NCBI GenBank assembly: GCA_026708015.1
Contig: JAPOVT010000048.1
Location: forward strand, 62,001 to 126,000
DNA: 64,000 bases
Direction: 5' to 3'
From: a bacterium
GTDB lineage: Bacteria; Actinomycetota; Acidimicrobiia; Acidimicrobiales; Bin134
This document shows positions 1-64,000 of the stretch, in pieces. Numbering within the stretch: position 1 is the first letter of the stretch; every line of letters starts with the position of its first letter. The position numbers and the translations under genes were made by a program. The notes below the pieces were generated by a model, which was not told the DNA's origin, made no database searches, and was given only the letters and a program-made list of their open reading frames with translations.

Positions 1-189
1 GTCCGCGCCCTGAACAACAATGGCCCCGATGTCGGAAGCGGCGTCGGCATCGGCCAACGTGTCGAAGAACTGCCCGAGCTGGGCCATGGTCAAGGCGTTG
101 CGCCGGTCGGGGCGGTTCAAGGTGATGTAGCGCACCCGCTCGCAGTCCTCGGTGAGGATGGCGGTCTCGGCTTCTAGGGTTTCTGGCAC
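1..189 (-). CDS. Enoyl-CoA hydratase/isomerase family protein, N-terminal part
   Basis: The reverse strand reads without a stop from a GTG at 189 to the window edge, giving 63 residues. The stretch YITLNRPDRRNALT followed by a short helix and DIGAIVVQG is the standard opening of the crotonase fold, in which N-terminal strands and the first CoA-binding segment precede the oxyanion-hole glycines, which lie outside the window. Members hydrate or isomerise acyl-CoA thioesters, often in fatty acid breakdown; the substrate cannot be told from this part. A TACCGT hexamer ends 7 bases before the GTG and supports this start. The gene is divergent from the amidohydrolase at 274. Confidence 0.85.
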   Translation of the reverse strand, partial: MPETLEAETAILTEDCERVRYITLNRPDRRNALTMAQLGQFFDTLADADAASDIGAIVVQGAD

Positions 190-196
190 GGGGCCG

Positions 197-202
197 ACGG
201 TA
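197..202 (-). promoter_or_regulatory. Candidate -10 box (TACCGT) for the enoyl-CoA hydratase gene
   Basis: On the reverse strand TACCGT lies 7 bases before the GTG at 189. This TAnnnT spacing, which recurs through the window, would place the transcript start at or next to the start codon (leaderless). No clear -35 element is visible. Confidence 0.4.
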
Positions 203-261
203 GCGCGGCTGACAAAGCGCCGAGGCTACCGTTCAAGCAGACACCGCCGAGAACGCGGCAG

Positions 262-267
262 TACCCT
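262..267 (+). promoter_or_regulatory. Candidate -10 box (TACCCT) for the amidohydrolase gene
   Basis: TACCCT lies 6 bases before the GTG at 274 and no Shine-Dalgarno sequence is present, so a leaderless transcript is likely. Confidence 0.4.
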
Positions 268-273
268 GATTCC

Positions 274-1473
274 GTGGACGAGCTTGGATACAACCCCTTC
301 GACTGCGACAACCACTACTACGAGGCGGTGGACGCCTTCACCCGCCATGTGGACCCGGCCATGCAGCCCCGCTGTGTGCAGTGGGCCGAGGTGAACGGCC
401 GCCGCTACCACTTGGTGGGGGGCAAGATCAGCAATGCGGTGGTGAACCCCACCTGGGACCCCATCGCCCTGCCCGGCGCCCTGCACAACTACTTCCGGGG
501 CAATCCCGACGGAACCAACATCGCCGACATGCTCCGTGAGCGCGAGCCGCTGCCCCGCTATTACGTGGACGACCGCGACGCCCGGGTCGACAAGGTCCAC
601 CAGCAAGGCCTCCAGTCGGTGTGGCTGTTCCCCACCTTGGGGGTGCTCTATGAGGAGCTGATCAAGACCGACCTCGAGGCGGTGAAAGCCCTGTTCGGCG
701 GGTTCAACCGCTGGCTCGAAGAACAGTGGGGCTACGCCTACCGCGACACCATCTTCGCCGCCCCCTATATCCCGCTGGGCGACGTGGACTGGGCTTGCCA
801 GGAGCTGGAGCGGTGCCTCGACAAGGGAGCCCGCACCATCGTCATGCGCCCCGCCGCGGTATGGACGGCCTACGGCTCGCTGTCGCCCGCCGACGAGCGC
901 TTCGACCCGTTCTGGGCCCGAGTGAATGAGGCTGGGATCTGCGCGGTGGTCCATGCCGGCGACAGCGGGTACACCACCCAGGGTTACGACGAGGACGGGT
1001 TCGCCTCATCGAGCATGGGCAAGCAGCGCAAGTACAAGCCCAGCATCAAGGCCTACAATATCGAGCGGGCCGCCTACGACTACCTCATCACCCTGTCGCT
1101 GGAGAAGCTGTTCGAGCGGTTCACCAACCTGCGCATTGCTTCAGTGGAGAACGGCTCTCAATTCTTGGGCGACATGTTCCGCAAGCTGGAGCAGGCCACC
1201 CGCAAGAACGTGGGCTGGTTCAAGGAGGATCCCTCCGAGCTGTTCCGCCAGCATGTGTGGATCAACCCCTTCTGGGAGGACGACGTGGCCGAGGTGGCCC
1301 ACTACATGGGGGCCGACCGGGTGATCTTCGGCAGCGACTGGCCCCATATCGAGGGAATGCCCCAGCCGCTGGACTACCTGGTGGAGCTCAAGGACAAGGG
1401 CTTCGACGGCGCCACCGAGAAGAGGATTCTCCTCGACAACGTCACCGAGCTGAACCAGCTTCAACCGGCCTGA
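274..1473 (+). CDS. Amidohydrolase 2 family metal-dependent hydrolase
   Basis: The 399-residue product begins with a GTG and has the marks of the amidohydrolase 2 (ACMSD-like) TIM-barrel family. The early DCDNHYYE segment occupies the place of the first metal-binding strand, VVHAGDSG in the middle carries a histidine at a strand end, and FGSDWPHIEG near residue 353 is the characteristic final Asp-containing strand. Family members hydrolyse or decarboxylate small organic acids and are common in actinobacterial degradation of aromatic or sterol-like compounds; the substrate cannot be named from sequence. It is divergent from an acyl-CoA metabolism gene and converges on aceE, leaving only 45 bases between the stops. 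It appears full length. Confidence 0.85.
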   Translation: MDELGYNPFDCDNHYYEAVDAFTRHVDPAMQPRCVQWAEVNGRRYHLVGGKISNAVVNPTWDPIALPGALHNYFRGNPDGTNIADMLREREPLPRYYVDDRDARVDKVHQQGLQSVWLFPTLGVLYEELIKTDLEAVKALFGGFNRWLEEQWGYAYRDTIFAAPYIPLGDVDWACQELERCLDKGARTIVMRPAAVWTAYGSLSPADERFDPFWARVNEAGICAVVHAGDSGYTTQGYDEDGFASSSMGKQRKYKPSIKAYNIERAAYDYLITLSLEKLFERFTNLRIASVENGSQFLGDMFRKLEQATRKNVGWFKEDPSELFRQHVWINPFWEDDVAEVAHYMGADRVIFGSDWPHIEGMPQPLDYLVELKDKGFDGATEKRILLDNVTELNQLQPA

Positions 1474-1518
1474 CGGTGGTCTGACACCTAACGGCGCCCC
1501 CGGACCAGCGGCATCCCG

Positions 1519-4215
1519 CTAGCCGGTGGGGTCGAAGTGGGGGTTGTTGAGGTCGTAGCGGGCGACGGCGTCCTTGGCCACCGACGGGTCGAGGCTGCCT
1601 TCGGCAGCCAGGGCGCTCAAGATGGCCGCGGTCACGCTGTTGGCATCGGTTTCAAAGAAGCGGCGCAGTGACTCACGGGTATCGGAGCGGCCAAATCCGT
1701 CAGTGCCTAGCGGAATGAACCGGCGAGGCACCCAGCGGGCGATCTGATCGGGCACCATGGTCATATAGTCGGTCACCGCCACCACCGGCCCTTGGCCTTC
1801 TTGGAGCCGTTGGGTAACCATCGGGATCTGGGCCTCCTCGTCGGGGTGCAGGCGGTTCCAGCGCTCCACCTCCAGAGCCTCCTCCCGGGCCGCCTTGAAC
1901 GAGGGAGCACTGAGCAGGTCCACCCCGATCCCGTAGCGCTCGGCGAGCTCGGCCTGGGCGTCTCGGGCGGCCTGGTGGGCGGTTCCCGAGAAGATGATTG
2001 AGGCCTGCTGTTCGGTGCCGTCCAGCGCGTGGTTCCACTGGTACAGCCCCGACAAGATGTGCTCGTCGCTGATGAAGTCGGCCCGGCGGGGCTGGCGGTA
2101 GTTCTCGTTGTAGATGGTGATGTAGTAGAAGACGTCCTCGCCGCCGCCGTTGCCGTACATCCGATTCAGCCCAGAGCGCACGATGGCGCCCAGCTCGTAG
2201 GCGAAGGCCGGGTCGTAGGCGCAGCAGGCCGGCACGGTGGAAGCCAGCAGATGGCTGTGCCCATCCTGGTGCTGCAATCCCTCGCCCAACAGGGTGGTGC
2301 GACCCGCGGTTGCCCCCATCAGGAAGCCACGGGCCCGGGAATCGGCCGCCGACCAGATCAGATCGCCCACCCGCTGGAATCCGAACATGGAGTAGAAGGA
2401 GTAGAACGGCACCATCGGCACCCCCATGGTGGCGTAGCTGGTGGCCGCCGCCGTCCACGAGGCCAGCGACCCGGCCTCGGTGATGCCCTCCTCCAAGAGC
2501 TGGCCGTCTTGGCCCTCGGCGTAGGACAGCAGCAGGTCGTGGTCCACCGGCTCATACAGCTGGCCCTCAGAGGCGTAGATCTTGAACTCCCGGAACAGGG
2601 AGTCCATGCCGAAGGTGCGGGCCTCGTCAGGGACGATGGGCACGACCCGGGCCCCGAATTCCTCGTCTCGCATCATGTTGCGCAGCATCTGAGTGAACAC
2701 CATGGTGGTGGACACCTCGCGCCTGCTCGAGCCCTCGTCGTAGTCGGAGAACAGCTTGTCGTCGGGCAGCTTGACGGGCCGGCGGATGTTCACCACCCGG
2801 GTGGGCAGCGGCCCGTCCAACTCCCGTCGGCGGGCCATCAGGTATTGGTGCTCGGGGGAGTCGTGGGGGGGCTTGTAGTAGGGGGGATTGGCATCATCTT
2901 CGAGCGCCTCGGCCGGAATTTCCTCTTCCAAGCGAAGCCGGGAGCGCAGCACCATGAGCTGCTCAGTGGTCATCTTCTTGATCTGATGGGTGGCATTGCG
3001 GGCCTCCAGGCCCTCGCCCAGCGTCCAGCCCTTGATGGTCTTGGCCAAGATCACCGTGGGCCGGTCGGTGGCCTCCACTGCGGCCTTATAGGCGGCATAG
3101 AGCTTCAGGTAGTCATGGCCGCCCCGGGGCAGGTCCTCGAGCTGTCGGTCGCTCAGGTGGGCCACCATCTTGCGCAGTCGGGGGTCGGGTCCGAAGAAGT
3201 TCTCCCGGATATAGGCCCCGGACTCGGTGGCGTAGCGCTGATACTCCCCGTCCACCGTGGTCATCATCTTCTCCAGCAGCACGCCGTCCACATCGACGGC
3301 CAGCAGCTCGTCCCAGCGCGAGCCCCAGATTACCTTGATCACGTTCCAGCCCGAGCCCCGGAAGTTGCCCTCCAGCTCCTGGATGATCTTGCCGTTGCCC
3401 CTCACCGGGCCGTCGAGGCGCTGGAGGTTGCAGTTCACCACCCAGATGAGGTTGCCCAGCTTGGCCCGGCCGGCCAGCGAGATCGACCCCAGCGTCTCGG
3501 GCTCGTCGCATTCCCCGTCGCCCACGAAGCACCACACCTTGGAGTCGCTGGTGTCCTCGATGCGGCGGTCGTGCAAATAGCGGTAGAAGCGGGCGTGGTA
3601 GATGGAGTTGATCGGCCCCAGCCCCATCGACACTGAGGGGTATTCCCAGAAGTCGGGCATGAGCCGGGGGTGGGGGTAGCTGGACAGGCCGCGGCCGCCG
3701 ATCTCCATGCGAAAGTTGTCCAATTGATCTTCGGTGAGGCGGCCCTCGAGATAGGCCCGGGCGTAGATGCCCGGTGCGGCGTGGCCCTGGATGTAGACGG
3801 CGTCGCCGGGCAGCCCATCTTCCTTGCCCTTGAAGAAGTGGTTGAACCCCACCTCATAGAGAGCGGCCGATGAGGCGAATGTGGACAGGTGACCGCCGAT
3901 GCCATCGGCTCGCTTGTTGGCCTTCACTACCATGACCGCGGCGTTCCACCGGATGAAAGCCCGAATCCGACGCTCTATGTTCTCATCGCCGGGGAAAAAC
4001 GGCTGGTCGGCGGTGGGGATGGTGTTCACATAGGGCGTCTGCACCGTGCCCGACAGGCCGGCGCCCAGCTCGTCGGCCCGGTCGAGGAGTCGCCGCAGCA
4101 GGTATCGGCCGCGCTGCCCGCCCGAGGCGCTGACCACGGCGTCGAGGCTGTCGAGCCATTCACGGGTTTCGTCGGGGTCGGTGTCCGGCAGTTGGTGTGA
4201 GAAGTTCACGGCCAC
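1519..4215 (-). CDS. aceE: Pyruvate dehydrogenase E1 component, homodimeric type
   Basis: The 898-residue product matches the homodimeric E1 (AceE) of actinobacteria and proteobacteria in length and sequence. It decarboxylates pyruvate with thiamine diphosphate and passes the acetyl group to the lipoyl arm of E2. The cofactor motif GDGECDEPE followed by NCNLQRLDGPVRGNGKII is visible near residues 230-275, and SYAEGQDGQLLEEGITEAG and TTLLGEGLQHQDGHSH belong to the transketolase-like central part. The start GTG at 4215 gives MAVNFSHQLPDTDPDET; no Shine-Dalgarno is obvious. It stands alone, divergent from rnhA. A partner operon with lipoamide dehydrogenase, E2 and lipoylation genes lies 2.4 kb further on. 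Confidence 0.97.
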   Translation of the reverse strand: MAVNFSHQLPDTDPDETREWLDSLDAVVSASGGQRGRYLLRRLLDRADELGAGLSGTVQTPYVNTIPTADQPFFPGDENIERRIRAFIRWNAAVMVVKANKRADGIGGHLSTFASSAALYEVGFNHFFKGKEDGLPGDAVYIQGHAAPGIYARAYLEGRLTEDQLDNFRMEIGGRGLSSYPHPRLMPDFWEYPSVSMGLGPINSIYHARFYRYLHDRRIEDTSDSKVWCFVGDGECDEPETLGSISLAGRAKLGNLIWVVNCNLQRLDGPVRGNGKIIQELEGNFRGSGWNVIKVIWGSRWDELLAVDVDGVLLEKMMTTVDGEYQRYATESGAYIRENFFGPDPRLRKMVAHLSDRQLEDLPRGGHDYLKLYAAYKAAVEATDRPTVILAKTIKGWTLGEGLEARNATHQIKKMTTEQLMVLRSRLRLEEEIPAEALEDDANPPYYKPPHDSPEHQYLMARRRELDGPLPTRVVNIRRPVKLPDDKLFSDYDEGSSRREVSTTMVFTQMLRNMMRDEEFGARVVPIVPDEARTFGMDSLFREFKIYASEGQLYEPVDHDLLLSYAEGQDGQLLEEGITEAGSLASWTAAATSYATMGVPMVPFYSFYSMFGFQRVGDLIWSAADSRARGFLMGATAGRTTLLGEGLQHQDGHSHLLASTVPACCAYDPAFAYELGAIVRSGLNRMYGNGGGEDVFYYITIYNENYRQPRRADFISDEHILSGLYQWNHALDGTEQQASIIFSGTAHQAARDAQAELAERYGIGVDLLSAPSFKAAREEALEVERWNRLHPDEEAQIPMVTQRLQEGQGPVVAVTDYMTMVPDQIARWVPRRFIPLGTDGFGRSDTRESLRRFFETDANSVTAAILSALAAEGSLDPSVAKDAVARYDLNNPHFDPTG

Positions 4216-4260
4216 GCCACCATGCTTTCAATTCTGGAGTGGTTGTGCCACCATGAGGTG

Positions 4261-4719
4261 GTGACTGAGGCAAAGAGTCCCACGGTGGTGTATACCGACG
4301 GCGCCTGTCGGGGAAACCCTGGTTCTGGTGGATGGGGCTGGGTGGTGCCCGACGGACAGTCCGGGTCGGGCGGGGCGCCGCAGACCACCAACAACCGCAT
4401 GGAGCTGATGGGAGTGCTGGAGGCGCTTCGATCGCTGGATGGGCCCCTCGAGGTGTACTGCGATTCCACTTACGTGGTCAATTGCTTCCGCGACCGGTGG
4501 TGGGAGGGGTGGCTCCGCCGGGGATGGCGCACCGCCGACAAAAAGCCGGTGGCCAACCAAGAACTCTGGGTCCAGATCATCGAGCAGGTTCAATCGCGGC
4601 CGATCAACTTCCACTGGGTGAAGGGTCATTCCGGCAACCGCTGGAACGACGAGGCCGACCGGTTGGCCACCGAGGCGGCTGACAGCCAGGACGTCATAGA
4701 GGAGCAGTCCCTGTTCTGA
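4261..4719 (+). CDS. rnhA: Ribonuclease HI
   Basis: The product, 152 residues from the GTG at 4261, cleaves the RNA strand of RNA-DNA hybrids. The four active-site acidic residues are in place: VYTDGACRGNPG, MELMGVLEAL, VYCDSTYVVN and WNDEADRLA, with the HWVKGHSG segment before the last. The frame stays open upstream to an ATG at 4222, but family members begin just before the first strand, as MTEAKSPTVVYTDG does. GTG codons at 4258 and 4261 are both possible. The gene is divergent from aceE with about 45 bases between starts, so the two promoters must be close or overlap. It converges on the SRPBCC gene. Confidence 0.93.
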   Translation: MTEAKSPTVVYTDGACRGNPGSGGWGWVVPDGQSGSGGAPQTTNNRMELMGVLEALRSLDGPLEVYCDSTYVVNCFRDRWWEGWLRRGWRTADKKPVANQELWVQIIEQVQSRPINFHWVKGHSGNRWNDEADRLATEAADSQDVIEEQSLF

Positions 4720-4738
4720 ATTGGCCCCGACGCTGGCG

Positions 4739-5194
4739 TTAGTCGCCGCTGTCCCCTGAGCTGAATCGGGCAACAAGATTGTCAAGTGTGGCGGCGATGT
4801 TGGTTTGGAAGCTCTCGGGTGTGTACGCCACAGCAACCATGAAGCGGTTGATGGCAGGGGAGGTGGTGAAGTCGGACGACTCGGTCACTTGGGTGCCTCC
4901 GTCTACCGGCTCGAGTTCGTACCGCCACCGGTTCTTGCCCCAATGGCACCAGGCAATGCGGCGGTTCTCATCGAACTCCACCACTGTGCTGGTGGTCTTG
5001 TAGGGGAAGCCGTACAGCTTCATGGCCATCTTGAACTTCGACCCCAACTGCATGGGTCCTGATCCGGAGACGATCTTCCTCACGGTGCCTGAGCCGTCGA
5101 ACTCGGAGTGGCGGGCCGGATCGGCCAGCAGGGCGAAGACCTGCTCGGCAGGAGCGGGAACCACTCGGCTGTCGGTGAAGATGCGCTTGTGCAT
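4739..5194 (-). CDS. SRPBCC family protein (polyketide cyclase/dehydrase-like)
   Basis: The 151-residue product has the START/Bet v 1-like helix-grip pattern: an opening strand MHKRIFTDSRVVPAPAEQVFALLADPARHSEFD, several amphipathic strands (NRRIAWCHWGKNRWRYELEPVDGGTQVTESSDF) and a long C-terminal helix. Such proteins bind hydrophobic ligands in a cavity; the ligand is unknown. Its ATG overlaps the TGA of the upstream sugar-epimerase-like gene by one base (TGATG), so the two are co-transcribed and probably translationally coupled. No transmembrane segment or signal peptide is present. Confidence 0.85.
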   Translation of the reverse strand: MHKRIFTDSRVVPAPAEQVFALLADPARHSEFDGSGTVRKIVSGSGPMQLGSKFKMAMKLYGFPYKTTSTVVEFDENRRIAWCHWGKNRWRYELEPVDGGTQVTESSDFTTSPAINRFMVAVAYTPESFQTNIAATLDNLVARFSSGDSGD

Positions 5195-6087
5195 CAGAGA
5201 ATTCCCTTTAGCGTCGGAGACAGGTCGGGATGGCGGAACTCGAAGCCAGCGTCGGCTAAAGCAGCGGGATTAGCTCGTGCGCTGGAGAACAAGAGCTCGT
5301 CGGCCAATTCGCGGCCGAGCAGAAGCCGGGGGCCGAATCGGGGAACAGCCATGGCGGCGGGGCGGCGCAGTACTGAGGCCAGGGCGCGGGTGAACTCCCG
5401 GTTTGTGACGGGGTTGGGCGCGCAAAGGTTCGCTGGTCCGGCGAATTCGGACTCCAAAAGGAAGACCAGTGCCCGAACCTCGTCTTCCAAGGAGATCCAC
5501 GGCCACCACTGCCCACCGTTGCCCAGCGGTCCGCCCAGTCCCAGCTTGAACAAGGGCAGCATTCTGGTCAGGAATGGTGCATTGTTCGCCACTACCAGCC
5601 CAGTGCGCGCCAAAGCCACCCTGATGCCGACACTTTGGGCTTCGATGGCCGCGGTCTCCCAGTCAGCAGTCAAGGACGCCAAGAACCCGGTGCCGGGGCC
5701 AGACTGCTCGTCGAGCACTTCGTCTCCCCGGTCCCCGTAGTAGCCCACCGCCGAACCGGCCACCAGCACTGCCGGTGGACTCGAAGCCGCGCCCATGGCC
5801 TCCACCAACAGCTCCGTGGCGTCCACCCGGCTGATGCGCAGCTCGCGTTTGCGGTGCTCGCTCCAGCGGCGGTCCCCGATGCCCGCACCCGCCAAATTCA
5901 CTACTCCATCGATGCCGTCGAATGCGTCGTTATCGATGTCGCCAGTCGCCGGGTTCCAGTAGCGGGAGTCCTCGGAGAGCGACTGCTGATTGCGCACTAG
6001 TCGGACAACTTGATGGCCCGAGGTTCGCAGCTGGCTGACGAGTGCCGACCCGATCAGCCCAGAAGCTCCGGCAACAGCAATCCTCAC
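5194..6087 (-). CDS. TIGR01777-type NAD(P)-binding epimerase-like protein
   Basis: The 297-residue product starts with VRIAVAGASGLIGSALVSQLR, a Rossmann GxxGxxG dinucleotide-binding motif, and carries VNLAGAGIGDRRWSEHRK and GSAVGYYGDRGDEVLDEQ, which are typical of the YfcH/TIGR01777 branch of atypical short-chain dehydrogenases. The function of this branch is poorly defined. The frame is open to 6231, but the GTG at 6087 puts the nucleotide-binding strand at the N-terminus as usual and has a TACCCT hexamer 6 bases upstream. It forms an operon with the SRPBCC gene downstream. Confidence 0.9.
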   Translation of the reverse strand: MRIAVAGASGLIGSALVSQLRTSGHQVVRLVRNQQSLSEDSRYWNPATGDIDNDAFDGIDGVVNLAGAGIGDRRWSEHRKRELRISRVDATELLVEAMGAASSPPAVLVAGSAVGYYGDRGDEVLDEQSGPGTGFLASLTADWETAAIEAQSVGIRVALARTGLVVANNAPFLTRMLPLFKLGLGGPLGNGGQWWPWISLEDEVRALVFLLESEFAGPANLCAPNPVTNREFTRALASVLRRPAAMAVPRFGPRLLLGRELADELLFSSARANPAALADAGFEFRHPDLSPTLKGIL

Positions 6088-6093
6088 AGCCTC

Positions 6094-6099
6094 AGGGTA
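6094..6099 (-). promoter_or_regulatory. Candidate -10 box (TACCCT) for the epimerase-SRPBCC operon
   Basis: The reverse strand reads TACCCT, then six bases, then the GTG at 6087, matching the leaderless pattern and supporting the shorter start. Confidence 0.4.
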
Positions 6100-6146
6100 G
6101 CGGAGAGAACGGGCGGCCAGGCCCGATGGGCAGACCAAATCGCGGG

Positions 6147-6152
6147 TAGCGT
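6147..6152 (+). promoter_or_regulatory. Candidate -10 box (TAGCGT) for the LapA-like gene
   Basis: TAGCGT is followed by six bases and the ATG at 6159; there is no Shine-Dalgarno sequence. Confidence 0.4.
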
Positions 6153-6158
6153 GTTGCC

Positions 6159-6464
6159 ATGTCTGAGCCCGAGCCAAGCGTTCCGTACGATCATGGAGGC
6201 ACTGAGGAGACAACGCCCAAGGAGCGATCATTCGTCGATGTTCTCCGGCAGATCAACGCTCGAATGGTGCTGGGCACGCTGGCCGCAGTGGCTCTCATCG
6301 TGTTCATCGCCCAGAACACCGATGAGACCAGGGTCAACTTCCTGGGATGGGACTGGGATCTGCCCCTGTTCCTGCTGCTGTTGATCACCATCGTGCTGAG
6401 CGTGGTTTGCACGGAGATCGTCAGCTGGTACATGGGCCGTCGGCGTCACCGACGCAATCGCTGA
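6159..6464 (+). CDS. LapA (DUF1049) family small membrane protein
   Basis: The 101-residue product has a polar N-terminus of about 35 residues, a first membrane segment (MVLGTLAAVALIVFIAQN), a short extracytoplasmic loop with NTDETRVNFLGWDWDLP, a second segment (LFLLLLITIVLSVVCTEIV) and a basic end GRRRHRRNR. The QN..E...NFL....LPL pattern between two helices is the hallmark of lipopolysaccharide assembly protein A-like DUF1049 proteins, which in actinobacteria have no assigned role. The positive-inside rule puts both ends in the cytoplasm. Confidence 0.85.
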   Translation: MSEPEPSVPYDHGGTEETTPKERSFVDVLRQINARMVLGTLAAVALIVFIAQNTDETRVNFLGWDWDLPLFLLLLITIVLSVVCTEIVSWYMGRRRHRRNR

Positions 6465-6474
6465 GTCTGCTTCG

Positions 6475-6567
6475 GTGAGCACACGCCGCTTGATTCTCTT
6501 GGCTCTCTTGTGCGGGGTGGCCATCTTGGTGGCGTTCGCCGTTCAGGCTGTACTCATCCTGCGTTGA
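6475..6567 (+). CDS. Possible 30-residue single-span membrane miniprotein
   Basis: A GTG at 6475, ten bases after the LapA-like stop, opens 30 codons reading VSTRRLILLALLCGVAILVA and then FAVQAVLILR before TGA. It has the layout of a small type II membrane protein, with a short basic N-terminus and one hydrophobic helix. No Shine-Dalgarno sequence is visible, so expression would depend on coupling to the upstream gene. It could be chance, since short hydrophobic frames are not rare in G+C-rich DNA. Confidence 0.3.
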   Translation: MSTRRLILLALLCGVAILVAFAVQAVLILR

Positions 6568-6579
6568 CGAAGTCGCCTA

Positions 6580-6585
6580 TAGGCT
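6580..6585 (+). promoter_or_regulatory. Candidate -10 box (TAGGCT) for the lpdA operon
   Basis: TAGGCT is followed by six bases and the ATG of lpdA at 6592. It would drive the lipoamide dehydrogenase, E2 and LipB-LipA genes. Confidence 0.4.
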
Positions 6586-6591
6586 GAAGGC

Positions 6592-7989
6592 ATGAATAGC
6601 AGCCATGACGTGGTGGTGGTCGGCGGTGGCCCCGGCGGCTACGCCGCCGCGCTCTACGGTGCCGCTGCGGGCCTCGACGTCGCGGTGGTGGAGAAACAGA
6701 AGCTGGGCGGGACCTGCCTGCATGTGGGTTGCATCCCGGCCAAAGAACTGCTGGAGACGGCATCGGTGTACCGCACCGTGGCCCACGCCGATCAATTCGG
6801 CATCACAGCGCCGTTGCCGACAGTGGATATGGCCGCGGCCCAGGCCCGTAAGCAGAAGATCGTGGACCAGCTCCACAAAGGAGTGGGCAAACTGCTGGAA
6901 GGCCGCAAGGTCACCCTCGTCGACGGCAGGGGTTCGCTGGGATCGGGTCGAACGGTGTCGGTATCGGGTGGGGAGTCCGGCGAGATGAGGCTGAGCGCCG
7001 ATCACGTGATCCTGGCCACGGGTTCAGTGCCCCGGACCCTGCCCGGTTTCGAAGTAGACGGCGAGCGGGTGTTCACCAGCGATGAGCTGCTGTCGATCAC
7101 CGATCTGCCCGAACGGGCCGCCATTATCGGAGGCGGGGCCATCGGCTTGGAATTCGCCTCGATGCTGTCCGATCTGGGCTCGGAGGTAACGGTTTTGGAG
7201 GCGCTGCCCCGGATCCTGTTGGGGGCCGACGACGACGTGGTGAAGATGCTCACCCGAGCGTTCAAGAAGCGCAAGATCGAGATTCGCACCGGCGTGGCGG
7301 TGACAGGGTGCCGCCATTCCGGCGACGGCGTGGCGCTGGACATGGACGGTGACGACCCATTGAACGTGGACGCTGTGGTGGTTTGTGTGGGCCGTCGTCC
7401 TTTCACTGACGGCTTGGGCTTGGACGACGCCGGAGTGAAGACAGATGACGGGGGTTACGTGGTGGTTGACGAATACTGCCAGACCACCTCCCCGGGGGTA
7501 TACGCCGTGGGCGATGTGGTCCGCACCCCGCAATTGGCCCACGTGGCGTTTGCCGAAGCAATCATGGTGGTGAAGCACCTGCTGGGGGAATCGCCCGCCC
7601 CGGTGGACTACGGCAATGTTCCGTGGGCCATCTACTGCCACCCCGAGGTGGCCTTTGTGGGCCATACCGAGGCATCGGCCGAAGAAGCGGGGTTCGACGT
7701 GGCCACCTCGATGCACCGGCACATCGGCAATGGACGGGCCATGATCGTGGGAGAGACCGACGGGTTGGTCAAGGTCATCGCCGACCGCAACGACGATGGG
7801 ACCAGCGGACGCATTCTCGGGGTCCACATGGTGGGCCCCTGGGTGACTGAGCAGCTTGGCCAGGGTTATCTTGCGGTGAACTGGGAGGCCACCGTGCCTG
7901 AGGTGGCCGAGTTCATTCAGCCCCATCCCACCATGAGCGAGCTGTTCGGTGAGACGGTGCTCTCCCTCACCGGCCGGGCTCTGCACTGA
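6592..7989 (+). CDS. lpdA: Dihydrolipoyl dehydrogenase (E3)
   Basis: The 465-residue flavoprotein reoxidises dihydrolipoyl groups of 2-oxoacid dehydrogenase complexes with NAD. The FAD-binding GGGPGGYAAAL motif is at residues 11-21, the redox pair is in GGTCLHVGCIPAKE (Cys42 and Cys47), the NAD-binding GGGAIGLEFASM is near residue 180, and the C-terminal active-site HPTMSELFGE near residue 445 supplies the His-Glu pair. It is the first gene of an operon with the E2 gene (37-base gap) and the LipB-LipA fusion, so it serves a complex made and lipoylated by the same transcript. Length is normal for the family. Confidence 0.96.
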   Translation: MNSSHDVVVVGGGPGGYAAALYGAAAGLDVAVVEKQKLGGTCLHVGCIPAKELLETASVYRTVAHADQFGITAPLPTVDMAAAQARKQKIVDQLHKGVGKLLEGRKVTLVDGRGSLGSGRTVSVSGGESGEMRLSADHVILATGSVPRTLPGFEVDGERVFTSDELLSITDLPERAAIIGGGAIGLEFASMLSDLGSEVTVLEALPRILLGADDDVVKMLTRAFKKRKIEIRTGVAVTGCRHSGDGVALDMDGDDPLNVDAVVVCVGRRPFTDGLGLDDAGVKTDDGGYVVVDEYCQTTSPGVYAVGDVVRTPQLAHVAFAEAIMVVKHLLGESPAPVDYGNVPWAIYCHPEVAFVGHTEASAEEAGFDVATSMHRHIGNGRAMIVGETDGLVKVIADRNDDGTSGRILGVHMVGPWVTEQLGQGYLAVNWEATVPEVAEFIQPHPTMSELFGETVLSLTGRALH

Positions 7990-8015
7990 GCGGTATGAAG
8001 TTGAATGGTTGCGAC

Positions 8016-8021
8016 GAGGAG
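8016..8021 (+). promoter_or_regulatory. Shine-Dalgarno site (GAGGAG) of the E2 gene
   Basis: GAGGAG lies five bases before the ATG at 8027 and decides this start over the in-frame upstream ATG at 7949, which lies inside lpdA. Confidence 0.6.
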
Positions 8022-8026
8022 CGTTG

Positions 8027-9349
8027 ATGTCTGAGGTCAGGATGCCGCAACTGGGCGAGACGGTGGTGGAAGGGACCATCGTCCAGTGGTTCAAGCAAGT
8101 GGGCGACAACGTGGCCGAAGACGAGCCGCTCTTCGAAGTATCCACCGACAAGGTGGATTCCGAAGTGCCGTCGCCCATGTCTGGAGTGCTGGTGGAGATC
8201 GTGGCTGCCGAGGGCGACACGGTGGAAGTGGGCGCGGTAATCGCCGTTTTGAGTGAGGACGGGGCGGCCGCACCGGTCGCGCCAGCCCCACCGGCGGCGC
8301 CAGCAGCAACCCCGGCCCCGGTAGAGGCGCTGCCGGAACCAGAGCCTGCTCCTGCAACCGCCCCCGCTCCAGAGCCCGAACCTGAGCCGAGCGTTTCGAA
8401 TGGCGGCAATACCGCTTCCGGCGGCGAAGGCATTCTGCTGTCGCCGGTGGTACGTCGGCTTATCGCTGAGAACGGGTTGGACCCGTCTCAGATCACGGGC
8501 ACCGGCAAAGGGGGGCGCATCACCCGAGCCGATGTCGAGTCGTACCTGTCCCAGCACCGCACTGCGGCTGCGCCGACGACGGCGGCGGCACTGCCACGCC
8601 CGCCCTCACCGGCGACGCCGTCTCGCACCGTCGGACGGGACACGGTGGTGCCGCTCAATAACATCCGCCGCATCACTGGCGATCACATGGTGCGGTCGAA
8701 GCAGGTGTCGCCCCATGTGCTGACCGCGGTGGAGGTGGACTTCGAAGGGGTGGAACGGGTGCGGCAGTCCCACCGGGCGGCATTCAAGGCCGAGCACGGC
8801 TTCAGCCTCACCTATCTGCCCTTCATCGCCCGGGCGGTGTGCGACGCCCTCCACTCCTATCCCCACATCAACGCTTCGGTGGGAGAAGGCGAACTGGTCG
8901 TACACAACTATGTGAACCTGGCCGTCGCCGTCGACCTCGACTTCCAGGGGCTGCTGGCCCCGGTGGTGGTGGACGCCGACCGCAAGCGGCTGGTGGCCAT
9001 AGCCGAGGAGGTGGCCGATCTGTCGCAGCGGGCTCGGGCCAAGAAGCTGAACGCCGATGAAATTTCCGGGGGCACGTTCACGATCACCAACCCCGGCCAG
9101 TGGGGCACGATGATGCAGTTCCCCATCATCAGCCAACCCCAGGTGGCCATCTTGTCAACCGACGGAATTCGCCGTCGGCCGGTGGCAGTGACCGCCGAAG
9201 ACGGCAGCGAGGCCATTGCCATCCACTCGGTGGGGGTGCTGGCCCTGGCCTGGGACCATCGGGCTTTTGACGGGGCCTATGTGGCCGCCTTCTTGGACCA
9301 CGTTCGGTCGATCATCGAAACCCGCGACTGGCATACCGAGATGACGTGA
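8027..9349 (+). CDS. 2-oxoacid dehydrogenase dihydrolipoyl acyltransferase (E2)
   Basis: The 440-residue product is the acyltransferase core of a pyruvate, 2-oxoglutarate or branched-chain complex. Residues 1-78 form one lipoyl domain with the lysine in FEVSTDKVDSEVPSP; a long Ala-Pro-Glu linker follows; LLSPVVRRLIAENGLDPSQI is the E3/E1-binding domain; the C-terminal catalytic domain ends with the active-site WDHRAFDGAYVAAFL. Actinobacterial 2-oxoglutarate E2 enzymes often carry two lipoyl domains, whereas this has one, so the substrate is left open. It follows lpdA and its TGA overlaps the GTG of the LipB-LipA gene by four bases (GTGA), so lipoylation enzymes are made together with their target. 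Confidence 0.93.
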   Translation: MSEVRMPQLGETVVEGTIVQWFKQVGDNVAEDEPLFEVSTDKVDSEVPSPMSGVLVEIVAAEGDTVEVGAVIAVLSEDGAAAPVAPAPPAAPAATPAPVEALPEPEPAPATAPAPEPEPEPSVSNGGNTASGGEGILLSPVVRRLIAENGLDPSQITGTGKGGRITRADVESYLSQHRTAAAPTTAAALPRPPSPATPSRTVGRDTVVPLNNIRRITGDHMVRSKQVSPHVLTAVEVDFEGVERVRQSHRAAFKAEHGFSLTYLPFIARAVCDALHSYPHINASVGEGELVVHNYVNLAVAVDLDFQGLLAPVVVDADRKRLVAIAEEVADLSQRARAKKLNADEISGGTFTITNPGQWGTMMQFPIISQPQVAILSTDGIRRRPVAVTAEDGSEAIAIHSVGVLALAWDHRAFDGAYVAAFLDHVRSIIETRDWHTEMT

Positions 9350-11052
9350 TTGCAGAACGGGATGTCGTAGCAGAAGATGACGCAGTGAATCCGCTTCGCA
9401 TCCGGTGGCTGGGGCGGGTGTCGTACCGGGATGCGCACGCCTGCCAGCAGGCCATGTTCGAGCGGCGGGGCGACTGCTTGCTGCTGTTGGAGCATCCCCA
9501 TGTGTTTACTCTGGGGCTGCGGGGCGACGAGGCCAACATCCTGGTAAACCCCGCCGAGGTGGGGGCCGAGGTGGTCTACACCGACCGGGGCGGCGATGTC
9601 ACCTATCACGGGCCTGGCCAGCTCGTCGGCTACCCGGTGATGACCGTCCCCGGCAAGCGGGGTGGGGGCATGGCCGACACAGTGGCCTATGTGCGCTCAG
9701 TGGAGCAGCTGGTAATCGATGCGCTGGCCGATCTGGGGTTGTCCAACTGCGGTCGCCTGTCCGACTACCCCGGAGTGTGGGTTGACCCCGACAGCGACAA
9801 TCCTCGCAAGATCGCCGCAATCGGAGTGCGCCTCAGCCGCGCTCGCTCCATGCACGGCTTCGCCCTGAACGTGGACTGCGACTTGGACTGGTTCGATCGC
9901 ATCGTGCCCTGCGGCATTCCCGACAAGGCGGTCACCTCGTTGGCTGCCGAGGGGCGTCGGGCAACCATGCTAGAGGTGGTGGACGCGGTGGCAGCCCGGG
10001 CCGCCGACCGCTGGGGCGCCGGGGGAGTGGACCGGGCTGACGTGGCCTGGCGGCAGCGGCCCGAGGATTTGAGCCCGTTCAGCCGGGGTATGGGACCGGG
10101 CGAGCTGCCGGGCAAGGCCGTCCGCCTGCAAAGCAGGATGAACGAAGCCGGCCTCGACGGCGGCTTGGACATTACCGAGCGCAAGCCGCCCTGGATGCGG
10201 GTGGCCCTTAGGACCGGCCCCGAGTTCCGGCGGCTTCGGTCGGTGCTGCACAGCCGGAATCTGGTGACAGTGTGCGAGGAAGCCGGGTGCCCCAACATCT
10301 ACGAGTGCTGGAACGAGGGCACGGCCACGTTCATGATCAACGGAGAGCGCTGCACGCGGGCCTGCGGGTTCTGCCTGGTGGACACGCAGCGCCCCGAGCC
10401 CCCCGACCCTGTAGAGCCCGAGCGGGTGGCCGACGCGGTGGAGGCCATGGGCTTGGACTACGCGGTGGTGACCGCGGTGGCCCGCGACGACCTGCCCGAC
10501 GGGGGCGCCGCCGGTTTCGCCGCCGTCACCGCTGCCATCCGCCGCCGTACTCCCGGAGTGCGGGTGGAGGTGCTCATTCCGGATTGCAAGGGCGACCCCG
10601 AGGCGCTGGCCGTGGTCTTTGAGGCCCGACCCGATGTGTTGAACCACAACATCGAGACCGTGGCCCGACTTCAGCGGGTGGTACGGCCCTCGGCGGGCTA
10701 TGGCCGCAGCCTGGCCGTGTTGGCCCGGGCCAAGGCGGCGGGGCTCACCACCAAGTCGTCGATCATCGTCGGCCTGGGCGAGACTAACGATGAGGTGGTC
10801 CAGACCATGGCCGACTTGGCCGCAGTGGGCACCGACATCGTGACCGTCGGCCAGTATCTGCGGCCCACTACCCATCATCTTCCGATTGCCCGGTGGGTGC
10901 CGCCGGACCAATTCGAGCGATTTCAGGAGATCGGCCTATCGTTGGGCATCTCACACGTGGAGGCCAGCCCCTTGACTCGCAGCTCCCACCACGCCCAACA
11001 CGCCCACGCCCAGGCTCTGGCTTCTCCAGTCAGGGCCGCAGGAGTAGGTTGA
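9346..11052 (+). CDS. lipB-lipA: Fused octanoyltransferase LipB and lipoyl synthase LipA
   Basis: A single 568-residue frame holds two enzymes of lipoate synthesis. Residues 15-235 are LipB: RGGDVTYHGPGQLVGYP, the catalytic lysine in RKIAAIGV (Lys155) and the acyl-thioester cysteine in VPCGIPDKAVTSL (Cys189). Residues 280-560 are LipA, a radical SAM enzyme: auxiliary cluster cysteines 310, 315 and 321 in CEEAGCPNIYEC, radical SAM cysteines 336, 340 and 343 in CTRACGFC, and the serine of the RSSHHA end. The linker is about 45 residues. LipB moves octanoate from acyl carrier protein to E2 and LipA inserts two sulfurs, so the fusion joins consecutive steps. The GTG start overlaps the E2 stop. 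All key residues are present in both halves. Confidence 0.95.
   Translation: MIAERDVVAEDDAVNPLRIRWLGRVSYRDAHACQQAMFERRGDCLLLLEHPHVFTLGLRGDEANILVNPAEVGAEVVYTDRGGDVTYHGPGQLVGYPVMTVPGKRGGGMADTVAYVRSVEQLVIDALADLGLSNCGRLSDYPGVWVDPDSDNPRKIAAIGVRLSRARSMHGFALNVDCDLDWFDRIVPCGIPDKAVTSLAAEGRRATMLEVVDAVAARAADRWGAGGVDRADVAWRQRPEDLSPFSRGMGPGELPGKAVRLQSRMNEAGLDGGLDITERKPPWMRVALRTGPEFRRLRSVLHSRNLVTVCEEAGCPNIYECWNEGTATFMINGERCTRACGFCLVDTQRPEPPDPVEPERVADAVEAMGLDYAVVTAVARDDLPDGGAAGFAAVTAAIRRRTPGVRVEVLIPDCKGDPEALAVVFEARPDVLNHNIETVARLQRVVRPSAGYGRSLAVLARAKAAGLTTKSSIIVGLGETNDEVVQTMADLAAVGTDIVTVGQYLRPTTHHLPIARWVPPDQFERFQEIGLSLGISHVEASPLTRSSHHAQHAHAQALASPVRAAGVG
11045..11050 (+). promoter_or_regulatory. Candidate -10 box (TAGGTT) for the M24 peptidase gene
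   Basis: TAGGTT lies within the last codons of the LipB-LipA gene and seven bases before the ATG at 11058; the peptidase may therefore have its own leaderless transcript as well as read-through. Confidence 0.35.
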
Positions 11053-11057
11053 CCCCG

Positions 11058-12164
11058 ATGTTCAGCCAGCGGCTAGACCGGGCCCGAACCCTGATGGCCG
11101 AGCAGCAGGTGGATGTGCTGCTTCTGTCGGTGGGTGCCGACCTGCCCTACTTCTGCGGTTACGAGGCCATGCCGCTCGAGCGGTTGACCATGCTGGTGGT
11201 GCCCCGAAGCGGCGACGTCCGGCTCATCGTTCCCCGACTGGAGGCCCCCAGGGTGGTGGAGCGGCCAGACGTGTTCGAGGTTGTGGCGTGGGACGAGACT
11301 GACGACCCCATCGATCTAGCCCGCTCGTTTGTTGGCTCCGTCTCGGTGGCGGCAATCGGCGATCACACCTGGGCAGGTTTCCTCGTCGATCTGATGAAAG
11401 CTTTGCCGGCGACCGAGTTCCGCCGGGCGTCAGAGGTGACCAGCCCGCTGCGCTCAGTGAAGGACGCTGTCGAGGTGGAGTCGCTGCGGTCAGCGGCCGC
11501 CGCTGCCGATCGAGTGGCGGTCGAGCTTCGATCAGGCGACATCGAGTTGGTAGGGCGGACCGAAGCAGAGGTTTCGGCCGAGTTGGGTCGTCGGCTGTTG
11601 GCTGAGGGCCACCAACGGGTGAATTTTGCCATCGTGGCCGCTGGCGAGAACGCGGCCAGCCCCCACCACGAGCCAGGGGAACGGGTTATCAAGTCAGGCG
11701 AGATCGTGCTGTGCGACTTCGGTGGAACCATGGCCGACACTGACGGAGTTGGCTACTGCTCTGACATCACCCGGTGCGTACACCTTGGCGAGCCCCCCGC
11801 CGATCTAGTCGATGCCTATGACGTGCTGTTCGAGGCCCAGGCCGCCCAAGTGGCCGCGGCGGAGGTCGGCCGGCCCTGCCAGGAAGTCGACCGGGTAGGG
11901 CGGTCGATGATCGCCGAAGCGGGGTTTGGCGACAACTTCATCCACCGCACCGGCCACGGCATCGGCACCGAGGCCCACGAGGCCCCCTACATCGTGGAGG
12001 GCAACACCCTTGAGCTGCGTGCTGGCCACGCCTTTTCGATCGAGCCCGGCATCTATCTGCCCGGGCGATGGGGCTTGCGCTTGGAGGACATTGTTGTTGC
12101 AGCTGCCGACGGCCCCGACAACCTCACCACCACCGATCACCGCTTGGCTGTACTTGACGTGTGA
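11058..12164 (+). CDS. M24 family Xaa-Pro peptidase
   Basis: The 368-residue product has an N-terminal creatinase-like domain (residues 1-125) and a C-terminal pita-bread metallopeptidase domain. The dinuclear metal ligands are all visible: Asp in VLCDFGGTM, Asp in YCSDITRCV, His in RTGHGIGTE, Glu in SIEPGIYLPG and Glu in LRLEDIVV. Such enzymes remove N-terminal residues before proline in the cytoplasm, although some members have other amide substrates. The frame is open upstream inside lipA, but the ATG at 11058 starts the family consensus (MFSQRLDRARTLMAEQQVD). It follows the lipoate operon by five bases and converges on a membrane protein gene. Confidence 0.9.
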   Translation: MFSQRLDRARTLMAEQQVDVLLLSVGADLPYFCGYEAMPLERLTMLVVPRSGDVRLIVPRLEAPRVVERPDVFEVVAWDETDDPIDLARSFVGSVSVAAIGDHTWAGFLVDLMKALPATEFRRASEVTSPLRSVKDAVEVESLRSAAAAADRVAVELRSGDIELVGRTEAEVSAELGRRLLAEGHQRVNFAIVAAGENAASPHHEPGERVIKSGEIVLCDFGGTMADTDGVGYCSDITRCVHLGEPPADLVDAYDVLFEAQAAQVAAAEVGRPCQEVDRVGRSMIAEAGFGDNFIHRTGHGIGTEAHEAPYIVEGNTLELRAGHAFSIEPGIYLPGRWGLRLEDIVVAAADGPDNLTTTDHRLAVLDV

Positions 12165-12182
12165 CCGACACTCTGGCCGGGT

Positions 12183-13040
12183 TCAGGAAGTATCGAGCAA
12201 CACCCGGGCGACCAAGTCCATTCCGAAACCGGTCAAGATGCCCAGATACAGCAGGCCGGTGGCGGCCATAACCGCAGAGTAGAACCGCTCCCGCAGCGCG
12301 GCCCGAGCTAGAACCACCAGTCCCGCGGTGGTCACCACGCAGGCCACCCAGAACCAGCCCAACAGCCCGTTGTAGCCGTCGTCGATGGTCCCGCTGAGCA
12401 CCGATCCCATGCCGGTGGGCCACAGCATCACCACCAACTCCGGCAGCCACAGCAGTCCGGTCCATCGCACCAACTCCAAAAGCGGGCCCCGGGCCAAGCC
12501 GGGCTGTACCAGATACCAATGGCCCAACAGCATGGCGTCGGTAACTGCACCGAGGAAGAACGCTCCGATCACGGTACGGGCTACCGCCAACGCGGCTGGG
12601 TCTCCGGCGTCGAGCCCGCCGGCCACCACTCCGATCAAACCCACCGCGGGGGCGATGAGATCCAGGATCGGGGGGAATTCTGGGACGCTGCGGTCGAAGC
12701 GCTGCTCTTCCCGGTCTATGCCGGTCATCTCGGCGATCTCGGCGCTGCGCCGTTCCATCCGTTCTCTCTGCCCGCTCACCCCGGCCCGTCGTCGGAGCAC
12801 CGACACCGCCAGCGCCGCGGCGGCGGCTGTGGCCGTGGCTGCCGCGGTCCAATCCCGCACCGGTACCGGATCAGTGGCGAATCCCAGCCAAGCACCGCCT
12901 GCGGCCAGCAGTCCGAAAACGCTGCGCATAAGCCAGCCGTAGCCCAGTCCGGCTTCCCGCCGCCGGGTGGTGAGCCAGGTAAACGCCAGTCCGCCGACGG
13001 CCAGCTGCACCAGCAGGGTGGCCGGCTGAAGTTGGATCAC
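12183..13040 (-). CDS. Multi-pass membrane protein of unknown function
   Basis: The 285-residue product is not recognised. Hydrophobic stretches suggest about eight transmembrane helices, with a charged cytoplasmic loop near residues 88-118 (RRRAGVSGQRERMERRSAEI). A conserved-looking TDAMLLGHWYLVQPGL follows helix five; His-Trp-Tyr in a membrane segment could bind a cofactor or metal, but that is guesswork. The GTG start lies 12 bases after the metH stop, so the gene is probably expressed from the metH promoter. It converges on the M24 peptidase gene. Confidence 0.75.
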   Translation of the reverse strand: MIQLQPATLLVQLAVGGLAFTWLTTRRREAGLGYGWLMRSVFGLLAAGGAWLGFATDPVPVRDWTAAATATAAAAALAVSVLRRRAGVSGQRERMERRSAEIAEMTGIDREEQRFDRSVPEFPPILDLIAPAVGLIGVVAGGLDAGDPAALAVARTVIGAFFLGAVTDAMLLGHWYLVQPGLARGPLLELVRWTGLLWLPELVVMLWPTGMGSVLSGTIDDGYNGLLGWFWVACVVTTAGLVVLARAALRERFYSAVMAATGLLYLGILTGFGMDLVARVLLDTS

Positions 13041-13052
13041 TCGACAGTTCCC

Positions 13053-16000
13053 TTATCCCCGCACTGCTGACCTGGCATCTGAGCGGGCGACGAAGTACTT
13101 GGCCTGGGGGTGGTGGCAGATGAGGGCCGAGGTGGTTTGCTCGGGCTGGTATTGGTAGCTGGTTTCCTCGCCGACTTGGATGCCGATTCGGTCGGCGTCG
13201 AGGAGCTGGGCCACGGTGAGGTTGTCCTCGAGGTCGGGACAGGCGGGGTAGCCCCAGGAGTAGCGGCCGCCCCGGTACTGCTGGCGAAACAAGCCGATGA
13301 GGGTGGGCCCGTCCTCGTCAGCGAATCCCCATTCGGCGCGGATGCGGTGGTGCCAGTGCTCAGCGAGGGCTTCAGCCATCTCCACTCCGAGGCCGTGAAG
13401 CAGCAGGTAGTCCTGGTAGCGGTTGTCGGCGAACAGCTTGGCGGTGGCTTTGGAGACCTCGGCGCCCATGGTCACGATGTGGAAGGCGGCGTAGTCAACC
13501 TCATCGCCATCGGCGGGCCGGAAGAAGTCGGCAATGCACTGATACGGGTCTTTGGGCTGCCGGGGATAGTGGAATCGGCAGAGCTCGGAGGTGCGTTCGG
13601 GGGAGTCCCACACCACCAGATCGTCACCGCTCCCGTTCACCGGGAAGTAGCCGTACACCACTTGGGGCACCAGCAGTCCCTGGGCCATGGCTGAGGCGAG
13701 CTGCTCGCGCATCGTGGGGCGAATGCGCTCTTTGAACGCGGGGTCGTCCTCGCCGTCCACGGGACGGAACTGCCACTGATTGCGGAACAAGGCAGTTTCG
13801 TTCACGTACTCGGCGATGTCGGCCACGGGAATGCCCTTGACCACCCGAGACCCCAAAAACGGGGGCTCGAAGACGGGATTGTCGGTGGCCACCGATGGCG
13901 CCCTGTCCGGGATTTCGTCGCCCGCCACCCCGGCGGCGTCCCGGCGGGCCCGGCGGGGCAGGTCGCGGCCGCCCGGGCGGCGTCCGAAGTCGGGATCTTC
14001 GGTGCCGGTGCGGCGCAACTCGCCCAGCCGGTCCATCACCGCGAGGCCCTCGAAGGCGTCCTTGCCGTAGAACACCCGGCCCTGATAGGTCTCCCGCATG
14101 TCCCGCTCTACGTAGGTGCGGGTCAGCGCGGCACCGCCCAACAGCACCGGGAAGTGGTGGAGGTCTCGGGTGTTCAGCTCCTCTAGGTTGTCCCGCATGA
14201 TCAGGGTGCTCTTGACCAGCAGACCGCTCATGCCGAGGGCGTGGGCGTCCACCTCCAGAGCCCGTTCGATCATCTCGGCGATCGAGACCTTGATGCCCAG
14301 GTTGTGAACCTCATAGCCGTTGTTGGTCAAGATGATGTCCACCAGGTTCTTGCCGATGTCGTGGACGTCGCCCTTTACGGTGGCCAGCACGATCCGGCCC
14401 TTGCCCCCGGTGTCGTCGGCCTTTTCCATGTGCGGCTCCAGATACGACACCGCGGTCTTCATGGTCTCGGCTGATTGGAGCACGAACGGCAGCTGCATCT
14501 CGCCAGAGGCGAACAGCTCGCCCACCACCTTCATCCCCGCCAGCAGCGTGTTGTTGACGATGTCCAGCGCCGGGGTGGTGGCCAGCGCCTCATCCAGGTC
14601 GTCCTCCAGCCCGTCGCGTTCGCCGTCGATGATGCGCTGCTCCAGGCGCTGCTCCACCGGCCACCCGGAGCGGTCCTCTTTCACGGCCGCAGTGGTGGTC
14701 ACGTTTTCGAATGCGGCTAGGAGCTCGGTCAGCGGGTCGTAGTCGCCCCGGCCCTCCGACGCGATCCCGCCCGACCCTCGGCGGTCGTAGATCAAATCCA
14801 GGCACACGTCTCGGTGGTGCGGGTCTACCCGGTTCAGCGGGATGATCCGCCCGGCGTGCACGATGGCCGAGTCGAGCCCGGCGTTGAGGCACTCGTGCAA
14901 GAACATGGAGTTGAGTACGTGGCGGGCGGCGGGCTTCAGCCCGAACGACACGTTGGACACTCCCAGCGTGGTGTAGGCACCGGGCAATTCGGATTTGATG
15001 CGCCGGATGGCCTCGATGGTGGCCAGGCCGTCTTGGCGCAGGTCGTCGTCGCCGGTGGACAGCGGGAATGTCAAGGCGTCGAAGATGAGGTCGGAAGGGG
15101 ACAGCCCGTAGCGATCCACGGCGAGGCGGTAGAGGCGGTGGGCCACCCGCATCTTCCACTCCAGGTCTCGGGCCTGGCCCTCCTCGTCGATGAGCAAGCA
15201 CACCACCGCCGCGCCGTACTCCCGGGCCAGCGTCAGCACCCGGTCAAGACGTGAGCCCTCCGCCTCGCCGTCTTCCAAGTTGGCCGAGTTCAGCACCGCC
15301 CGGCCGCCGATCCACTCCAACCCGGCCTGCATCACGTCGGGCTCGGTGGAGTCCAGTACCAGCGGGGCGGCCACGCCGGTGGCGAACCGGCGGGCCAACT
15401 CGTCCATGTCGGCGGTGCCGTCGCGCCCCACGTAGTCCACGCACAAATCCAGCAGGTGGGCGCCCTCGCCTACCTGGTCGCGTGCGATCTGAAGGCAGCC
15501 GTCCCAGTCGCCCTCCAGCATGGCGTCGCGGAACTTGCGGGAGCCGTTGGCGTTGGTGCGCTCTCCCACGATCAAAAACGACGTGTCCTGAGCGAAGGGC
15601 ACCGCGGTGTACATGGAGGTGGCCGACGGGGGCAGTGCGCCGGGCCGGGGTCCGGGAACGAGGTCGGCGCAGCGGTCGATCACCGCTTGGAGGTGCTCGG
15701 AAGTGGTGCCGCAACACCCGCCGATCACGCTCACCCCCAGCTCGGTGACGTAGCGGGCCAGGTAGTCGGCCAACTCGTCGGGTCCGACGTCGTAGTGCAT
15801 CCGTCCGTCCACCACCTGGGGGAGTCCGGCGTTGGGGATGCAGGCCACCGGCACCGGACACTGCTCCGATAGCACCCGCAGGTGCTCGCCCATCTCGGCG
15901 GGGCCGGTGGCGCAGTTCAGCCCGAACACGGCGGGACTCAGCGGGGCCAGCGCGGCCAGCGCCGCGCCGGTCTCGGTGCCGGGCAGCATCCGGCCGGTCA

Positions 16001-16583
16001 TCTCGATAGTGACCTGCACTTGCAGCGGCACTTCTCGGCCCGCGGCGGCCATGGCCCGACGACAGCCGTTGATGGCCGCTTTGGCCCCGAGCAGGTCGTA
16101 CTGGGTCTCGATGATGAACAGATCGACCCCGCCATCTAGCAGTCCCCGAGCCTGCACCTCGAAGGCGTCGCGCAGGTCGGCGTAGCGGATCTGGCCCAGC
16201 GATGCCAGCTTGGTGCCTGGCCCCACCGAGCCGGCCACCCACCGGGGCCGGCCGGCGGCGGAGTGGCCGTGGGCTGCTTCTTTGGCGATGCGGGCCGCGG
16301 CCAGGTTGATCTCGTAGGCCTGGTCGGCGATGCCGTATTCGGCCAGGGGCACGGCGAACGCCCCGAAGGTGGCGGTCTCCACCGCGTCCACTCCGAGGCC
16401 CAGGTACAGGTCGTGCATCCCGGCGATGAGCTCGGGCCGGGTGAGGCACAAGAGCTCGTTGCAGCCCTCCAGATCGGGACCGCCGAAGTCGTCGGCGCTC
16501 AGCGGCTGCTCTTGGACATAGGTGCCAAACGCCCCGTCGTAGATGAGGACGCGCTCTTGGGCCGCATCCTCATAGGAACCCAT
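13053..16583 (-). CDS. metH: Cobalamin-dependent methionine synthase
   Basis: The 1176-residue product makes methionine from homocysteine and methyltetrahydrofolate. Residues 1-300 are the homocysteine domain with zinc cysteines in GLNCATG and IGGCCGTT; residues 330-600 the pterin-binding barrel; about 640-870 the cobalamin region with the base-off ligand motif DVHDIGKN; and 940-1170 the reactivation domain with the S-adenosylmethionine-binding RGGRYSWGYPACPDLED. The frame is open to 16802, but the extra residues have no family resemblance and the ATG at 16583 with a TAGCCT box 8 bases upstream fits. The spacer before the reactivation domain is rich in Gly and Arg. There is no room for a cobalamin or SAM riboswitch leader. 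Confidence 0.96.
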   Translation of the reverse strand: MGSYEDAAQERVLIYDGAFGTYVQEQPLSADDFGGPDLEGCNELLCLTRPELIAGMHDLYLGLGVDAVETATFGAFAVPLAEYGIADQAYEINLAAARIAKEAAHGHSAAGRPRWVAGSVGPGTKLASLGQIRYADLRDAFEVQARGLLDGGVDLFIIETQYDLLGAKAAINGCRRAMAAAGREVPLQVQVTIEMTGRMLPGTETGAALAALAPLSPAVFGLNCATGPAEMGEHLRVLSEQCPVPVACIPNAGLPQVVDGRMHYDVGPDELADYLARYVTELGVSVIGGCCGTTSEHLQAVIDRCADLVPGPRPGALPPSATSMYTAVPFAQDTSFLIVGERTNANGSRKFRDAMLEGDWDGCLQIARDQVGEGAHLLDLCVDYVGRDGTADMDELARRFATGVAAPLVLDSTEPDVMQAGLEWIGGRAVLNSANLEDGEAEGSRLDRVLTLAREYGAAVVCLLIDEEGQARDLEWKMRVAHRLYRLAVDRYGLSPSDLIFDALTFPLSTGDDDLRQDGLATIEAIRRIKSELPGAYTTLGVSNVSFGLKPAARHVLNSMFLHECLNAGLDSAIVHAGRIIPLNRVDPHHRDVCLDLIYDRRGSGGIASEGRGDYDPLTELLAAFENVTTTAAVKEDRSGWPVEQRLEQRIIDGERDGLEDDLDEALATTPALDIVNNTLLAGMKVVGELFASGEMQLPFVLQSAETMKTAVSYLEPHMEKADDTGGKGRIVLATVKGDVHDIGKNLVDIILTNNGYEVHNLGIKVSIAEMIERALEVDAHALGMSGLLVKSTLIMRDNLEELNTRDLHHFPVLLGGAALTRTYVERDMRETYQGRVFYGKDAFEGLAVMDRLGELRRTGTEDPDFGRRPGGRDLPRRARRDAAGVAGDEIPDRAPSVATDNPVFEPPFLGSRVVKGIPVADIAEYVNETALFRNQWQFRPVDGEDDPAFKERIRPTMREQLASAMAQGLLVPQVVYGYFPVNGSGDDLVVWDSPERTSELCRFHYPRQPKDPYQCIADFFRPADGDEVDYAAFHIVTMGAEVSKATAKLFADNRYQDYLLLHGLGVEMAEALAEHWHHRIRAEWGFADEDGPTLIGLFRQQYRGGRYSWGYPACPDLEDNLTVAQLLDADRIGIQVGEETSYQYQPEQTTSALICHHPQAKYFVARSDARSAVRG

Positions 16584-16591
16584 GGAATGCG

Positions 16592-16597
16592 AGGCTA
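16592..16597 (-). promoter_or_regulatory. Candidate -10 box (TAGCCT) for metH
   Basis: On the reverse strand TAGCCT is followed by eight bases and the metH ATG at 16583. The gap to the divergent pepA gene is only 82 bases. Confidence 0.4.
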
Positions 16598-16654
16598 CTT
16601 TGCATTGGGGGCTGTTTTGATGCTGGATAACATCGCAGGGGCTTGAATCGATCT

Positions 16655-16660
16655 GAGGAG
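16655..16660 (+). promoter_or_regulatory. Shine-Dalgarno site (GAGGAG) of pepA
   Basis: GAGGAG lies five bases before the GTG at 16666 and fixes this start. Confidence 0.6.
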
Positions 16661-16665
16661 AACAG

Positions 16666-18138
16666 GTGATCGCGTTTCGAACCGGCAGGAAAATCCCGGC
16701 TCGCGCCGAGCTGCACGCGGTGGGGGTGTGCTCAGGGGGCGATGCTGAGCGGCCTGATGAGCTGGACTGGGAGGTGTTGAGCGGCCGGGGGTTCGAGGCC
16801 AAACCCGGTCAGGTGGAGATCGTGTCAGGACCAGACCGGCCCATTGCCGTGGTAGGGCTGGGACCGGCCGAGAAGATCACTACCGCGGTGATTCGCCGGG
16901 CGGCGGCATCGCTGGCCCGGTCGGCCAAGCGGGCAAAGCGAATCACAGTGTCGGTGCTCGATGCCGTGCCCGACAGCGTCGACCGCGCCGAGGCGCTGAG
17001 TGCTTTGGCCGAGGGGATGACACTGGGGGCCTACACCTACGGAGACTTCAAGTCTGAACACAAGCCCAACAAGCTGGAGAACGTGCACGTCATCGGTCCG
17101 GGGGGCCGGGAGGTGTCCGAGGCGCTGGAGCAGGGCCGACGAGTGGGCGAGGCGGTGTGCTTCGCACGTGATCTGGTGAACGAGCCCGGCGGGTCGCTCA
17201 CTCCCACGCGGTTTGCGGAGATTGCCGAGGAGATTGCCGAGCGGGAGGGGCTGGAGATATCGGTGCTCGATCTGGATGCCATCCGCGAGGCGGAAATGGG
17301 CGGTCTGCTGGGGGTGAACCGGGGATCGGATCAACCGCCGCGGTTTGTGGAGGTGTCGTATGCCCCCGACGCGGAGGCCGAGTGCTTGGGGTCGGTTGCG
17401 CTGGTGGGCAAAGGGTTGACCTTCGACTCCGGCGGACTGTCGATCAAGACCGGTACCGGGATGATGACCATGAAGTGCGACATGAGCGGGGGAGCGGCAG
17501 TGCTGGGAGTGATGTCGGCCATTGCCGCAGTGGCCCCCCCGGTCAAGGTCACCGGCTACGTGCCCATGACCGACAACATGCTGGGAGGCGATGCCACCCG
17601 GCCCGGCGATGTGCTGACCATTGCCAACGGCAAGACCGTGGAGGTGCTCAACACCGATGCCGAGGGCCGCCTGGTGCTGGCCGACGCCCTGTCGCTGGCC
17701 TGCCGGGCCGAGCCCGATGCCATTGTCGATCTGGCCACTCTCACCGGGGCGTGCATGGTGGCGCTGGGCCCCAAGGTGGCCGGGCTCATGGGCAACAACA
17801 CCGCGTGGACCGATCAGTTGGCCGACGCCGCCGAGCGCACCGGCGAGCGGGTATGGCGGCTGCCGCTGCCTGACGACTACAAGGCCCAGCTCGACTCCTC
17901 GGTGGCCGACATGAAGAACATCGGCGGGCCCCACGGAGGGGCGCTGACCGCCGGGCTGTTCTTGTCCAACTTCGTGGAGGAAGGCATCCCCTGGGCCCAC
18001 CTGGACATAGCCGGCCCCGCGTTCACCGACACCGAGGACGGCGAGACCGCCAAAGGCGGCACCGGCTTCGGCGTTCGGATGCTCCTGGATGCCCTGGTCA
18101 ACTTCGAGCCGCCCGCGGGGGCTTCGGAGGATGACTGA
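16666..18138 (+). CDS. pepA: Leucyl aminopeptidase (M17)
   Basis: The 490-residue cytosolic enzyme releases N-terminal amino acids. The N-terminal macro-like domain covers about residues 1-160. The catalytic domain carries the metal and active-site lysine in LVGKGLTFDSGGLSIKTG, an Asp in MKCDMSGGAAVLG, and the family signature NTDAEGRLVLADAL with its Asp, Glu and Arg. Length is normal. The GTG start is supported by a strong Shine-Dalgarno site. Its last 41 bases overlap the 3' end of the convergent MauE-like gene. Confidence 0.95.
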   Translation: MIAFRTGRKIPARAELHAVGVCSGGDAERPDELDWEVLSGRGFEAKPGQVEIVSGPDRPIAVVGLGPAEKITTAVIRRAAASLARSAKRAKRITVSVLDAVPDSVDRAEALSALAEGMTLGAYTYGDFKSEHKPNKLENVHVIGPGGREVSEALEQGRRVGEAVCFARDLVNEPGGSLTPTRFAEIAEEIAEREGLEISVLDLDAIREAEMGGLLGVNRGSDQPPRFVEVSYAPDAEAECLGSVALVGKGLTFDSGGLSIKTGTGMMTMKCDMSGGAAVLGVMSAIAAVAPPVKVTGYVPMTDNMLGGDATRPGDVLTIANGKTVEVLNTDAEGRLVLADALSLACRAEPDAIVDLATLTGACMVALGPKVAGLMGNNTAWTDQLADAAERTGERVWRLPLPDDYKAQLDSSVADMKNIGGPHGGALTAGLFLSNFVEEGIPWAHLDIAGPAFTDTEDGETAKGGTGFGVRMLLDALVNFEPPAGASEDD

Positions 18139-18613
18139 GCCACGCGAACACTCCATAGGCCCCTCCGGCCACGACCACTGCAAACGGGGCAAATAGCCAC
18201 TGGTCGGAGTCGAATAGCTGGTCAACGGCCGTTACCGGCCACGCGGCCGCCACTAACCCGGCGGCCAGAGCCAGGATGTTCACCGCCACATGGCGCCAAG
18301 TAGCAGGCATCTCGACTGGGCCGAAGCATCCGCAGGGCATTTCCGACTCCGTGCGCACCATGGCCGCGGCCACCACTGCGAACCCGGCATAGAGCGCAGC
18401 GAGGGCAGTGGCGGGAATGACGCCCCCCACAATGAATGCGCTGACTGCTACCACGAGTTCAACCAGACCCAAGAGCCGCACAGCCCATGGGCGGTGGTAG
18501 AGCTGAAGCCGAGCCAGCGCGGCCGACGCCGGTGCGGGAGTGACTGTCTTGGCCGCGCCCGCGGCGCCCAGCAGGACCGCGGCTATCAGATAGACCGCGG
18601 CCGGATACTCCAT
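18098..18613 (-). CDS. MauE/DoxX-like membrane protein
   Basis: The 171-residue product has about five hydrophobic segments and the motif MPCGCFGPVE, the Cys-Gly-Cys-Phe-Gly loop of the MauE family. MauE is needed for disulfide formation in methylamine dehydrogenase, and homologues occur in other redox contexts, probably as membrane thiol carriers; here no mau genes are present, so a general role in exported-protein thiol redox is only inference. The ATG follows the stop of the DUF1214 gene by three bases, making it the last gene of a four-gene operon, and its 3' end overlaps pepA. Confidence 0.8.
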   Translation of the reverse strand: MEYPAAVYLIAAVLLGAAGAAKTVTPAPASAALARLQLYHRPWAVRLLGLVELVVAVSAFIVGGVIPATALAALYAGFAVVAAAMVRTESEMPCGCFGPVEMPATWRHVAVNILALAAGLVAAAWPVTAVDQLFDSDQWLFAPFAVVVAGGAYGVFAWLSHPPKPPRAARS

Positions 18614-18616
18614 GGG

Positions 18617-19804
18617 CTAGCGCGTGAAGCGGCGCAGGGCGTGGCGGCGACGCTCGGCGTTGATCGCGTCGCGCTCGTCGACGCTGAGCCGGGGGGTCTC
18701 GGGGTGGAGGCAGCCGTCGATCTCGGACATCGGCATGAGCCGCAGGGTGGGCACCGGCGCGGACTCGGCGTTGTTCCACCGGTAGGTGATGGCCCCTTGG
18801 GGGCAGCCGCCCAGGGCGATCCAGTTCTGGATGCCGGGATCCTGGTGGGAGATCACCACCCGCAGCACGCTGTCGGGGTCGAGCCGGGCTTGGGAGTCGT
18901 TCATGGTGGTGGGGAGGTTCACGTAGTCGAGGCTCTGGTACCAGGTGTCGCCTACTTGAATGTTCCAGTACAGGCAGTCGGGCGGGGTCACTTCAAAGAG
19001 CAAAGCCTCGTCGGGGCCCACCTCATACCAGCACTGCCCATAAGACTGCTTTTCGCTTCCTCCCTGGGCGCTCTGACTCACCTTGCGGGGAGGAACATGG
19101 TCGAAGGAGTTGATCTGGCCTCGATTGCGCTGATCCCCGGCGAATTCGGTCCAATACATGGGCACGGTGTTCACCTCCCGGGCCAACTCGTCGAACAGTT
19201 CGCATATCCGCACCGGATCTAGCCGGCCGGGAGGGCCGGCCGGGTCGAGGCATTCGAAGTACAGCTCGGCATGGTCCTCGGCCGCCCAGTCGGAGAAGAA
19301 CTGGCGCACGAACAGCCGAGACTCGAGCGGCTCGACTTGGAACCAGTCGCCGACGTGGTCGCCGGGGTCGGGGTCGGGGCTGAAAATGATGTCGATGTGT
19401 CCGCCGCCAATGTCGGTCAGGTCGGGACTGCCGACGTCGACGAGTTGGGTGATGCGCCCTCGACCGAAGCGGTGGTCCATCAGCGATAGCCCCAAGTAGC
19501 GCAAGGTGTCGATGCGCCCGGTGAGACGGTAGGTGTGGCTCAGGTCCACCGGTGCGGTCATGTACATCGCATCGGGATTGTCCTGGCCCACCTTGAATGG
19601 GTACACCCAACCCAGCTCGGGGTGGTCGGGATCGTTATTCTCCACGATCCGGTCAAAGGCCCAAAAGAACATCCGCAGCTGATGGCGCAGGCCTTCGGCC
19701 TGCTCGGATGTATCAGTCCCGTTTTCTGGATCGAAGATGTAGTCGGCCGACTCCTTGAGGGTGTCGCAAAGCCGATTCCAAGAAGCTCTTAGGTCGTTGT
19801 CCAC
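18617..19804 (-). CDS. DUF1214-like protein, copy A
   Basis: The 395-residue product has no signal peptide or membrane span. Its C-terminal part, with PPDCLYWNIQVGDTWYQSLD followed by YVNLPTTMNDSQ, VVISHQDPGIQNWIALGG and an Arg-rich end, resembles DUF1214 proteins, a beta-rich family of unknown function frequent in actinobacteria. The GTG start gives MDNDLRASWNRLCDTLKESA. It is a close paralogue of the next gene upstream (copy B), sharing start, end and most internal motifs, and the similarity continues a few bases upstream of both start codons, so the pair arose by tandem duplication. Confidence 0.75.
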   Translation of the reverse strand: MDNDLRASWNRLCDTLKESADYIFDPENGTDTSEQAEGLRHQLRMFFWAFDRIVENNDPDHPELGWVYPFKVGQDNPDAMYMTAPVDLSHTYRLTGRIDTLRYLGLSLMDHRFGRGRITQLVDVGSPDLTDIGGGHIDIIFSPDPDPGDHVGDWFQVEPLESRLFVRQFFSDWAAEDHAELYFECLDPAGPPGRLDPVRICELFDELAREVNTVPMYWTEFAGDQRNRGQINSFDHVPPRKVSQSAQGGSEKQSYGQCWYEVGPDEALLFEVTPPDCLYWNIQVGDTWYQSLDYVNLPTTMNDSQARLDPDSVLRVVISHQDPGIQNWIALGGCPQGAITYRWNNAESAPVPTLRLMPMSEIDGCLHPETPRLSVDERDAINAERRRHALRRFTR

Positions 19805-19856
19805 GGTGTATGTCTAGCCGCGGCCATTCCATCTGGGCAGCCCAAGGACATGATGC

Positions 19857-21041
19857 CTATCTCGTGAAGCGCCGCAGGGCGTGGCGGCGGCGCTCGGCGT
19901 TAAGGGCGGCGCGGTCGTCGGCGCTGATTTGGGGGGTGTCGGGGTGAAGGCAGCCGGCGACTTCGGACACTGAAATCAGCTTCAGCTCAGGCACCGGCGC
20001 GGAGTCGGCGTTGTTCCACCTATAAGTGAGCACTCCTTGGGGGCAGCCGCCCAGGGCGATCCAGTTCTGGATGCCGGGGTCTTGGTGGGAGACCACCACC
20101 CGCAGCACCCCGTCGGAGTCGAGGCGGGCCTGGGAGTCGTTCATGGTGGTGGGGAGGTTCACGTAGTCGAGGCTCTGGAACCAGGTGTCGCCCACTTGGA
20201 TGTTCCAGTAGAGGCAGTTTGGCGGGGCCACCTCGAACAACAGGGCCTCGTCGGGGCCCACCTCAAACCAGCACCCTCCGTAGGCCTGCTGATCGCTGCC
20301 TCCCAGGCCTTCGCCGCTGTATTTCCCCTCAACGTGGGCGAATGTGTTTATCTCATCCCGGTCGCGGTAGCCCACCGCATAGTCGGTCCAAAACTTGGGG
20401 ACGGTGTCGATCTCATTGGCCACCTCGCCGATCAGTGCCGCGGTGCGAACCGGGTCGAGTCGGGCGGGGGGAGCTGAGGAGTCGAGGCATTCCAAGTGGA
20501 GCTCGGCATGGCTCTCGGCGCCCCAGTCGGAGAAGAACTGGCGAACCAGCAGCCGGGCAAGCTCGGGCACAACCTGGTACCAATCGCCAACGTGGTCGCC
20601 GGGGTCGGGGTCGGGGCTGAAGACAACGTCGATGCGTCCGCCGCCGATGTCGGTGAGGTCGGGCGTGCCCACGTTCAGCCGTTGGGTTATGCCTCCTCGT
20701 CCGGAGACGAAATTCAGTATTGACAACCCCAAGTAGCGCACTGTGTCGATGCGTCCGGTGAGGCGGTACGTGAGGTTCAAATCGAGCGGCGCGGTCTGAT
20801 ACAGCCCATCGGGGTTGTCTTGGCCGAATTTCGCGGGATAGGTCCAGCCCAGTTCGGGGTGTTGGGGGTCGTTGTTCTCAAGGGTTCGGTCGAGCGCCAA
20901 ATAGAGCATCCGAAGGTGGTGGCGCAATCCCTCAGCCTGCTCGGAGGCGTCCACTCCCAGCGCAGGGTCGAACACGTAGTCGGCCGATTCCTTTAGCGTG
21001 TCGCACAGCCGGTCCCAGGAAGCTTTCAAGTCATTGTCCAC
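19857..21041 (-). CDS. DUF1214-like protein, copy B
   Basis: This 394-residue protein is the tandem paralogue of copy A. Both read MDNDL(R/K)ASW(N/D)RLCDTLKESADY at the start and AERRRHALRRFTR at the end. They differ most in residues 200-260, where copy A has QINSFDHVPPRKVSQSAQGG and copy B has EINTFAHVEGKYSGEGLGG, so this loop may set specificity. The GTG start lies nine bases after the stop of the upstream hypothetical gene. No catalytic residues can be assigned. Confidence 0.75.
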   Translation of the reverse strand: MDNDLKASWDRLCDTLKESADYVFDPALGVDASEQAEGLRHHLRMLYLALDRTLENNDPQHPELGWTYPAKFGQDNPDGLYQTAPLDLNLTYRLTGRIDTVRYLGLSILNFVSGRGGITQRLNVGTPDLTDIGGGRIDVVFSPDPDPGDHVGDWYQVVPELARLLVRQFFSDWGAESHAELHLECLDSSAPPARLDPVRTAALIGEVANEIDTVPKFWTDYAVGYRDRDEINTFAHVEGKYSGEGLGGSDQQAYGGCWFEVGPDEALLFEVAPPNCLYWNIQVGDTWFQSLDYVNLPTTMNDSQARLDSDGVLRVVVSHQDPGIQNWIALGGCPQGVLTYRWNNADSAPVPELKLISVSEVAGCLHPDTPQISADDRAALNAERRRHALRRFTR

Positions 21042-21050
21042 GGCGTATGT

Positions 21051-21491
21051 CTAGCGTCCTGCACCCAGGGCAGGGGACTTGGGCTGAGAGTAGTAGGAGG
21101 AGTGGGTGCGCTGGAGGTGGGCAGGCAGCCGTTTGAGTTGCATGTTGTTGAGCGGGGGCAGTTGGCGCCTGACGGCATACCCGGCGTGGCCCTCCGAGGC
21201 CAGCCGGAACATAACCAGGCGGTGCAGGGTGCGGTGCATTCCGCCCCGGGGTCCGGCCTTGGGGCTGATGCCCAATTGCAGCGCGATGGGGGCTACGGAG
21301 AGTTCAAACCCATCAGGCGAGCTCTCGAACTCGTGAGCCATATGGCGCAGGAGCCAGGCAGCGGTAGGGCCGATGATTCCCAACCAGAAAAGCTCCGCGT
21401 ATCTGGATCGGGGATCGTGCCCGCATTCCTCGGTGACCGAGTCTCGCCAAGGCTCTATCCAAAGTGAAGAGTGCATGAAGGGGGATGTCAT
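21051..21491 (-). CDS. Hypothetical protein, possible winged-helix-like
   Basis: The 146-residue product is not recognised. It starts MTSPFMHSSLWIEPWRDSVT; the central part ELFWLGIIGPTAAWLLRHMA is hydrophobic, and the following ELSVAPIALQLGISPKAGPR and HRTLHRLVMFRLA have the rhythm of a helix-turn-helix region with replication- or regulator-like wing, but this is a weak impression. It is the first gene of the operon that continues into the two DUF1214 genes and the MauE-like gene, so it could regulate them. It is divergent from the sirtuin gene. Confidence 0.6.
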   Translation of the reverse strand: MTSPFMHSSLWIEPWRDSVTEECGHDPRSRYAELFWLGIIGPTAAWLLRHMAHEFESSPDGFELSVAPIALQLGISPKAGPRGGMHRTLHRLVMFRLASEGHAGYAVRRQLPPLNNMQLKRLPAHLQRTHSSYYSQPKSPALGAGR

Positions 21492-21598
21492 GGGAGGATC
21501 GTTTCTGCCAGCAGGGGCTTTGCCAGATACATGGAGGAAGATTTAGATGAATTTTGCCTACTCTCATGCAATGCTGTCAAGGGTCAGATAGGAAATTC

Positions 21599-22372
21599 AT
21601 GCGTCAGATCGAAGAACTGGGCGAAGAGATCGAGGCGGCCCGAAATGTGCTGCGTTCCGCGAAGAGAATTGTCGTGCTCACCGGAGCAGGGATCTCTACC
21701 GACAGCGGCATTCCCGACTTCCGGGGGCCGGAGGGGCTGTGGACCAAGAACCCCGAGGCCGAGAAGACGGCCACGCTGTCGTCGTATGTGTCCGACCCCG
21801 AGCTGCGCAAGCGCAACTGGCAGCGGCTGGTCGAGGGGTCGATGTGGGAGGGCAAGGATCCCAATCCCGGACACCGGGCGCTGGTGGATCTGGAGCGTCA
21901 GGGAAGGCTGCACACGCTGATCACCCAGAACGTCGACGGCCTGCATCGGGCGGCGGGCACCTCTGAGGACCGATTGGTGGAGATCCACGGCACCACGTCC
22001 AAAGTCCGCTGCCTGGATTGCGGCGACACCGCTCCCATGGAGTACGCCTTGGAGCGGGTGAGGGCGGGGGAGGCCGACCCGCCGTGTCGCATCTGCGGCG
22101 GGATCTTGAAGTCGGCCACCATCTCCTTCGGCCAGAATCTGGTGATGGCCGATCTGCACCGCTCGGAACAGGCCGCCATGGCCTGCGACAGTTTGCTGGC
22201 GGTTGGTTCCACCCTCACCGTGTACCCGATCGCCAACGTGGTGCCCATTGCCCATCAGGCCGGTTCCCCGGTGGTGATAGTGAACGCCGAGCCCACTCCC
22301 TTCGACGGATTGGCCGCCGCAGTGGTGCCGGCCTCGATAAGCGAGGCGCTGCCGCTGATCGTTGCCCAATGA
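21599..22372 (+). CDS. cobB: NAD-dependent protein deacylase (sirtuin)
   Basis: The 257-residue product is a class III bacterial sirtuin that removes acyl groups from lysines using NAD. It has VLTGAGISTDSGIPDFRGPEG, the NAD loop; TQNVDGLHRAAG, with Gln-Asn-Asp and the nearby catalytic His in VEIHGTTSK; and a zinc site in CLDCG and CRICGG. The ATG at 21599 with AGGA five bases upstream is preferred over the ATG at 21554, which would add 15 residues lacking family resemblance. Sirtuins typically regulate acyl-CoA synthetases; no such partner is adjacent. Confidence 0.92.
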   Translation: MRQIEELGEEIEAARNVLRSAKRIVVLTGAGISTDSGIPDFRGPEGLWTKNPEAEKTATLSSYVSDPELRKRNWQRLVEGSMWEGKDPNPGHRALVDLERQGRLHTLITQNVDGLHRAAGTSEDRLVEIHGTTSKVRCLDCGDTAPMEYALERVRAGEADPPCRICGGILKSATISFGQNLVMADLHRSEQAAMACDSLLAVGSTLTVYPIANVVPIAHQAGSPVVIVNAEPTPFDGLAAAVVPASISEALPLIVAQ

Positions 22373-22396
22373 ACCGGCCCGGGGATTAGTTCAGGA

Positions 22397-22425
22397 TTGG
22401 TAAAATCGGACTAACTCGGTAGGAT
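22397..22425 (+). promoter_or_regulatory. Candidate promoter and operator upstream of the rhodanese-ThiF gene
   Basis: TTGGTA (22397-22402) and TAGGAT (22420-22425) are separated by exactly 17 bases, a good -35/-10 pair about 60 bases before the ATG. The A+T-rich spacer lies between the inverted arms TTAGT (22386-22390) and ACTAA (22410-22414), and the ACTCGGTAGG stretch resembles sites seen before sulfur-metabolism genes of actinobacteria. A repressor of sulfur genes is plausible but not proven. Confidence 0.35.
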
Positions 22426-22487
22426 TTGTAGGGAATTCTCCCCGACGCCTGAACCGATGTCCCGCCACGATCGAGGTGATTTTGGCC

Positions 22488-23651
22488 ATGTCCACATTCA
22501 GAGATTTGTTAAAAGAGGCCAAAGCCGTGATCCGGGAGGCCGATCCCTCGGGCGCGGAGGCGATGCTGGCTGAGGGCGCGGTGCTCCTTGACGTTCGAGA
22601 GCCTGACGAGTACGAGCAAGGGGCGATACCCGGCTCGGTCCACATCCCCCGGGGCAACCTCGAGCCCAACGTGGAGAACCGGCTGTCCGACAAGGATGCC
22701 CCGGTGGTGGTCATGTGCGCGGGCGGCGTTCGCTCTGCGTTCGCGGCCCAGACCCTTCAGGAGATGGGCTACGGCGACGTGGTGTCGATGGACGGCGGAT
22801 TCAACCAGTGGAAAGACGAGGGCCGGGACTGGGCCCTGCCAGTGTCGCTGACCCCCGACCAGCGCAACCGGTACCACCGCCATTTGCTGCTGCCCGAGGT
22901 AGGCACCGAGGGCCAGATCAAGCTTCTGGATGCCAAGGTCCTCTGCCTGGGTGCCGGAGGGCTGGGCTCTCCCGCCGCCCTGTACTTGGCCGCCGCCGGA
23001 GTGGGCACCGTGGGCATCGTGGACATGGACGTGGTGGACGCCTCCAATCTCCAGCGCCAGATTCTCCACAACCTCGACCGGGTGGGGGATCGCAAGGTGG
23101 ACTCGGCCAAGAAGACACTCAACGCCTTGAACCCCGACGTGAACGTGGTGACCTACGACGTGCGGCTGGGGGCCGACAACATCGTCGACATCATCAAGGA
23201 CTACGACGTGATAGTGGACGGCGCCGACAATTTCCCGGTGCGCTACATGCTCAACGACGCCTCGGTGAAGCTGGGCATCCCCGTGGTCCACGGTTCGATC
23301 TTCCGGTTCGAAGGCCAGGTCACGGTGTTCGATCCCCGCAACGGCCCCACCTACCGGGACATGATCCCCGAGCCACCCCCCGCTGAGATGGCCCCGAGCT
23401 GCGCCGAGGCCGGTGTGCTGGGAGTGCTTCCGGGCATCGTGGGTTCGATCCAGGCCTTGGAGGCCATCAAGTTGATCTTGGGCCACGGAGACACCCTGGT
23501 AGGGCGGCTGCTGGCCTTCGACGCCAGCGAGATGTCGTTCCGGGAGTACAAGCTGCGGCCCGATCCGGATCAGCCCGTCACCTGGGAGAACCGGGACAAG
23601 ATCCAGGTTGTCGAACTCGACGGGCTCTGTGCCCCCGCCCCGCTGGGCTAG
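22488..23651 (+). CDS. moeB: Rhodanese-ThiF/MoeB adenylyltransferase-sulfurtransferase
   Basis: The 387-residue product activates the C-terminus of a ubiquitin-like sulfur carrier (MoaD, ThiS or CysO type) and can supply its sulfur. Residues 25-115 are a rhodanese domain with the active loop VVMCAGGVRSAFA; residues 125-370 are a ThiF/MoeB domain with the ATP-binding GAGGLGSPAALYLA, VDASNLQRQ and GADNFPVRY and the catalytic cysteine in APSCAEAGVLG. The usual actinobacterial MoeZ has the rhodanese at the C-terminus, so the order is reversed. The zinc-binding CxxC pairs of MoeB are not visible (TYRDMIPEPP and the C-terminus lack them). The ATG at 22488 has GAGGTG upstream; an in-frame GTG at 22476 is possible. 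Confidence 0.88.
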   Translation: MSTFRDLLKEAKAVIREADPSGAEAMLAEGAVLLDVREPDEYEQGAIPGSVHIPRGNLEPNVENRLSDKDAPVVVMCAGGVRSAFAAQTLQEMGYGDVVSMDGGFNQWKDEGRDWALPVSLTPDQRNRYHRHLLLPEVGTEGQIKLLDAKVLCLGAGGLGSPAALYLAAAGVGTVGIVDMDVVDASNLQRQILHNLDRVGDRKVDSAKKTLNALNPDVNVVTYDVRLGADNIVDIIKDYDVIVDGADNFPVRYMLNDASVKLGIPVVHGSIFRFEGQVTVFDPRNGPTYRDMIPEPPPAEMAPSCAEAGVLGVLPGIVGSIQALEAIKLILGHGDTLVGRLLAFDASEMSFREYKLRPDPDQPVTWENRDKIQVVELDGLCAPAPLG

Positions 23652-23661
23652 ACGATTGGCT

Positions 23662-23676
23662 TAGTCCTTTGGACTA
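23662..23676. terminator. Possible short bidirectional hairpin between convergent genes
   Basis: TAGTCC, TTT, GGACTA forms a perfect six-base-pair stem with a three-base loop between the stops of moeB and the DUF2304 gene, and includes the latter's stop codon. It has no U-tract, so it is a weak terminator candidate. Confidence 0.3.
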
Positions 23677-24039
23677 GTCCTCAGAGCGGGCGTCCTTTCG
23701 CTGCTCTTCGAGTTCACGGCGCAGGAGCGCCACCTCTTCCATGAGGATCTGAATGCGCTGCTCGGTGCGGCTGAGCTCCCAGGAGTACTGCACCAGTACA
23801 ATCAGCACGAATCCCAAGGCAGCCATGAACACCAGCGACGGCGTGTAGTCCACTCCCAGCCAGCCCCCCACGGTGTCGGCCACATCGGGGGCCGCGGCTA
23901 GCAGCAGCATCAGTGCCGAGGTGATCATCCACAGCAGCCCGTACTTGGAGACCATCCCGCCCCGGCGCTGGAGCTTGAGGATGATGGCCACCACGACGGC
24001 GGCTAACAGGGCAGAAACGATTCGGGCGGTGAGGCTCAT
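23674..24039 (-). CDS. DUF2304 family small membrane protein
   Basis: The 121-residue product has three hydrophobic segments (IVSALLAAVVVAIILKL; LLWMITSALMLLLAAAP; LVFMAALGFVLIVLVQYSW) and a C-terminal coiled coil (TEQRIQILMEEVALLRRELE). This is the DUF2304 layout, a family nearly always next to a dolichol-phosphate-mannose-synthase-like glycosyltransferase. Here its ATG overlaps the TGA of exactly such a gene (ATGA), which supports a joint role at the membrane in polyprenyl-phosphate sugar handling. The exact role is not established. Confidence 0.88.
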   Translation of the reverse strand: MSLTARIVSALLAAVVVAIILKLQRRGGMVSKYGLLWMITSALMLLLAAAPDVADTVGGWLGVDYTPSLVFMAALGFVLIVLVQYSWELSRTEQRIQILMEEVALLRRELEEQRKDARSED

Positions 24040-24746
24040 GATCGACCTCCGATGAAGACAGCGAGCAGGGTTCGGGCGTAGTGGAAGACCAGGGTGGCCC
24101 CCTGGGTCGATGGCTGGCCCCCTTGGCGGGGGGCCATGGCCACCGGCACTTCTTGGATGGCCAGCCCGGCGCGGGCGGCGATCGACAGGCCGAGCAGGTT
24201 GTCTAGGTATCCCGCCGGAAGCTGCTGGGAGAACAGCTCCACGCAGGGCCTCGACATGGCCCAAAACCCCGATGTGGGGTCGGTGAGCGCCACGCCGCGG
24301 CGATGGCGGAGAACTTGGCTGACCAGGCGCATGGCCGCCCGCCGGATTCGGGACACCGGGTAGGGAGCGGCGCAGTCGGAGTGGAATCGGCTGCCCAGCA
24401 CCAGATCGGCTCCCGAGCGGGAGGCAGCCAGCAGAGTGGGAATATCGGCGGCGGCGTGCTGGCCGTCGGCGTCCAGCACCAGGGCATGGTCCCACTGGCG
24501 GCGGGCGGCGTAGCGGAAGCCCAGCCGAAGGGCGGCCCCGTAGCCCAGGTTCACCGGCAGCCTCAGGACGGTGGCCCCGGCGGTGGTGGCCTTCTCGGCA
24601 GTGTCATCGGCCGAGCCGTCGTCCACCACCACGACCTCCATTGGTCCGGAGCAGGACCGCTGCAAGTCGGAGATCACTGCTCCCACGGTGTCCTCCTCGT
24701 TGAAGGCGGGGATAACAACGATGAGTCGGGGAGCGGCCACGGTCAC
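24036..24746 (-). CDS. Family 2 glycosyltransferase, polyprenyl-phosphate mannose synthase-like
   Basis: The 236-residue product has the GT-A fold signatures VVIPAFNEEDTVGAVI, VVVDDGSADDT and the DxD-type VLDADGQHAAADIPTL. This set matches enzymes that move a sugar from a nucleotide donor to polyprenyl phosphate on the inner membrane face, feeding GT-C enzymes that work outside. The following DUF2304 gene and the GT-C-like membrane protein gene directly upstream (three bases between stop and this GTG) fit that pathway. The sugar cannot be told from sequence. Confidence 0.9.
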   Translation of the reverse strand: MTVAAPRLIVVIPAFNEEDTVGAVISDLQRSCSGPMEVVVVDDGSADDTAEKATTAGATVLRLPVNLGYGAALRLGFRYAARRQWDHALVLDADGQHAAADIPTLLAASRSGADLVLGSRFHSDCAAPYPVSRIRRAAMRLVSQVLRHRRGVALTDPTSGFWAMSRPCVELFSQQLPAGYLDNLLGLSIAARAGLAIQEVPVAMAPRQGGQPSTQGATLVFHYARTLLAVFIGGRS

Positions 24747-24749
24747 AGC

Positions 24750-26138
24750 CTAGGAAGCAACGCCGGCAAGCGCTGCTCCCGCGGTGGCCAGCACCACCGC
24801 GGTGAGACCCCAGCGGATGATGCGGTTGTCCAAGACCGGGACGAAGGCGGCCACCGCGAAGGGCAGAAGGGAGAGCCCGTAGCGGGGATTGGTGTCGAAG
24901 TAGATCCCCAGCGACAGATAGCTGGCGACCATGGTCACCACTCCGGTGGCCACCATGCCGACGGCCGCGGCGGCGGCTAGGGCTCGATGGTTCGATCCTT
25001 TGGCCGCGAACAGCGCGACCGCACCCAACCCTGCGATGACCAGCAGGTTCAGGAGGCCTCCCAGGGGCTCGAGCAGGCTTCGGGGGAGGGTGTCGGGCAC
25101 GAAGGGATTGCGAAGCGGGCTGAGGGTGGAGAAGAGCTCGTCGCCCAGGCGGTCCCATTGGAAGCCGTCAACCTGGTAGATGGCGTTGGTGGGCAGCTGC
25201 TCCGCATCGATGTGGCCTCGGGCGTCCTGTACTGCCGACCAGGTGATGATCGAAGCCACCGTCACGATGACCGCGGCACCGGTCACCATCGACCAACGGC
25301 GGATCTTGTGTGGGGTCAGGTCGTCTCGGCGCTGCCAGCCCCGCACCGCCAGGTAGACCACGGCCGCACCTACCGCCACTGAGTTGGTGAACTTGAGCCA
25401 CACTGCCACCAGGGCGGCCAGTGGCAGCAGCCAGCTCGGTGCCCGTCCGCCCTCCCACCGCAAGGCGGCGGCCAACACTAGGGCCCCGCCCAACAGAGCG
25501 GTGGTGTCGGGATTGATGATCGACGACTCGTGGAGCACGGTGGGCGACACCACCAGCCAGCCGATCAACAGCGCCTTGATCCAGCTCGAGGCCCCGAGGC
25601 TGCCCAGCACGTACCACAGCACCACCGCCGCGGCCCCCAGCCACAGGATCCCCACCAGGCGGGCGCCGGTGATGGGGCTGTCGACGCCGGGCACGGCCTC
25701 AATGGCCTCTCCGCCCAGCGCGGTGGCGGTGTAGTACACCGGCGGATGGGGTGAGGCGGTGTTGAGACCGGAGTTGGGGAACTGGTCGGGGCTCAACAGG
25801 AGCGACCCGCACGGGGGCAATTGCACCTGGATGATGCTGGCCGGGCTCAGCTGGGGGACTCCCCGCTCACCAGTGAGGTGGAGCCAGTCGTTGAGGGCGT
25901 CGATGGACAGCCGCAGCGGGTAGTCGATTCCCCGGCAGGCGGCCTCCTCCATGGTTTCCTGATCGATGGTGTCGCCGTGTCGGGGCGCATGGAACGGCGA
26001 CTTAAGGGCGTAGTCGGCATGCTGGAGCTCGTCGATGTGCGACAGGGCCGGATGGTCCCGCACATGCAGCCCCACCAGCACCGCCACGGCGACCAGCACC
26101 GCAGCAAATACGACGTGATCGCGATGCCTTGCCGACAC
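24750..26138 (-). CDS. GT-C-like multi-pass membrane protein, copy A
   Basis: From the GTG at 26138 the product has 462 residues and about ten transmembrane helices. After the first helix comes VRDHPALSHIDELQHADY, an extracytoplasmic loop with paired acidic residues as in GT-C glycosyltransferases that use polyprenyl-phosphate sugars (DUF2142-like). The next loop has cysteines in EEAACRGIDYP and PPCGSLLL that may form a disulfide. The frame is open to a TTG at 26213, but that would overlap the divergent copy B. It is co-transcribed with the polyprenyl-phosphate glycosyltransferase and DUF2304 genes. Acceptor and sugar are unknown. Confidence 0.75.
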   Translation of the reverse strand: MSARHRDHVVFAAVLVAVAVLVGLHVRDHPALSHIDELQHADYALKSPFHAPRHGDTIDQETMEEAACRGIDYPLRLSIDALNDWLHLTGERGVPQLSPASIIQVQLPPCGSLLLSPDQFPNSGLNTASPHPPVYYTATALGGEAIEAVPGVDSPITGARLVGILWLGAAAVVLWYVLGSLGASSWIKALLIGWLVVSPTVLHESSIINPDTTALLGGALVLAAALRWEGGRAPSWLLPLAALVAVWLKFTNSVAVGAAVVYLAVRGWQRRDDLTPHKIRRWSMVTGAAVIVTVASIITWSAVQDARGHIDAEQLPTNAIYQVDGFQWDRLGDELFSTLSPLRNPFVPDTLPRSLLEPLGGLLNLLVIAGLGAVALFAAKGSNHRALAAAAAVGMVATGVVTMVASYLSLGIYFDTNPRYGLSLLPFAVAAFVPVLDNRIIRWGLTAVVLATAGAALAGVAS

Positions 26139-26212
26139 CCGTTCAGAGTAGACCCTCGGGACCTTTTCCAATGACCGGACAATAGGCAGCAGCTGTGCTA
26201 CGCCTTGTCGCA

Positions 26213-27736
26213 ATGAATGAGCCGGTGGCGTCTCACATTCGTTGGATGCAGAGATTCAGGTTGAGTTGGAAGGTTGATCTGGTCGTACTGGTGGGCATCC
26301 TTGTCTTGGTTGTGGGGCTAGTGGCGTTGCAGGTGAGGGATCATCCGCAGCTCTCACCGATTGATGAACTTCAACACTTCGACTACACGTTGAAGTCACC
26401 GTCTGCTGGCGTGCGAGTTGGCGAGATGTTTGGAACAGAGGCAATGAAGGCGGTGGCCTGCCGCGGCATAGATCATCATGGGTGGGAAGCTGGGTCCCCC
26501 TATCTTCCAGAGTGCGGCGACATTCGTCCCGATCCAGGCCTGTCTCCTGGACATGGCTTCAATACGGCCTACCAGCATCCGCCCCCGTACTACACGCTGA
26601 CAGCCCTGATTGGGGAGGTGGTGTTGCTACTGCCCGGTGACGAGAGCTCGCTGGTGGCATATCGGTTGGTGGGTGCGCTGTGGCTGGCTTCCGGACTGGC
26701 GTTGATCTGGTATGCGCTGGGCTTGGTAGGAGCAAGCACAGCGGGTCGAGCCTCGGTAGTGGGGTTGTTGGGGGTATCGCCGGTAGTGGTTCATGCTTCG
26801 GCCTTTGTCAATCCTGATGCCGTCGCATTGCTGGGCGGCGGTTTGTTGTTGCTGGCGTTGTTGAAGTGGGAGTCGGGGAGTTGGCCATGGTGGTCGGTTG
26901 CGGTCGCGTCGGCGGCTGCCGTATGGCTCAAATTAACCAACGCATTTGCCGTAGGCGTTGTGGTGCTGTACCTGTCATTTCGGATTTGGCAGGAATGGGA
27001 CAAGCGACACTTGCCTCAGGCGAAGGCAGCGAGGCGCGAGCGTTTGCTAGCGGCCTCCGTATCTGCCCTTCTGGCCCTTGCTTCGGTCTTGTTCTGGCGG
27101 TTTTGGCAGGAGAATCGAGGGTTGAGCGAAGAAGAGGACCTTCCCGTATTCGCCGACCTGCGATTCGACAGCTTTCAATGGGCGCTGCTCGACGACCAGC
27201 TGAGAGCGGCAGTCACGCCGTTTCGTGACCAATGGGTCCCTGGTGTCCTTCCCCGCGACCTGCTAGTACCGCTTGCTGGAATAGCTGATGTCGGGCTGCT
27301 CGCGTTGTTGGGGGCAGCGCTGGCATTCACTGCGGCCAGGTCCGCCTACAGGGCTCTGGTAGGCGGTGTATTCGGGGCCATGGTGGGGATTGGGATACTG
27401 ACGATGATCTCGTTCCATTTGGCATTGGGGCTTCATGCGGTCACACCCGGAAGATATGGGCTGGCGGTATTGCCGTTCGCGGCAGTGGGGATCGCGCCGG
27501 TTTTGCGCCGCAACGTTCTTGTCCGGATGCTGATAGGAGCGTTGGCTTGTACCACAGCGGCGGTGATGCTCTACGGCGTTTTGTTCTTCAGCCCCAAACC
27601 TGGCGCGCCAGAGAGCGAACCGGTTGACGGTCTCCTTCCCCGCGATGAATTGATTTCTGAACAAGAAGATCTTCTAAATGCCTATCGCTGCCAGCTTGGC
27701 GTCGATATCCACTTGGTTCCGGGTGGGTGTCCATAG
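26213..27736 (+). CDS. GT-C-like multi-pass membrane protein, copy B
   Basis: The 507-residue product is a divergent paralogue of the gene on the other side of the shared promoter region. Both share VRDHPxLSxIDELQHxDYxLKSP, AVACRGID-like and HPPxYYT(A/L)TAL segments and the same helix pattern, so this is likely another GT-C-type glycosyltransferase. It uses more A/T-ending codons than its neighbours, suggesting separate transfer or relaxed codon choice. An in-frame GTG at 26195 is an alternative start; no Shine-Dalgarno sequence decides. The C-terminus ends in a soluble tail (YRCQLGVDIHLVPGGCP) with two cysteines. Confidence 0.72.
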   Translation: MNEPVASHIRWMQRFRLSWKVDLVVLVGILVLVVGLVALQVRDHPQLSPIDELQHFDYTLKSPSAGVRVGEMFGTEAMKAVACRGIDHHGWEAGSPYLPECGDIRPDPGLSPGHGFNTAYQHPPPYYTLTALIGEVVLLLPGDESSLVAYRLVGALWLASGLALIWYALGLVGASTAGRASVVGLLGVSPVVVHASAFVNPDAVALLGGGLLLLALLKWESGSWPWWSVAVASAAAVWLKLTNAFAVGVVVLYLSFRIWQEWDKRHLPQAKAARRERLLAASVSALLALASVLFWRFWQENRGLSEEEDLPVFADLRFDSFQWALLDDQLRAAVTPFRDQWVPGVLPRDLLVPLAGIADVGLLALLGAALAFTAARSAYRALVGGVFGAMVGIGILTMISFHLALGLHAVTPGRYGLAVLPFAAVGIAPVLRRNVLVRMLIGALACTTAAVMLYGVLFFSPKPGAPESEPVDGLLPRDELISEQEDLLNAYRCQLGVDIHLVPGGCP

Positions 27737-27825
27737 ATATCTGATCTGTCTGACCAGATGCCACCGTAGACAGGGCCTTTAGTTGGTATCGGTATACGGG
27801 TGAAGATGAGGGCGCAGCAGCGCCG

Positions 27826-27831
27826 TACACT
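27826..27831 (+). promoter_or_regulatory. Candidate -10 box (TACACT) for the rml operon
   Basis: TACACT lies nine bases before the ATG of rmlA. The stretch TACACTGGCGGG is repeated before the LCP gene at 57513, so the two envelope operons may share promoter features. Confidence 0.4.
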
Positions 27832-27840
27832 GGCGGGCGC

Positions 27841-28947
27841 ATGAAAGGGTTGATCTTGTCGGGAGGAGAAGGGACGCGGCTGCGCCCGCTTACCCACACC
27901 CGGGCCAAGCAGTTGGTGCCTATCGCCAACAAGGCGGTGTTGTTCTACGGCATCGAGGACATGGCCGCCGCGGGGATCACCGACATCGCCATCGTGGTGG
28001 GCGACACCCATCAGGAGATTCGGGATGCGGTGGGCGACGGTTCAAGCTTCGGAGTGAGCGTGACCTACATCCGTCAGGAGGCTCCACTCGGCTTGGCCCA
28101 CTGCGTGCTCATAGCCCGGGACTTCTTGGGCGACGACTGCTTTGTCATGTACTTGGGCGACAACATGCTGGAGCAGGGCCTGGCTGAATTCGTCGAGAGG
28201 TTCGAGAAGTCCAGGGAGCAGAGTTCCAGCGAACGGGGCGATTCCGGTACCGACCCCTGTCGAGCGCAGATCCTGCTGACCCCGGTGGAGAACCCTTCGT
28301 CGTTCGGAGTGGCTGAACTCAATCCCGATGGCGACGTGGTGAACCTGGTGGAAAAGCCCACCGATCCGCCCTCCAACTTGGCCTTGGTGGGTGTATACAT
28401 CTTCGACTCCTGTATCCATGGCGCGGTGGCGGCCATCGAGCCTTCGGCCCGGGGCGAGTTGGAGATTACCGATGCCATCTTCTGGCTGATTCAGAACGGC
28501 TACCGGGTGAGCCATCAGCTGTTGGACGGATGGTGGATCGACACCGGCAAGAAGGATCCGCTGCTGGCATGCAATCGACTGGTGCTTGACACCGTGGCTC
28601 GCCGGGTGGACGGAGCGGTGGACGATGCCTCAAGGGTTGAAGGGCGGGTGGTGGTTTCAGAAGGGGCCAAGATCGTCAATTCCACCGTGCGGGGACCGGC
28701 GGTGATCGGGGCCAACACCCGGATCGAGAACACGTTCATCGGGCCCTACACCTCCATCGGCGACGAGTGCGTGGTGGTCGACGCCGAATTGGACCACTCG
28801 GTGGTGCTTGAGGGCTGCCGCATCGATGGAATCGGCCGGATCACCGACTCCCTGATCGGCCAGCACGTGCAGTTGACCCAATCACCTGAGCGTCCTCAGG
28901 CATCTCGGCTCATGCTGGGCGACCATTCCCATCTGGAGCTGGGATAG
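27841..28947 (+). CDS. rmlA: Glucose-1-phosphate thymidylyltransferase, long form
   Basis: The 368-residue product makes dTDP-glucose, the first step to dTDP-rhamnose. The nucleotide-binding GGEGTRLRPLTHTRAKQLVP is at residues 7-26, and residues 1-240 form the transferase domain. The C-terminal 110 residues hold left-handed beta-helix repeats (GAKIVNSTVRGPAVIGANTR and following), which marks the RmlA-long subfamily rather than the short enzyme. An insertion near residues 118-142 (EKSREQSSSERGDSGTDP) is polar and probably a surface loop. The rmlC, rmlB and rmlD genes follow directly, so the operon contains the complete pathway. Confidence 0.93.
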   Translation: MKGLILSGGEGTRLRPLTHTRAKQLVPIANKAVLFYGIEDMAAAGITDIAIVVGDTHQEIRDAVGDGSSFGVSVTYIRQEAPLGLAHCVLIARDFLGDDCFVMYLGDNMLEQGLAEFVERFEKSREQSSSERGDSGTDPCRAQILLTPVENPSSFGVAELNPDGDVVNLVEKPTDPPSNLALVGVYIFDSCIHGAVAAIEPSARGELEITDAIFWLIQNGYRVSHQLLDGWWIDTGKKDPLLACNRLVLDTVARRVDGAVDDASRVEGRVVVSEGAKIVNSTVRGPAVIGANTRIENTFIGPYTSIGDECVVVDAELDHSVVLEGCRIDGIGRITDSLIGQHVQLTQSPERPQASRLMLGDHSHLELG

Positions 28948-28952
28948 CAGAA

Positions 28953-29519
28953 GTGGCCGCGGTAAGTCCTTGCGAGGCGATTGCGGGCGCATTCATTGTG
29001 TCCCCCGACATCCACGGAGATGAGCGGGGCGTATTTGTGGAGACCTACCGGCGGGAGTGGATTCCCGGCGTCCGGGAGATGATCCAGGCCAACCGGGGAG
29101 ACCGGCGGTCCGGCTCGGTAGTGGGCTTGCACTATCACCTCCATCAGGCCGACTACTGGTACGTGCCGGTGGGACAGGCCCGGGTGGTGCTGCACGATCT
29201 TCGATCGGGTTCGCCCACCGACGGGCAGACCGTGGCGCTTCCCCTGGGCACCGAACCGGACGGAGTCAATCACCACCGAGGGGTGTATATACCGCCGGGG
29301 GTGGCGCATGGGTTTGCCGCTCTGTCGGACATGACCATTACCTACTTGGTTGACGGCTACTACAACCCGGCCGACGAGTTGGGGGTGGCGTGGGACGACC
29401 CGGAGATTGGCGCCGATTGGGGGGTGGACAGCCCCATCCTCTCGGTTCGCGACCAGTCGAACCCCCGCCGCTCGGAAATCCCCGACCACTTGATCCCCCG
29501 GTTCGGCCCTCAGCTGTGA
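28953..29519 (+). CDS. rmlC: dTDP-4-dehydrorhamnose 3,5-epimerase-like protein
   Basis: The 188-residue cupin has the family frame: IHGDERGVFVETYR, VVGLHYHLHQADYWYV, YIPPGVAHGF and WDDPEIGADW. The catalytic His of GLHYH and the His of PPGVAHGF are kept, as is the Tyr near YLVDGYYNP. The usual RGLHYQ...QGKLV is changed: the Arg becomes Val and the Lys region reads ADYWYV, so the active-site lysine is absent. It may still be the epimerase of this operon, or have a changed activity. The start is a GTG five bases after rmlA and the gene ends one base before rmlB. Confidence 0.82.
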   Translation: MAAVSPCEAIAGAFIVSPDIHGDERGVFVETYRREWIPGVREMIQANRGDRRSGSVVGLHYHLHQADYWYVPVGQARVVLHDLRSGSPTDGQTVALPLGTEPDGVNHHRGVYIPPGVAHGFAALSDMTITYLVDGYYNPADELGVAWDDPEIGADWGVDSPILSVRDQSNPRRSEIPDHLIPRFGPQL

Positions 29520-29520
29520 C

Positions 29521-30483
29521 ATGAAACTGCTGATCACCGGGGGCGCCGGATTCATCGGGTCGAACTATGTGCGGTGGCTGCTGGCCTATAGCGACGACTC
29601 GGTGGTGGTGTACGACGCCCTCACCTATGCCGGCAACCGCGACAACCTGAGGGATTTCGAAGACGATCCCCGCTTTGAGTTCATCTACGGCGACGTGTGC
29701 GACCGCGACGGGGTAGTCGAGGCCATGGAGCGCTGCGATGCGGTGGTCCACTTTGCTGCCGAGAGCCATGTGGACCGTTCCATCGTGGGCCCCGATGCCT
29801 TCGTGCGCACGAACTGCGATGGCACGAACGTGGTGTGCGACACGGCCCGGCGGCTGGAAGTGGGCAAGCTGGTGCAGGTTTCCACCGACGAGGTGTACGG
29901 GTCGATCGACGAGGGCTCCTTCGCCGAGACCGACCGGCTGGAACCCCGTTCGCCCTACTCGGCGTCCAAGGCCGGGGCCGACTTGATCGCGCTGGCCCAT
30001 GGGGAGACCTTTGGCCTGCCGGTGGCCATCACTCGAACCACAAACAACTTCGGGCCCTATCAGCACCCCGAAAAGCTGATCCCCCTGTTCACCACCAACC
30101 TCCTCGACGGGCTGGCGGTGCCCCTGTACGGCGACGGTTTGAACGTGCGTGACTGGTGCCATGTAGACGACAACTGTGCGGCCATCGACTTGGTGCTGCG
30201 CCAGGGTTTATCGGGAGAGATCTACAACATCGCCGGAGGCAACGAGCTCACCAACCGGGACCTGACCGAACGGCTGCTGGAGTTGTGCGGTCGGGACGAA
30301 TCGTTCATCCGCTACGTGGACGACCGCCTGGGCCACGACCGACGCTACTCGGTGGATGCGACCAAAATCGGCAGCCTGGGGTGGTTGCCAACCCGGGAGA
30401 TGGATGAGGCTTTGGCCGCCACCGTGGAGTGGTACCGGGACAACCGCTGGTGGTGGGCGCCGCTCAAGCAAGCGGCGACATGA
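29521..30483 (+). CDS. rmlB: dTDP-glucose 4,6-dehydratase
   Basis: The 320-residue extended short-chain dehydrogenase starts with KLLITGGAGFIGSNYVRWLL (NAD site). It has HFAAESHVDRSI, the STDEVYGSIDEGSF segment with the dehydratase Thr-Asp-Glu, and YSASKAGAD with the catalytic Tyr and Lys. TTNNFGPYQHPEKLIPLF is a subfamily signature of RmlB. It converts dTDP-glucose to the 4-keto-6-deoxy sugar. It lies between rmlC and rmlD in a tight operon. Confidence 0.95.
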   Translation: MKLLITGGAGFIGSNYVRWLLAYSDDSVVVYDALTYAGNRDNLRDFEDDPRFEFIYGDVCDRDGVVEAMERCDAVVHFAAESHVDRSIVGPDAFVRTNCDGTNVVCDTARRLEVGKLVQVSTDEVYGSIDEGSFAETDRLEPRSPYSASKAGADLIALAHGETFGLPVAITRTTNNFGPYQHPEKLIPLFTTNLLDGLAVPLYGDGLNVRDWCHVDDNCAAIDLVLRQGLSGEIYNIAGGNELTNRDLTERLLELCGRDESFIRYVDDRLGHDRRYSVDATKIGSLGWLPTREMDEALAATVEWYRDNRWWWAPLKQAAT

Positions 30484-30496
30484 GGGCCGCGGGGCT

Positions 30497-31342
30497 GTGA
30501 AGGTTCTGGTCACCGGGGCGGCCGGACAGCTCGGCTGTGACGTGGCGGCGCAGTTCGCCGATTCCGGCCATGACGTCATTGCTGCTCGCCGCCGAGAACT
30601 GGATGTCTCCCGGCGAGAACAGGTGCTCGGTGTGGTGGGTTCTGTCCAGCCCGATGTTCTAGTCAACTGTGCGGCCTATACGGCGGTGGACGCTTGCGAG
30701 ACCGATGCTGAGCGGGCCTATGAGGTCAACGCATTGGCGGTGCGCCACCTGGCCGAGGCGGCCTACCGGTTTGATGCCCACCTGTGCCACGTTTCCACCG
30801 ACTACGTGTTCTCCGGCGACAAAGCCGAGCCCTACCACGAATGGGACCAGCCCGATCCCCGGTCGGTTTATGGCGCCAGCAAGCTGGCCGGCGAGCAGGA
30901 GGTAGGCGAAGCTGCCACCGTGGTGCGGACCTCGTGGCTGTGCGGTCGCCACGGCGCCAATGTGGTGGCCACCGTGTTGCGGCTGGCTGCCGAAGGCGGG
31001 CCGCTCCGATTCGTAAACGACCAGCGGGGCTCGCCGTCGTTCACTCCTGATGTGGCCATCATGATCGAGCGGCTGTGCGTTGACCGATCTCCGGGGCTGT
31101 ATCACGTGACCAATCGGGGAGAGGCGTCTTGGTATGAGTTCGCCCGGGAGGTCATGGTCGCCGCAGGCCATGACCCCGACCGGGTAGAGCCCATCACCAC
31201 GGCTGAACTCGATCCGCCTCGTCTGGCCCCCCGACCGGCGAACTCGGTGCTGGAGAACCGGGCGCTGGGTTTGACCGGCTTGGACCAGCCCCCTGACTAC
31301 CGGGAGTCGCTGCATCGCTTGGTGGCCGATCTGCGGGGCTGA
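30497..31342 (+). CDS. rmlD: dTDP-4-dehydrorhamnose reductase
   Basis: The 281-residue product reduces the 4-keto sugar to dTDP-L-rhamnose with NAD(P)H. It carries VLVTGAAGQLGCDV, NCAAYTAVDACETD, STDYVFSGD and YGASKLAGEQEV (catalytic Tyr and Lys). The GTG start at 30497 gives the family's usual N-terminus; the longer frame lies inside rmlB. It completes the rml set, so dTDP-rhamnose is a predicted product of this operon, and the WsaF-like glycosyltransferase nearby could use it. Confidence 0.94.
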   Translation: MKVLVTGAAGQLGCDVAAQFADSGHDVIAARRRELDVSRREQVLGVVGSVQPDVLVNCAAYTAVDACETDAERAYEVNALAVRHLAEAAYRFDAHLCHVSTDYVFSGDKAEPYHEWDQPDPRSVYGASKLAGEQEVGEAATVVRTSWLCGRHGANVVATVLRLAAEGGPLRFVNDQRGSPSFTPDVAIMIERLCVDRSPGLYHVTNRGEASWYEFAREVMVAAGHDPDRVEPITTAELDPPRLAPRPANSVLENRALGLTGLDQPPDYRESLHRLVADLRG

Positions 31343-31409
31343 TCAGTGGATGTTTAGGGCTGACCTCGACGGCGGAGCTGGCTCTGACAACGCGACATCC
31401 GCCCCCCGG

Positions 31410-34400
31410 TCAGATGGTGGCCGACCGGCGAATGGCCTCGCAATCGTCCACTTCCTCTTGCTCTGACTCGCCGAAGGTTTCAGGCACGCGGCGGCAGTGT
31501 GAGAAGAACAGGAGTTCGAAGTTGTCGGAGAACTGGCTTTCTAGGTGCTCGAGGGCCCGCTGGCGGGCCACGGCCACCCGGCGGGTGGTGGGCAGGGAGC
31601 ACACGTCGGCGATTCCGTTGTCGTCGCTGTCGAAGGCGTAGGTGGTTGGACCGCCGAGGCTGAAGTTGAGGCAGAAGTCCGGACCGTCGATGGCTCCCGA
31701 GTAGAACATCTCGTCATCGGCGGTCATCGGTGATCCGTTGTTGTCGGCTGGCTCTGTCTCCGGGCCGGGGCTGGTTGGCGGGACCGGGGCCGTGGACGGG
31801 TTAGCCTGGACATCCCGGTACTGGGCGCACTCGTCTACCGCCTCTTGCTCTGGCTCGCCGAACGTAGCGGACAGGAGCGAGCGGCACTCCTCGGCTAGGC
31901 GGTCGGCAAAGACTTGCCGGGCATCTCCAAAGTCCTTCAAATCCTGCAAGGCGTTCTGGCGGGCTACGGCCACCCGGCGGGTGGTGGGCAGGGAGCACAC
32001 GTCGGCGATTCCGTTGTCGTCGCTGTCGAAGGCGTAGGTGGTTGGACCGCCGAGGCTGAAGTTGAGGCAGAAGTCCGGGCCGTCGATGACTCCGGAGTAG
32101 AACACATCGTCGGCCGGGGTTATGTCCCCGGGGTCCCCCGGATCGTCTGGCGTGGTGGTGACGGTGGCCAGAGGAACGGTGAAGCTGAAGAGGGTGGACA
32201 AGAGCTGGTTCTGTCCGCTCTCTCGGGCCGCAGTATTGATCCGGGCCTGAAGTCGGTTGCCGGTGACGGTGACAGTACGAGAGGTGCCGATGATCCGGAT
32301 TTGGGCCTTGTCCAACCGTCCCGATCCGCCAATGCCACCCACGGTCTCCATGCTGATGAGCTGCCCCACTGCGGTATCGGAATGGTCGTTCAACCACCGG
32401 TTGAGGTCGGCAACTGAATAGGAGCGCGTCCATGAGGTGTAGGGGTTGCCGTCTTGGCTGTCGAAGGGGTCGGGTTTGGCTGACAGGTAGGGGAGATCAG
32501 TGGAGAACACATACCCACTGCGCTCGGTGTGGCCGCCGTTGGACGCCGAATAGAACGCTCGAATGGGGGCACCGCCGTGCTGCAATATCTGCCCCTCGGT
32601 GTTCTCCACGGCTTGGAGCCAGGTAGCGGCGTCGGCGTGCTTCTCGCGGAGGTCTCCCACAAATGCCTGGTCCCAAACCGTGGCGTACAGGTCGAAGGGC
32701 CGGTTCCACGAGCCAGAGGCCCGCCGCTCCCGAAGGGTGGCGCTGGCGTAGCTTCGGGCGGCAATGGCCTGGGCCTCGTGAATTGGCAGCGGCCAGTTCA
32801 TGGGCGTCTCGGCGATGCCCCGGAGATACTTCTCCATAGGAAGGGAATCGAGGATCACATAGAAGGTTCCGGGGTCTCCTCCGGCGGGTACCAGGTTGAT
32901 GCGGCCGTGGGAGTAGGAGTGGCCGGTGTTGGACACCCTTACCGAAGTGCCGGTGGCGAAGTGGAGTTGGGCCGTCTGCCCAGAACAGCCGTTGCCGCAC
33001 ACATCGGTGCCGTTGACGGTAAAATGCCAGTGGCCGACGTGGCGGGTGACGGTCACTGAGGTGCCCGCGGGTACCCGGATTTCGCCTTGGCCGTCGACAG
33101 TGATGCGATTTGCCCCTTGGGGGGTCAGCCTGGTGCTGGTGGTGGTGCTCAGGTGGACGCGGATGGCGTCTTCGGGATGCACCGGCTGCGGTGGGGTCTC
33201 GATCACCGGCTCGGGATTCGTTGGGGGTGTGCCCACTGATGTGGTGGGAAGGGCGCTGTGGGGGTCGCTGAAGAACTTCTCGATGGTCAAGGAGTCCACG
33301 ACGACCAGGAAACGGCTCGGGTCTCCGGCAACGGCGATGAGGTTGATGCGGCCGTGGGAGTAGGAGCGGCCGGTGGTGGATGCGGCCACTGCGGTGTCGG
33401 TGCCGAAATGGAGTTGGACCGTCTGCCCGGCACAGCCGTTGCCGCAAAGGTCAACATTGCCGTAACGGATGCGCCAGCGGCCGCCGACTCGGGAGATGGC
33501 GATAGGGGTTCCGGCTGGGGCCCGGACCGCTTCGAGGCCGCTGTGAGTGATGTTCTGGTCGTCAATGGTGATCCGGTTAAGCCCCTCGGGGGTGAGGGTG
33601 GTCGCCTCGGCGTTGGCCAGCAATACCTGTATCCATTCTGCTGCTGTGTCGCTGATTGGGGCTGGCCCGCCGGGGTCGTTGTGGGGATCGTCGAGGAACT
33701 CCTCGACAGTGAGCGAGTCGAGGGTGATGTGGAACCGGCTCGGGTCTCCGGCGACGGCGATGAGGTTGATGCGGCCGTGGGAGTAGGAGCGGCCGGTGGT
33801 GGATATGGACACGGCGGTGTCGGTAGCGAAGTGGAGTTGGGCGGTTTGTCCGATACAGCCGTTGGGGCATATGTCGGTCCCGTTGTAGGTGATGTGCCAG
33901 CGACCTTGGTGGCGGGTGAAGGTGATGGGGGTTCCGGCCAGGGGACGGGCTGCATCCTGGCCACCGACTGGGATGTTCTGGTTTTCAACGGTAATCCGGT
34001 TGATCCCTTCGGGGGTAAGGGTGGTGGTGTCGGTGGTGGCCAGCAACACCTGGGCCGCGTCCTCAGGAGACGTGGGCGTCGCGGCTGGGCTCGGTACGGG
34101 GGTTGAGGTTGTGGGAGTGGGCGCTGGTCCCGGGTCGTCGGCCGGGCGACCGTAGTTCTCCACCAACTGGGTGTTCTCGTAGTAGAAGCTCAGGATTGCT
34201 GAGGCACTCTGTCCGGCCTGGGCTCGGGCGAGGCCTCCCCACTGGCTCATTCCCACTCCGTGACCCCAGCCGCTTCCACTGAAGGTGGCAGTGGCCGAAG
34301 GGTCCACGATGAGCACCGGTTGGGGGTTGGGGCTGTTTTGGGCTGAAGCCGGGGCTGCAACCAGAACTGATGCCGCTACGAGCAGAACCGAAGCGGCGGC

Positions 34401-34454
34401 GAGTAACTGGGATAAGCGAGGGCGGTTCAGCACTGCCGACCGCTGCCAATGCAT
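31410..34454 (-). CDS. Large secreted SpoIID/LytB domain protein with repeated modules
   Basis: The 1014-residue product has a signal peptide (basic start, LLAAASVLLVAASVLVAAPA, cleavage near ASAQ at 36-39). Residues 57-95 carry the SGSGWGHGVGMSQWGG and ILSFYYENTQ motifs of SpoIID/LytB. Three similar modules follow (131-255, 270-395, 428-545), each with a Cys-x-Asn-Gly-Cys pair and SYSHGRINL; the third leads into the full SpoIID core (LDSLPMEKYLRGIAETPMNW, AIAARSYA, FYSASNGGHTE). The C-terminal part has two copies of a module with FCLNFSLGGPTTYAFDSDDN, where DSDDNGIADVC is a Ca-binding loop. SpoIID proteins cut denuded glycan strands or enhance amidases, so a cell-wall role is likely. The ATG at 34454 is preferred over an upstream TTG. 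Confidence 0.88.
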   Translation of the reverse strand: MHWQRSAVLNRPRLSQLLAAASVLLVAASVLVAAPASAQNSPNPQPVLIVDPSATATFSGSGWGHGVGMSQWGGLARAQAGQSASAILSFYYENTQLVENYGRPADDPGPAPTPTTSTPVPSPAATPTSPEDAAQVLLATTDTTTLTPEGINRITVENQNIPVGGQDAARPLAGTPITFTRHQGRWHITYNGTDICPNGCIGQTAQLHFATDTAVSISTTGRSYSHGRINLIAVAGDPSRFHITLDSLTVEEFLDDPHNDPGGPAPISDTAAEWIQVLLANAEATTLTPEGLNRITIDDQNITHSGLEAVRAPAGTPIAISRVGGRWRIRYGNVDLCGNGCAGQTVQLHFGTDTAVAASTTGRSYSHGRINLIAVAGDPSRFLVVVDSLTIEKFFSDPHSALPTTSVGTPPTNPEPVIETPPQPVHPEDAIRVHLSTTTSTRLTPQGANRITVDGQGEIRVPAGTSVTVTRHVGHWHFTVNGTDVCGNGCSGQTAQLHFATGTSVRVSNTGHSYSHGRINLVPAGGDPGTFYVILDSLPMEKYLRGIAETPMNWPLPIHEAQAIAARSYASATLRERRASGSWNRPFDLYATVWDQAFVGDLREKHADAATWLQAVENTEGQILQHGGAPIRAFYSASNGGHTERSGYVFSTDLPYLSAKPDPFDSQDGNPYTSWTRSYSVADLNRWLNDHSDTAVGQLISMETVGGIGGSGRLDKAQIRIIGTSRTVTVTGNRLQARINTAARESGQNQLLSTLFSFTVPLATVTTTPDDPGDPGDITPADDVFYSGVIDGPDFCLNFSLGGPTTYAFDSDDNGIADVCSLPTTRRVAVARQNALQDLKDFGDARQVFADRLAEECRSLLSATFGEPEQEAVDECAQYRDVQANPSTAPVPPTSPGPETEPADNNGSPMTADDEMFYSGAIDGPDFCLNFSLGGPTTYAFDSDDNGIADVCSLPTTRRVAVARQRALEHLESQFSDNFELLFFSHCRRVPETFGESEQEEVDDCEAIRRSATI
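31560..32078. repeat. Two 123-bp direct repeats inside the SpoIID-like gene
   Basis: Bases 31560-31682 and 31956-32078 are identical except for one base, 396 bases apart. Because 396 is divisible by three, recombination between them would remove or add one Ca-loop module in frame. Sequence outside the repeats has diverged, which suggests recent duplication or gene conversion. Confidence 0.85.
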
Positions 34455-34594
34455 AGAACGTCCAAAATCGATTGGCCGCCCGCCGGGCAATTCTCCCAGT
34501 TTCGGCCCTGGCCATCAAGTACACACCGATTCCCAGCGCGGCGTTCAAGGCTGTCGAGGGAGATTCGGGTGAAAGGGAAACCGGGGCGTACAGG

Positions 34595-34600
34595 TAGGGT
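34595..34600 (+). promoter_or_regulatory. Candidate -10 box (TAGGGT) for the glycosyltransferase-exporter operon
   Basis: TAGGGT is followed by six bases and the GTG at 34607; it would drive the glycosyltransferase, Wzm, Wzt and methyltransferase genes. Confidence 0.4.
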
Positions 34601-34606
34601 GTCGTA

Positions 34607-37600
34607 GTGGTTCGTCGTCTCCTTGAGCGAGCTCTGCCCCGGGGTACCCGCCGCCGACGGCTGGTGGGCGGGGCAATGGTGATCGCCCGGGAGACCGGCA
34701 ACACGCTCACCCGTATAAGAGACGAGTGGCAGCGGCGCCGCGATGAGGGGAATCCCGAGGCAGAGCCGCTTGTACCGGCTGCGGAACGCTTGGAGTCGGC
34801 GGACGAAGCGGAGGCCGAGATCGAGCCCGCGCCGCCGCGTCAGCCGGCCGGAGTGACCTATCGGGAGTGGTTCTGCCGGCTGCCGGCCGATTCAAGCGTT
34901 CTGGAACTTCAGCGGCAGTGGTTTGAGGAGTGGCCCCGCCCGCTCAAGGTTTGGGGATTGGTAGTGGACGACGGCGGCGACGTCGCCGCGACCGAGATGT
35001 CGCTCCACAGCCAGTCGTGGGGGTTGGTCGAGGTGGTCAAGGTCGAGGTCGGCGGGCTGGCCGAGGAGTTCGACCGGCTGTCGCAGCACTACCCCAAAGA
35101 CCTGGTGGTGTTGTTGCGGGCGGGCGATCGGCTTCGGCCCGATGCGGTGTTCAAAATGGCCCAAGCGGCGTGGCGCGACCCCTGGCTGGAGTTGGTGTAC
35201 TGGGACGACGACCGGGCCGGTCTGGCCGAGGTATGGGATTGGCACCGGGCGGGAATGCCAGAAGGCGTCTATTTCGACGATGATCTGGACCGCCTGAGCC
35301 AGCCCCGGCTCAAGCCGGGATGGTCTCCAGATCTCCTGGCCGGTTCGAACTACATCGGGCGGGCCTTTGCCATGAGGGCCCGAGGTCTGCAAGCCGACGC
35401 CGCGCGGCGCTATCGCGATGCAGGAACCGACGACGACTCCCTTTGGTGGGATCTGCTGTTGAGTCTGGATGTAGCTGAACAGCAGGTGAGCCGACTGCCC
35501 GCGGTATTGCACGCCGCTGATCGCCATGAAGAGCGACCCGAGGCTCACCATCTGGAGTTGGTTAACCGCTGGGTGGCTCGTCAGGGCTGGTCGGCCCGAG
35601 CCGAAGCAGGGGCCAGCGGAGTCCACCTGGCTTGGGTGCCAGATCGAGACGTATTGGTCAGCGTTATCATCGCCACCCGGCACAACCGAGAATTATTGGA
35701 GGGCGCATTCGACCTGATCCGCTCAGCCAACCACCCCAGCGTTGAGCTCATCATCGTGGACAACGGCGGCCAAAGCGACGAAAACGAGGCCTGGTATCAG
35801 GATCGGGCTGCTGATCTGAGTCCTCGGATCGTCTGGTGGGAAGAGCCGTTCAACTACTCCGCAGTGAACAATCGGGCCGCGGCCCAGGCCACCGGCGAGG
35901 TGCTGGTGTTCTTGAACGACGACACCTCCACGGGCGATCCCGAGTGGCTCCAAGAACTCATCGGCTGGGCTCAATGCCCCGAGATCGGAGTTGCCGGGCT
36001 CCAGCTCCTTGACGACGACGGCCTCATCCAGCACGGCGGGGTGATCATCGGGATGACCGGCTTGGCCGGACACCTGTTCCAGGGCATGGCCCCGCATTCC
36101 GACAGCCTTATGGGGCCAACCGATTGGACCCGAAACACGATGGCGGTGACCGGGGCCTGTCTGGCCGTGCGCCGGTCGGTGTACGAGGAGATTGGAGGTT
36201 TCGACGAGCGCTTGGTGCTTTGCGGCAGCGATGTGATGCTGGGACTGCGGGCCCGGCAGGCCGGGTACCGCAATGTGGTGTCGGCATTCACCCCGATCAC
36301 CCATAGAGAATCAGCCACCAGAGGTCCGAACATTCCCGACGGCGATGTATTCGCCAGCTATTGGGCCTACCAGCGCTGGCTGATGGGCGGCGACCCCTAT
36401 TTCTCCCCAAATCTCGACGCATCCCAATCGGAGCCGGCGGTGCGCTGCGAGGAGAAGCCGGGCGTGTTGAAGCAGCTCACCGAGATGCTGGGTCGGCCCA
36501 TGGAAGTCTTCTATCAGCGCAACGAGACCGGGGAGGCCCACGCGCTGGCATTCGCCTCCGAAGCCGATCGGGAACTGGCCGAGTCGGTTCATCAAGAACA
36601 CCGGGCGGTCCAGGGCCGGCGTGAGGTGAGAACCGTCAACTGGTTTGTGCCCGAGTTCCAAAACCCGTTCTACGGCGGCATCCATACCGTGTTCCGGTTG
36701 GCCGACCATCTGGCCGTGCACCATGGGGTGGAGAATCGTTTCATGGTGATGACCGGGCCCGTCGACCACGACGAGCGGTGGTACCGGTCAGGGATCTCCG
36801 CGGCCTTCCAGTCGCTGGCCGACAGTCCTATCAGCTACCACGACTCCTTCGCCTTTAATCCCAAGGAGATCCCCCCCGCCGATGCGGCCATCGCCACCAT
36901 GTGGACCACCGCCTACTTCGCGGCCCGCACCCCAGATCAGACCCGCCGCTTCTACCTGATCCAGGATTTCGAGCCCATGTTCTACCCGGCCGGCACGCTC
37001 TATGCGCTGGCCGAGCACAGCTACCGGCTGGGGCTTTATGGGCTTTGCAACACCGGCCATCTAGCCGACATTTACCGAGATCGCTACGGGGGAGTGGCCG
37101 ATCATTTCTGGCCCGCGGTGGACGGCTCGGTCTTTCACGCCCGCAACCGCATCAAACCTGATCCCGACCGCCCGGTGACCGTGTTCATCTATGCCCGCCC
37201 CGGTCATCTGCGCAACTGCTGGGAGTTGGCCGCTAGGGCCGTGCGTCTCGTGAAGGACGAACTGGCCGACGACGTGCGCATCGTGACCGCGGGATCGTGG
37301 GCCTTCCCCGAGCACATGGACTCCCTCATCACCCACATGGGTCAGCTCGACTACCGAGAGACCGGCCCGCTGTACCGCACCTGCGACATTGGGGTGGCTC
37401 TCACCACCTCTGAGCACCCCTCCTATCTGCCGCTGGAGTTGATGGCCTGTGGCACCGCGGTAGTGGCATTCGAGAACCCGGCGGGGGATTGGCTGCTGCG
37501 CCATGACCACAACTGCATGCAGTCGCCCCAGACCGCCGACGGGCTGGCCGCCGAGATCGTGGCTCTGGTGCGGGATCCCGCCCGCCGACAGCGGCTGGCC

Positions 37601-37699
37601 AAGCAGGGCTTGACCGACATCGCCGCCCGCCACGCTCGTTGGGATCTGAACCTGGCTGGCGTGTACGACCATCTGTGCGATCCCGAGCTGCGGCTATGA
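34607..37699 (+). CDS. Bifunctional glycosyltransferase: GT2 domain plus WsaF-like GT4 domain
   Basis: The 1030-residue product has a basic N-terminal region, a family 2 domain at about residues 345-600 (VSVIIATRHNRELLEGAFDL, VELIIVDNGG, LNDDTSTGDPEWL) and a C-terminal GT-B domain at about 675-1025. The latter has NPFYGGIHTVFRLADHLA, FYLIQDFEPMFYPAGTLYAL and HPSYLPLELMACGTAVVAFE, resembling the rhamnosyltransferase WsaF of S-layer glycans. Residues 100-340 may be a degenerate further GT2 domain. Such fusions add two successive sugars to a polymer. The ATGA overlap with the Wzm gene ties it to ABC-dependent export, and rhamnose from the nearby rml operon is a likely substrate. Confidence 0.85.
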   Translation: MVRRLLERALPRGTRRRRLVGGAMVIARETGNTLTRIRDEWQRRRDEGNPEAEPLVPAAERLESADEAEAEIEPAPPRQPAGVTYREWFCRLPADSSVLELQRQWFEEWPRPLKVWGLVVDDGGDVAATEMSLHSQSWGLVEVVKVEVGGLAEEFDRLSQHYPKDLVVLLRAGDRLRPDAVFKMAQAAWRDPWLELVYWDDDRAGLAEVWDWHRAGMPEGVYFDDDLDRLSQPRLKPGWSPDLLAGSNYIGRAFAMRARGLQADAARRYRDAGTDDDSLWWDLLLSLDVAEQQVSRLPAVLHAADRHEERPEAHHLELVNRWVARQGWSARAEAGASGVHLAWVPDRDVLVSVIIATRHNRELLEGAFDLIRSANHPSVELIIVDNGGQSDENEAWYQDRAADLSPRIVWWEEPFNYSAVNNRAAAQATGEVLVFLNDDTSTGDPEWLQELIGWAQCPEIGVAGLQLLDDDGLIQHGGVIIGMTGLAGHLFQGMAPHSDSLMGPTDWTRNTMAVTGACLAVRRSVYEEIGGFDERLVLCGSDVMLGLRARQAGYRNVVSAFTPITHRESATRGPNIPDGDVFASYWAYQRWLMGGDPYFSPNLDASQSEPAVRCEEKPGVLKQLTEMLGRPMEVFYQRNETGEAHALAFASEADRELAESVHQEHRAVQGRREVRTVNWFVPEFQNPFYGGIHTVFRLADHLAVHHGVENRFMVMTGPVDHDERWYRSGISAAFQSLADSPISYHDSFAFNPKEIPPADAAIATMWTTAYFAARTPDQTRRFYLIQDFEPMFYPAGTLYALAEHSYRLGLYGLCNTGHLADIYRDRYGGVADHFWPAVDGSVFHARNRIKPDPDRPVTVFIYARPGHLRNCWELAARAVRLVKDELADDVRIVTAGSWAFPEHMDSLITHMGQLDYRETGPLYRTCDIGVALTTSEHPSYLPLELMACGTAVVAFENPAGDWLLRHDHNCMQSPQTADGLAAEIVALVRDPARRQRLAKQGLTDIAARHARWDLNLAGVYDHLCDPELRL

Positions 37700-38538
37700 A
37701 GGGGATGGCTATGAAGGGGGTGACAGGCCGGGGTAGCGCGCTGGAGATCTGGGGCTACCGAGAGCTGATCGGCCGTCTGGTGCAGCGGGAGCTGGGCTCG
37801 CGCTACAAGCGATCGGTGCTGGGCTGGCTGTGGTCGATGCTCAACCCCGCGGCCACCCTGGCCATCTACGCGCTGGTGTTCGGCGTGCTGTTGAAGTTCG
37901 ACCCCCCTCGGGCCGGCAATGGCCGCTTCGACAACTTCGCCCTCTATCTCTTCTGCGCCCTGGTCATGTGGAACGCCTTCTACGGCGTGATCACCGGGGC
38001 AATGAATGCGCTACTGGACCTCGGGTCGCTTCTGGGCAAGGTGTACTTCCCGCCCGAGGCGCCGGCCGTAGCCGCCCTGCTCACAGTGCTGTTCCAAGCA
38101 GTCATCGAGGCGTCCATCCTGATGCTGATCTTCATCTGCCTGGCCAACGTGAGTTGGACTTTCCTGCTGTGGCCGGTTCTGCTGCTGCTTCTCTCGATCT
38201 TCGCCCTCGGGATCGGCCTGATGCTCAGCGTATGGAATGTGCGCTATCGCGACGTGGGCTACCTGTCCACCATTGCCCTGCAATTCCTCTTCTACGTGAC
38301 CCCCATCGTCTACCCGCTGTCGCTGATTCCCGAACGGGCTATGGGGCTGCCGGTGCGAGACATCATCCGGCTGAATCCGCTGTCCCAGTTCACCGAGGCC
38401 TCTCGCGAACTTCTGTACGGGCTGGACTGGCCTGGCCTGCTTCGATTGGGACTCATGGCTCTCATCTCGCTGGCCGTGGGCGCGGCGGGCTGGCTGATGT
38501 TCAAGGCTCGAACCCGCGACATCGCCGAAGAGCTGTAA
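37696..38538 (+). CDS. ABC-2 type polysaccharide export permease (Wzm-like)
   Basis: The 280-residue product has six hydrophobic segments and the ABC-2 permease pattern: an N-terminal amphipathic stretch LIGRLVQRELGSRYKRSVLG, then WLWSMLNPAATLAIYALVFG and WNVRYRDVGYLSTIALQFLF with VTPIVYPLSLIP. This type of permease forms the membrane channel that exports lipid-linked glycans or teichoic acid. The ATG overlaps the glycosyltransferase stop (ATGA), and the ATPase gene follows after 13 bases. An upstream in-frame start inside the preceding gene is not needed. Confidence 0.92.
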   Translation: MKGMAMKGVTGRGSALEIWGYRELIGRLVQRELGSRYKRSVLGWLWSMLNPAATLAIYALVFGVLLKFDPPRAGNGRFDNFALYLFCALVMWNAFYGVITGAMNALLDLGSLLGKVYFPPEAPAVAALLTVLFQAVIEASILMLIFICLANVSWTFLLWPVLLLLLSIFALGIGLMLSVWNVRYRDVGYLSTIALQFLFYVTPIVYPLSLIPERAMGLPVRDIIRLNPLSQFTEASRELLYGLDWPGLLRLGLMALISLAVGAAGWLMFKARTRDIAEEL

Positions 38539-38551
38539 CTGTGGTGGAGCG

Positions 38552-39778
38552 ATGAGCGAGAAAGCGATGGTGGTCGATGGTGTGTCCAAGCGCTTTCAGC
38601 TGACTTTGGACCGGCCCCTGAGCCTGAAGGAAGCTTGGACGGGGCTGCGTCCCGGATCGGGCCGACCGTTCCGGCGAGTGCGCAGCGAGCCGTTCTGGGC
38701 CCTTCGCGACGTCAGCTTGGAGGTGCCCCGGGGCTCGATGTACGGACTGGTCGGACGCAACGGATCGGGCAAGTCCACCCTGTTGCGGGTCATGGCCGGG
38801 ATTTACCGGCCTACCGAGGGCCGGGTCGAGGTCAAGGGCCGGACTTCGGCCCTTTTGGAGCTGGGGGCGGGATTCCACCCCGCACTGAGCGGTCGGGAGA
38901 ACATCTATCTCAACGCCTCGGTGCTGGGAGTGCCGAAATCGCAGATTGACGACCGAGTGGAGCAGATCGTCGAGTTTGCGGGGTTGGAAGAGTTCATCGA
39001 CAGCCCCGTGAAGATCTACTCCAGCGGCATGTACGTGAGGCTGGGCTTTGCCGTTGCCGTCCACGTCGACCCCGAGATCCTCATCGTCGACGAGGTGGTC
39101 GCCGTGGGCGACGAGGAATTCCAGCTCCGGTGCTTCAGCCACCTGGAGTCGTTGCGGTCCCAAGGGGTGACCATCGTGCTGGTCAGCCACGATCTGGGCC
39201 TGCTGCGGGCCAACTGCGATCAGATGGCGTGGCTGAACCGGGGCCTTCTGGCGGCTGAGGGCGACCCGCAAAACGTGATCAACGCCTATCTCGACACCAT
39301 CGACACCGAGGGAGCTGCTTCGGTAGGCCATCGTCTCCGTCCCGACGCCGGGCAGGCGACCCCGCTGCGCATCACCAATCTGGAGTTCTTCGATGACGCC
39401 GGGCATCGGCCCAAGTCATTCGCCTCGGGAGACCCGCTGGTGGTGCGAATTCACTACTCCGCCTCGGAGCCGATTGAAGACCCGGTGTTCTCACTGGGGT
39501 TCTACGACCACAACAACCTTCACCTGGCCGGCCCCCGCTCCCATGCCGACGGATTTCGACCTGGCAAGGTAGACGGTGAGGGATGGGTGGAGTTTCGCTT
39601 GTCCCGCATTCCGTTCCGCTCCGGCGCGTTCCATGTCAACGCCGCGGTGCAGGATTCGGACGCTTCGTTCCTCTATGACCGTCGAGCCCGGGAGTTTTGG
39701 CTTCAGATCTCCGGCGAGCCCGACCCTCAGGCCAATGGACTGTTGAATCTGGAGGGCGACTGGCGGTCCGGAGTCTGA
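38552..39778 (+). CDS. ABC transporter ATP-binding protein with substrate-recognition domain (Wzt-like)
   Basis: The 408-residue product has Walker A GRNGSGKST, the signature YSSGMYVRLGFAVAV and Walker B EILIVDEVVAVGD, followed by an H-loop in LVSHDLGLL. Residues beyond 260 form an immunoglobulin-like beta-sandwich (ITNLEFFDDAGHRPKSFASG and on), as in Wzt proteins that read the end group of the exported O-antigen or glycan. It pairs with the permease upstream. A methyltransferase gene follows, and methylation at the non-reducing end is a known stop-and-export mark recognised by Wzt domains; a similar link here is inference. Confidence 0.93.
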   Translation: MSEKAMVVDGVSKRFQLTLDRPLSLKEAWTGLRPGSGRPFRRVRSEPFWALRDVSLEVPRGSMYGLVGRNGSGKSTLLRVMAGIYRPTEGRVEVKGRTSALLELGAGFHPALSGRENIYLNASVLGVPKSQIDDRVEQIVEFAGLEEFIDSPVKIYSSGMYVRLGFAVAVHVDPEILIVDEVVAVGDEEFQLRCFSHLESLRSQGVTIVLVSHDLGLLRANCDQMAWLNRGLLAAEGDPQNVINAYLDTIDTEGAASVGHRLRPDAGQATPLRITNLEFFDDAGHRPKSFASGDPLVVRIHYSASEPIEDPVFSLGFYDHNNLHLAGPRSHADGFRPGKVDGEGWVEFRLSRIPFRSGAFHVNAAVQDSDASFLYDRRAREFWLQISGEPDPQANGLLNLEGDWRSGV

Positions 39779-39789
39779 GGCGAGCTGGA

Positions 39790-41712
39790 ATGTCCTTTGA
39801 GCCCTTGCCAATCAACTCAATTGGTAAACCGCTTCCCTATGCCGATGGGGCTGAGGCTGAGCTGTTGACCCTATTCCGAACGGTTGAGGATCGCCGGGTG
39901 GGGTCGGATGAACTGGCGTCGGCGGTACGCGACTGGCCCACTGCCTATCACCTGGCTCCTGAGCGGGCTGTGCTCTTGGCCCCGGTCGCCATCGGACCGG
40001 ATGACCGGGTGCTGGACGTGGGGGCAGGCTCAGGTGTCAACACCCGGATCTGCGCCGACCGGGGGGCGGCGGTGACTGCGGTGGAGGGCAGCGCAGTCCG
40101 GGCGGAGCTGATCGCCCATCGCTGTGCCGGAATGGAAGGCGTTCGAGTGCTCTGTGGACCGCTCGAAGGGTTGGGAGACGACGGACGCGGGGCCTACGAC
40201 GTGGTTCTATTGGTGGGAGTGCTGGAATATGCCAGCACCGGCCATGGTGGGGGAGAGGGGCCAGAAGCCCTTCTCGCCCGAGTAGTCGATGCCCTGGCCC
40301 CGGACGGTGCGTTGGTGCTGGCCATTGAGAACCGCCTCGGACTCAAGTATCTGCTGGGCTTTCCCGAAGACCACCTGGGGCTGCCGTGGGTGGGATGGGA
40401 GGGCTATCGCGACGGGGAGCCCACCACCTGGTCTCGACGGGAGCTGGCCGGGATGCTGACTGACGCCGGGTTGGCGGCCCAGAGGTGGCTCTACCCGTTT
40501 CCCGACTACAAGCTGCCCACCGCGGTGTTGGCCGAGGAGATTTACGATCGGCCCGACGGTGTCGACATGGTGGACCAGATTGTGGGCCAGCCCACGAGCA
40601 GTGAGTACTTCCGTCCCGTCTTGGTTGCCGACGAGAGGGCCGCCCACCGGACGCTGCTTGCGGCCGGACTGGGACCCGATATGGCCAACTCATTCTTGGT
40701 GGTAGCTGGTCGGAGTCCCCAATCAGTGGAGGCCCGAGTCGATGGGCAGTCCCTGGCGTGGCGGGTGGCTCCTGATCGACGACAGCGGTGGAGGCAGCAA
40801 GCAGTTGTCGTTGATTCGGACCAAGGGCTGGTCGTGAAACGCCGCCTCATGGCACAAGCCGGGGTCTCTGATTTCGAAGAGTGGCTGGGGCAAGCCGAAG
40901 TGGCCGAGGAGGACTATTTCGCCGGTCGAAATCTCGAGCAGTGCCTGCTGGACTCTGCCCGGGAAGGCAATACCGACGAGATCGCCAGGCTGTTGAGGGC
41001 GTGGCGGGCGGCGCTAGCAGCTCACGAGACACCCATTGACTTGGTTGCCGCGCCCCATCCCTATCTGCCCGCCGATGCCAAATGGGTGCTGCCCCCCGAC
41101 TGGTTGGATGCTGGGCCGGACAACTTCGTGGTCACCGAGGACGGCCTCCAGTTCGTGGATCGGGAATGGCTAACGGCCGGGGGAGTGGATGTCCGGTTGG
41201 CCGTGGTCAGGGGGCTTTGGAAGACGGTCTCGGCCATGTTGAGCGCTCGCTGCCATCTGCCCTGGCCGGTGACCTGGAGCAACGACCGCCTCGTGGCCCA
41301 TCTCGGCACCTTGATCGGCGAGGACATCGACGATGAGCTGATGAGGCGGTGGAGGCAGGCGGAAGACGAACTGGTGCGTCGGGTGTACCGCCAGCCGGCG
41401 GCGAGGTTGGCCGAGCTGCACGATGTCGGCAGCCGCTCCCGTTTGGACCTGTTGGGATCGTCCCTGGCTCCGTACCGGCGCATGGAGCATTTGGTGCATC
41501 GGCAGCAGGAGCTGATTGCCCAGCTGACTGAGCAGCATGAGACGGCCGCGAGCCTAGAGGAGGCTCAAGCCCGCTTCGCTCGTGCCGAGGCTCAACTGGC
41601 AGAGCTTCAGGCCGAAGTCGCCGAGGCCCGAGAACGCTTGGCCCGGGTGGCCTGGCGAGAGCGAATCCACAACAGGGTCGCCAAGCTGATTCAAGGCATC
41701 CGCAACCGCTGA
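39790..41712 (+). CDS. SAM-dependent methyltransferase with long C-terminal extension
   Basis: The 640-residue product has a class I methyltransferase domain at about 60-200 (VLDVGAGSGVNTRICADRGA, VEGS, GAYDVVLLVGVLEYA), a middle region of 300 residues of unknown fold with PDWLDAGPDNFVVTEDGLQF and WLTAGGVDVRLAVVR, faintly reminiscent of kinase-like folds, and a C-terminal coiled coil (LAELQAEVAEARERLARVAW). Methyltransferase-coiled-coil proteins next to Wzm/Wzt can cap glycan chains and set their length, as WbdD does. The ATG at 39790 lies 11 bases after wzt; the frame's upstream part overlaps wzt and is rejected. It converges on the GT4 gene. Confidence 0.82.
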   Translation: MSFEPLPINSIGKPLPYADGAEAELLTLFRTVEDRRVGSDELASAVRDWPTAYHLAPERAVLLAPVAIGPDDRVLDVGAGSGVNTRICADRGAAVTAVEGSAVRAELIAHRCAGMEGVRVLCGPLEGLGDDGRGAYDVVLLVGVLEYASTGHGGGEGPEALLARVVDALAPDGALVLAIENRLGLKYLLGFPEDHLGLPWVGWEGYRDGEPTTWSRRELAGMLTDAGLAAQRWLYPFPDYKLPTAVLAEEIYDRPDGVDMVDQIVGQPTSSEYFRPVLVADERAAHRTLLAAGLGPDMANSFLVVAGRSPQSVEARVDGQSLAWRVAPDRRQRWRQQAVVVDSDQGLVVKRRLMAQAGVSDFEEWLGQAEVAEEDYFAGRNLEQCLLDSAREGNTDEIARLLRAWRAALAAHETPIDLVAAPHPYLPADAKWVLPPDWLDAGPDNFVVTEDGLQFVDREWLTAGGVDVRLAVVRGLWKTVSAMLSARCHLPWPVTWSNDRLVAHLGTLIGEDIDDELMRRWRQAEDELVRRVYRQPAARLAELHDVGSRSRLDLLGSSLAPYRRMEHLVHRQQELIAQLTEQHETAASLEEAQARFARAEAQLAELQAEVAEARERLARVAWRERIHNRVAKLIQGIRNR

Positions 41713-41726
41713 GGCTCTTGGCCAGT

Positions 41727-42788
41727 TCAATCCCGGGCTTCGACCAAGTCCTTGAGCGCGATCCACATCTGCTGGCGCGTGACCGAGATATCGAATCGCT
41801 GGGCCGCCTTGATGCCCCGGTCCCGCAGGCCATTCCTCAGCTGCTCGTCTTCCAAGACTCGGTCTAGGGCCGTAGCCATCGTCGCTGGCCGCTTGTCGCT
41901 GAGCACGATGCCCGCCCCGTTCACCGTCTCGGCCACTGCGGCGGCGTCGTAGGCCACCACGGGCAGGCCGTTGGCCATGGCCTCCACCAGGGGCACCCCG
42001 AATCCCTCGTGCTCCGACGCGCAGGCGAGCACATCCGAGAGCTGATACCACTGGAGCAGGTCTTTGTCGGAGACTTTGCCGGCAAAGACCACTCGACCAT
42101 GCACGCCGAGCCGGCGAGCAAGGCTCTTCAGGGAGAGCAGGTATTGAGGAGGAGAGGCGTCGCCAACCAGCACGAGCCTCGACAGGGGCCGGAAGCGGGA
42201 CAGCACTGCGAAAGCGGCGATGAGGTCGTGCTGGCACTTGTTGGGGGCCAGCCGCCCCACGAACAGCACGGTGCCGCCGTCCTCGGAGACCCCCGATTCG
42301 CCCTGGTCGAGTTGGCCGACACGGCCGCCCAACTGCCAGAGCACAGGGGAGACCACCACGTCGTTGATGCCCAAGTCCCTCAACTCTCGGGCATTGAATT
42401 CAGAGTCGGCTATGCCCCGGCGGGTGAGCGGCGCCAGTTGGCTGAGCTGCTGTCGTCCCCGCTCGACGCTCCTGGCCAGTTCGGGCTGCCAGGCCCGGAA
42501 GTAACTCGCCGGTGTGATGTTGTGGTAGTTCAGCACGATGGGAGATTTGTTGCGGATCGCGCCCTGAGCGACTTCTGAGCCGATGGAGTGCTGGAGAATC
42601 GAGACTCGCGCATCGCCCTTCCACCGCTCAATTGGGATTGTGCTGCTGTCTGCTCGGGTTCTCCGCTCGACGACGATGCGAACTTCGTAGCCCTTTTTCT
42701 CGAGTATTTCCTGAATGAGCCGCGTGTGGTTGCTGGTGGCGTCGGCGGAGGCCATCTGGGGAATCAGTATGTCGACAGCCGGGCTCAT
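41727..42788 (-). CDS. Family 4 glycosyltransferase
   Basis: The 353-residue product is a GT-B enzyme: VLFVGRLAPNKCQHDLIAAF starts the donor-binding domain, and ACASEHEGFGVPLVEAMANG is the E-x7-E-type motif of family GT4. It is one of several glycosyltransferases likely to build the same surface polymer. The ATG (MSPAVDILIP) lies at the last rung of the 50-bp mini-ORF array, with ATGA overlap to the preceding mini-ORF and no strong Shine-Dalgarno, so its translation may depend on ribosomes arriving through the array. It converges on the methyltransferase gene with 14 bases between stops. Confidence 0.9.
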   Translation of the reverse strand: MSPAVDILIPQMASADATSNHTRLIQEILEKKGYEVRIVVERRTRADSSTIPIERWKGDARVSILQHSIGSEVAQGAIRNKSPIVLNYHNITPASYFRAWQPELARSVERGRQQLSQLAPLTRRGIADSEFNARELRDLGINDVVVSPVLWQLGGRVGQLDQGESGVSEDGGTVLFVGRLAPNKCQHDLIAAFAVLSRFRPLSRLVLVGDASPPQYLLSLKSLARRLGVHGRVVFAGKVSDKDLLQWYQLSDVLACASEHEGFGVPLVEAMANGLPVVAYDAAAVAETVNGAGIVLSDKRPATMATALDRVLEDEQLRNGLRDRGIKAAQRFDISVTRQQMWIALKDLVEARD

Positions 42789-43080
42789 GCTTCGCTCGGT
42801 TCGGAGTCGTTCGAGGAGTTTGCCGTAGCCGGGCTCATGCTTCGCTCGGTTCGGAGTCGTTCGAGGAGTTTGCCGTAGCCGGGCTCATGCTTCGCTCGGT
42901 TCGGAGTCGTTCGAGGAGTTTGCCGTAGCCGGGCTCATGCTTCGCTCGGTTCGGAGTCGTTCGAGGAGTTTGCCGTAGCCGGGCTCATGCTTCGCTCGGT
43001 TCGGAGTCGTTCGAGGAGTTTGCCGTAGCCGGGCTCATGTTTCGCTCGGTTCGGAGTCGTTCGCGGAGTTTGCCGTGCGG
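42781..43080 (-). repeat. Six tandem 50-bp repeats forming a mini-ORF ladder
   Basis: Five exact 50-base units (42781-43030) are followed by a sixth with four changes near its ends and middle (43031-43080). The sixth unit is the 3' end of the upstream methyltransferase gene (TANSANDSEPSET), and the unit boundary contains the ATG of the downstream GT4 gene. The array therefore looks like serial duplication of the junction between two overlapping genes. There are no spacers, so it is not a CRISPR array. Confidence 0.95.
42785..43038 (-). other. Five overlapping 17-residue mini-ORFs
   Basis: On the reverse strand each repeat unit encodes ATG to TGA of 54 bases, reading MSPATANSSNDSEPSEA, at 43038-42985, 42988-42935, 42938-42885, 42888-42835 and 42838-42785. 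Since 54 minus the 4-base ATGA overlap is 50, every stop overlaps the next start, and the last stop overlaps the GT4 ATG at 42788. Whether the peptides are made is unknown; the arrangement would allow repeated termination and re-initiation. Only a weak GAG lies before each ATG. Confidence 0.6.
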
Positions 43081-44009
43081 CGGGCCACGACTATCTGGCT
43101 GATGCGGGAGTCGGCGCAGGGCTCAAGCCGGGCGTCGAAGCCGGCGCGCTCCAGCAGGTGTCGCCAGGTGAGCGGTGAGATGCCCAGACCCGATCCCAGC
43201 TCCGACTCGACCTGGCTCCGGGATGTTGGATCGGCCACGGCCACGATGATCCGGCCGGCACCCTTCAGCTTCAAGCTGGCCTGGTTGATCATCCCGATCA
43301 GGTCCTTCAGCGGGAGGTTCTCAACCATGCCGGTGAGCACGATCGTTCCGAATTCCCCGTCTTCGGAGCCCACCAAGTGGGCGAGCACGTCGCCGGTTCG
43401 GACGTCGATTCGACGGTTGAGTCCGGTGAACACTCGGTCGGGATCTTGTTCGACGCCATAGGTGCGCATGCCCCGGTCGCCAATGGCCTCAACGAGGGCT
43501 CCTTGTCCCGCGGAGAGCACCAGGCACGGCTCCGACCCCGCAAGCCCGGCCACTTGAGCGACAACTTCGGCCGACGGCTCGGGGGGATCATCGAGAATGC
43601 CCCATCCAGCAGGAACAGACTGGTCGATGGGAAGACCGGCGGCATCCTCCAAGCGGCCCAGGCGGGCTTCAAGGCTGCGCAGATGCCGGATCAGCACTCC
43701 GGCGAACAGGTTGAATTGGTCGGTCAAGAATCGGACGTACCAGTAAGTCAGCTTGCGAATTGCCCACTTGATGCCCCGAAGGCCACGGCGCGACCCGATG
43801 GGCACCTGGGGGTCGAGTGCGGCCAGACTCGCAGTTTGGTCGAGAAGGTGGCCGTCGTGGCTGAGCACATCGAAGGAGCCTCCGGAAGGAGACAAGTCGG
43901 CCCAGACCTGCTCGGTTTCGAGTTCGAGCAGAGCGATTTCGCTGTCTTGTCGGCGCCGATTGTCGGCCTCGGCCTCGAATTCCGCGCTGATCCGCTTCGT
44001 GTCGACCAA
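43035..44009 (-). CDS. Methyltransferase-like protein
   Basis: The 324-residue product has an N-terminal helical part (residues 1-130), with a possible membrane-associated stretch KLTYWYVRFLTDQFNLFAGV, and a C-terminal Rossmann-like domain: PCLVLSAGQGALVEAIGDRG, TYGVEQDPDR, IDVRTGDVLAHL and FGTIVLTGMVENLPLKDL. This follows the class I methyltransferase order, though the glycine motif is atypical (SAGQG). Its last residues TANSANDSEPSET are the source of the downstream 50-bp repeats. The stop overlaps the first mini-ORF ATG. It follows the GT2 gene by seven bases. Confidence 0.78.
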   Translation of the reverse strand: MVDTKRISAEFEAEADNRRRQDSEIALLELETEQVWADLSPSGGSFDVLSHDGHLLDQTASLAALDPQVPIGSRRGLRGIKWAIRKLTYWYVRFLTDQFNLFAGVLIRHLRSLEARLGRLEDAAGLPIDQSVPAGWGILDDPPEPSAEVVAQVAGLAGSEPCLVLSAGQGALVEAIGDRGMRTYGVEQDPDRVFTGLNRRIDVRTGDVLAHLVGSEDGEFGTIVLTGMVENLPLKDLIGMINQASLKLKGAGRIIVAVADPTSRSQVESELGSGLGISPLTWRHLLERAGFDARLEPCADSRISQIVVARRTANSANDSEPSET

Positions 44010-44016
44010 TTAGGGC

Positions 44017-45285
44017 CTACTCATCTCGTTCATCTCGGCGTGGTCTCCGAGCGAGCCTCCGAGCGAGCCGGAAGATGGCCGATCGGCCAAGGTCCTCACG
44101 CAGGCGGAGGTTCTCGGCCTCCAATTCGGCGATGCGGGCGTCTTGCTCGGCGGCGCGGGCATCCTTTTCGGCTATGCGTATGTCCCGTTCGGCGATGCGG
44201 GCATCTCGCTCGGCTATGCGGACGTCTCGCTCGGCTATGCGGGTGTCCCGCTCAGCGACGCGGTCCTTCCACTCCTCGATAAGGGTGTTCCGCTCGTCAA
44301 CCCGTTCTTCTAGCTCGGCAATTCTGTCGTCTTGATTGGCGACGCGGTCGGCGAGCTGCTGGCTGCGCGTTTCGGCGCCCAAGGCTCTTTCGCGCAGGCT
44401 GAGAATCTCGTGGCGGATCTGCTCGTGATCCTCACTGTCGACCAGGTCTGCGACCATGGGTGAATCGTAGTGGTGGCCAGTCGCAGAATTGACGGGGAGG
44501 TGCCAAGAGCTGGCGTCCTCGCCCCAGCGGGCGATGAACCTCTCCCATTCCCAAGGCTCGATCACCGGTGCCCGGCTGGCGCTCTCGTGGTGTATCAGGG
44601 TGGCAGCGGGCTCCACCACTACTCGCAAGCCCGATCGGAGAAGCCGGAGGCACAAATCGATGTCGCCGTAGGAAGCAGGAAACTCTAGCGACATCCCCCC
44701 AACGGTCAGCACGTCACTGCGTCGGGCGAGCAGGCAGGCCCCGGTAACGCTGATCACATCGTGGGCCACATCGGCCCCGGCCGCGGCGGCTTCAGATAGC
44801 TGACATCCCCGGAACGAGTGAATGGGCTGGGCGTCTCCGATCTCTATGCCGATGTGCTGAATCGACCGGTCGGGATACAGCAAGGTTGCCCCGACGGCAC
44901 CGATGGTGGGATCGTCGAGATGAGCGGCCATTTGGACCAGCCAATCGGTGGTTTCTGCCTCGATGTCATCGTTGAGCATCAGAATAAGCTTCCCGCTGCT
45001 GGCCAACAGCCCGCAGTTGACGGCCCTGGAGAAGTCGAAGGTTCCCGGGCCCCGGTGTATGACCTCTACTGGCAGGCTGTTCGCTGACCGGAGTGATGGC
45101 CGGGGCTGCTCACCCTGGAACTCATCGCCCACCACCACGATCACTTCCTTGGGCAAGGGCTCGAGTTGGGCCAGAGTGTCCAGACAGCGGTTCAGCATCG
45201 ATGTCTCAGCACCGGGCAGGCGTTGGCCGGCGCTGGGAATGATGATCGAGGTGCTGGCCTGTGAGTGCGGTTGGGGATCGGCCAT
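44017..45285 (-). CDS. Family 2 glycosyltransferase with C-terminal coiled coil
   Basis: The 422-residue product has the GT2 motifs TSIIIPSAGQ, EVIVVVGDEF, LMLNDDIEAETTDWLVQM and VTGACLLARRSDVLTVGG, with ASYGDIDLCLRLLRSGLRVV giving the acceptor-side ED-type motif. From about residue 320 it becomes a long coiled coil with the seven-residue unit RIAERDx repeated about eight times, ending in a basic RLARRLARRPRR. The coil may scaffold partner enzymes. The ATG at 45285 gives a compact N-terminus; the frame is open to a GTG at 45375 that overlaps the carboxylase gene. It starts the polysaccharide sub-operon that includes the repeat array. Confidence 0.86.
   Translation of the reverse strand: MADPQPHSQASTSIIIPSAGQRLPGAETSMLNRCLDTLAQLEPLPKEVIVVVGDEFQGEQPRPSLRSANSLPVEVIHRGPGTFDFSRAVNCGLLASSGKLILMLNDDIEAETTDWLVQMAAHLDDPTIGAVGATLLYPDRSIQHIGIEIGDAQPIHSFRGCQLSEAAAAGADVAHDVISVTGACLLARRSDVLTVGGMSLEFPASYGDIDLCLRLLRSGLRVVVEPAATLIHHESASRAPVIEPWEWERFIARWGEDASSWHLPVNSATGHHYDSPMVADLVDSEDHEQIRHEILSLRERALGAETRSQQLADRVANQDDRIAELEERVDERNTLIEEWKDRVAERDTRIAERDVRIAERDARIAERDIRIAEKDARAAEQDARIAELEAENLRLREDLGRSAIFRLARRLARRPRRDERDE
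44128..44275 (-). repeat. 21-bp coding repeats (RIAERDx heptads)
   Basis: About seven imperfect 21-base units encode RIAERDx heptads in the coiled-coil tail of the GT2 protein. The number of units could change in frame by recombination. Confidence 0.7.
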
Positions 45286-45343
45286 GAGCTTGTTCGATGC
45301 TACCGGGGGGCTGGCCGGGCTGACAGCCGGCGCAGAGCGGTGT

Positions 45344-47101
45344 CTATTCGATGACTGCCACCACGTCGCCACCACCCACCGAATCTCCCTCGGCCACCTT
45401 GATCTCGGTCACCGTGCCTGACTTCTCGGCGCACACGTTGTTCTCCATCTTCATGGCTTCGAGCACGACGATGGGATCACCGGCTTCCACTGTGTCGCCC
45501 TCGGCCACCATGACCTTCACGATGGTTCCCTGCATGGGAACGATGACGTCGCCGCTCCCGCCGCTGCCTCCGCTCTTGCTGGCCGCGGCTCGCTTGGGGC
45601 GTTTGGCTCCGCTCGGCCCGGAAGCGACGGCGGCTGGAGCGGTTTCGGGAACCCACATCCTCACCGAGTAGCGCTGTCCGTTGACCTCCACGTCGATGTC
45701 CCGCTGTACCAGGGGCTCGGTGTCGGAGGGGGGGCTGGCCGGGGCGCTCTTGACTCCGGTCAGGTCGAGCGTCTCCTCCACCCACTTGGTGGAGTGGGTG
45801 AGGGCGGCGAAATCGGGGTGGGCCAGGATGGCCTTGTCGGCGGGAATGGTGGTGGCCACCCCGCTCACTTCCAGCTCGTCGAGGGCCCGCAGGGTGCGGG
45901 CAATGGCAGTGGGCCGATCTCGGCCCCAGCAGATCAGCTTGCCCACCAGATTGTCGTAGAACTGGCTGATCTCATCTCCGGCCTCGTACCCCCCGTCCCA
46001 ACGGGTTCCGTACCCGCTGGGCGCCCGCAGGCCGGTGATCGGCCCCGGTGACGGCAGGAAGGCGCCCTCGGCGGGGTCCTCGGCGTTGATGCGCACTTCG
46101 ATGGCGTGGCCGGATATCTCGATTTCGTCCTGGGTGAACGGCAGGGGCTCGCCGGAGGCCACCTTGATCTGTTGCTCTACCAGGTCGATCCCGGTGACGA
46201 GCTCGGTGGCCGGATGCTCCACTTGGAGGCGGGTGTTCATCTCCAAGTAATAGAACTGGCCGTCCTCATACAGGAACTCCACCGTGCCGGCGTTCACGTA
46301 GTCGCAGCCCTGGGCCACCTTTACCGCGGCCTCGCCCATGGCGGCCAGGACTTCGGGGTCGATGCCGGCCGCGGGGGCCTCCTCGATCAGCTTCTGATGG
46401 CGGCGCTGGGCTGAGCAGTCGCGGGTGCCGAGATATACGCAATTGCCGTGGCTGTCGGCCAGAACCTGCACCTCAACGTGGCGAGGTTTCTCCAGATAGC
46501 GCTCCATGTAGATCTCGTCGCGCCCGAAATAGCTGAGGGCCTCCCGCTGGGCCGACTCGATGGCCTCCTCCACCACGCTCTCGTCGGCCACCACCTTCAT
46601 GCCCCGGCCGCCGCCGCCGTAGGCCGCCTTGATGGCCACAGGGTAGCCGTGCTCATCTCCGAAGGCCCTGACCTGGTCGGGGTCGGTGATGAGGTCGGTG
46701 GTGCCGGGAACTCCGCTCACCCCGACCCGCTCGGCGGCCTGGCGGGCAGAGATCTTGTCGCCCATGACCTCGATTGCCTCGGGGTTGGGGCCGATGAACG
46801 CCACGCCCTGGGCAGTGATGGCCCGGGCGAAGTCAGCGTTCTCGGAGAAGAAGCCGTAGCCGGGGTGGACGCCGTCGGCCCCGGTGCGCTCGATCACATC
46901 GAGGATGGCCTCGGTGTTGAGGTAGCTCTCGGCCGCGGTTTGACCGCCCAGCGCGTGGGCCTCATCGGCCATCCGCACATGGAGGGCGCTGCGGTCGAGG
47001 TCGGAGTACACCGCCACCGTGGCGATGCCCAACTCCCGGCAGGCCCGGATCACTCGAACAGCGATCTCCCCCCGGTTTGCGATCAGCACCTTGGACAACA
47101 C
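45344..47101 (-). CDS. Acetyl/propionyl-CoA carboxylase alpha subunit (biotin carboxylase plus BCCP)
   Basis: The 585-residue product fuses biotin carboxylase (residues 1-450) to a biotin carboxyl carrier domain. Seen are LIANRGEIAVRVIRACRELG, the ATP-grasp GGGGRGMKVV loop, EMNTRLQVEHPATELVTGID, and near the end VVLEAMKMENNV with the biotinylated lysine. Such AccA-type subunits work with a beta subunit (not in this window) to make malonyl- or methylmalonyl-CoA. A Gly-Ser-Pro-Ala linker separates the domains. It is divergent from the biotin ligase gene that would modify it, with a 69-base gap between starts, which suggests coordinated expression. The start is GTG. Confidence 0.94.
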   Translation of the reverse strand: MLSKVLIANRGEIAVRVIRACRELGIATVAVYSDLDRSALHVRMADEAHALGGQTAAESYLNTEAILDVIERTGADGVHPGYGFFSENADFARAITAQGVAFIGPNPEAIEVMGDKISARQAAERVGVSGVPGTTDLITDPDQVRAFGDEHGYPVAIKAAYGGGGRGMKVVADESVVEEAIESAQREALSYFGRDEIYMERYLEKPRHVEVQVLADSHGNCVYLGTRDCSAQRRHQKLIEEAPAAGIDPEVLAAMGEAAVKVAQGCDYVNAGTVEFLYEDGQFYYLEMNTRLQVEHPATELVTGIDLVEQQIKVASGEPLPFTQDEIEISGHAIEVRINAEDPAEGAFLPSPGPITGLRAPSGYGTRWDGGYEAGDEISQFYDNLVGKLICWGRDRPTAIARTLRALDELEVSGVATTIPADKAILAHPDFAALTHSTKWVEETLDLTGVKSAPASPPSDTEPLVQRDIDVEVNGQRYSVRMWVPETAPAAVASGPSGAKRPKRAAASKSGGSGGSGDVIVPMQGTIVKVMVAEGDTVEAGDPIVVLEAMKMENNVCAEKSGTVTEIKVAEGDSVGGGDVVAVIE

Positions 47102-47170
47102 GGCAATATGGTGGCAGACGGGTTCTCAAGCACGCGAATAATGGCGGTTCGACAGATTGGAGTTTGGCGC

Positions 47171-47935
47171 GTGGACATGAACGAGGTTGCCGGTTATCAG
47201 GTGGAATGGGTATCCGAAACCGGCTCGACCAATGCCGATCTCTTGGCTGCGGCCCGCCAAGGCTCAGAGACAAACCGAGTTCTGGTGGCCGACTATCAGA
47301 GCGCAGGGCGAGGGCGCCGGGGTAGGACCTGGGATGCGGCACCGGAGTCGAGCCTTTTGTTCTCGGTGTTGACCAGGCCCGAAATTCCCGTCGCGGCGGC
47401 TCATCTGGTGACCACCGCGCTGGCTTTGGGCGCGCTGGAGGCTTGCGACTCGCTGGCCGGGGTACGGCCCGGCTTGAAGTGGCCCAACGACTTGGTGGTG
47501 GAAGATCGCAAGCTGGCCGGAGTGCTGGCCGAGTCGGTGGTGACCGGGGACAGGCTCGAGGCCGTGGTCGTGGGTATGGGCCTCAATGTGCGGACTGGAG
47601 CAGCGCCATCCGAGGTTGTCGGCACCGCGGTCGCTCTGGAGGATGTGTGCGGTTCAGCCGTTGACCGCCGAGAGCTCCTGGTCGCAGTGCTGACGGGGTT
47701 CGCCCACTGGATGGATCGGATCGAGGCGGCCTCCGGGCAAGCGGAGATGGTTGATGCGGCCCGTCGGGAGTCGGCCACTCTTGGTCGCCGGGTTTCGGTT
47801 GAGCTGGGTGACGGGAGGGTGCTGGAAGGATTGGCCGAGGATGTGGACGATCGGGGTGGGTTGCTTCTAGAGGGTGGGAGAAGGGTAGTGGTTGGAGATG
47901 TTGTGCATCTCAGGGATCAATCTGAGTCGCCTTGA
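47171..47935 (+). CDS. birA: Biotin-[acetyl-CoA carboxylase] ligase
   Basis: The 254-residue product has the catalytic signatures ETGSTNADLL, ADYQSAGRGRRGRTWDA (the biotinyl-AMP loop), KWPNDLVVEDRKLAGVLAE and GMGLNVR, and a C-terminal SH3-like domain. It lacks the N-terminal winged helix of E. coli BirA, so it is a class I ligase without repressor function. GGAG lies eight bases before the GTG at 47171; ATG codons at 47141 and 47177 are alternatives. It biotinylates the carrier domain encoded by the divergent gene. It overlaps the 3' end of pabC by 26 bases. Confidence 0.92.
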   Translation: MDMNEVAGYQVEWVSETGSTNADLLAAARQGSETNRVLVADYQSAGRGRRGRTWDAAPESSLLFSVLTRPEIPVAAAHLVTTALALGALEACDSLAGVRPGLKWPNDLVVEDRKLAGVLAESVVTGDRLEAVVVGMGLNVRTGAAPSEVVGTAVALEDVCGSAVDRRELLVAVLTGFAHWMDRIEAASGQAEMVDAARRESATLGRRVSVELGDGRVLEGLAEDVDDRGGLLLEGGRRVVVGDVVHLRDQSESP

Positions 47936-48773
47936 GGTGGGCGAACGCTTGGGCCGCGGCTTGGGTGAGGGGGCCGGGAGCAGAGGGAAGAGGGTGGCCG
48001 TCGACGGCGTGGATGGGGTGAACGTCGCGGGTGGTGGAGGTGAGAAACGCCTCGTCGGCCGAGGCCAGCGCCTCGAGCGGCACATCTTTCTCAAGTGCGC
48101 CGGTGAGTTCGATCACGAGCTGGCGGGTTACCCCGGCCAAGCATCCTGAGGCCAGTGAGGGTGTGATCAGTCGGCCTTCATAGGCGAGGAACACGTTGCT
48201 GCCGGTGCCCTCGCACAATTGGCCTTGGGTGTTGGCGAAGATTGCCTCGCTGGCCCCGGTGTCTACGGCCTCAGCGAGCGCCCGCACATTGGCACCATAA
48301 GACACAGTCTTGAGGCCGGCCAGGGGACTGCGCTCGTTGATGGTCCAGTCGACGGTGGCCACTGCGATGGTGGCCGGCCAAGGGGCCTGGGGGGTGGCGG
48401 CCACCGTCGCGGTGGGCGGGCTGTCGCCGCGGTTGCTGCCCAACGGACCGGTGCCGCTGCTAACGGTGACCCGCAGCCGACCCTCCTGGAGGCCGTTGGC
48501 GGCGGCCACCGCGATCATGGCATCCCGCAGCACCTCGGTATCGGGCACGGTGACGCCCAAGTGCTTGGCCGAGTAGGCCAGCCTCTCCAGGTGGCGGCGA
48601 GCGGCGAACGGCATTCCCCGCACGATGATCAGGGTCTCGAACACGGCGTCGCCCACCAGCCAACCGTGGTCGAAGGGTGAGATCCGGGCCTCGTCTTCGG
48701 GCAACAGCGCCCCGTTGATCCATACGGTGCGGGCCTGTGGCGAAGCCTCAGCGGGCGTCGGCATCTCCGTCAT
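47910..48773 (-). CDS. pabC: Class IV aminotransferase, likely aminodeoxychorismate lyase
   Basis: The 287-residue PLP enzyme has the fold-type IV marks: VWINGALLPEDEARISPFDHG, then LKTVSYGANVRALAEA with the PLP-anchoring region (the lysine is that of LKTVSY), and EAIFANTQGQLCEGTGSNVF. Family members include aminodeoxychorismate lyase, branched-chain and D-amino acid aminotransferases. Its ATG overlaps the pabB stop (ATGA), which makes the lyase step of p-aminobenzoate synthesis most likely. The upstream extension of the frame to 48839 lies within pabB and is rejected. Confidence 0.88.
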   Translation of the reverse strand: MTEMPTPAEASPQARTVWINGALLPEDEARISPFDHGWLVGDAVFETLIIVRGMPFAARRHLERLAYSAKHLGVTVPDTEVLRDAMIAVAAANGLQEGRLRVTVSSGTGPLGSNRGDSPPTATVAATPQAPWPATIAVATVDWTINERSPLAGLKTVSYGANVRALAEAVDTGASEAIFANTQGQLCEGTGSNVFLAYEGRLITPSLASGCLAGVTRQLVIELTGALEKDVPLEALASADEAFLTSTTRDVHPIHAVDGHPLPSAPGPLTQAAAQAFAHLKATQIDP

Positions 48774-49786
48774 ATCGCGATGTATTCCCCGGTGGCCACG
48801 GCTAGGAGCCGCTTGGCCTTCAGTTCGGTTTCGCGCCACTCGTCTTCGGGGTCGCTGTCAAAAGTGATGCCCCCGCCGGTTCCCAGGTGTAAGTGCTCGT
48901 CTTCGATCCAGAGGGTGCGGATGGCCACGTTCAGATCGCCCCGCTGGCGATCGGCGTCCACCCAGCCCACCGCGCCGCAATACACCCCTCGGGGCTGGGA
49001 CTCCAGGGCATCGATGGCGTCAAGGGCGGCCAGCTTGGGGGCGCCGGTGACCGACCCCGGGGGGAAGGTGGCGTCGATCAGCTCCGGCCAACCGCAGCCA
49101 GCGGCCATCCGTCCCCGAACGGTGCTCACCAAGTGTACGAGTCCGGGATGGTGTTCCAGGGAGAACAGGGCGGGCACGCTCACCGTGCCGTAGTCGCACA
49201 CCCGCCCAAGATCGTTGCGCACCAGGTCGACGATCATCAGGTTTTCAGCCTGGTCTTTTGGCGTCAGCCCCGACGGTTCCGCTGCGGTGCCCTTGATGGG
49301 CGACGACTTCACCCACTGCCCATTGCGCTCCAAGAACCGCTCGGGTGAGGCTGAGGCGATGTGAACGCCGTAGTCGGGCAGCCGCAGCACGGCAGCGTAG
49401 GGGGCGGGGTTGCCCTCGGCCAGCGCCGCCCCCAGCGCGGCGATGTCGGTGTCGGGATCGATGAGCGGCGCGCTCAGTCGGCGGGTGAGGTTTACCTGGT
49501 AAACGTTACCGGCGGCAATCATGTCCCGGATCTCCGACACCCCGGATGTGAAGCCGGCCTGATCCAGCGAGCTGGTCCAGGAGTCGGCGGGGAGGCCCTT
49601 CCAAGGACGGCCCCTCCAAGGGCGAGCGGGACGCACGGAGTCGAATCGGGCGCACACTGCCTTGCCGTGGAAATCGATGGCCACAGCCCAGAAACCGGTT
49701 GACTCCAGGGCACCCAAATCGTCGGTGACGTCAACCAGCCGGGAACACAGGTGATGTCCCACCACGGCAATAGCCGCCATCTCCAT
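48770..49786 (-). CDS. pabB: Aminodeoxychorismate synthase component I
   Basis: The 338-residue chorismate-binding enzyme has IRDMIAAGNVYQVNLTRRLS, SASPERFLERNGQWVKSSPI, the KGTAAEP loop, ENLMIVDLVRNDLGRVC, and PPGSVTGAPKLAALDAID, all part of the active site. It lacks the full N-terminal domain of longer PabB proteins, so it is a short form. The frame is open to 50233, but those residues run antisense to the next gene, and the ATG at 49786 has a TACACT box seven bases upstream. It forms the folate-branch operon with pabC; the glutamine amidotransferase partner is not in the window. Confidence 0.92.
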   Translation of the reverse strand: MEMAAIAVVGHHLCSRLVDVTDDLGALESTGFWAVAIDFHGKAVCARFDSVRPARPWRGRPWKGLPADSWTSSLDQAGFTSGVSEIRDMIAAGNVYQVNLTRRLSAPLIDPDTDIAALGAALAEGNPAPYAAVLRLPDYGVHIASASPERFLERNGQWVKSSPIKGTAAEPSGLTPKDQAENLMIVDLVRNDLGRVCDYGTVSVPALFSLEHHPGLVHLVSTVRGRMAAGCGWPELIDATFPPGSVTGAPKLAALDAIDALESQPRGVYCGAVGWVDADRQRGDLNVAIRTLWIEDEHLHLGTGGGITFDSDPEDEWRETELKAKRLLAVATGEYIAI

Positions 49787-49793
49787 CGGGTGC

Positions 49794-49799
49794 AGTGTA
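49794..49799 (-). promoter_or_regulatory. Candidate -10 box (TACACT) for pabB-pabC
   Basis: On the reverse strand TACACT is followed by seven bases and the pabB ATG at 49786, supporting the short PabB start. Confidence 0.4.
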
Positions 49800-49940
49800 C
49801 TTGAGCATTTGCTCCAGTTGTCTCGTCCTTTGCCTTGTTCAGGGTTGTGTAGGGGATTGGCCCCGGTTATGGTGAGGGAGCTTTCGGCGCCGGCTTCAAT
49901 GGCTGCCCTTTCAAATTGCTTGAGCGAGAGGGAGAGATCG

Positions 49941-50315
49941 ATGCCGGTGAGCGAGATTGAGCGGATGGAGTTGGTGGGCAGGTTGCAGGACGCAATTGGC
50001 AGGGATGCAACGGAGACCCTGATGGGGTGTGTTCTGCCTGAGGGCCGCGACCAATTGGCCACCAAGGCCGACTTGGAGGTACTCGGTGCCGGATTGCGGG
50101 CTGAGATGGCTGAATTGCGGACCGAATACTCGACAGAGATGGCCGGATTGCGGGCCTTTGTAGAGTCGGGTTTCGCCGGGGTGCACGTCGAAATTGCCGG
50201 ATTGCGGGCCTTTGTAGAGTCGGCGCTGGCCAAGCAGGCCCGCCTTCACTACGGCACTCTGGTGGCCTTCTTGCTAAGCGTGTGGGGCGTCTTTTTGGCG
50301 CAGAACTTCATGTAA
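49941..50315 (+). CDS. Small coiled-coil protein with C-terminal membrane anchor
   Basis: The 124-residue product starts MPVSEIERMELVGRLQDAIG with a purine-rich GAGAGGGAGAG upstream. Residues 40-100 form a coiled coil with an internal 18-residue repeat (AGLRAFVESGFAGVHVEI, AGLRAFVESALAKQARLH); at DNA level 28 bases (50142-50169 and 50196-50223) are identical. The last 20 residues (TLVAFLLSVWGVFLAQNFM) form one membrane helix. The general form resembles DUF1640/CCDC90-like proteins, but the function is unknown. It sits between pabB and the HNH gene on its own strand. Confidence 0.7.
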   Translation: MPVSEIERMELVGRLQDAIGRDATETLMGCVLPEGRDQLATKADLEVLGAGLRAEMAELRTEYSTEMAGLRAFVESGFAGVHVEIAGLRAFVESALAKQARLHYGTLVAFLLSVWGVFLAQNFM

Positions 50316-50353
50316 GCAACTCCCACTGGCGGAGGGCTGATTTCTCTTACCTC

Positions 50354-51592
50354 TCAGTTCAGCAGAACCGAGTTGACGTGAGCGGGCTGCCAGTTGGTTG
50401 TTCCGGTGTCGGGGAATGGGTCGGGTGGGGGTTGGGTTTGCCATCGGCCGGTGTCGGGGTCTTGGGTGGTCTGGTAGCCGTGGTCGTGGATGTCGTGATG
50501 GCAGTCGTTGCAGACCAGCACGAGGTTGGGGTAGTCGGTGGTCCCTCCGTTTCTCCAGAACTTGATGTGGTGGGAGAAGCAGCGGTTGGGGGCGGCGCCG
50601 CAGCCGATGCAGCCCTGGTCGCGGATCGTCAGGGCGATGCGCTGGGCGTCGGTGGCGGTGCGGCGTGTGCGCCCGAGCCAGAGGTTCTGGGTCTTGGCGT
50701 CGAATATGGCGGGGAAGATGTCGGCTTTGAGGGCGAGCCGCACCAGTTCTTGCATGGGCAGTGGTGTGCCGTCGGAGAACCTGGCGTTGACCAGTTCCCG
50801 GTTGGTGGCGTCGTAGTCGGCTACCAGCACCAGGGCGATACCCTTGGCCTTGCCCTTCTCGGGCTCCAAGATCAGCTCGGCTAGCGCATCGGCCATGCGC
50901 TGTTGGGGAGTGCGGCGAGTCTTGGGGTCTTCTTGGCGCCACAGTTCGCGTTCTTTCTCAGCCACGACTGCGGCTATATGCTGACCAGTGGTCGGGTCGA
51001 ACTCTGCGTTCCATACGAACATGCCGGTGTCGGCGCTCTTGAACATCCGCGAGGTGCGCCTGTTTCGCTGGGCCTCGAGGATGGCCATCCCGTCGTCGCC
51101 GGACATTTCCTGTTGGTGGCGGCGCATGGTCTTGGAGAAATCGTCGATCCGCTCGGTCTTGGCCGCGTCCACGAGCACCTGCTCGTCGATCGGCCCCTCA
51201 GAGGAGGCCCGGGCGATCAGCCGGGCGTGGGGCTCGGTGATCTCGCCTGCGGCCAATGCCTCGCTGGCGGCCGGCAGCTTGGACAAGCGCTCAGCGTTTC
51301 GCACATCGTGGCGGGCGTTGCGCTTGGAAGATCGCAGCTCTTCGCAGACGATTCGCTCCGCGTTGACCGCACTGGAGCGCCGGGTTGCCTCCGCGATGGC
51401 CCGTGACTTCATCGCTGCCAGCATCGACTCGGCCTGGCCGATCAGACTGATCCGCCCCCGTAGACCTTCTTCCGAGAGACCGGCAACGTCCACAGCGCTG
51501 ACGCACACCGCCGCCCCGCAACCGCCTCCAGCGGTATCAGCGGCCTCGGTGCATTCGGCCTGGTCAGGGGCAAATCTCATGGCTGTAAGCAT
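50354..51592 (-). CDS. DUF222 HNH endonuclease family protein
   Basis: The 412-residue product has a helical DUF222 domain (residues 30-330) and a C-terminal HNH nuclease: CIGCGAAPNRCFSHHIKFWR, then LVLVCNDCHHDIHDHGY, with the zinc cysteines and the catalytic His. This family (REP13E12-like) is highly multiplied in actinobacterial genomes and is thought to be mobile, though the mechanism is not known. ATGs at 51592 and 51580 are both possible starts. The A+T-rich 114 bases upstream separate it from the Mod gene. It may be linked to the restriction island next to it only by location. Confidence 0.85.
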   Translation of the reverse strand: MLTAMRFAPDQAECTEAADTAGGGCGAAVCVSAVDVAGLSEEGLRGRISLIGQAESMLAAMKSRAIAEATRRSSAVNAERIVCEELRSSKRNARHDVRNAERLSKLPAASEALAAGEITEPHARLIARASSEGPIDEQVLVDAAKTERIDDFSKTMRRHQQEMSGDDGMAILEAQRNRRTSRMFKSADTGMFVWNAEFDPTTGQHIAAVVAEKERELWRQEDPKTRRTPQQRMADALAELILEPEKGKAKGIALVLVADYDATNRELVNARFSDGTPLPMQELVRLALKADIFPAIFDAKTQNLWLGRTRRTATDAQRIALTIRDQGCIGCGAAPNRCFSHHIKFWRNGGTTDYPNLVLVCNDCHHDIHDHGYQTTQDPDTGRWQTQPPPDPFPDTGTTNWQPAHVNSVLLN

Positions 51593-51706
51593 ATCAACAA
51601 CCAGTGACAACAACCCTCTGAATATCGTGGAAAAACAGAAAAAATCTTAGAAATTATTCAACAACAGCAACATCAACCACAATGACGTTTCTGTCAGCTC
51701 GACTCC
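51593..51706. other. A/T-rich intergenic segment between Mod and HNH genes
   Basis: This gap is far richer in A and T than its surroundings, with runs such as AAAAACAGAAAAAATC. It probably holds the HNH promoter; no clear hexamer pair or hairpin stands out. Confidence 0.4.
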
Positions 51707-54376
51707 CTATCTGAGGGGCAATTCAGCAATGGCGGTCATCTCGGCACCGGTGCGGGTGATGATCTTGACGGCCACGTTGTTGCCAGGGCGGGGCGGGGGG
51801 AAGGGCTGCGACACGGTGCCGCACAGGGCTTCCTCGGCTGTTTTGTCGAGGTTTTTTCCGAGCGACTTGAGCAGCCGCTTGATCTGGGGGTCGCCCCGTT
51901 TGTAGCCGGTCAGGTACACCAGGCGGGGGAAGAAGCCGGTGCCGTCGTGATCGGTGTCGACCATCCAGCAGTCCACATCGGCGCCGCTCGACTGCTTGAC
52001 CCGCCCAGTGGAGGGGTCGTAGGTGTCGTAGCCCGCCAGTTCCACCACCAGATTGCCCTCGCGGTCGCGCTCGCAGAACACGTCGGGCTCGCCCAAAAGC
52101 GTGAGCGCACCGGCGTCGGGCTCGGTGCCGAGACCGGGGATTTGCAGGTCGCGCGACGCGGCCACCTTATGGACCCGCACCGCACCGGCATCGGCGCTAG
52201 TCGCGTCCTCGAAGGCGCCGGCCACGATGATGAGGTCGGAGATGTCGTGGCGGGCTCGCCGAGCCTCGCTGGCGGCTCGGGCGATCATCTCGGCGCTCAC
52301 CGTGACATCGGAGGCGGCCAGCATGATGGCCGCGGTGAGCCGGGTCTCCCGACCCGGTGCGGTGCAGTCGGCCTCGTGCGATACCAGTAGGCCGCGGGGC
52401 CACGGGGTGGTCTCGACCACGCTCAATACCTCTTGGCCCGAGGCATCGCAGATGGGATGGGCGATCAGCGCCTCGAGCAGTCGCTCGGCATTCTGGCCTT
52501 CGGCAGCGCCAATGTCGGTGGCCTGCGCAGCCGGGTCTTCGCTGAACGGCAGGTAGGCGTAGGGCGATGCCGACTCCACCGTGAACGGCCCAGTTAGCCG
52601 GGAACGCTTGGTGTCCTCCCTGGGTCGGTCGACCAGATAGATGGTGTTCTCGGGGTCGTGTACCGTGTTGTAGGCCAAAGTGGCCGCGGAGACCCGTTGC
52701 ATAGTCTCTACCTCCAGCCCTGCGGCGGGATCGCTGCTCCCATCGCGGGTGAGGTACCAGGGATGCACCGCGGTGAGCAGGTGGCGACGGGCCACAGCGA
52801 TGGAGACCCGCCCGACGTCGATCCCGATCCAGCGCCGTCCCCAATGCTCAGCCATATGCGGTGTGACCCCGGAGCCACAGGTGGGATCAAGGACAAGATC
52901 GCCGGGGTCGGTGGCCATGAGGATGCAGCGCTCGATGACCGGATTAGCAGTCTGAACTACGTAGCGTTTAGTCAATCTAGTGGACATCACACTCGGCCAC
53001 ATGTTGTCAATCCGTCTTCCTGGTACTTCCCTTTCGTACCACTTCCAGTGCAGTTGTCCACCAGCACCACTGCCATGCAAACGGCCAATTTGGGCAAGTC
53101 GATCGAGGCCACACACTTCATCCTCGCCGCCGTTAGGCGGCGAATTCACTCCAATGGCGCGTGCTTCCGTCCCAGTGGCGTGTGTCTGCTCCTCAGGAGT
53201 AGACACACTCCAATGGCGCGTGCTTCCAGAATGGTATGTTATCCCATCGTACTCATATTCGCAAGTGCGTCCAGTTGTTGAAGCCCCTTGAGAGGTTAGA
53301 GGCATACTTCGAAAAATCTTGCCCTCCTTGGGCAAGTGGGTGTCAGGTTCTGCTCTTTCATTTTGTGACAGACTTCTCACTGACCCATCGCTGCATTCGA
53401 ATAGAGCTGCCCAAGAGAACAGATCTAAGACTTCTTTGCGAGTTAAACGTTCATAGATTTGTCTATATTTTAGAACCTCGCGATCTTTTGCATACCACAG
53501 TAAGTAACTTGCTGTCTCCGGAAGTGTTCTTGCTGATGAACCACCTGTTGGCTTCCATGTAATTGTTGCCACCCGATTCTCTTCTCCAAACACTTCATCA
53601 CACAGCACGGCAAGCCTGTGTACGTTGTCATCTCCGATTTGCAAGAACAAGGAACCTGACTCCGCCAAGAGTTCGCGGAATAGCACTAGTCTCTCGTGGA
53701 TTTCGTCGAGGTAGGAGTGGATGCCGTTGCGGTAGGTGTCCCGGAATGCCTTGATGGGCAGAGTGTCGCCCACCGGGATGCCGGTGTCGTCGTTCTTGGT
53801 TTCGAGTTTGTCGGTGGCGGTCATGAAGTTGGAGTTGTATTTGATGCCGTAGGGTGGGTCGAAGTAGATCATCTGCACTTGTCCGGCTAGGGCGTCGCGG
53901 GCGATGAGCGATTGCATCACCTCAGCAGAGTCGCCGTGGATGAGGCGGTTCTGCCAGTGGCCGGAGTGCTGGTAGAACTCCCACTTCTGAGCATCGGCGG
54001 GCAGGCCGTTGAAGTCGTCGAGCAGGTTAAGCGGCACCCCGGCGTCGGGGCGGCGAAGCTGGTCGATCATGGTTAGCGGGTTGATCTTTTCCCTCGTGTA
54101 CAGCGGTGTTCCCGCGAAGCGGTGGGGGCCGTCATCGGCTGAGGTGTGGCCTTGGCGGTCCCAGGCCAGCCGGGGCGTCGGCTGGGCGGCGCGGTCGGTG
54201 GTCGCCTGGTCCGCAGGCAGTCCGGTATCGACACGGGTCACGGTGAACTCCTTGGGTTGGCGTTGGTAGTCGTCCATGAGCGGTGCCGTCTCGGCTGTGG
54301 GCTGGTACACCCGCGACGCCTGCTCGTGGCGGTACGCCCCCGGTGGGCGGGGCGGACCAGAGGATCGTCGAGCCAC
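51707..54376 (-). CDS. Site-specific adenine DNA methyltransferase (type III Mod-like)
   Basis: The 889-residue product has motif IV DPPYGIKYNSN at residues 173-183, SGSLFLQIGDDN after it, and motif I LVLDPTCGSGVTPHMAEHWG near residue 500, the order of class beta N6-adenine methyltransferases, in which the target-recognition domain lies between. About 370 further residues of unknown role follow. The GTG start overlaps the Res stop (TAGTG), so translation is probably coupled to Res. The part from about 52960 to 53700, residues 226-472, is visibly A/T-richer than the rest and contains direct repeats, pointing to exchange of the recognition domain. Confidence 0.92.
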   Translation of the reverse strand: MARRSSGPPRPPGAYRHEQASRVYQPTAETAPLMDDYQRQPKEFTVTRVDTGLPADQATTDRAAQPTPRLAWDRQGHTSADDGPHRFAGTPLYTREKINPLTMIDQLRRPDAGVPLNLLDDFNGLPADAQKWEFYQHSGHWQNRLIHGDSAEVMQSLIARDALAGQVQMIYFDPPYGIKYNSNFMTATDKLETKNDDTGIPVGDTLPIKAFRDTYRNGIHSYLDEIHERLVLFRELLAESGSLFLQIGDDNVHRLAVLCDEVFGEENRVATITWKPTGGSSARTLPETASYLLWYAKDREVLKYRQIYERLTRKEVLDLFSWAALFECSDGSVRSLSQNERAEPDTHLPKEGKIFRSMPLTSQGASTTGRTCEYEYDGITYHSGSTRHWSVSTPEEQTHATGTEARAIGVNSPPNGGEDEVCGLDRLAQIGRLHGSGAGGQLHWKWYEREVPGRRIDNMWPSVMSTRLTKRYVVQTANPVIERCILMATDPGDLVLDPTCGSGVTPHMAEHWGRRWIGIDVGRVSIAVARRHLLTAVHPWYLTRDGSSDPAAGLEVETMQRVSAATLAYNTVHDPENTIYLVDRPREDTKRSRLTGPFTVESASPYAYLPFSEDPAAQATDIGAAEGQNAERLLEALIAHPICDASGQEVLSVVETTPWPRGLLVSHEADCTAPGRETRLTAAIMLAASDVTVSAEMIARAASEARRARHDISDLIIVAGAFEDATSADAGAVRVHKVAASRDLQIPGLGTEPDAGALTLLGEPDVFCERDREGNLVVELAGYDTYDPSTGRVKQSSGADVDCWMVDTDHDGTGFFPRLVYLTGYKRGDPQIKRLLKSLGKNLDKTAEEALCGTVSQPFPPPRPGNNVAVKIITRTGAEMTAIAELPLR
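53147..53227. repeat. 22-bp direct repeats flanking an inverted repeat in the Mod gene
   Basis: Bases 53147-53168 and 53206-53227 are identical, with a 59-base period. Between them TGTGTCTGCTCCT (53181-53193) and AGGAGTAGACACA (53195-53207) form a 13-bp inverted repeat with a single G-T pair and one central base; a degenerate third copy of the direct repeat overlaps it. The two copies are read in different frames (GSTRHWSV and EARAIGV). Confidence 0.85.
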
Positions 54377-55819
54377 TACGTCGCTCCTTCCTTGAGGGCT
54401 GCCTTGATGGCCAAATCGAGTTGGTAGCGCACCGAGCCAGCATCGTCGACCACCCCGTAGTGCCAGCTCCGAAGCTCATCGGGAAGCTCAGTGGTGCCGG
54501 CCACGCACGGAATCCAGTGATTCTCGGTCCAGTGTTTGGCGGCGATGGCCTTGTCGTCCCACGCGCCCTTGCACTCCAAAATGAGGTTCGCGCCCCCCTC
54601 GAGCCGGGCCACGAAATCGGGTTCATAGCGCCGCCACACGGTTTCGTCCCAATAGGGGATGCTCCAGCCCAGTTGGAAGTTGCGGGCCCAGGCCGTGACC
54701 CGGCGGTCGGCGTCGAGCGCCTCGGCGCAAAGCAGTTCCAGGTTGGAATGGCACGCGGCGTGGGACAACTCGGAGTGGCGGGTTTCGTGGATGTGGGCCA
54801 AGGTGGTTTCGAAATCCACCCTGGCGGTGTCGAAGATGGCGGGCTGGGCCAGTCGGGCCCGCCGGGGGGATTCCTGCTCGGCACCGAAGTCGCAGGCATC
54901 CAGGATGGCCTCGGCGGCCTCGAGCCGGTTGGCGGGATCGGCCACCACCGGTCGTAAGTCGTAGACCTCTGTGGCGGGATCGCCGACCACGTTGGGGTGG
55001 GCCGCCCATTGGCCTACCGCGGCCAGCGCGGAGCGGAACAACGAGGCTCGACCCTGCTGGCGTTCCTCGGCCGGGTTGCCAGCGGAGTCGCGATTGTGGT
55101 TGCCGATGGTCAGATGACTGGCGATTTCAGAGGCCAACCACATTTGGGCAGTTCGCTGTCGCTCACCATCGGCCAGTGAGCTGAGGATCGTCTCCTCGCC
55201 CACCGTTCCCTGCAACGCGGTGGTGGTGGGCGTCGTCTGCGGCTTGGGCCTCCACGGCTTCACCCGGTTGAGTTCTAGGGCGAACCGGCCTTGGGGAGCG
55301 GTCCGCACATACTCGGTGACCTGGGGCCAGGCAACGCGGTGATCACGGCGGCCTTCCAGAGTGTGGACTCGGGTGCGGGGTTTGGGCGGCTTGGGGGCGA
55401 CGTTAGGCTGGCCCGCGCCGGGCATGAACTCGAAGGGGATGCCCACCACATCGGCGTACTCGGCCTCGAGGAGTTGGCGGCCGTCGTCGGTGTCGCGCAG
55501 CGCGTCGTAGGAGGTACGGCGCAGCGCTCGCCCAGTGACCTGCTCGCACAGGAGCTGGGTGCTGAAGGCCCGAAAACCCACGATGTGGGTCACAGTGCGG
55601 GCGTCCCATCCTTCAGTGAGCATGGCAACCGACACCACGCAACGAACGTCGGCGCCGGGCTGGCCTGGCTTGCCCACGGTGTTGAGCATCTCCCGCACCG
55701 CGGCCTCGGCGTCCTTTTTGCTGTCGAGCCCCGCGGTCCGCACCAGCAGGGTCTTCAGCGAGTCGGGGATCGTGTCGCCCTCGGCTACCTTGCTGTGGAC
55801 GACGAGGGTTCGGGGTGAG

Positions 55820-57400
<1,581 letters not shown>

Positions 57401-57512
57401 CTCCCCCCATCCGTCATACAGGCGTGCAGGCTATCAAGTCGGCGAAATTTGCCGTGGCGAATCGGATTCTCTAAACGCGGCGGGCCGCGTCTTTGAAGGG
57501 GGCGCACGCTCT

Positions 57513-57518
57513 TACACT
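57513..57518 (+). promoter_or_regulatory. Candidate -10 box (TACACT) for the LCP gene
   Basis: TACACT lies eight bases before the ATG at 57527 and five before the GTG at 57524, which favours the ATG. The same 12 bases occur before rmlA. Confidence 0.4.
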
Positions 57519-57523
57519 GGCGG

Positions 57524-58888
57524 GTGATGATGCGCAGGCGAAGAGCACGCAAGCGAACCTGGAGGCAGCTGCTGGTGGTATTGGCCGGTCTGCTGGTGTT
57601 TGTGGCCGCGGTGGGTGGGGCAGCCGGATTGGGCATAGTGAAATCCCAGGTCAGCCAGATACCCCGGGTGTCGGTGGGGTTGTCTTTGGACTTGGTGGGA
57701 ACGTCGGTTGACCCCGAAGCAGTCGGCCCTTCTGAGGCCCTGAACTTTCTCTTGGTGGGGATCGACAACGCGGCGGGAATCGACCCCGACAGTCCCATCC
57801 ACATCGATCGGGACGTGAACACCCTGCTGACCGACTCGGTGATCCTGGTGCGCATTGACCCCGAGGCCGACCGGGTGGCCATGCTGTCGATTCCCCGCGA
57901 CCTCTGGGTGCCCATAGCCGGCAGGGGATGGAGCGAGCGGGTGAACACCGCTCGGGGCATCGGCGGACCCGGAACCTTGATCGAGACGGTGTCGGAGTTC
58001 CTGGGAGTGCCCGTCCACCACTACGTGGAGATCAACTTCGCGGGGTTTCTGCGAATTGTGAATGCCGTCGACGGGGTGCCGGTGGAGATTGCCCAACCCA
58101 TTCGGGATGACTCGCTGGGGCTGCGAATCGAGCAGTCCGGCGTGATCACCCTCGATCCCGACACCGCACTGGCCTATGTGCGAACCCGTCGGCCGCTGAC
58201 GCTGAAAGAGGGGGGCAATCCGGCGAACGACGACGATTGGGTGCGGCTCGGCGTGTGGAATGACCTGGAGCGCAATCAGCGCCAACAGGAGTTCATGGTG
58301 GCCACGCTCAAGCGGGCGGTGGAGAAGGGCATCCGCAACCCCCTCAACCTGCGCAGGGTGGCCAACGAACTGCTGGACGACGACAATCCCAGCATCACGT
58401 TGGACGACCGCATCACCGTGGGACAGCTCGTGGACCTGGGCGACGAGTTCCGATCATTCCAAGTGGACCAGATCGAGCGCTACCGGCTTCCGGTTGTGGA
58501 CGCCACAATCGACGGCAAGCAGGTGCTGTTGTTGCTGGAGGAGGAAGCCCAGCCATTGCTGGAGTTCTTCCAGGCCGGGAGCCTGGCCGGCGTGCGGGTG
58601 CGGTTGTTGAACGGCACAAGCTCGGGCACCGTCGCCGGGGTGGAAGCGGCTTTGGAGCGGGCCGGTTTCTCCGTGGTCGACCGAGGCAATGCCGACCGGT
58701 TTGATGTGGCCAGAACCGCCGTGCGCTATACCGAGGCGGCAGAAAATGAGGCAGAGACGCTGGCCCGATACCTTGAGCCCCCGCCGCTGCTCGAATTGGT
58801 GGCCGAGATCGAAGGGGCTGATGTGGAGTTGGTGGTGGGCGCTGACTATTCCGGAGTGGCGGAAAGCCCTCGAGATTCGGCTTCCTGA
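57524..58888 (+). CDS. LytR-CpsA-Psr (LCP) family ligase with LytR C-terminal domain
   Basis: The 454-residue product has a basic start and one membrane anchor (LLVVLAGLLVFVAAVGGAAG), then an extracellular LCP domain at about 65-240 with DRVAMLSIPRDLWVPIAG, ERVNTARGIGGPGTLIETV, HYVEINFAGFLRIVNAVDGV and LAYVRTRRP, the pyrophosphate-binding Arg and Asp positions. Residues 360-425 (VRVRLLNGTSSGTVAGVEAA) form a LytR_C domain. LCP enzymes attach lipid-linked glycans to peptidoglycan. Among the glycosyltransferases here it is a likely final ligase for one of the polymers. It overlaps the convergent fcl gene by 43 bases. Confidence 0.93.
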   Translation: MMMRRRRARKRTWRQLLVVLAGLLVFVAAVGGAAGLGIVKSQVSQIPRVSVGLSLDLVGTSVDPEAVGPSEALNFLLVGIDNAAGIDPDSPIHIDRDVNTLLTDSVILVRIDPEADRVAMLSIPRDLWVPIAGRGWSERVNTARGIGGPGTLIETVSEFLGVPVHHYVEINFAGFLRIVNAVDGVPVEIAQPIRDDSLGLRIEQSGVITLDPDTALAYVRTRRPLTLKEGGNPANDDDWVRLGVWNDLERNQRQQEFMVATLKRAVEKGIRNPLNLRRVANELLDDDNPSITLDDRITVGQLVDLGDEFRSFQVDQIERYRLPVVDATIDGKQVLLLLEEEAQPLLEFFQAGSLAGVRVRLLNGTSSGTVAGVEAALERAGFSVVDRGNADRFDVARTAVRYTEAAENEAETLARYLEPPPLLELVAEIEGADVELVVGADYSGVAESPRDSAS

Positions 58889-59823
58889 CGGTTGGCCAAG
58901 TACCACTGGTAGGTGCGGAGCAGTCCTTCGGCGAACGGGGTGGAGGCTGTGAACCCGAACAGCTCCTTGGCTCGGCTGGGATCGACGCAGCGGCGGGGTT
59001 GACCGTCGGGCCGGGACGAATCCCACTCGATCCGGCCGGCGAATCCGGTGACCTCGGCTATGTCCTCAACCAGTTCCTTGACCGCGATCTCCTGGTTGGC
59101 CCCCAGGTTTACCGGCTCTGCCCCTAGATAGTGCTCGGCAGCCAGCAGGATGCCCTGGGCCGCGTCGTCCACGTAAAGGAACTCCCGGCTGGCCGTGCCG
59201 GTTCCCCAAACCTGGATGCTGTCGTCCCCCGCATCCACCGCGTCAACGCACTTCTTCATGAGGGCGGGAATGACATGGGAGACCGACGGGTGGAACTTGT
59301 CTCCGGGACCGTACAGGTTGGTGGGCATCAGGTAGATGCCCTGCTGGCCGTGCTGTTCCCGATTGGCCTGAAGCTGTACGAGTTGGGCCAGCTTGGCGAT
59401 CCCGTAGGGAGCGTTGGTCTCCTCGGGGTACCCATTCCAGAGGGAGTCCTCCGCAAATGGTACCTTCGTGAATTTGGGATAGGAGCAGATGGTGCCGACG
59501 ACAACCAGCCGGTCGGTACCCGCAAGTCGGCACTGCTCGATGATGTTGGTGCCCATGAGCAGGTTGTCAAGGTAGAGGTCGGCAGGACGCTCCTGGTTGG
59601 CCCCGATGCCTCCCACCCGGGCGGCCAGATGGATGACCACGTCGGGCTGGGTGTCGGCCAAGAGCCTCCGAGCATCGTCGGCGCCGCACAGGTTGTAGTC
59701 GGCGCTGGAGGGGGCGGCCATCAGTGCAGGTTCTGCCTGGTTGAGCAGTCGGCATACTGCTTGGCCCAAGAATCCGGTGCCTCCGGTGATCAGAACCCGC
59801 TTTCCCTCCCAGAAGCTGCTCAT
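58846..59823 (-). CDS. fcl: GDP-L-fucose synthase
   Basis: The 325-residue product carries RVLITGGTGFLGQAVCRLLN, HLAARVGGIGANQERPADLY, VVVGTICSYPKFTKVPFAED, NAPYGIAKLAQLVQ (catalytic Tyr and Lys) and MPTNLYGPGDKFHPSVSHVI, all typical of GDP-4-keto-6-deoxymannose epimerase/reductase. The matching GDP-mannose 4,6-dehydratase is not in the window. The ATG at 59823 with a TAGTGT box eight bases upstream gives the family N-terminus; the longer frame is antisense to the next gene. The product suggests fucose in a surface polymer. Its last bases overlap the LCP gene. Confidence 0.92.
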   Translation of the reverse strand: MSSFWEGKRVLITGGTGFLGQAVCRLLNQAEPALMAAPSSADYNLCGADDARRLLADTQPDVVIHLAARVGGIGANQERPADLYLDNLLMGTNIIEQCRLAGTDRLVVVGTICSYPKFTKVPFAEDSLWNGYPEETNAPYGIAKLAQLVQLQANREQHGQQGIYLMPTNLYGPGDKFHPSVSHVIPALMKKCVDAVDAGDDSIQVWGTGTASREFLYVDDAAQGILLAAEHYLGAEPVNLGANQEIAVKELVEDIAEVTGFAGRIEWDSSRPDGQPRRCVDPSRAKELFGFTASTPFAEGLLRTYQWYLANRQEAESRGLSATPE

Positions 59824-59831
59824 CGGTTTAC

Positions 59832-59837
59832 ACACTA
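59832..59837 (-). promoter_or_regulatory. Candidate -10 box (TAGTGT) for fcl
   Basis: On the reverse strand TAGTGT is followed by eight bases and the fcl ATG at 59823. Confidence 0.4.
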
Positions 59838-59947
59838 GGAGACGCGGGGCCTCCTGTGGTGGTCGCGAGCCAATAGATCTGCTTGGTCGGCGGCAGCGTT
59901 TCCCGGTGGACTGAATTTGTTGGCGCGGCGCTGACAGAATCGGTGTA

Positions 59948-61036
59948 GTGAGAGTGGCAATCACCCTGGAGCAGTGCTGGCATACAGTGCCGGGGGGGAC
60001 GGCAACCGCAGCACTGGGATGTGTGGAAGCCCTCGGGCGCCTGGCCGCGCCGCCCGAGACGGTGGGCGTCTCGGCCTGGCACCGGAATCCTCCTGAAGAG
60101 CCGTTCATTCCCAGCGTGCCCGTGGCCCAGCTTCGATTGCCCCGGGCCGCCCTGTATCGCTGCTGGCACAAGATGCGGCGGCCCCCAATACAGCGGGCAA
60201 CCGGACCAGTAGACGCAATCCACGCCACCGGAATGGCGGTGCCCCCCCGGACCGCCCCGCTGGTGGTGACGGTCAACGACCTGGCATTTCTGCGCCATCC
60301 CGATCACTTCACGGCGCGAGGCGTGAGGTTTTTCGAGCAGTCGCTGGAACTGGCCCGAAACGACGCCGACATCGTGGTGTGCCCGTCGCAACACACCGCG
60401 GATGACTGCCTGAAAGCGGGAATAGGCTCGGACAGGGTGCGCATAGTCCCGTACTGGGTCGACGACTGTCTCGCGCCGCCTCAGGAAGCCGAGGGGGCGC
60501 GACAGCGGTTTGGCCTGGCCGAGAGGTTCGTGCTTTGGGTGGGAACCGCGGAGCCCCGCAAGAACCTCAGCGGATTGCTGGAGGCGTGGCAGACGCTGGA
60601 CCGTTCCGCCGAACAGTTGGTATTAGCCGGCCCGGCGGGGTGGAAGTCGAACTTGAACGATGATCTGCCGACTTCGATCCGGCGACTGGGGTTTGTGTCC
60701 GAGGCTGACAAGCGGGCGCTGATGCGGGCCGCCGCGGTGGTGTGCTATCCGAGCCTGACCGAGGGCTTCGGCTTGCCGGTGCTGGAGGCGATGGTGCAAG
60801 AGACGCCGGTGATCACCTCGGCGACGGGGGCCACCGCGGAAGTGGCCGGTGCGGCCGGGGTGCTGGTGGACCCCCTTCGACCGCAGGCAATCGCCGATGC
60901 GCTGGCCGGGTTGCTCGACAGCCCCGAAGAGGCCTTCCGTTTGGGACAGCGGGGCCGGGAGCGGGCCAGGGCCGAGTTCACCTGGCAGCGCACCGCTCGG
61001 GGGCTCCTCGACGTCTACCAAGAGGTCGTGGATTGA
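59948..61036 (+). CDS. Family 4 glycosyltransferase
   Basis: The 362-residue product has a GT-B fold with AITLEQCWHTVPGGTATAAL at the acceptor side, FVLWVGTAEPRKNLSGLLEA opening the donor domain, and VVCYPSLTEGFGLPVLEAMV as the family GT4 motif. It is cytoplasmic with no membrane helix. The GTG start has no Shine-Dalgarno. Its TGA overlaps the ATG of the next glycosyltransferase (TGATG), and a third follows, so three sugars are probably added in sequence by this operon. Confidence 0.9.
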   Translation: MRVAITLEQCWHTVPGGTATAALGCVEALGRLAAPPETVGVSAWHRNPPEEPFIPSVPVAQLRLPRAALYRCWHKMRRPPIQRATGPVDAIHATGMAVPPRTAPLVVTVNDLAFLRHPDHFTARGVRFFEQSLELARNDADIVVCPSQHTADDCLKAGIGSDRVRIVPYWVDDCLAPPQEAEGARQRFGLAERFVLWVGTAEPRKNLSGLLEAWQTLDRSAEQLVLAGPAGWKSNLNDDLPTSIRRLGFVSEADKRALMRAAAVVCYPSLTEGFGLPVLEAMVQETPVITSATGATAEVAGAAGVLVDPLRPQAIADALAGLLDSPEEAFRLGQRGRERARAEFTWQRTARGLLDVYQEVVD

Positions 61037-62178
61037 TGGACTCGACGGGGCTTGAGAACCACACCGTCTCCGTTGGCGTGAACCTGCTGTGGTTGCGACC
61101 GGGCCGAGTGGGAGGTTCTGAGGACTATGCGGTGAGGCTGCTATCGGCCATTCCGCCGGATGCGCCGGTGCGGCTGACCTTGTTCGCGCCTCGGGGGTTT
61201 GCCAGGGCCCATCGGGGGCTGGCCGAGCGCCACGAGGTGGTGACGCCGCGGGTGGGAAGTCTGCGACCGCTTCGGATTCTCATCGAGAACACCTGGCTGG
61301 CCGCCCAATGCCGTCGGCGCAATCTGGATGTGGTCCACCACTTCGGGGGCACTGTTCCCTTTGTGGGCGTGAAGCCCGCGGTGGTGACCATTCACGACTT
61401 GCAGCCCTTGGACCATCCCAAGCGCTTCGGCTTGGTCAAGCGGCTGTACCTTCGAGTGATGCTGCCGTGGTCGGCACGCCGAGCCGAGACGATCGTCACC
61501 GTGAGCGAGTTCTGCCGCCGCCGCCTGGTGGAGCGCTTGAAGGTGGATCCCCAGCGAGTCGCCGTCGTTCCCGCTCCTGTCGACACCTCCTCGGCTGACT
61601 CGGACATGCCCCTGGCCGCGGCGGCGCCCGACTTGGCCAGCCCGTTCGTGCTGTATCCGGCGTTGACCTACCCCCACAAGAACCACGAGGTGCTGCTGCG
61701 GGCCCTGGCCCGTTTGGCCGCCGACGGGGTGGACGTGGCCTTGGTTATTTCTGGAGGGCCCGGACCGCTGGATGCCAAGCTCGACCATCTTGCCGACAAG
61801 CTCGGAGTGGGAGGCCGGTGGCACCGGTTGGGTCGCATTCCTCGAGCCGTCTTGGACGGCTTGTATCGACAGGCCGTGGCCGTGGTGTTCCCCTCAAAGT
61901 ACGAGGGATATGGCCTTCCGGTGGTGGAGGCCATGGCCCGGGGCTGTCCGGTGGTGGCGGCCGATGCCGGAGCTCTGCCCGAGGTGGTGGGTTCGGGGGG
62001 GCGCTTGCTGGACCCCGACGACGCTGAATCGTGGGCTGAGGCGATCGGCGAGCTTATGGGCGATTCCGGCGCCCGCCAGACTTTGAGCGAGGCGGGGGCG
62101 TTCCGGGTTGGCGAGTTGGCCGAGTTCGATCCGGGAACGGAGCTGTGCGATTTGTACGGCCAGATGGCGGCACAGTGA
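61036..62178 (+). CDS. Family 4 glycosyltransferase
   Basis: The 380-residue product has VGVNLLWLRPGRVGGSEDYA near the start, VVHHFGGTVPFVGVKPAVVT, FVLYPALTYPHKNHEVLLRA and VVFPSKYEGYGLPVVEAMAR, the donor-side GT4 motif. It resembles mannosyl- or rhamnosyltransferases of cell-surface glycans but the sugar cannot be fixed. It is translationally coupled to the gene before it and lies 37 bases before the next one. The longer frame starting at 60742 lies inside the upstream gene. Confidence 0.9.
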   Translation: MDSTGLENHTVSVGVNLLWLRPGRVGGSEDYAVRLLSAIPPDAPVRLTLFAPRGFARAHRGLAERHEVVTPRVGSLRPLRILIENTWLAAQCRRRNLDVVHHFGGTVPFVGVKPAVVTIHDLQPLDHPKRFGLVKRLYLRVMLPWSARRAETIVTVSEFCRRRLVERLKVDPQRVAVVPAPVDTSSADSDMPLAAAAPDLASPFVLYPALTYPHKNHEVLLRALARLAADGVDVALVISGGPGPLDAKLDHLADKLGVGGRWHRLGRIPRAVLDGLYRQAVAVVFPSKYEGYGLPVVEAMARGCPVVAADAGALPEVVGSGGRLLDPDDAESWAEAIGELMGDSGARQTLSEAGAFRVGELAEFDPGTELCDLYGQMAAQ

Positions 62179-62215
62179 GTCGGCGCAGCCAGTATCTGGG
62201 CGGGGCGCTGAGTAG

Positions 62216-63472
62216 ATGAGCGAGCAACCGCTGTCCATCCTGGTGCTTTGTCCGCACTATGAGCCCGACACTGCCCCCACGGGGGAGGTGATGACCTCCA
62301 TTTGCGAACAGTGGACGGCCCGCGGCCACCGGGTGGAGATCATCACCAGCCTTCCGTGGTATCGGGACCACGCGGTGGCCGAGGGTTGGAAGGGGCGGCT
62401 GGTCCGCTCCCAGGAGGAGCCGTGGGGGCGAATCCGGCGTTGGCACCCGTTTCCCTCCAACAAGGGGCGGCTGATGGCCCGAGGGGCCGGGTTTGCCGGG
62501 TTCACCGCGCTGGCCGGCATTGATGCTGCGATTGCGGCCGGCCGCTGCGATGTGGTGTTCGCCATGTCGCCCCCCATCACCCTGGGCGTTGCGGGGCGGG
62601 CGGCCGCCTGGCGGGGGAGGGCGCCTTTGGTGTTCAACGTGCAGGATGTTTTTCCCGACGCCGCGGTGGAGACCGGCGTGCTGCGCCGCGCCCGAGTGGC
62701 GGCTGCGGCCTCTCGACTGGAGCGCTGGGTGTACCGGCGGGCCGCGGCGGTCACTGTTCTGTCGGAGGGCATGGCTGAGAACGTGAGGGCCAAGCTGGGC
62801 TCCGGCGTCGACCCGGACAAGGTGGTGGTAATCCCCAACACAGCCGACGCAGGGCGCATCAGGCCGGCGGATCGCCTCAATTCGTATCGGGCCGATCTCG
62901 GGCTGAAGGACGCCGACAGCACCGTGGTGATGTACGCCGGCAACCTAGGCCATTCCCAGCCCCTGGAGATGGTGGTGGCTGCGGCCCAGCGTTTTGCCGA
63001 CCAGGGTCGGGCCGACGTGCAGTTCGTGGTCAACGGCGACGGCGTGGCCCGTGCCACGGTGGCTGCCGCGGCCGAGCGGCTGGACAACCTGCACCTGGTG
63101 GGCTGGCAGCCGCCGGAGCGTCTCGGAGAGGTGTTGGCAGCCGCCGATCTGCACTTGGTGCTCCTGCGAGCCGGGCTAGGCACCACCAGCGTGCCCTCCA
63201 AGGTGTACTCGGTGCTGGCCGCAGGCCGCCCCGTGCTGGCCAGCGTGGACCGGGGAAGCGAGGTGGAGAGGTTGCTGGCCGACTCCGGTGCCGGCCACAC
63301 GGTGGACCCCGACGACTCCGACGCCTTCTGCGCCGCATTGGCCGAAATGGTCGCTGACCGCGATGGCCTCGCCGAGATGGGACGCCGGGGGAGATCATTC
63401 GCAGCCCAAGCCGAGGGGCCCCAGGAGATCGCCGATCGATACCTGGATCTGTTCGGCAAGCTGGTGGACTAG
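62216..63472 (+). CDS. Family 4 glycosyltransferase (WbuB-like)
   Basis: The 418-residue product begins LSILVLCPHYEPDTAPTGEV, with an extended acceptor domain (ITSLPWYRDHAVAEGWKGRL; VFAMSPPITLGVAGRAAAWR; FNVQDVFPDAAVETG) typical of the WbuB/FucNAc-type GT4 branch, and a donor domain with VVMYAGNLGHSQPLEMVVAA. The usual EGFGLP-type motif is replaced by VLLRAGLGTTSVPSKVYSVL and AAGRPVLASVDRGSE, as is normal in this branch. Some relatives transfer N-acetylated 6-deoxy sugars such as fucosamine. It is the last glycosyltransferase of the window. Confidence 0.9.
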   Translation: MSEQPLSILVLCPHYEPDTAPTGEVMTSICEQWTARGHRVEIITSLPWYRDHAVAEGWKGRLVRSQEEPWGRIRRWHPFPSNKGRLMARGAGFAGFTALAGIDAAIAAGRCDVVFAMSPPITLGVAGRAAAWRGRAPLVFNVQDVFPDAAVETGVLRRARVAAAASRLERWVYRRAAAVTVLSEGMAENVRAKLGSGVDPDKVVVIPNTADAGRIRPADRLNSYRADLGLKDADSTVVMYAGNLGHSQPLEMVVAAAQRFADQGRADVQFVVNGDGVARATVAAAAERLDNLHLVGWQPPERLGEVLAAADLHLVLLRAGLGTTSVPSKVYSVLAAGRPVLASVDRGSEVERLLADSGAGHTVDPDDSDAFCAALAEMVADRDGLAEMGRRGRSFAAQAEGPQEIADRYLDLFGKLVD

Positions 63473-63520
63473 CGACACTCCGGCCCTGGCTACAGGTGTG
63501 GGTTGGGGGTCCGGGCCGGG

Positions 63521-63526
63521 TAGCGT
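63521..63526 (+). promoter_or_regulatory. Candidate -10 box (TAGCGT) for the last gene
   Basis: TAGCGT lies eight bases before the GTG at 63535. Confidence 0.4.
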
Positions 63527-63534
63527 GGTAAATC

Positions 63535-64000
63535 GTGGCAAGAGCCTCTGGTTCACGAAAGGTGGCGCGGGCCGCGTCGATGGGCGGCTTGGGACAGCAG
63601 CGCCGGATCATCGGCTTTCCCGCCGTGGTGGTGCTCATCATCCTGATCGGCGTCGCCGTGGTGGCCATCGCCCGCACCCAGCGCGACGCCGAGTCGCGCC
63701 CCGGCCTCAGCGACCACTGGCACTCGGCCTACACCGTGTGGGATTGCACCGACGGCGAAGGCGGTGCGCATCAGCCCGTATTCGAGGGCCGGAGGAACAA
63801 CCAGGGATATCCCTACGACCCTGAGGGCATCCACTCCCACTCCGACGGGCTGATCCACATCCACCCGTTTACCGCCAACGCCGCTGGCGAGGATGCCGTC
63901 ATGGCCAAGTTCTTTGAGGCGATGTTCGTCACCATGGACCAGAACGGGATCACCGCGGCCGAATTCGGCGTGATCAGCGCGGTTGACGCGGTGTGTGACG
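63535..64000 (+). CDS. Membrane-anchored extracytoplasmic protein, truncated by window end
   Basis: The frame runs open from a GTG at 63535 to the window edge (155 codons). It has a basic start, one hydrophobic segment (FPAVVVLIILIGVAVVAIAR) at residues 33-52, and an external part with HWHSAYTVWDCTDGEG and the histidine-rich GIHSHSDGLIHIHPF. The His cluster suggests metal binding. The family is not recognised; the layout fits a conserved hypothetical anchored protein. The C-terminus is outside the window. Confidence 0.75.
   Translation, partial: MARASGSRKVARAASMGGLGQQRRIIGFPAVVVLIILIGVAVVAIARTQRDAESRPGLSDHWHSAYTVWDCTDGEGGAHQPVFEGRRNNQGYPYDPEGIHSHSDGLIHIHPFTANAAGEDAVMAKFFEAMFVTMDQNGITAAEFGVISAVDAVCD

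Follow-up and report, generated by a model that had tools for sequence, protein, structure and literature searches.

The window, the whole stretch of 64,000 nucleotides analysed here, carries on its minus strand a methyltransferase-like gene followed by the gene of a GT4-type glycosyltransferase, and between them lies a ladder of five short open reading frames, called rungs in the following, that is built from tandem 50-bp units (Table 1). Tandem Repeats Finder, applied to the window, places the array at 42777-43076 with a period of 50, 6.0 copies and a match of 99%; the array of the original prediction is thus real, but its coordinates (42781-43080) were four bases off. The five rungs, spanning 42789-43038 on the minus strand, are letter-for-letter identical (ATGAGCCCGGCTACGGCAAACTCCTCGAACGACTCCGAACCGAGCGAAGC), each of them translating to MSPATANSSNDSEPSEA, and the supposed sixth unit turned out to be the methyltransferase's own tail (ACGGCAAACTCCGCGAACGACTCCGAACCGAGCGAAAC), which departs from the repeat sequence in two places (TCCGCG and GAAAC). 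The tail of sister species G018 has TCCTCG, the same as the array units, so that at this position the older sequence seems to survive in the repeats. Perfect periodicity over 263 bp is beyond what chance can produce, and in the 0.36 Mb of the same genome that were sampled first, the array ranks among the two highest-scoring tandem arrays, the other being a 99-bp repeat within a gene.

Minus-strand ATGs are found at 43038, 42988, 42938, 42888, 42838 and 42788, the last one being GT4's own start, and every mini-ORF, starting with its ATG, ends with the TGA contained in the following ATGA. Rung 1 shares its ATG with the stop codon of the methyltransferase gene (TGA, 43037-43035) in one such overlap, and GT4 shares its own with the stop of rung 5 in another. 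ATGA is therefore present at all six junctions (methyltransferase/rung 1, rung/rung and rung 5/GT4), which maps the predicted six terminations and restarts before GT4 as six stop/start events. The unit itself is a chimera, in which the first 12 nt of GT4 are followed by a copy of the 38 nt that precede the ATGA at the end of the methyltransferase gene. With NTGA at both ends of a unit, the stop falls into the mini-ORF's own frame only if the unit has a length of 3n+2, a rule that 50 fits.

Table 1. Array, rungs and neighbouring genes (positions in the window)
Feature	Position	Strand	Basis or remark
GT2-family glycosyltransferase, upstream of the methyltransferase	44017..45375	-	same strand; probably same operon
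Methyltransferase-like, upstream gene	43035..44009	-	weak Pfam MetW match; stop inside ATGA; source of the units' 3' 38 nt
Perfectly period-50 stretch, 263 bp	42777..43039	-	five units and first 12 nt of GT4
Rung 1, mini-ORF MSPATANSSNDSEPSEA	42985..43038	-	ATGA overlap with methyltransferase stop and rung 2
Rung 2, identical 17-codon mini-ORF	42935..42988	-	sequence identity
Rung 3, identical 17-codon mini-ORF	42885..42938	-	sequence identity
Rung 4, identical 17-codon mini-ORF	42835..42888	-	sequence identity
Rung 5, identical 17-codon mini-ORF	42785..42838	-	TGA overlaps GT4 ATG
GT4-type glycosyltransferase, downstream gene	41727..42788	-	Glycos_transf_1

Further repeats were seen elsewhere in the window. 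The C-terminal end of the GT2 gene (44126-44263) contains 21-bp imperfect repeats encoding AERDARI-like heptads, probably a coiled coil, and a plus-strand methyltransferase (39697-41712) likewise appears to have a coiled-coil-like stretch at its end. A perfect (AG)n tract of 33 nt (55982-56014, AG on the minus strand) sits where an ORF matching Type III restriction Res (ResIII; 57400..55820, minus strand) ends and an ORF at 55950..54376 (minus strand) continues in another frame, next to an N6/N4 DNA methylase gene (51707-54376). The appearance is that of a phase-variable res gene of a Type III restriction-modification system, out of frame in this assembly.

The methyltransferase-GT4 junction across the genus

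The source genome (G000) has a size of 3.5 Mb, spread over 67 contigs. The other members of the genus are Acidimicrobiia with metagenome-assembled genomes; two carry the name Candidatus Poriferisocius, pointing to an association with sponges. We compared the junction in the 20 genomes, source genome included, in which both genes are adjacent, using a tree from concatenated proteins. In sister species G018 (support 97/98, GT4 92% identical), the methyltransferase and GT4 genes are directly ATGA-overlapped without any rung, and a direct NTGA overlap is found in 12 of the 20 species, namely G018 and 11 others. Three closely related species have in common one rung of 41 nt with ATGA at both ends and the peptide MSLAVPIMSPLSRP, which also obeys 3n+2 and is independent of the ladder of the source genome. 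On this comparison the ancestral junction was a direct -4 overlap, and the ladder is derived, having arisen on the branch leading to the source genome. An origin by duplication of the gene junction, as originally proposed, agrees well with a unit joining GT4 start to methyltransferase end and with the undivided junction of the sister species. Searching the whole source genome for dispersed copies of the 50-bp unit gave the array itself as the single match, and in the 22 genomes of the genus no unit was detected outside the orthologous junction.

The number of rungs at this junction is 0, 1 or 5 between species, with the protein cores unchanged, which bears out the expectation that repeat number can change without altering either protein. 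Both genes are under purifying selection, with a dN/dS of about 0.10 for GT4 against the sister species and of 0.16 for the methyltransferase. In G005, a neighbour of the species with the 41-nt rung, a 70-bp duplication of the junction yields a mini-ORF that ends early and breaks the chain, the gene still being present, and in three species the two genes are separated by a TAG stop and a gap of 2-8 nt; tight coupling is thus not indispensable here. Elsewhere the methyltransferase tail has acquired in-frame repeats (G021, G009 and G018), the GT4 N-terminus a repeat (G001) and the junction a 12-bp duplication (G011), which reveals the junction as a place of repeated small tandem duplication. The C-terminal tails of G021 and G009 are lengthened, showing about four DTSNPP-like copies and DIVVA/DIADG copies.

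This variety, including the frame-breaking duplication of G005, would also suit a plain minisatellite, in which duplications are tolerated by a tail that is prone to slippage and free of constraint, translation is unaffected and the frame is not selected, and the five identical copies suggest a recent expansion. We nevertheless regard such a minisatellite as unlikely because of two observations that it does not predict, both given below: the frame bias of NTGA-bounded gaps with their stop-free bridging frames, and the exact length of 38 nt that is kept by a rung at another junction over the genus.

Further ladders and the frame of gene gaps

Tandem-repeat and NTGA-chain scans of sampled genome stretches uncovered two further multi-rung ladders in the source genome. 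One of them, between gmd (GDP-mannose 4,6-dehydratase) and cofD, consists of two 38-nt TTGA rungs (G000:C48:128941-129016, minus strand; locus L095, 2941-3016) and lies 24 kb from the methyltransferase-GT4 array on the same contig. The other, between trpF and trpB, has three GTGA rungs of 38 nt each, in which GAGGAG forms a Shine-Dalgarno-like motif (G000:C18:42932-43045, minus strand; locus L228, 2932-3045); trpB was identified by the PALP match of TrpB, and trpF by its recognisable TrpF N-terminus. At both junctions the -4 chain is unbroken in all 21 genomes, and the rungs vary. For gmd-cofD, 15 genomes carry one 38-nt rung, the source genome two, G002 one of 77 nt and four genomes none; for trpF-trpB, three 38-nt rungs in the source genome stand beside two in the sister species, one of 47 nt in six others and none in 13. 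Aligning 14 gmd-cofD rungs revealed conserved start and end regions, the latter with an SD-like motif and the stop/start, and a middle part that is about equally variable at the three codon positions (0.60/0.66/0.62), so it is the length and frame that are conserved and not the peptide.

Shorter ladders were found as well. The junction of an amidohydrolase and an APH-type kinase in the source genome holds a single 41-nt rung which, by inspection, differs from the copied gene end only synonymously, and G014, a single-contig chromosome, has a ladder of a 41-nt and a 17-nt rung. In G014 we also noticed three exact 38-bp ATGA units (L218, 16925) upstream of a 238-codon ORF with no Pfam match, either another ladder or a false ORF. 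Ladders at different junctions have their architecture in common, their unit sequences being unrelated.

Chance NTGA chains between unrelated frames are common, as a chain histogram revealed, so chains alone were not taken as evidence and a mod-3 control was used. Most of the further ladders came from scans that favour or require 3n+2, so that the length rule can be tested without bias only by counting gap lengths modulo 3. A simple codon model served to call genes in 2.23 Mb (1.43 Mb of the source genome and 0.4 Mb each of G007 and G014), and from these we took co-directional neighbours that lie 10-200 nt apart, with NTGA both at the stop of the first gene and at the start of the second. By length modulo 3, these gaps are distributed as 18:52:19 (n = 89, p = 1.1e-6), the largest class being the one that a mini-ORF can bridge, and the bias holds in each genome alone (p = 0.004 for G000, 0.02 for G007 and 0.0004 for G014). 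In the same 2.23 Mb, pairs lacking NTGA at one or both ends displayed no excess of the bridgeable class. The bridging frame is stop-free in 46 of 52 bridgeable gaps, compared with 5/18 and 3/19 in the other classes, and by size the bridging mini-ORFs form one cluster of 11-19 codons and a second of 4-7. Pairs with NTGA at the upstream end only have an excess in class 2, which we attribute to true -4 pairs whose starts were mis-called. The gene gaps also peak at 46 nt (17 gaps), and as NTGA is present at both ends in only 4 of these 17, the peak consists only partly of rungs. Mini-genes that keep the frame thus recur at many further junctions in the genus, where ribosomes are probably handed on across inserted DNA.

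We consider it probable that the ladder works as a relay and goes back to an ATGA-coupled junction which was duplicated locally in tandem and then grew to five exact units. With a unit of 3n+2 (50), every copy is an open mini-ORF beginning and ending in ATGA. Reinitiation works only over very short distances, so an insertion of 250 nt would normally cut GT4 off from the ribosomes finishing the methyltransferase; meeting a stop/start every 50 nt, these could terminate and restart at each rung and so reach GT4. Duplications of 3n+2 would be tolerated or kept since they re-create coupled mini-ORFs, and others would be removed or break the coupling. The encoded peptide is probably irrelevant; the number of rungs may drift by slippage or unequal recombination, and the GT4 dose may shift as a side effect. 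The same logic would account for the shorter ladders and single rungs at other junctions of the genus. This reading is well supported by the genome comparison, and the ribosome relay through the rungs, already part of the original prediction, gains indirect support from the frame bias in three genomes and from the length-conserved, peptide-variable rung of gmd-cofD.

Published reporter data fit mini-ORFs acting as relays in two respects, as in E. coli a gap of +38 nt (almost) abolishes reinitiation and the last 15 nt of the upstream gene are enough for coupling (PMC10666635). Strong coupling was also seen in most of the native overlapping gene pairs that have been assayed (PMC6728339). Upstream of every rung, and of GT4 too, the anti-SD match is weak (-2.2; the median over 198 direct -4 junctions is -5.3), which on the one hand suggests that reinitiation would dominate over fresh initiation, but on the other hand counts against the relay, as passage through six restarts may be inefficient.

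The number of rungs and the role of the units

Under an adaptive interpretation, the number of rungs would be a heritable and mutable setting of GT4 expression, and thereby of a surface glycan, whose variability is selected. The source genome and its sister indeed differ at three junctions, with 5 versus 0 rungs at methyltransferase-GT4, 3 versus 2 at trpF-trpB and 2 versus 1 at gmd-cofD, and in M. tuberculosis the repeat length before fpg1 correlates with the fpg1 mRNA level (PMC2734929). In a simple flux calculation with p as reinitiation rate and i as de novo rate, i/(1-p) is the value that the output approaches with the number of rungs, n. If reinitiation is 0.5-0.7 per step and de novo initiation is rare, five rungs would reduce GT4 by a factor of several to about 30; with p = 0.5 and i = 0, about 1.6% of the flux through the methyltransferase would be left. 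Where reinitiation is efficient or de novo starts contribute, the effect would be small or of opposite sign: at p = 0.9 and i = 0 about 53% would pass five rungs, and with a large i more than 100%. Depending on p and i, more rungs could hence lower, hardly change or raise GT4. Ladders occur also in trp and cofactor genes, where a variable dose has no obvious advantage, and we find selection for a variable setting distinctly unlikely; a rheostat role of rung number as such is possible but unproven. A broader proposition, which we put forward tentatively, is that relay mini-ORFs in the operons of the genus, and possibly more widely, are self-generated, arising from duplications that survive only at 3n+2 and then diverge while frame and ends are held, their number being a heritable, mutable setting of downstream translation.

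The count of five has to be read with some care. Contig C48 begins with 51 C, resembling the poly-G artefact of two-colour Illumina chemistry, so the assembly probably stems from short reads, and as the 263 bp of exact periodicity exceed the length of such reads, the number may be the assembler's estimate. The existence of the repeat units is not in doubt; their exact number may be inexact. That the assembly inflated the copy number is, however, quite improbable, since assemblers usually collapse such repeats rather than expand them, unique sequence anchors the first and last copies of the array, and G014, with its single-contig chromosome of 3.6 Mb, has both a ladder of two rungs and the same frame bias.

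Repeats may also act as DNA or RNA elements controlling GT4, be it as internal promoter, protein-binding array or RNA structure, and in M. tuberculosis promoter activity resides in the region between senX3 and regX3, which contains MIRUs (PMC4213456). For the array we hold this to be very improbable: scanning it gave no match to a sigma-70-type promoter or terminator, its predicted RNA folding is no better than that of shuffled sequence (z = 0.59), and the ladders elsewhere are alike in architecture and unlike in sequence. It is hardly credible that the array serves to produce the 17-residue peptide as such in five copies, for although the five ORFs are identical and the amidohydrolase-APH rung has only synonymous changes, MSPATANSSNDSEPSEA is absent from the methyltransferase-GT4 junction of all other species, rungs elsewhere encode unrelated, divergent peptides, and the gmd-cofD rung lacks a codon-position signal.

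If relaying holds, genes of an operon can stay coupled even when hundreds of bases come to lie between them, and relay mini-ORFs missed by gene callers can be found by a simple rule, namely two NTGA sites at a distance of 3n+2 with no stop in between. The genus supplies a natural series of 0, 1, 2, 3 and 5 rungs at defined junctions, by which the efficiency of serial termination-reinitiation, and the idea that MIRU-like repeats are tolerated for the coupling they preserve, become directly testable.

Comparison with known repeat and coupling systems

The original prediction knew of no named element of this kind, yet two related types have been described in mycobacteria, namely MIRUs with -4 nt coupling (PMC12548453) and RTGA-coupled small ORFs (PMC4633059). 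In MIRUs, an ORF inside the repeat is coupled to the gene at the insertion site with a spacing of -4 nt (PMC12548453). Like MIRU04/ETR-D and the senX3-regX3 units, which are tandem repeats of 40-100 bp at an operon junction, the ladder has 50-bp tandem units between two co-directional genes and ORFs overlapping their neighbours by -4 nt. The unit lengths reported for MIRUs, 77 and 53 bp (PMC2453075, PMC4213456), are 3n+2 as well. The copy number of MIRUs varies; the number of rungs differs between species (0, 1, 5). However, MIRUs are scattered at about 41 loci (PMC2734929) and appear mobile, whereas the ladder unit is confined to one locus and built from the flanking gene ends, the other ladders of the genome having their own unrelated units. 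Being a chimera of local origin that occurs at no other place in the genome, the unit is not a MIRU by descent. Bacterial minisatellites (VNTRs) combine an exact tandem array with a variable copy number; the array is exact in the one genome of its species that was covered. Among known repeats, the fpg1 repeat of M. tuberculosis (ETR-F/VNTR3239) comes close, since 55- and 79-bp repeats fill a rnc-fpg1 junction that measures a few bp in many other mycobacteria, but the effect there was measured on mRNA and coupled mini-ORFs are not mentioned, as far as the available text of PMC2734929 goes.

The rungs share with RTGA/NUGA-coupled small ORFs a short reading frame whose stop overlaps the next start and which delivers ribosomes to it. 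For the mycobacterial RTGA type, the coupled linkage is reportedly sometimes conserved rather than the peptide (PMC4633059, Shell et al. 2015), suggesting that linkage is under greater selection, and in uPPE2-PPE2 the small ORF uPPE2 is an experimentally supported relay, called an "indispensable relay" (PMC11260477). Such ORFs are mostly single and located at the transcript start, whereas the ladder consists of tandem exact copies between two genes, derived from junction duplication. Directly ATGA-overlapping (-4) gene pairs (PMC6728339, PMC10666635) involve the same elementary step of termination and reinitiation as each rung, but with two long genes and one overlap in place of a chain of overlaps through mini-ORFs. 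Against this background, the origin by junction duplication, the multi-rung ladders at several loci and the frame bias across the genus appear to be new.
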